Shown: in pieces, positions 1-16,133 of the stretch
Layout of the letters: each line of letters starts with the position of its first letter
How positions within the stretch are numbered: the stretch's first letter is position 1
NCBI GenBank assembly: GCA_011391755.1
Contig: JAABPZ010000003.1
Location: 1-16,133 of the forward strand
DNA from: Methanothrix sp.
GTDB taxonomy: Archaea; Halobacteriota; Methanosarcinia; Methanotrichales; Methanotrichaceae
Direction: 5' to 3'
Length of the DNA stretch: 16,133 bases
The notes under the pieces: model-generated
The model's input: only the letters and a program-made list of their open reading frames with translations
Told to the model about the DNA's origin: nothing
Database searches by the model: none
Program-made: the position numbers and the translations under genes

Positions 1-858
1 GAAAACCCGGTCGTCAGCGATCCGGACTGTAGCCACGTGGTAGAAGCCTTGAAGGCCCTGGAGTTTCTGGTGGTGCAGGACATCTTCTTATCCGAAACTG
101 CGGCATTGGCAGATGTGGTCCTGCCGGCAACCACCAGTCTGGAGAAGGATGGAACCTTTACCAATACGGAGCGCCGGGTGCAGAGAATCAGGAAGACGCT
201 GCAGCCCGCGGGCGAGTCCATGCCCGACTGGATGATCCTGGACGCTCTGGCGGCCCGCATGGGCTGGAAAGACCAGTTTAGCTATGATCATCCCTCCGAG
301 ATCATGTCTGAGGTAGCCAAGCTCGCTCCCAGTTACGGTGGTATATGCTATGAGCGGCTGGAGGGAGACGGCTTGCAGTGGCCCTGCCCCAACTTGGGGC
401 ATCCCGGAACTCAGTTCTTGCATAAAGGCCAGTTCACGAGGGGCCTTGGCAAGTTCAATGTGGTCGATTACCGGCCTTCCATGGAGCTGCCTGATCTGGA
501 GTATCCATTTATCCTCACCACGGGCAGAGTTCTCTGTCAGTATCACACCGGAACCATGACGCGAAAAGTGGGCGATCTCAACCTTTTGCGAGGGGAGGAG
601 CTGGTGGAGATGAATCCAGAAGACGCCCACGCTTTGGGTATTGTTGATGGCGAGCTGATCGAGGTAACCTCTCGCCGGGGAGCCGTCAGGGCTAAAGCCA
701 GAACCACGGAAAAGTCGCCTGTCGGCGTGGTCTTTATGACCTTCCATTTCTCCGAGACGCCCACCAACGTCCTTACCAATCCGGCCCTGGACCCCGTGGC
801 CAAGATCCCGGAGCTGAAGGTCTGTGCCGTGAAGATCAGCAAGATAAGAGGAGAATAG
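1..858 (+). CDS. fdhA: formate dehydrogenase alpha (catalytic) subunit, C-terminal part
   Basis: Partial gene: the frame is open from base 1, so the N-terminus (4Fe-4S and Mo/W-active-site part) lies outside the window. Formate dehydrogenase alpha oxidises formate to CO2 at a molybdopterin-guanine-dinucleotide cofactor. In the 285 visible residues, ENP and SDPD open the fragment, ADVVLPA (about 37-43) and EKDGTFTNTERRVQ (about 48-61) are the conserved signature of the FdhA/NuoG-like molybdopterin oxidoreductases, and the dinucleotide-binding domain begins near residue 167 with FILTTGR and YHTGTMT. The C-terminus (FHFSETPTNVLTNPALDP, then KIPELKVCAV) is typical of FdhA, distinguishing it from nitrate reductases. 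An internal GTG at 37 is not the start, since conserved sequence precedes it. It is followed after two bases by an NfnA-like gene, so the two are almost certainly translated from one transcript. Confidence 0.9.
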   Translation, partial: ENPVVSDPDCSHVVEALKALEFLVVQDIFLSETAALADVVLPATTSLEKDGTFTNTERRVQRIRKTLQPAGESMPDWMILDALAARMGWKDQFSYDHPSEIMSEVAKLAPSYGGICYERLEGDGLQWPCPNLGHPGTQFLHKGQFTRGLGKFNVVDYRPSMELPDLEYPFILTTGRVLCQYHTGTMTRKVGDLNLLRGEELVEMNPEDAHALGIVDGELIEVTSRRGAVRAKARTTEKSPVGVVFMTFHFSETPTNVLTNPALDPVAKIPELKVCAVKISKIRGE

Positions 859-860
859 AG

Positions 861-1787
861 ATGTACGAGATTGTAAAAAATGAAACTCTAGTTCCCAATA
901 TCGTTCACATGAAGTTCAAGGCTCCCAAGATTGCCAGCACTGCCAGACCGGGCCAGTTTGTAATCATAAGGGTTGATGAGCGCGGAGAGAGGATTCCCAT
1001 GGGCCTGGCCGGCTGGGACGAAAAAGAGGGCACCGTGGACATTGTCTTCTACGTTCTGGGCACCAGCACCGCCAAGCTTTCCACTTTGAAAGAAGGGCAG
1101 TCGGTTGCCAACATCGCCGGCCCGCTGGGAAAGCCGACAGAGATCAAGAACTTCGGCAGAGTCATCTGCGCCTGCGGCTGTTTTGGGGCCGGGCCGACAC
1201 TGCCGCTCGCAAAGGCCCTCAAAGAGAAGGGCAACTATGTGATGACAGTAATAGAAGGCCGCGGTCCTGATTTCGTCTTCTGGGTGGATGAGCTCAAGAA
1301 GTACAGCGATGAGGTCCATGTCGTCACCGGCTGCGGCAAGACTGCCTGGGCCAATGACTTCATAGAACAAGAACTGCAGTCGGGAAAGGGAGTGGACAGG
1401 ATCTTCGCTCATGGCTGCCCATTCATGATGAAGGTCTCATCGGACGCCTCCCGGGCTGCCGGTGTAGAGACGATTGTCAGCCTGACGCCCATCATGGTGG
1501 ACGGAACTGGCATGTGCGGTGCCTGTCGAGTGGAAGTGGCCGGCGAGACCAAGTTCGCCTGCGTGGACGGACCGGACTTTAGCGGCCATGCCATTAACTG
1601 GGATGGGCTGGTTATGCGGCTTCGCCAGCTCATCCCTGAAGAGGATAAGTCCTTTAACATCTGGGAGAGGGACAACTGGCATAAATTGATGGACTGCCGG
1701 CACAAGAAGAGCTTCAACCCCGCAAAGAGAAGGCTTATCACTGAGGTCGAGCATCCAGATGCCGACTGCAAGCTGGCCGGGGTTTAA
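861..1787 (+). CDS. NfnA/SudB-like FAD and [2Fe-2S] oxidoreductase subunit, divergent NAD(P) pocket
   Basis: 308 residues in the ferredoxin:NADP reductase alpha subunit (NfnA, also called sulfide dehydrogenase SudB) family. An N-terminal FAD-binding barrel (PGQFVIIRVDE at 30-40, GERIP at 42-47, GPLGKP at 87-92) is followed by a nucleotide-binding domain and a C-terminal [2Fe-2S] segment: VDGTGMCGACR (213-223) and KFACVDGP (231-238), matching the Asp plus three Cys ligand set described for NfnA. The NAD(P)-binding parts are unusual. The glycine-rich loop reads CACGCFGAGP (103-112) instead of a GGGVG-type loop, the DDGSYG-type motif reads TGCGK (156-160), and the GP..MM motif reads GCPFMM (185-190). 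Cysteines 103, 105, 107, 158 and 186 are extra. ATG at 861 lies two bases after the fdhA stop, with AGAGGAG in the end of fdhA as its SD. Probably the electron-transfer partner of the formate dehydrogenase; its acceptor is uncertain. Confidence 0.8.
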   Translation: MYEIVKNETLVPNIVHMKFKAPKIASTARPGQFVIIRVDERGERIPMGLAGWDEKEGTVDIVFYVLGTSTAKLSTLKEGQSVANIAGPLGKPTEIKNFGRVICACGCFGAGPTLPLAKALKEKGNYVMTVIEGRGPDFVFWVDELKKYSDEVHVVTGCGKTAWANDFIEQELQSGKGVDRIFAHGCPFMMKVSSDASRAAGVETIVSLTPIMVDGTGMCGACRVEVAGETKFACVDGPDFSGHAINWDGLVMRLRQLIPEEDKSFNIWERDNWHKLMDCRHKKSFNPAKRRLITEVEHPDADCKLAGV

Positions 1788-1800
1788 TTAATTTTTTACT
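1788..1800 (+). terminator. T-rich terminator-like tract after the fdhA operon
   Basis: Immediately after the TAA stop of the NfnA-like gene the sequence becomes T-rich (TTAATTTTTTACT), the usual form of an intrinsic archaeal terminator. No strong hairpin precedes it. It suggests that the formate channel gene downstream can be transcribed separately. Confidence 0.35.
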
Positions 1801-1890
1801 ATTCTCGCACTATTTCGCATAATTTTTCATTAATTTTCGATCTAACCGCAAGCTTTTTACGCAATATGTAGGCAAGCACTTTCCATCCCG

Positions 1891-1929
1891 CAGGCTGTCC
1901 ACTGTTATTATCACTGCCGGACAGGCCTG
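1891..1929 (+). repeat. imperfect inverted repeat just upstream of the fdhC ribosome binding site
   Basis: CAGGCTGTCC (1891-1900) pairs with GGACAGGCCTG (1919-1929) with a single bulged base, around an 18-base loop that itself contains the repeated word CACTG. The repeat ends four bases before the AGGAG SD (1933-1937) of the formate channel gene. It could be a leader hairpin or an operator; nothing in the sequence decides between them. Confidence 0.4.
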
Positions 1930-1944
1930 TTCAGGAGAGAGATT

Positions 1945-2859
1945 ATGGCATTTAAAGTCCCCGCTGATATTGCCAAGGCAGCCATTGCTGCCGGATGCAC
2001 GAAATGCAACATAACATGGCAAAAGCTCCTGGTGCTGGGTTTCTTAGCCGGAGCCTACATCGCCTTTGGAGCCCTTTTGAGCGAGATTGTAGCCGGAGGC
2101 CTCTCCAACGGCACCATCACCGATCCGGAGGGCGGCATCTGGAAGATTGCTCTTCCAGCCGGCCTGGTCAAGTTCGCTGCCGGAGCAGTGTTTCCTGTGG
2201 GCCTGATGCTGGTAGTAATAGGTGGCTCGGAGCTGTTCACGGGAAACTGCATGTTTGCGCCCATCAGCCTGTTCAATGGCGAAGCCAGCATTAAGGGCCT
2301 CTTCAAGAACTGGTCGCTGGTCCTTTTGGGAAATTTCTTGGGATCGATATTTGTGGCTTATTTTCTGGCGTATCATTGCGGATTTTTCGATAACCTGCCC
2401 TGGGCGGGATGGGCGGCAACTGTAGCCAACACCAAGTGCGGCCTGGACTTCGAAACTGCCTTCCTGCGCGGCGTGGGCTGCAACTGGCTGGTCTGCCTGG
2501 CCGTTTGGCTGGCCATAAGCTCGGAAGATGTGATTAGCAAGATCTTTGCCTGCTGGTTCCCCATCATGACCTTCGTCGCCATTGGCTTCGAACATAATGT
2601 GGCCAATATGTTCTTTATTCCTCTGGGCATCTTTGCCGCCAACAATCCGGCCATAGCCGCCAAGCTGGCCACGGCCAATGTGGCCACGGCAAACTTGGCG
2701 GGAAGCAATGGATGGTATAACTTCTTTGTGACAAACCTCATCCCCGTCACCCTCGGCAACATCGTGGGAGCTGCCCTCTTCGTGGCGGCACTTTACTGGT
2801 ATGTCTACCTCCGGGGACCTTTGTGCGTGATGAATGACAAGAAGACTGTCAAGAAGTAA
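1945..2859 (+). CDS. fdhC: formate channel/transporter, FNT family (FdhC)
   Basis: 304 residues, an integral membrane protein of the formate/nitrite transporter family, which form pentameric channels moving formate (often with a proton) across the cytoplasmic membrane. Six hydrophobic segments can be read. The family motifs are present: ELFTGN at 96-101 (the threonine of the slit region) and GFEHNVANMFFIPLG at 214-228, with His217 corresponding to the central-pore histidine of FocA. NLIPVTLGN (264-272) is the last conserved re-entrant signature. Start ATG 1945 has SD AGGAG seven bases upstream. A short repetitive loop, ATANVATAN, lies near residues 242-250. Being next to fdhA supports formate over nitrite or hydrosulfide as substrate. 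It is separated by 157 bases and a T-rich tract from the NfnA-like gene, so it may have its own promoter. Confidence 0.9.
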   Translation: MAFKVPADIAKAAIAAGCTKCNITWQKLLVLGFLAGAYIAFGALLSEIVAGGLSNGTITDPEGGIWKIALPAGLVKFAAGAVFPVGLMLVVIGGSELFTGNCMFAPISLFNGEASIKGLFKNWSLVLLGNFLGSIFVAYFLAYHCGFFDNLPWAGWAATVANTKCGLDFETAFLRGVGCNWLVCLAVWLAISSEDVISKIFACWFPIMTFVAIGFEHNVANMFFIPLGIFAANNPAIAAKLATANVATANLAGSNGWYNFFVTNLIPVTLGNIVGAALFVAALYWYVYLRGPLCVMNDKKTVKK

Positions 2860-2929
2860 ATCTCCACCATGAACTTACAAGGGAAGTGAGAGGCCAGACA
2901 CCTTACTTCTTACCAATTTTACTCACATC

Positions 2930-3799
2930 TCATTGCAGGCGGTCATGTTCCTCAAGGGAGATATCTGAAATTATGCTCAAGGCCAGATAACACGATTCCA
3001 GAGTAGATATGCCGCCGAACTGTGACCCTCTAAAACCGCCATTTGCGTTTTGAAGGGAGTCTATGAAAAATGCAATGCCTAAGGGATCAGGATTTTTAAC
3101 ATATTGTGCGATCCGGTGACCTGCATATGTGCTCTCAAGGGTCACTGAGCTAGCTGTGGGATTTCCCACATATCCCTTTCTGGTTGTGCAGCGTTTCAAG
3201 AAGTCTGAGATTTGCTCGATATAAGAGGACGACAAGGTGATAGGATAGCTTCTCTTTTCCATAGCGTTCAGAATCTCTATGGCTATGTAAGTGCTCATGA
3301 TATCCTGGCGGTTGCTCATATCGAGAAGCGCGAGGGTCAAGTTCACCAAACCGCTATCTATGCTGTCAGTAGCCAGCTCTATGCGCTTAAGAACTGCGCT
3401 CAAGGACGAAGAAAATATGCTCGACCCATACATCCCATATAATTCGTATTTGAAATAGAGAATGGGAGGCGTGGTTGGAACTGCGCAAGGTCTTTGTTGC
3501 TCATCACCTTTGAAGATCCACCGCAGATTTCCATCTTGATAGTCTACCTTTGCCCCGGCTAATTTCAAGCACTTCATGGCGTAGTAAGCCCCGTTAAAAT
3601 CGAACTGGTCATACTCGGACAGGAAACGGATTATTTCGCCATCTGGCGAATCTGCCTTTAGCATTTTGAGGCAAGCCAAGGCAAAAAATGTGTCTCGAAT
3701 GGTTGGCGGGAGTTCTCTTACAAATGAGTAACCGCTTCCAGCATTTTCTTTAATCTGCCTTTCATCGATGTACCGGATAAGGGCCTTTATGTCTGGCAT
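2930..3799 (-). CDS. prenyltransferase/squalene-oxidase repeat protein (alpha-alpha toroid fold)
   Basis: 289 residues from ATG 3799. The frame is open to an ATG at 3823, but GGAGG lies six bases before ATG 3799, so the protein probably starts MPDIKALIRYIDERQ. Repeats of the PFTB type are visible: GYSFVRELPPTIRDTFFAL near the N-terminus, an internal STYIAIEILNAM and LESTYAGH, and a clear QNANGGFRGSQFGG then LESCYLALSI at the C-terminus. These build the helical barrel found in protein prenyltransferase beta subunits and terpene cyclases. I do not see the zinc ligands of protein farnesyl/geranylgeranyl transferases, nor a DxDD cyclase motif, so catalytic activity is not supported and a binding or scaffold role is possible. 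No alpha subunit is adjacent. It converges on fdhC (70-base gap). Confidence 0.75.
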   Translation of the reverse strand: MPDIKALIRYIDERQIKENAGSGYSFVRELPPTIRDTFFALACLKMLKADSPDGEIIRFLSEYDQFDFNGAYYAMKCLKLAGAKVDYQDGNLRWIFKGDEQQRPCAVPTTPPILYFKYELYGMYGSSIFSSSLSAVLKRIELATDSIDSGLVNLTLALLDMSNRQDIMSTYIAIEILNAMEKRSYPITLSSSYIEQISDFLKRCTTRKGYVGNPTASSVTLESTYAGHRIAQYVKNPDPLGIAFFIDSLQNANGGFRGSQFGGISTLESCYLALSIISDISLEEHDRLQ

Positions 3800-3930
3800 G
3801 ACGCTCCTCCGAACAGGAGTCATCAGCCATAAGGGCGGTTTAGGGTGGACTCCATCACCACCAGCATCATTAAGTTAGTTGCTTTCGGATTAAAGTATTC
3901 CGGTGAGAATTTGCAATCTCTCGGATGTAG

Positions 3931-3945
3931 CGAAAATTATTAAAA
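3931..3945 (+). promoter_or_regulatory. putative TATA/BRE promoter of the first fluoride-riboswitch transcript
   Basis: CGAAAATTATTAAAA combines a purine-rich BRE-like segment with a TATA-like box. A start about 25 bases downstream of the box would fall near 3966, a few bases before the aptamer at 3974, as expected for an archaeal riboswitch transcript with almost no extra 5' leader. Confidence 0.4.
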
Positions 3946-3973
3946 CTCAACTCGTAGAGCATGAGCACATCTT

Positions 3974-4032
3974 GGGCGATGGGGTCCGCCCAGGCAAGAG
4001 CCTGAACTGCCCAGTGGGCTGATGACACCTAC
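3974..4032 (+). promoter_or_regulatory. fluoride riboswitch aptamer (crcB RNA), copy 1
   Basis: The crcB/fluoride aptamer consensus is present in full: GGCGATGGGGTCCGCC for the first stem-loop, a second hairpin GCCC/GGGC (around 4009-4019), then GGCTGATGACACCTAC closing the pseudoknot. A small extra hairpin (AGGC/GCCT) lies in the joining region. The family binds fluoride through Mg2+ ions and switches on fluoride-resistance genes. The ends of the element are identical to copy 2 at 4451-4510 while the middle differs, which is the pattern of a conserved RNA rather than a recent DNA duplication. It precedes the glutamine-synthetase-domain gene. Confidence 0.9.
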
Positions 4033-4062
4033 TGATAAAAGAGACAAGCAGAACGGTAGGTG
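4026..4062 (+). promoter_or_regulatory. expression platform of riboswitch copy 1: CACCTAC against GTAGGTG
   Basis: CACCTAC (4026-4032), the 3' strand of the aptamer pseudoknot, is perfectly complementary to GTAGGTG (4056-4062), which is the SD of the downstream ATG at 4072 (or contains the alternative GTG start at 4060). Only one of the two pairings can form. Inference: without fluoride the SD is paired and translation is low; with fluoride the aptamer keeps CACC and frees the SD. Confidence 0.65.
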
Positions 4063-4071
4063 CAAGCAAAT

Positions 4072-4371
4072 ATGTACTCAGATGAACAGGTGCTTAAGGC
4101 AGTTCAAGAGAAGAAAGTTGAGACGATCCGGTTACAGTTCACAGACGTTCAGGGCATAGTAAAAAATGTTGCGATTCCCGACAATCGACTGGGAAAAGCG
4201 TTACAAAGCGGCATAGCTTTTGATGGTTCCTCGATTGAGGGCTTTGCGCGAATTCAAGAATCGGACATGATTTTGAGGCCGGATGTATCCACCTTTGCCA
4301 CCCTGCCCTGGAGATCACAGGATGGAGCCAATGAAGCGAGATTTATCCGCGAAATTTTTTATTTGACCTGA
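4072..4371 (+). CDS. stand-alone glutamine synthetase N-terminal (beta-grasp) domain, truncated GlnA
   Basis: 99 residues (103 if GTG 4060 is used). The sequence follows glutamine synthetase type I closely from the start: VETIRLQFTDVQGIVKNVAIP, FDGSSIEGFARIQESDM, LRPDVSTFATLPW. It stops at the end of the beta-grasp domain, at EARFIREIFYLT, where full enzymes (about 440-470 residues) continue with the DIYNPDG-type loop and the catalytic domain. All ATP, glutamate and metal ligands of the catalytic barrel are therefore missing, so it cannot make glutamine by itself. ATG 4072 has GGTG nine bases upstream. The reading frame is clean and preceded by its own riboswitch, so either a recent truncation or a retained small protein, for example one modulating the full synthetase, is possible. 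The intact glnA must lie elsewhere. Confidence 0.65.
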   Translation: MYSDEQVLKAVQEKKVETIRLQFTDVQGIVKNVAIPDNRLGKALQSGIAFDGSSIEGFARIQESDMILRPDVSTFATLPWRSQDGANEARFIREIFYLT

Positions 4372-4413
4372 TATTTATAATCATAAACCAATATAATTAT
4401 AAATTGAACCAGA

Positions 4414-4426
4414 TATTTTTATAACC
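4414..4426 (+). promoter_or_regulatory. putative TATA box of the second riboswitch transcript
   Basis: TATTTTTATAACC sits in an AT-rich stretch (4372-4426) between the glnA-like fragment and the second aptamer. A transcript start about 25 bases downstream would fall near 4446, directly before the aptamer at 4451. A second AT-rich box (AATTATAAATTG, from about 4396) is an alternative. Confidence 0.45.
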
Positions 4427-4450
4427 CTGATGAGCAATGATTTCGTGCTT

Positions 4451-4510
4451 GGCGATGGGGTCCGCCTGGGAATAAATGCCTGAATCGCCCATGTGGCTGA
4501 TGACACCTAC
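4451..4510 (+). promoter_or_regulatory. fluoride riboswitch aptamer (crcB RNA), copy 2
   Basis: GGCGATGGGGTCCGCC (4451-4466) and GGCTGATGACACCTAC (4495-4510) are identical to copy 1 and match the crcB aptamer consensus. The second hairpin is shorter (GCC/GGC around CATGT), and the joining region differs in sequence from copy 1. It lies directly upstream of a cation/proton antiporter gene, one of the gene classes reported downstream of fluoride riboswitches. Confidence 0.9.
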
Positions 4511-4538
4511 CAGAACATAGTTGGAGTGACTGTAGGTG
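4504..4538 (+). promoter_or_regulatory. expression platform of riboswitch copy 2: CACCTAC against GTAGGTG containing the start codon
   Basis: CACCTAC (4504-4510) at the 3' end of the aptamer is perfectly complementary to GTAGGTG (4532-4538), whose last three bases are the GTG start codon of the antiporter (4536). The SD GGAGTGA (4523-4529) lies in the 21-base loop between the two. The loop in copy 1 is 23 bases, so the geometry is conserved even though the loop sequence is not. This supports translational control by start-site occlusion. Confidence 0.65.
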
Positions 4539-5651
4539 GCAGTAGACCTTTATTCGACTGCTTTGATAGCAGTAGTTGTAGTAGTAACCGGCATTTTGAG
4601 CATCAGGCTGCGTATCTCTTCTTCGATCCTAGAGGTGGGAGCGGGAATACTACTTGCCAGCTTCCTTGGAGTAAAGATCGAGCCATGGCTTGATTTCCTG
4701 GCGACATTTGGCGGCTTGATGCTTACATTTCTGGCCGGGGCTGAGGTTGATCTCTATCTATTGAGGCATAGTGCCAAGAAAAGCTTCACTATTGGCGGCA
4801 TGGCTTTTGTAGTTCCCTTGATAGGAGAGATAGTCTTCTTGTCTGCGTTTACTGATTGGTCTTTCCTGGCCACGCTGGCAGCAAGCCTCGCTTTGACAAC
4901 CACATCGGTGGCTGTGGTATACTCCGTGCTGCTGGAGTACGAACTGCTGGACCAGAAGGCAAGCAAGCTGATAATAGCAGCTACCTTTGTGAACGATATA
5001 CTAACTCTAATCGGAATCAACCTGATATCACCGAGCTTCAACCTGTACACCATTGCCTTCCTGGTCATAATAGCCTTCATGATTCTGGTGCTGCCGAAGA
5101 TGCTGGAGTTTCTGGTGGACAGCTACGGCAAAAGGGCCGTGGAACTGGAACTCCGATTCATATTTGCCTCTATGCTTGGTGTCTCTTTCATCGCCGACGC
5201 AGGCAGACTTCATGCTGTCTTTGGTGCCTTCGTCTTGGGTCTCGTGTTCGCGAACTGCATTCATAGCTACAGCGATATACTATCAAAGACCCGATCCGTG
5301 ACATTTTCCCTTCTGTCACCAGCGTTCTTCGTGCGAGCCGGCATGCTCATCTCCCTGCCTGCAATTACGCAGAACATAGGCCTAATCTTAGGATTGCTGG
5401 GCGCAAAGATGCTGTCCAAGTTCATGGGAACATACTACTTCAACAAAAAGTGGATTCCAGAGGCTCCGATCTTTTCCACAATGCTCCTTTCCACTGGGCT
5501 CACCGTGGGAACGATAACTGCAACCCTGGGACGGGATCTGGGTTTCCTTGATCAGACTCAGTTCTCCATTGCATTGACCGCTGTGATCATGAGCGCTGTG
5601 GTTCCAACTCTCATTGCCAAGAGGTTTGTGCCAACCAGTACTCAAAAATAA
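4536..5651 (+). CDS. CPA2-type monovalent cation/proton antiporter, fluoride-riboswitch controlled
   Basis: 371 residues, about 11-12 hydrophobic segments. Family features of the Na+/H+ exchanger (CPA2/KefB-like) group: LTFLAGAEVDL (63-73), the unwound helix LALTTTSVAV (118-127), the ion-binding pair Asn153-Asp154 in FVNDILTL, LHAVFGAFVLGL (225-236) and FFVRAGM (264-270). An ND pair is usual in electroneutral exchangers, a DD pair in electrogenic ones. There is no C-terminal TrkA-N domain. GTG 4536 is chosen because SD GGAGTGA ends six bases upstream and the hydrophobic N-terminus follows at once. Expected role: exchange of Na+ or K+ for protons across the cytoplasmic membrane. The aptamer 25 bases upstream implies induction by fluoride, probably to correct the proton load from HF entry; direct fluoride export is a less likely alternative. 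A stress protein gene follows after 53 bases. Confidence 0.88.
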   Translation: MAVDLYSTALIAVVVVVTGILSIRLRISSSILEVGAGILLASFLGVKIEPWLDFLATFGGLMLTFLAGAEVDLYLLRHSAKKSFTIGGMAFVVPLIGEIVFLSAFTDWSFLATLAASLALTTTSVAVVYSVLLEYELLDQKASKLIIAATFVNDILTLIGINLISPSFNLYTIAFLVIIAFMILVLPKMLEFLVDSYGKRAVELELRFIFASMLGVSFIADAGRLHAVFGAFVLGLVFANCIHSYSDILSKTRSVTFSLLSPAFFVRAGMLISLPAITQNIGLILGLLGAKMLSKFMGTYYFNKKWIPEAPIFSTMLLSTGLTVGTITATLGRDLGFLDQTQFSIALTAVIMSAVVPTLIAKRFVPTSTQK

Positions 5652-5704
5652 AATGATCGTTCATATAAGTTAAGATACTAATTAATGATGGAGGAAGTAA
5701 GAAT

Positions 5705-6151
5705 ATGGAAAGCGTTGAGGATTATGGGATTAGGAGGATAGTGGTTGCTGTGGATACCTCTGACTACTCCGAGATGGTTGTGGCTAGAGCTTCTGCAATC
5801 GCAATTGCTTCCTCTGCAGAGATTCATGTGATCAGCGTTGTGAGCCTTCCCAAGCTGATAGCCTCTGAGGCAGATATCGGGATACAGGACGTCCGCCTCA
5901 GCGAAAAAGAGTTTCATGAGCATCATAAGAGGCTAATAGATGAATATCTGAAGGGGCACGATTTGCATATCGAATCACGTGTGCTTCACGGCGACCCTTC
6001 CGGCAAGATCCTCTCATATGCAAATGAGATAGGAGCTGATTTGATTGTCATGGGCAGCAAGGCCTATGGCAAAGTTCAAAGGTTTCTTTTAGGCGGGGTG
6101 TCCGAGGACGTGGTAAGGAATGCGAAATGCTCGGTAATGATCGCGAAATAG
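5705..6151 (+). CDS. universal stress protein (UspA family)
   Basis: 148 residues, a single Usp domain: RIVVAVDTSDYSE (11-23), VLHGDPSGKIL (93-103) and ADLIVMGSKAYGKVQRF (111-127), then the C-terminal beta strand CSVMIAK. In ATP-binding members the motif is GxxGx9G[S/T]; here the positions read Gly117, Ala120, Gly130, Gly131, so two of the four are changed and ATP binding is doubtful. Start ATG 5705 has GGAGGA nine bases upstream. It follows the antiporter by 53 bases on the same strand with no obvious terminator, and so is likely co-transcribed with it from the riboswitch promoter; UspA genes are among those found near fluoride riboswitches in other organisms. Soluble, probably a homodimer. 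Confidence 0.88.
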   Translation: MESVEDYGIRRIVVAVDTSDYSEMVVARASAIAIASSAEIHVISVVSLPKLIASEADIGIQDVRLSEKEFHEHHKRLIDEYLKGHDLHIESRVLHGDPSGKILSYANEIGADLIVMGSKAYGKVQRFLLGGVSEDVVRNAKCSVMIAK

Positions 6152-6157
6152 CTCTAA

Positions 6158-6601
6158 TTATGTTTTCCTGAGAAGCTTCGCTACATCTTCCATGGAATTT
6201 TTCTCTCGCAAAGCCGCAAGCTTGGGTGGCGATTCTTGGAACAGTTCCAGTGCATTGAAAAATCTGTCCAGCACATCTCCGCTGTAGGTGGGTACCAGGA
6301 AGATGTGGGTATGTGGTATTCTCCTGCCCCGGGCGTACATGCAGACAAAGTCCGGATTCAAGGCCTTCATCATCTTTTCAGCCACGATCTTTGCCACTCG
6401 AAAGAGGCTGGCATTCTCCTCCTCAAAGAGCTCATGCCACCAGGGCACGTGCCTCTTGGGAATGACCAGACAGTGCCCTTTTGAGAAGGGGTTGATATCG
6501 AGTATGGCTAAAGAGAGTTCGTCCTCATAGATCTTGCAGCAAGGTGCCTTCTCTTCGATAATATCGCAGAAGATACATCCGTTCTTCGTTTCTTCGACCA
6601 T
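6158..6601 (-). CDS. HIT-family protein with altered histidine triad
   Basis: 147 residues from ATG 6601. The frame is open to an ATG at 6610, but AAGG sits nine bases before ATG 6601 and touches the other, so the inner ATG is preferred. HIT proteins are nucleotide hydrolases or transferases whose motif is HxHxHxx. Visible: a CIFCDII zinc-type CxxC (Cys9, Cys12), SKGHCLVIPKRHVP typical of the Hint/Fhit fold, and PHTHIFLVP at the active site. The first two histidines (97 and 99) are present, the middle one being the nucleophile in the family, but the third is Phe101. Activity may persist with changed specificity, or be lost. It follows the YkgJ-like gene by 39 bases on the same strand and converges on uspA with a six-base gap. 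Confidence 0.85.
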   Translation of the reverse strand: MVEETKNGCIFCDIIEEKAPCCKIYEDELSLAILDINPFSKGHCLVIPKRHVPWWHELFEEENASLFRVAKIVAEKMMKALNPDFVCMYARGRRIPHTHIFLVPTYSGDVLDRFFNALELFQESPPKLAALREKNSMEDVAKLLRKT

Positions 6602-6640
6602 AATGCCCATCCTTGGGACTAATTAAGCTATCATTAATGA

Positions 6641-7300
6641 TTAATCCTTTTTGCTCTGATCGAGAGCCAATTTTTGATGTATTGCGGCCCAGTTGTTCTC
6701 GCAGATGATCCACCAGCCCAGGGTCTCCTTGGCCAGAGTGCGCGCTGCCGGGCAGAAGGCATCGACGGCCAGGTTGTAGGGCATCTCTGGCAGGGGCGGA
6801 TGAAGTGGGTATTTGGTGCAGGTAAGGGGCCTGATCTCATAGATGGAGCAGCCTAAGTCTGGGTCATAAAACGGACAGGGTTGCTTCAGCACCCAGGCTT
6901 GCAGGGCCTTTTCGTACCGGCAGAGGGCTTTTAGTCTCTTCTTTCCCACGCGCCCCGCAATCCTTTCAAAATCCTCTTTCTCAAGGTATAGGCCAGCTCC
7001 GGGTGTATAGCAGCACCGGCCGCACTGCTGGCATTGGAAACGCTCCCAAAAGAGCCCCACTCCCACGTCGGAGCCTTCCCGCTCGTCACGGGCGGGCAGG
7101 GGCAGAGAGATGTCGAAGGGGACCTTCTCTCCCTGGTCGATCTTGACAATCTGCTCCTCCTTTTTTAAAACGGACCAGTGAGGCCGAAGGCGCAGAAGCT
7201 CAACATGTCTGCCCTGTCGTTTGTCTTCGACGCAAGAGGAATTGCAAAGCTGGTGGCAGAGACGGCGCACACGAGTGATGTTGTTGTTACCGCTATTCAT
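6641..7300 (-). CDS. YkgJ-family cysteine-cluster protein (putative Zn/Fe-binding)
   Basis: 219 residues. The core is FQCQQCGRCCYTPG (88-101: Cys90, 93, 96, 97), followed by YLEKEDFERIA, CPFYDPDLGCSIYEIRPLTC (Cys142, 151, 161), KYPLHPP and Cys183. This is the arrangement of the YkgJ/UPF0153 cysteine-cluster family, believed to bind zinc or an iron-sulfur centre; no enzyme activity is established for it. About 85 residues precede the core, longer than usual, and carry a further Cys15, Cys19, Cys23 spaced CxxxCxxxC. ATG 7300 is supported by GGGAG eight bases upstream, so the extension seems real. It is probably first in an operon with the HIT gene. Soluble; no signal peptide or membrane segment seen. 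Confidence 0.8.
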   Translation of the reverse strand: MNSGNNNITRVRRLCHQLCNSSCVEDKRQGRHVELLRLRPHWSVLKKEEQIVKIDQGEKVPFDISLPLPARDEREGSDVGVGLFWERFQCQQCGRCCYTPGAGLYLEKEDFERIAGRVGKKRLKALCRYEKALQAWVLKQPCPFYDPDLGCSIYEIRPLTCTKYPLHPPLPEMPYNLAVDAFCPAARTLAKETLGWWIICENNWAAIHQKLALDQSKKD

Positions 7301-7438
7301 ATCATCTTCTCCCGCTAATCTTCTTCAATAATAACTCTGGCTCTTTAAGCCTGTTCACTTTCGCCCCGCGCGGCTCCACCTTATTATCCACTACGATCCT
7401 TTGTTGTTTGAGTAATAATTCCGCTTTAGGTGATATAG

Positions 7439-7903
7439 ATGTCTAAGAACCCAGAATTTGCAAAATACGGCTCCGACATTGCTCGACATCAGGATGCCAT
7501 TCGCTCTGCCAATGAGGATCTGATCAAGCTCTCCCAGAGGTTTGGGCGCATGATGCCCAAGCTCTCCAAGCTGGACTCCGCTGCTATTCTCTCCTGGTTT
7601 GGCCTTTACAATAAGGTCAAGGATAAAGCTAAAAAGACTGATGATGAACTGGCTGACCTTACCAACAACGAGCAAGCTGCCGCAAATCCCGTTCTGCAAT
7701 TGCAGATCAATTACTACTACACCCAAAGGCAGCGGCTTTACTATAAGGTGGAGGTCATGGATGACATCATCAGTGGCATGATGGAGGACCTCTTGGAGAA
7801 CGGCAGCTTCGAGGAGGCGCAAAAGCAGGAGATGCGCACCGCACTCGATGCAACCATGGAAAAGAGTATGCAGCAATCCATGACGGCCCCAGTTTCTGCC
7901 TGA
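7439..7903 (+). CDS. hypothetical helical protein, no family recognised
   Basis: 154 residues, rich in charged and polar residues, with no cysteine and no membrane segment. Most of the chain looks alpha-helical, with amphipathic stretches at about 13-50 and 85-150 that could form coiled coils; a more hydrophobic patch (SAAILSWFGLYNKV) lies near residues 47-60. Start ATG 7439 has an excellent SD, AGGTGAT, four bases upstream, which is strong evidence that the gene is real. It is transcribed away from the YkgJ/HIT pair across a 138-base divergent promoter region containing AT-rich boxes (TTATTATCC near 7381, TAATAATT near 7413). It ends in a T-rich tract (7948-7954). I do not recognise a function. 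Confidence 0.75.
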   Translation: MSKNPEFAKYGSDIARHQDAIRSANEDLIKLSQRFGRMMPKLSKLDSAAILSWFGLYNKVKDKAKKTDDELADLTNNEQAAANPVLQLQINYYYTQRQRLYYKVEVMDDIISGMMEDLLENGSFEEAQKQEMRTALDATMEKSMQQSMTAPVSA

Positions 7904-7954
7904 GCGCCACCGGTCCGGGCAATTCGCCCCCCTGGTCTATGTGAATCTTATTTT

Positions 7955-7967
7955 AAAAATAAAAAAG
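7955..7967 (-). terminator. T-rich terminator-like tract, usable in both directions
   Basis: TTATTTT followed by AAAAATAAAAAAG (7948-7967) gives a T-run on the plus strand after the gene ending at 7903 and a longer one on the minus strand about 20 bases after the stop of the small CxxC gene at 7987. It would end both converging transcripts. Confidence 0.45.
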
Positions 7968-7986
7968 AATCTGTGTAGGGTTGACT

Positions 7987-8142
7987 TCAGGGGGCATTGC
8001 TGCAAATTGGACATTGTGCATCATGAGTCCCTATGAGATCAACCCCAAAGTAATAGCGCCAGCGATCTGCAAGGGAATTTTGCCACTCACCCATTTTTGC
8101 TGCTGCAATACGTCCCTTAATGTCATTTAGATTCTGCTTCAT
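7987..8142 (-). CDS. small 51-residue protein with C-terminal CPIC motif
   Basis: A short reading frame with the best SD in the window: GGAGGTGA (minus strand, opposite 8151-8158), eight bases before ATG 8142. The protein starts MKQNLNDIKGRIAAAKMGEW, continues with a basic, aromatic segment (SLADRWRYYFGVDLIG) and ends DAQCPICSNAP. The single CxxC could bind a metal as a dimer or be redox-active. A T-rich tract follows 20 bases after the stop, giving a complete small transcription unit. I do not recognise a family. An upstream in-frame ATG at 8160 would place the SD inside the gene and is rejected. It converges on the helical protein gene. Confidence 0.6.
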   Translation of the reverse strand: MKQNLNDIKGRIAAAKMGEWQNSLADRWRYYFGVDLIGTHDAQCPICSNAP

Positions 8143-8443
8143 CTTACTACTCACCTCCATGTAGTGAGCATATTCTATTCACCACGAGCGCGTCAAGGAG
8201 ATGCCTGCCACCAGTAATGAACGAAGCAGATCATTGGGAAATCTTGTGAGCAGTCACGAGATTGTTGTTACGTTATGAGGCAATGACGTCCAAGAGGCAG
8301 GCAGAGGATACAGATACACCCAACTGCAAGATCGATCATCTCGGCCAGAAACTCACCTTCTAAGGAACCAGACCTACAAATCGTAGACTTATATCATTTT
8401 TTGTATATCTAAGTGTCGGTCCATAAAAACGTTTGAGCCCGAA
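8143..8443. other. noncoding stretch of about 300 bases with one strong hairpin
   Basis: Apart from the SD of the small gene, I find no supported gene here. Very short open frames (25-26 codons) exist on the plus strand near 8199-8276 and 8284-8364 but lack usable SD sites. The notable structure is a 10-bp hairpin at 8240-8263. The part next to the transglutaminase gene (8380-8431) is AT-rich, with CCATAAAAACG (8421-8431) giving a short T-run on the minus strand beyond that gene's stop. Confidence 0.5.
8240..8263. repeat. 10-bp inverted repeat with a four-base loop
   Basis: AATCTTGTGA (8240-8249) pairs with TCACGAGATT (8254-8263) over all ten positions with one G-U wobble, around the loop GCAG. 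T-richer sequence (GTTGTTACG) follows on the plus strand. It could be a terminator, part of a small RNA, or an operator. Confidence 0.55.
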
Positions 8444-10360
8444 TCAAGTGCATCCGTAAATTTTCTCTTTTTCTGGAGTGATCGCATCGCCGGCATCATT
8501 GTAGCTCTGGGATGAGATCATATTGCAGTAGCCCACCCACCAGTCCATTACCCGGATTTGCGATGGCTTTCCCAAAAAGCAGCCTGTGAAGCGAAAGTAT
8601 CCCGGCACACCCCCCAAATTTATGCCGTCGCCATTGCCCGTGGTGTCCACGATGTGGTACTTTGTGTCGCCAGGCAGAAGCACCAGATTGTAGGCATGGC
8701 CGGGATGATTTCCCACCAGGGGCAGATCATAGCCCGTGCTGGAGGTGCTGAAGACCTCGCTGCTATTATAGCCGGCTTTTCGCAGCATTGTGGTCAGCGC
8801 CGCCGCATAATCGATGCATACGCCCGTCTCTAGAATGTTGACTGTGGCGTGGGTGGGAAACATGCCCATCACGGCACTGTTCTCGCTCATGTTCGTGTCT
8901 GAGCGCCAGGCAAAGATGCCCCACTCCTCGGGCCGGCAGGAGAGGTTGGCAACGTTTCTGTTGAAGCCTTCCTTAAAGGAGCAGGTCCCGGCCAGGCTCG
9001 AACTGCACATGCGATTGCACTCCGGATAGCCGGAGCAGCAGGCCTTGAAAAGTGCATAGCCCTGCATATAGCGGGCCTCTGGGCCGAAGGAGTTGATGAT
9101 GTACAGGCCCCGGCACTTTTTTCGGTCCCCTGTCGAGTTTTTGCAGGCATTGATGGCCTCTTCCACAATCCAGTCCAGGTCAGGATGGCAGACCTCCATC
9201 TGCTGACACTGCTCCGGTGCATTAGGCCAGATGTCCTGACAGGGGGTGTCCAGTGGATAGTATTTCGGCCTGGGATCGACTTTGCCGCAAATCCAGGGCT
9301 TTGCGATGCCGATTTCCACGAAGGTAGAGGCAACGCTGCTGGCGTTGCTGATAGTAAGGGTGATATTATGCCATCCTAAGCTGAGGTTCTTCATCTGGAA
9401 AGATTCGTTCCTGCCAATGATGCCATCCAGGCTCGACTGCCAAATGTAGTGCAAAGGCTTTTGGCCGCATGGCGCTGCCAAAAAGAGCACAGCTTCCCCG
9501 CGCGGGAAGGTACGCACATCCCCGGGAGAAAGAATTTTTGCCCTGAGATTATCATCCTGCCTGTTATCTGGATTCTCGTCCTCGCGGCTCCTATTCAAAG
9601 AAGTCGAATCTTGCTGATTACAACCGCAGTCCTTCAGCTCTGCCTGTCCTGGCGTGCCGTTTAAACTCGGCTCAAATTTGGCAGCCGTGCTGACCTGTCC
9701 GGGACCGGCCTGATTGGGAAGGTAGGCAAGAGCGCCTATGACCAGGACAATTAATGCCAGGCTCCCCAGAGCATAGACAAAGTAGCCCCACTTCCGTCCG
9801 CCTTTCCCGGAGAGCAGAGGCAAGCGACTGAAATCACCCGAAAAGGAGAGAGCCAGGCCGCTGAAGAGAAAGAGGGGCCCGGATATTGACCAGGTCTTCC
9901 AGCCGTAGGGCAACAGGGTTATGGCCGCCTGAGTGAGGGGAAAGCCGAATAGGCCGGCAAAGAGGAGAAGATTGCGGGCCGCATCCTTCTGACGGCGCAC
10001 AGCCATCCCGGTTACGGTAACTATTATTATAATAATAGCACAGGCCGTCCACTCCCGAAAAAACGCCAAGGCCGTAAAGATGGAGAGGGAGAACAGGCCG
10101 CCCAGGAGGAGCAACGCACGCTTCGCTTTGCGGCTGGGCCAGGCAAGAGCAGCGGCCAAAATACCGCAAATCCCCAGCAGAATGATGAGAAAGGCACCCG
10201 CTGCTTGGGAGAAGGCATAGTCCAGCTCTCCCGGCCGGCCCAGTGAGGGCAATGCGAAGAGGAGAAAGATGCAGCCGATAGCGACGGCAACCATGCCTGC
10301 GATAAACCCCGCCAGCGCCAGGATCTTTCGCGTCCTATTCATCTCCTCGGCTGTAAGCAT
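8444..10360 (-). CDS. polytopic membrane protein with extracytoplasmic Ig-like and transglutaminase-like domains
   Basis: 638 residues. About seven membrane segments lie in the first 215 residues (near 12-37, 54-74, 82-101, 105-121, 130-150, 160-175, 192-213). A linker rich in Asp/Asn/Ser follows, then a PKD/Ig-like domain (about 277-350, with YIWQSSLDG and LGWHNITLTIS), a cysteine-rich region (about 358-480, some 14 cysteines) and a transglutaminase-like domain. The catalytic triad of that fold is visible: Cys515 in ETGVCIDYAA, His555 in HPGHAYNLV, Asp572 in YHIVDTTGN. The soluble part is predicted outside the cell, where the cysteines could form disulfides. It may act as a protease or cross-linking/amidase enzyme on surface proteins; the substrate is unknown. 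ATG 10360 has no good SD; a TATA-like box (ATAGTTTTAAC, about 10388-10398) would give a nearly leaderless transcript. ATG 10342 is an alternative start. Confidence 0.8.
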   Translation of the reverse strand: MLTAEEMNRTRKILALAGFIAGMVAVAIGCIFLLFALPSLGRPGELDYAFSQAAGAFLIILLGICGILAAALAWPSRKAKRALLLLGGLFSLSIFTALAFFREWTACAIIIIIVTVTGMAVRRQKDAARNLLLFAGLFGFPLTQAAITLLPYGWKTWSISGPLFLFSGLALSFSGDFSRLPLLSGKGGRKWGYFVYALGSLALIVLVIGALAYLPNQAGPGQVSTAAKFEPSLNGTPGQAELKDCGCNQQDSTSLNRSREDENPDNRQDDNLRAKILSPGDVRTFPRGEAVLFLAAPCGQKPLHYIWQSSLDGIIGRNESFQMKNLSLGWHNITLTISNASSVASTFVEIGIAKPWICGKVDPRPKYYPLDTPCQDIWPNAPEQCQQMEVCHPDLDWIVEEAINACKNSTGDRKKCRGLYIINSFGPEARYMQGYALFKACCSGYPECNRMCSSSLAGTCSFKEGFNRNVANLSCRPEEWGIFAWRSDTNMSENSAVMGMFPTHATVNILETGVCIDYAAALTTMLRKAGYNSSEVFSTSSTGYDLPLVGNHPGHAYNLVLLPGDTKYHIVDTTGNGDGINLGGVPGYFRFTGCFLGKPSQIRVMDWWVGYCNMISSQSYNDAGDAITPEKEKIYGCT

Positions 10361-10456
10361 CGAGCACTTCTGGCGCGGCCCGGGAAGTTAAAACTATGGG
10401 CTTTTTCGGTTTCGATAGATATTTGATCGAGGCAGAAAATAACGAACTGATCTCCT
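10361..10456. promoter_or_regulatory. divergent promoter region between transglutaminase and deaminase genes
   Basis: Ninety-six bases separate the two divergent starts. A minus-strand box (ATAGTTTTAAC, about 10388-10398) and a plus-strand box (GATAGATATTTGAT, 10414-10425 region) are each placed so that transcripts would begin within about 15 bases of the start codons. Neither gene has a convincing SD, in line with near-leaderless mRNAs. Confidence 0.35.
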
Positions 10457-11398
10457 ATGGACATCTTCATGCAAGCGGCAATAGATGAAGCGCTTCTGGG
10501 ACTCCGGGAAGGCGGAGTTCCCATCGGCGCCGTTTTGGTGGAGGACGGCAAGATCATAGGAAGAGGCCGAAACAGAAGAGTGCAGCAACAAGATCAGCTC
10601 ATGCACGCCGAGATCGACTGCCTGCGCCATGCCAGGCTCACGGATGGTTACCATAATACAACTCTTTATTCCACGCTCATGCCCTGCTACCTGTGCGCCG
10701 GGGCGGTGGTGCAGTTCGGCATTAAGAAGGTAGTAGTAGGAGAGGGAAGAAGCGCTCCGGCAGCCAGGAATTTCATGCAGTCGCACGGCGTCGAGGTCTT
10801 GGACCTGGACAATGCCCTGTGCAAGGAAATGATGGCGGAGTATATCCGCCAAAATCCGGCGCTCTGGGAAAAGTTCTTGGCAGAGCTGAATCCCGATATC
10901 TTGAAGCCTTCCCTGCCGTCCATTTCCATCCGGCACCACCTCCTGCCGGGCGATGTCGGTTATATCACCTACCTGCACGCCGTTCTTTATGCTCCCCGGC
11001 AAGGTTGGGACCATACCTTCGACTCTTACGTGGCCATTCCACTGGCCCAGTTTGCCCTGCGCAACAGCCCGCAGGAGCGCATCTGGATCGTGGAAAACGA
11101 GGGGAGAATCGTGGGCTGCGTTGCCATTGTAAAATTCTCGGAGAGCGAGGCTCAACTGCGCTGGCTGCTCCTGCGCCCGGCTCTGCGAAGCCAGGGATGG
11201 GGGAGAAAGCTGGTGCAAGAGGCTCTGGCTTTCAGCCGGGACGCGGGATACTCATCTGTGTTTCTCTGGACGGTCAGCGCCCTGCCGGCGGCAGCCGGGC
11301 TCTATCGATCGGTAGGCTTTCGAGAGACGGAAAAGGTGACCCATGAGCTGTGGGGCAGACGGGTGACGGAGGTCAAGTACGAGATGGAGCTGAAATGA
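10457..11398 (+). CDS. cytosine deaminase (FCY1-like) fused to a GNAT acetyltransferase
   Basis: 313 residues in two domains. Residues 1-145 form a cytidine-deaminase-fold domain: GGVPIGAVLVEDG (19-31), zinc ligand and proton shuttle in HAE (His50, Glu52) and PCYLC (Cys77, Cys80). The surrounding sequence (GRGRNRR, NTTLYSTLMPC, VVVGEG, the tail QNPALWEKF) resembles yeast cytosine deaminase more than tRNA or guanine deaminases; cytosine to uracil plus ammonia is the likely reaction. Residues about 155-313 form a GNAT domain: VENEGRIVGCVAIV (212-225), LRWLLLRPALRSQGWGRKLV (acetyl-CoA P-loop RSQGWG, 244-249), LYRSVGF (282-288). This GNAT type resembles those fused to MarR regulators. The frame is continuous through the junction, so the fusion is real in this sequence. 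Start ATG 10457 lacks a strong SD; ATG 10469 is an alternative. Confidence 0.82.
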   Translation: MDIFMQAAIDEALLGLREGGVPIGAVLVEDGKIIGRGRNRRVQQQDQLMHAEIDCLRHARLTDGYHNTTLYSTLMPCYLCAGAVVQFGIKKVVVGEGRSAPAARNFMQSHGVEVLDLDNALCKEMMAEYIRQNPALWEKFLAELNPDILKPSLPSISIRHHLLPGDVGYITYLHAVLYAPRQGWDHTFDSYVAIPLAQFALRNSPQERIWIVENEGRIVGCVAIVKFSESEAQLRWLLLRPALRSQGWGRKLVQEALAFSRDAGYSSVFLWTVSALPAAAGLYRSVGFRETEKVTHELWGRRVTEVKYEMELK

Positions 11399-11493
11399 AA
11401 AAAAAGAGCAGACATCTGTAATTTTGGTTCAATGAGAATGCTCTCTTAAATCATAGTTAAATCCGTCTTGAGTCGAAAAAAAGGAGGCAAAAA

Positions 11494-11829
11494 ATGACAG
11501 AAAAAGAAAGCAATAACCGCGCATCAAAAGTGCAGAGTATGGCAGATTTGGTTAATTATCAGGATGGATCAGTTGTGAGCCGGGAGATAATTCGCAAGAG
11601 CACTGGCACGGTAACGCTCTTTGCCTTTGATGAAGGTCAGGGGCTCAGCGAGCACACTGCTCCATTCGATGCACTCGTATATGTTGTGGATGGACAAGCA
11701 GAGGTTTTAATCTCAGGCAAAGCCTATCATCTGAATCAAGGCGATTATGTGATATTACCGGCCAACGAGACTCATGCCCTGAGAGCATTGAGCAAATTCA
11801 AGATGCTATTAGCAATGATAAAATCCTAA
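11494..11829 (+). CDS. small cupin-domain protein
   Basis: 111 residues, a single cupin barrel. Motif 1 is GLSEHTAPFDALVYVVDG (50-67): His54 is present, the second histidine of the classical motif is absent and Asp59 may take the place of the usual glutamate. Motif 2 is GDYVILPANETHALRA (83-98) with His94. This pattern is common in small bacterial and archaeal cupins of unknown ligand, often sensing or binding a metal or small molecule. Start ATG 11494 has GGAGG six bases upstream. It lies 95 bases after the deaminase gene with an AT-rich stretch between (CTTAAATCATAGTTAAA around 11445), so it may have its own promoter. Converges on speA. Function not assigned. Confidence 0.8.
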   Translation: MTEKESNNRASKVQSMADLVNYQDGSVVSREIIRKSTGTVTLFAFDEGQGLSEHTAPFDALVYVVDGQAEVLISGKAYHLNQGDYVILPANETHALRALSKFKMLLAMIKS

Positions 11830-11846
11830 GCTCTCAGACAGCAGAT

Positions 11847-11870
11847 GAGCTGAGTCCTCTCCCTCAGCTC
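11847..11870. terminator. inverted repeat between the convergent cupin and speA genes
   Basis: GAGCTGAG (11847-11854) and CTCAGCTC (11863-11870) form a perfect 8-bp stem around an 8-base pyrimidine loop. The right arm contains the speA stop codon. Being symmetric and between convergent genes, it could act in both directions, although no T-run follows closely on either side. Confidence 0.35.
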
Positions 11871-13798
11871 TTGAGTATGCTGCATCCCAACTCATTCTCC
11901 TTTCCCTTCGCTCCGTTGGGCTTGGTGATGAAGTAGGTATAGCCCTTCAGCGTCCTGTTCAGTTGTGCTTCAATCCGCTCCAGCTCTTTCTTAGGGATGC
12001 ACAAATGCTTGTCCACGCAGCGGTCCATGATCGCCCAGATGTAGTCCTTGGTCTCGTAGTTAAAGAAGTCCAGGAGCTTGAGGCAGGTGTCGCCCTCCAC
12101 CTTCTGGCAGATGTACCAGTCGTCGCTGTCAGCCATGACGTGCACCTCGTGAGCGCATCCCAGAAGGTTGTGAAAGTCGCCCAGGGTGTCCTGGTAGGCA
12201 CCCAGTAGGAAAATGCCCAGGTAGTAGTCCTCGTTCTCCCGCAGGGTGTGCATATCCAGGTACTCCAGGCCCTCGCTGTCCCCGGCATAGCGCTTGATCT
12301 CCCCGTCCGAGTCACAGGTGATATCTACAATCCTCCCTCTCTCGCTGGGCATCTCGTTCAAGCGATGCAGGGGGATGGTGGGAAAGATCTGCTCCACGCC
12401 CCACATATCCGGCACGGACTGAAAGAGAGAGAAGTTGCCGATGTACTTCTGACTGACCAGCTTCTTCAGCTCCTGAAACTCATCTGACTCGTCCTCGGCC
12501 TGCTTGGCCAGGAATGCCGCCTTCTTGCAGACCATTCCGAAGAGAGTCTCACCTTTGGCTCGCTCCTCAAGGCCGATATTGCCCAGGTTGAAGGAGTCAT
12601 AAAGCTCGTCCCGATACTGCAAGGCGTCGTGATAGTGCTCCTTGTAGTTATCGATGTTGATCTCCTTGAAAGCGCTGCACAGATCGTCGATCTGAATGGG
12701 ATCCTCCTCTTTGGGAGTGCGCAGGAGCGAGTCCTTGACATTCTTTCGACCGATGATCTTGAAGATGAGCAGGCTGTGGTAGGCAGCGATGGCCCTCCCG
12801 CTCTCCGAGACGATGGTGGGGCAGGGGACATCCTCGTCATCGCAGATCTTTTGCACGGTGTAGACCACATCATTGGCATACTCGCGCAGAGTGTAGTTGG
12901 CGCTGGAGGGAGTGGCCGTGTTAGAGCCGTTGTAATCCACAGAAAGGCCGCCACCCACGTTCAGGTACTCGATATTGGCCATCTTGCGTGCCTTGGCGTA
13001 GACACGAGCCGCCTCGTTCATGGCGTTTTTGATGGTCCTTATATCCGTGATCTGCGAGCCGATGTGAAAGTGAATCATCTTCAGGCTCTCTATGATACCC
13101 TTTTCCCGCAGTATCTTCATAAGCTCCAAGGCCTCGCTGGTGGACAGGCCGAACTTGGCCGAATCGCCACCCGATTCCACCCAGCGGCCGGAGCCGCGGG
13201 CAAAGAGCTTGACTCTCATGCCCACCCGGGGAGTGACGCCCATCTGCTCGGCATACTTCAGAATATCAAAAATCTCCTCGAAGAGATCGACTACTATTAC
13301 TATATTATTTACATTATGGATGCTCAGAGCCAGACGCAGATAGTCCTCGTCCTTGTAGCCGTTGCAGATGAGAAGTGCCTCTTTGGGCAGGCCCAGGGAT
13401 AGCGCTGCCAGTAGCTCTGCTTTCGTGCCCACCTCCAGGCCGATCCCGTGCCGGGCTCCATATTTGATGATGTACTCGATTACCTCTTTTCTCTGATTGA
13501 CCTTCATGGGGAAGATGGGCTGATAGGTGCCTTTGTAGGAGAATTCGGCGATAGAGCCTAAAAATGCGCCTGTGATCTCATTGATCCGATCCTCCAGGAT
13601 CTGAGGGAAGCGTAGGAGCACGGGAAACTCCAGGTCGCTGGATTTTTCGATCTCCTTGATGAGGTCCATAACATCCACGAACCTCGCCCGGTCTTTGTTG
13701 GGAAATATAATAATATTACCTTTATCATTAACTGAAAAATAGCCATTGCCCCAATTCTCTATCCCGTAGTGCTCCAAAGAATCTTCAGCTTTCCACAT
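11864..13798 (-). CDS. speA: biosynthetic arginine decarboxylase, PLP-dependent (SpeA)
   Basis: 644 residues from ATG 13798, close to the usual 630-660 of SpeA. It converts arginine to agmatine and CO2, the first step of polyamine synthesis. Visible: the N-terminal YGIENWGNGYF, the PLP lysine in YQPIFPMKVNQRKEVIEY (Lys99), GLEVGTKAELLAA, the HFHIGSQITDI motif, YLNVGGGLSVDYNGS, SESGRAIAAYHSLLI, and the C-terminal catalytic-cysteine segment DITCDSDGEI. The frame is open nine codons further to a TTG, but ATG 13798 (MWKAEDSLEHYGI) matches the family start and has AAGG nine bases upstream. A TATA box (13858-13868) gives its own promoter downstream of Hef. Many euryarchaea make agmatine with the small pyruvoyl-dependent enzyme instead, so this bacterial-type gene suggests transfer into the lineage. 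Confidence 0.93.
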   Translation of the reverse strand: MWKAEDSLEHYGIENWGNGYFSVNDKGNIIIFPNKDRARFVDVMDLIKEIEKSSDLEFPVLLRFPQILEDRINEITGAFLGSIAEFSYKGTYQPIFPMKVNQRKEVIEYIIKYGARHGIGLEVGTKAELLAALSLGLPKEALLICNGYKDEDYLRLALSIHNVNNIVIVVDLFEEIFDILKYAEQMGVTPRVGMRVKLFARGSGRWVESGGDSAKFGLSTSEALELMKILREKGIIESLKMIHFHIGSQITDIRTIKNAMNEAARVYAKARKMANIEYLNVGGGLSVDYNGSNTATPSSANYTLREYANDVVYTVQKICDDEDVPCPTIVSESGRAIAAYHSLLIFKIIGRKNVKDSLLRTPKEEDPIQIDDLCSAFKEINIDNYKEHYHDALQYRDELYDSFNLGNIGLEERAKGETLFGMVCKKAAFLAKQAEDESDEFQELKKLVSQKYIGNFSLFQSVPDMWGVEQIFPTIPLHRLNEMPSERGRIVDITCDSDGEIKRYAGDSEGLEYLDMHTLRENEDYYLGIFLLGAYQDTLGDFHNLLGCAHEVHVMADSDDWYICQKVEGDTCLKLLDFFNYETKDYIWAIMDRCVDKHLCIPKKELERIEAQLNRTLKGYTYFITKPNGAKGKENELGCSILKS

Positions 13799-13857
13799 GT
13801 CACCTCGCCTTCTCCATAAAACCAATTCGCATCAAACATTTCTAAAGTGCCCTTTTT

Positions 13858-13868
13858 GATATATAAAG
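13858..13868 (-). promoter_or_regulatory. TATA box of speA
   Basis: On the minus strand the sequence reads CTTTATATATC, a near-canonical archaeal TATA box. A start about 25 bases downstream (near 13834) leaves a leader of about 35 bases before ATG 13798. This indicates that speA is transcribed independently of the hef gene upstream. Confidence 0.6.
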
Positions 13869-13911
13869 CATCATGCCGATGAGGCTTTGCAAGTTGATGT
13901 TGCTTAACTCA

Positions 13912-16133
13912 TTACCCTTTGTAGTCCCCGCCTACCAGTTCGCGAATGCGCTGTGCGATCTTGGGCCCCACCAGTTCTACCTCTTGCAGTTGCAGAGACG
14001 AAGCGGTCATGATCTTCTCGACGGATCCGAAGTGCTTGAGCAGGTTCTTGGCTACCGTTGGCCCCACGCTGGAAATGGCCGAGATCAAGTATTCTTGCTG
14101 CTCTTTAAGAGTCCTGGCGGTCTTGTGGCCGTGCAACTTAGGCTCGCGCCCCTCTCGCATCTCTCGATGGGCCAGTTGGGCAATAACCGCGACCGTTTCA
14201 TTCCGGTCTTCCGTGGGAATGATGGGCACGCCATAGTCCACAGCCACAGAAATCATTGCTCCGCGAATAGATCCAGCATTCATCTGCGTGGTGTAAAGAT
14301 CCCTGCCCTCTAAAATCAAAACCGGCCGCTCGTAAGTCCTGGCCAAATCCGCAATCTGCCGAAATAAGTTTCTCTCTGGATCGATGATAGAGGCCACAAA
14401 ATCATGCGCCGTTTTGCGTTCGACGGCCACCCGATCACTGACCACATAGTCTCCTACCTCCAGATTCTTGACGGTGACTTCGAGGCCCAGAGACTCCAGA
14501 AGCTTTGCCATCTCCCTCTCCCTTGAGTCCACAAAAATTTTTGCGGAAATTTTGCCGGGATCTTCCGCTCCCGTTGGCTCTTTTTGAACATCACTTTCAT
14601 CCATCTTTGCGGGATGGGCCGGATCCTCTGTTATCTGCAGTTGCCGGGGCAAAAACTCCTTCTGCATAGATTCCGAAGGTTGACCGCTCATATCCCGTAT
14701 CTGCCGGTTCATGTTCTTTTCTTTGCGCTCCGATATCCAGTGATAGGCCTCATCGCGCGTACCTTTGGCCATTAATACTACTACTCTGCCAGCTCTCGCC
14801 CTGCCGGTCCTGCCTTTACGCTGAATGCTGCGAATCTCGGAGGGCACCGGCTCATAAAAGAGAACCAGATCTGTAGCAGGAATATCGATTCCTTCCTCGC
14901 CTACCGAGGTGGCAATGAGGACATTGTAGTCGCCGGCCCGAAATTTCTGCAGAATCTCAGCTTGCTTTTTTTGGCTGAGGCCTTGATCATTATCGCGACT
15001 GGACTGCCCCACGAATCGTACGGCCAAAATGGCGGGATCATCTTTGAGGAAGGAGAGAAGAGATGTGGCTGTGTCCCGATAGTTGGTAAAGACCATGATG
15101 CGAGACTCTGGCTTCGCAGCAATCTGCTCATGCAGTATTCTCTTTACGGCGGCAGGCTTAGGATGCTCCACCTCCAGGCTATGCAGGTCATCTACAACCT
15201 GCAAGAATCCGGGGTCCTGCATTATGCGACGGGAGGCTTTGGAACCGCTACGCGAGAGGGCTTCACCTTCTAGCCTCTGAAAATATCTGGCCAGTGCATC
15301 CGGTCCCTGCGTCTCGGCCAGCTCAACGGCATGATGCAATTTGAGAATCTCGGCCATGAGAGAAATGGCCACGAATGTAGATTTATTTGCCAGCGTCTTG
15401 GCCGAGGACATGAGGGTAGCCTGCAGCCCGAGAAGCTCTCTCTTGGAGGACTTGGCATCGATCCTGACCGGACTTATGCCTAAAAGGTTCAGATCATCGA
15501 TTCTGCGGCTGAGGAGCTCCTCGATGGCTGAACGAATAAGCAGAAGCTCTTTAGGAACGGTAAGCTTCACCCACTCTATCTCCCGATCGTGAACAAATGG
15601 GGCGACATCAGGATCATTTTCCGTGCGGGTCTGGATCTTCTCAATGGATAGGTTGGTGCATATCTCAGCGATCTTCTCGCTCTGGCTGCCCGGGCTGGCG
15701 GTAATCCCCAGGACCAGCGGGCTTTTCGCCTCGCGATGATAGCGATTCGCGATATAGACGTATGCGTAGTTGCCCACTGCTCGGTGCGCCTCGTCGAATA
15801 TCACCAGGGATACATCCTTAAGATCGATCCTTCGAGAGAGAAGATCGTTTTCTATCACCTGTGGAGTGGATACAACGATGCGGCTCTTCCCCCAGGATTC
15901 GATTCTATTTTCCGGAGAATTCTCTCCGGTCATCATGGAGATGATATCTCTGTCTTTGAGCACACGCTGCAAGAAAACAGCATGCTGCTCCACCAGTGGC
16001 TTGGTAGGAGCCAGGAAAAGGACTTTGCCCTTATCCATTCGAGCCAGCAGCACCATGAGTGCTATGACGGTCTTGCCAAGACCCGTGGGTACTACTATGA
16101 GACTGGAGGCCGTGAGAGCCGTGGCGGCCAAAT
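13912..16133 (-). CDS. hef: Hef: archaeal XPF-family helicase/nuclease (N-terminus outside window)
   Basis: About 740 residues visible; the frame remains open to the window end, so the first few dozen residues are missing. Hef processes stalled replication forks and branched DNA and is related to eukaryotic FANCM and XPF. Counting from the first full codon: helicase motif I PTGLGKT (15-21), DEAH (113-116), TASP (144-147), a helical insert typical of Hef (about 190-320), GEEGIDIP (411-418) and motif VI QRKGRTGR (437-444). After a linker (about 480-528) comes the nuclease domain: KIFVDSRERE (531-540), GDYVVSD (560-566), the catalytic ERK (571-573) and the IRGAMISVAVDYG helix (622-634). Tandem helix-hairpin-helix motifs close the protein (ISSVGPTVAKNLL and VELVGPKIAQRI). 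All catalytic residues are present, so both activities should be intact. Confidence 0.95.
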   Translation of the reverse strand, partial: LAATALTASSLIVVPTGLGKTVIALMVLLARMDKGKVLFLAPTKPLVEQHAVFLQRVLKDRDIISMMTGENSPENRIESWGKSRIVVSTPQVIENDLLSRRIDLKDVSLVIFDEAHRAVGNYAYVYIANRYHREAKSPLVLGITASPGSQSEKIAEICTNLSIEKIQTRTENDPDVAPFVHDREIEWVKLTVPKELLLIRSAIEELLSRRIDDLNLLGISPVRIDAKSSKRELLGLQATLMSSAKTLANKSTFVAISLMAEILKLHHAVELAETQGPDALARYFQRLEGEALSRSGSKASRRIMQDPGFLQVVDDLHSLEVEHPKPAAVKRILHEQIAAKPESRIMVFTNYRDTATSLLSFLKDDPAILAVRFVGQSSRDNDQGLSQKKQAEILQKFRAGDYNVLIATSVGEEGIDIPATDLVLFYEPVPSEIRSIQRKGRTGRARAGRVVVLMAKGTRDEAYHWISERKEKNMNRQIRDMSGQPSESMQKEFLPRQLQITEDPAHPAKMDESDVQKEPTGAEDPGKISAKIFVDSREREMAKLLESLGLEVTVKNLEVGDYVVSDRVAVERKTAHDFVASIIDPERNLFRQIADLARTYERPVLILEGRDLYTTQMNAGSIRGAMISVAVDYGVPIIPTEDRNETVAVIAQLAHREMREGREPKLHGHKTARTLKEQQEYLISAISSVGPTVAKNLLKHFGSVEKIMTASSLQLQEVELVGPKIAQRIRELVGGDYKG

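Follow-up and report, generated by a model that had tools for sequence, protein, structure and literature searches.

Three fluoride aptamers in a Methanothrix locus and a predicted translational switch at their start sites

How could a fluoride aptamer placed ahead of an archaeal gene control that gene, and could the strand that closes the aptamer pseudoknot also cover the start site? This question is raised by the locus described here. The window, i.e., the whole stretch of 16,133 nucleotides that was analysed, belongs to a draft genome of Methanothrix sp. (1.5 Mb, 58% complete). An earlier note on this DNA had called riboswitch mechanisms in archaea little described, a statement to be qualified: one case has been determined by experiment and is presumed to be translational. 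In the accessible text of Born et al. (2021, PMC8241225), the fluoride riboswitch of T. kodakarensis is given as the only experimentally determined natural archaeal riboswitch, presumably translational, and the part of Hertz et al. (PMC11077080) consulted here also calls it translational. As portrayed in the available portions of these papers and of PMC11549558, which report on Speed et al. (2018; RNA in PMC4247193), it is likewise archaeal and fluoride-inducible, although its host is a hyperthermophile of another archaeal order, and the likeness is one of descriptions. Given this precedent, the concept is not new; the distinction of the window lies in an unusually clear anatomy and in the glutamine synthetase (GS) context.

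Three aptamers in the leaders of putative fluoride-response genes

The earlier note had recognized two crcB aptamers on the plus strand (47.6 and 48.5 bits) and overlooked a third on the minus strand. A search with cmscan places RF01734 aptamers at 3807-3868(-), 3966-4038(+), and 4442-4516(+), all above the curated cut-off of 34 bits. The features to which the text refers are as follows (window coordinates).

2930..3799, minus strand: alpha/alpha toroid (PF00432-like) protein, 289 aa; PF00432 28.9 bits, cut-off 26.5
3797..3810, minus strand: GGAGGAG Shine-Dalgarno (3810-3804) and ATG (3799-3797), both within a predicted hairpin
3807..3868, minus strand: fluoride aptamer, minus copy (RF01734), 55.5 bits, best score of the three
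3853-3848 and 3821-3816, minus strand: pseudoknot of the minus copy, GGAGTC with GACTCC, 6 of 6 pairs
3966..4038, plus strand: fluoride aptamer copy 1 (RF01734), 47.6 bits
3981-3986 and 4024-4029, plus strand: pseudoknot of copy 1, GGGGTC with GACACC, 5 of 6 pairs
4026..4032, plus strand: CACCTAC of copy 1, end of the 3' pseudoknot strand with UAC tail; 5' arm of the alternative hairpin
4056..4062, plus strand: GTAGGTG of copy 1, 3' arm; AGGTG probably serves as Shine-Dalgarno for ATG 4072
4072..4371, plus strand: glnA 5' remnant, 99 aa, beta-grasp domain only
4416..4424, plus strand: TATA-like TTTTTATAA, read by eye some 31 nt upstream of P1 in copy 2
4442..4516, plus strand: fluoride aptamer copy 2 (RF01734), 48.5 bits
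4457-4462 and 4502-4507, plus strand: pseudoknot of copy 2, GGGGTC with GACACC, 5 of 6 pairs
4504..4510, plus strand: CACCTAC of copy 2, 5' arm of the alternative hairpin
4532..4538, plus strand: GTAGGTG of copy 2, 3' arm; holds the GTG start (4536-4538), with GGAG (4523-4526) in the loop
4536..5651, plus strand: CPA2-type monovalent cation:proton antiporter (PF00999), 371 aa

The three aptamers occupy the 5' leaders of putative fluoride-response genes, antiporters being a known class of these. Downstream of the pseudoknot strand, possible starts come after 16 nt for the toroid protein, 30 or 42 nt for the glnA remnant, and 28 nt for the antiporter. The toroid protein of the window has no NCBIfam match and no sequence match in the PDB, and the CPA2 typing of the antiporter relies on TIGR00932 at 97.6 bits, under its cut-off of 238.3. 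A universal stress protein (PF00582, 5705-6151) is encoded directly downstream of the antiporter. TATA-like boxes, read by eye, precede all three aptamers, a scan favouring other sites for two of them (for copy 2, one further upstream than 4416..4424); among 134 dereplicated archaeal leaders, 46 have a TATA-like peak 26-35 nt before P1. With such boxes ahead of P1, the mRNAs would begin near the aptamers.

Similar sets of switches are found in relatives. The closest carrier, a genome of the same genus (G030), has three switches arranged alike, and the glnA that stands between its copies 1 and 2 is full-length. The window is 97-98% identical to this genome outside a 1127-bp deletion at 4352/4353, which removes most of glnA and leaves the riboswitch intact; this deletion may be an assembly error. 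In G039, also of this genus, and in G012, of another genus, toroid protein and antiporter are accompanied by a third switch ahead of enolase (32.8 bits in G012, under the cut-off), while G014, which shares the genus of G012, has the toroid and antiporter switches and G047 has three switches on separate contigs. The third aptamers of G039 and G012 (L044, L045) have a shifted strand, GACCAC, and a CUACC/GGUAG hairpin; they lie more than 200 nt ahead of enolase, with no gene identified in between.

A strand predicted to be shared between pseudoknot and start site

The positions given earlier for CACCTAC (4026-4032, 4504-4510) and GTAGGTG (4056-4062, 4532-4538), with loops of 23 and 21 nt, were confirmed. 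On both strands of the window GTAGGTG occurs 6 times against 0.72 expected, a count reached by 0 of 200 shuffles; 4 of the 6 occurrences are the two CACCTAC/GTAGGTG pairs, and those at 6284 and 10966 are unrelated. CACCTAC had been taken as the strand closing the pseudoknot, which is right for its first part, the end of the strand GACACC, whereas UAC is a tail outside the pseudoknot. The GTG start of the antiporter does lie inside GTAGGTG, as claimed, and the N-terminus of its relatives (V/MAVDLY) supports this start. For copy 1 the note had left a choice between a Shine-Dalgarno and a GTG start: AGGTG is the likely Shine-Dalgarno, with the in-frame GTG at 4060 as an alternative start, and the glnA relatives begin at the Met of ATG 4072 (MYS...).

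For all three copies, folding predicts that a strand of the aptamer is common to a hairpin covering the Shine-Dalgarno or the start codon. In the minus copy, the 3' half of the aptamer, GGCUGAUGACUCCU, pairs in the predicted hairpin with the segment carrying Shine-Dalgarno and AUG, so that both start signals of the toroid protein would be hidden; the fold of this segment (-20.3 kcal/mol, z -3.8) is equalled by 0 of 200 shuffles. The helix of copy 1 can reach 9 bp (CACCUACUG/CGGUAGGUG, one G-U) and is predicted to hide the Shine-Dalgarno of the truncated glnA, with a segment fold of -11.9 kcal/mol (z -2.2; 4 of 200 shuffles equally good). Copy 2 is predicted to mask the GTG start of the antiporter, its segment fold of -10.9 kcal/mol being not exceptional (z -0.1; 85 of 200 shuffles as good). 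The expected numbers of pairs made by the pseudoknot strand into the start site are 5.0 (minus copy), 4.9 (copy 1), and 4.0 (copy 2). The antiporter helix is kept in G030 and G039; in G012 and G014 it takes the form CACCUACUA/UAGUAGGUG (9 bp), the G012 version being the one folded, and the degenerate antiporter copy of G047 is without the complement. Unlike the window's, the leaders of the toroid gene in G012 and G014 are not predicted to hide the start (0.1 and 0.0 pseudoknot-strand pairs).

The pseudoknot of copies 1 and 2, GGGGUC/GACACC, contains one mismatch, A opposite G, which had escaped the earlier note and which sets these copies apart from the RF01734 description, with which the leaders studied here share motif, score, pseudoknot, and the antiporter, crcB, and enolase contexts. 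Among 227 archaeal leaders, 6/6 pairs are formed in 208, 5/6 in 12, and 4/6 in 1, the pseudoknot being not located in 6. Nine of the 12 leaders with 5 of 6 pairs belong to the window's family (f1), and in eight of them the A stands at one and the same position, facing G or C, while the remaining one has the shifted strand GACCAC. The mismatch is thus maintained in eight leaders from three f1 genera, even where the partner base has changed (GGGGUC, GGCGUC). By nearest-neighbour duplex energy, GGGGUC/GACACC comes to -3.3 kcal/mol versus -8.1 for a hypothetical full match, and the mismatched A of CACC is predicted to be paired within the start-site helix of copies 1 and 2. The mismatch therefore probably weakens the aptamer state by about 5 kcal/mol, which would bias the switch to OFF: the aptamer would sacrifice one pseudoknot pair, with the A engaged in the start-site helix instead. 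In the accessible part of Hertz et al. (PMC11077080), a weak (wobble) first pseudoknot pair is described as needed for switching in two bacterial examples, and it may be that the mismatch of the window plays a comparable part; the analogy is our own.

The reading that we consider likely is a fluoride-ON translational switch acting by unmasking of the start site. Each of the three mRNAs would start with a fluoride aptamer. When fluoride is absent, the 3' pseudoknot strand would quit the aptamer and pair downstream with the ribosome-binding signals (the Shine-Dalgarno for copy 1, the GUG start for copy 2, Shine-Dalgarno and start codon together for the minus copy), and translation is proposed to be low as these signals are masked. 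Fluoride with Mg2+ would lock the strand in the pseudoknot and free the start site, so that the pseudoknot strand would be protected and GUAGGUG (or GGAGGAGCGUCAUG) exposed. The toroid protein and the antiporter would be switched on by fluoride, as would glutamine synthetase in the relatives with an intact gene. We infer here the direction of switching, translation as its level, and a kinetic (co-transcriptional) choice between the two folds. An OFF switch was dropped as a candidate, as it would silence the antiporter under fluoride. If the reading is correct, this methanogen genus offers a readable and testable translational switch three times within about 700 bases, and the part of the start site that is predicted to be controlled differs from copy to copy.

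Own and exchanged partners in archaeal leaders

The comparison was extended to RF01734 matches, which occur in 7 of the 50 family genomes searched, in 45 of 237 at class level, in 80 of 392 sampled from the phylum, and, for the order of G474, in 71 of 232. The analysis took in 262 of the matches listed, 227 with scores of at least 34 bits; G177, G571, and G670:C265 (each above 34 bits) and a number of weaker matches were left out. Dereplication gave 134 leaders of 220 at 34 bits or more and, in a smaller set, 102 of 156 usable at 30 bits or more. Start codons were picked by a simple rule, and start hiding was counted in the 108 of 149 leaders whose annotated start is 10 to 75 nt distant.

Whether other archaeal leaders show excess complementarity was the check proposed in the earlier note, and the answer is positive on average. 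Between the 3' pseudoknot strand with 4 further nt and the 56 nt that follow it in the same leader, the duplex energy comes to -7.19 kcal/mol; swapping partners among the 134 leaders gives -6.62 (sd 0.13), with z -4.4 and 0 of 500 swaps reaching the value of the own partners. The difference persists with swaps within family (z -3.3, 0 of 500) and within first-gene class (z -2.6, 3 of 500). For the six controls, namely the reversed strand, the complemented strand, the P1 and P3 segments, the upstream flank, and a region about 150 nt downstream, z ranged from -0.5 to -1.9; two of them are nominally low, the reversed strand (14 of 500) and the upstream flank (25 of 500), so that a small part of the excess is composition. 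The smaller set of 102 leaders agrees (0 of 300 swaps, 0 of 40 dinucleotide shuffles; one control at 7 of 300). Perfect complements of at least 5 nt are present in 50 of 134 leaders against 38.8 when swapped, with 2 of 500 swaps reaching 50. At 7 nt or more there is no excess (3 of 134 against 2.1 swapped; 170 of 500), and two of the three belong to the window's family, so that the perfect GTAGGTG-like partner is a property of that family rather than of archaea at large. The 7-nt tail alone gives no own-over-swapped signal, and none of the single gene classes is convincing, the lowest being the dynamin-like class (22 of 500) and crcB giving none (z 0.3). In the crcB leaders of f24, f25, f34, and f37 (for example L146, L148, L161), presumably haloarchaeal, the AUG mostly stands about 12-20 nt past the pseudoknot, often without a Shine-Dalgarno, and any control of the start site there must therefore differ.

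A start hidden by at least 3 pseudoknot-strand pairs is predicted in 53 of 108 leaders, or 26 of 63 after dereplication. Of these 63, a mean of 9.7 are hidden with shuffled downstream sequence (max 15, 40 runs), 14.9 with a scrambled pseudoknot strand (max 21, 40 runs), and 21.4 with swapped leaders (60 swaps), whose maximum of 27 exceeds the observed 26. Start-site accessibility with the pseudoknot strand blocked shows no excess over 62 leaders (0.045 own, 0.056 permuted); this measure blocks six bases only and the tail still pairs, for which reason pair counts and duplex energies were preferred. Own pairing is thus above swapped pairing on average, with a modest effect, and a large part of the pairing is generic. 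ON-switching by unmasking fits the anatomy of the three copies, the antiporter leader of the second genus, and the average excess, while the modest size of the excess and the null accessibility result weigh against it, so that the interpretation in the earlier note is supported in part.

The generic part is what would be expected if the complementarity were a by-product. CUCC and CACCU, present in the 3' pseudoknot strand, resemble the 3' end of 16S rRNA; any nearby Shine-Dalgarno would then pair with the strand as with an anti-Shine-Dalgarno, and regulation would proceed otherwise. That an average of 21.4 of the 63 starts are hidden even by swapped leaders indicates that much of the pairing is such likeness, and in the CUUC class the matching GAAG (22 of 68) is no commoner than GGTG, GGTA, or GGCG (20 to 22 of 68). 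However, own pairing surpasses that of all 500 swaps, in the window's family a helix of 7-9 bp reaches beyond the Shine-Dalgarno, and the start codon is itself predicted to be paired in copy 2, as is the AUG in the minus copy. We therefore regard a by-product as unlikely, though it is the strongest of the alternatives.

Fluoride could instead act on transcription attenuation or on mRNA stability, and not on ribosome access. Many bacterial fluoride riboswitches are terminators according to the available text of PMC13273304 and PMC2864571, and U-rich stretches stand right behind the pseudoknot in some of the leaders analysed. In B. cereus and T. petrophila, as presented in the portions of PMC11077080 and PMC13273304 at hand, the 3' pseudoknot strand is likewise common to the aptamer and the expression platform, but it is exchanged with a terminator, whereas in the window copies the exchange is predicted to be with a start-site hairpin. 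Inspection of the window sequence finds no U-run, as would mark an intrinsic terminator, after any of the three hairpins, and a terminator was dropped on this ground; the 3' arms of the hairpins, moreover, coincide with start signals. Attenuation or stability control is accordingly judged improbable. The fluoride riboswitches of P. syringae and Burkholderia are, in the excerpted text of PMC13273304, likewise without termination and taken as translational; these are bacterial, and they are likened by description, not by sequence. That copies 1 and 2 are decaying aptamers with poor or absent fluoride binding, as the mismatch, the truncated glnA, and the degenerate antiporter copy of G047 might suggest, is very improbable, since the mismatch is retained in eight leaders of three genera even with a changed partner base and both scores remain above the cut-off.

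Glutamine synthetase and other genes behind the aptamers

Glutamine synthetase is the first gene of 8 of the 227 leaders: in f1 those of G000 (the remnant of the window), G030, and G047, and in f17, of another class, those of G474, G534, G641, G645, and G656. All seven carriers besides the window have a further GS, so that the fluoride-linked copies are extra paralogs; in the window's genome (58% complete), the remnant of glnA was found and no further GS. A tree of 36 GS sequences, from which the remnant was left out, requires three changes of the fluoride-link label, and one change is seen in 0% of 200 bootstraps; the three may nevertheless equal one gain and two losses, and gene conversion could mimic them too. 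Of 103 columns without variation in 29 other GS rows, the seven fluoride-linked enzymes keep nearly all, deviating at 0 to 4; the G047 sequence, which is ended by a contig edge, has 10 gaps besides. Among 20 of 45 GS loci scanned with cmscan, fluoride aptamers were found only at L179, the fluoride-linked copy of G030, and the other eight archaeal loci of these 20 have none. We lean slightly towards the view that GS is a physiologically important fluoride target in methanogenic archaea and that separate lineages have put a duplicated copy under a fluoride riboswitch, as an inducible back-up of ammonium assimilation. A literature search by that topic found no report of fluoride inhibiting GS, and the sensitivity of the enzyme is therefore presumed here. 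We found no paper linking the fluoride riboswitch to GS, the two terms co-occurring in one paper, where they are unrelated, so that this context is new as far as the literature was searched; Baker et al. (2012) and Speed et al. (2018) lay outside that search.

The first genes behind the 227 aptamers are, by number, the toroid protein (48, the commonest), CrcB (41), a dynamin-like GTPase (38), antiporters (29), enolase (15), GS (8), thermosome (5), MFS (4), coenzyme F420 ligase (3), an NADH-dehydrogenase-like subunit (3), and NUDIX (2), with 31 outside the named classes; classes were assigned by Pfam on one or two representatives each and by phmmer for the remainder. The contexts named in the available text of PMC11139923 and PMC2864571 are exporters, antiporters, enolase, mutS, and formate hydrogen lyase. 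In comparison with RF01734, the toroid protein, the dynamin-like GTPase, and GS stand out as linked genes in this archaeal phylum, and the survey offers GS, the dynamin-like GTPase, coenzyme F420 ligase, thermosome, and the toroid protein as candidate fluoride targets. A "MutS-like" label for one frequent class was rejected, the representative being a dynamin-like GTPase by Pfam PF00350 (found in the one member scanned, L103:1232-2992); this class is found mainly in the order of G474. Islands with 6 to 8 aptamer matches per about 12 to 14 kb (L099 at G474:C16:68000-84000, L109 in G534, L263 in G641) carry GS, coenzyme F420 ligase, MFS, and other fluoride-linked genes.
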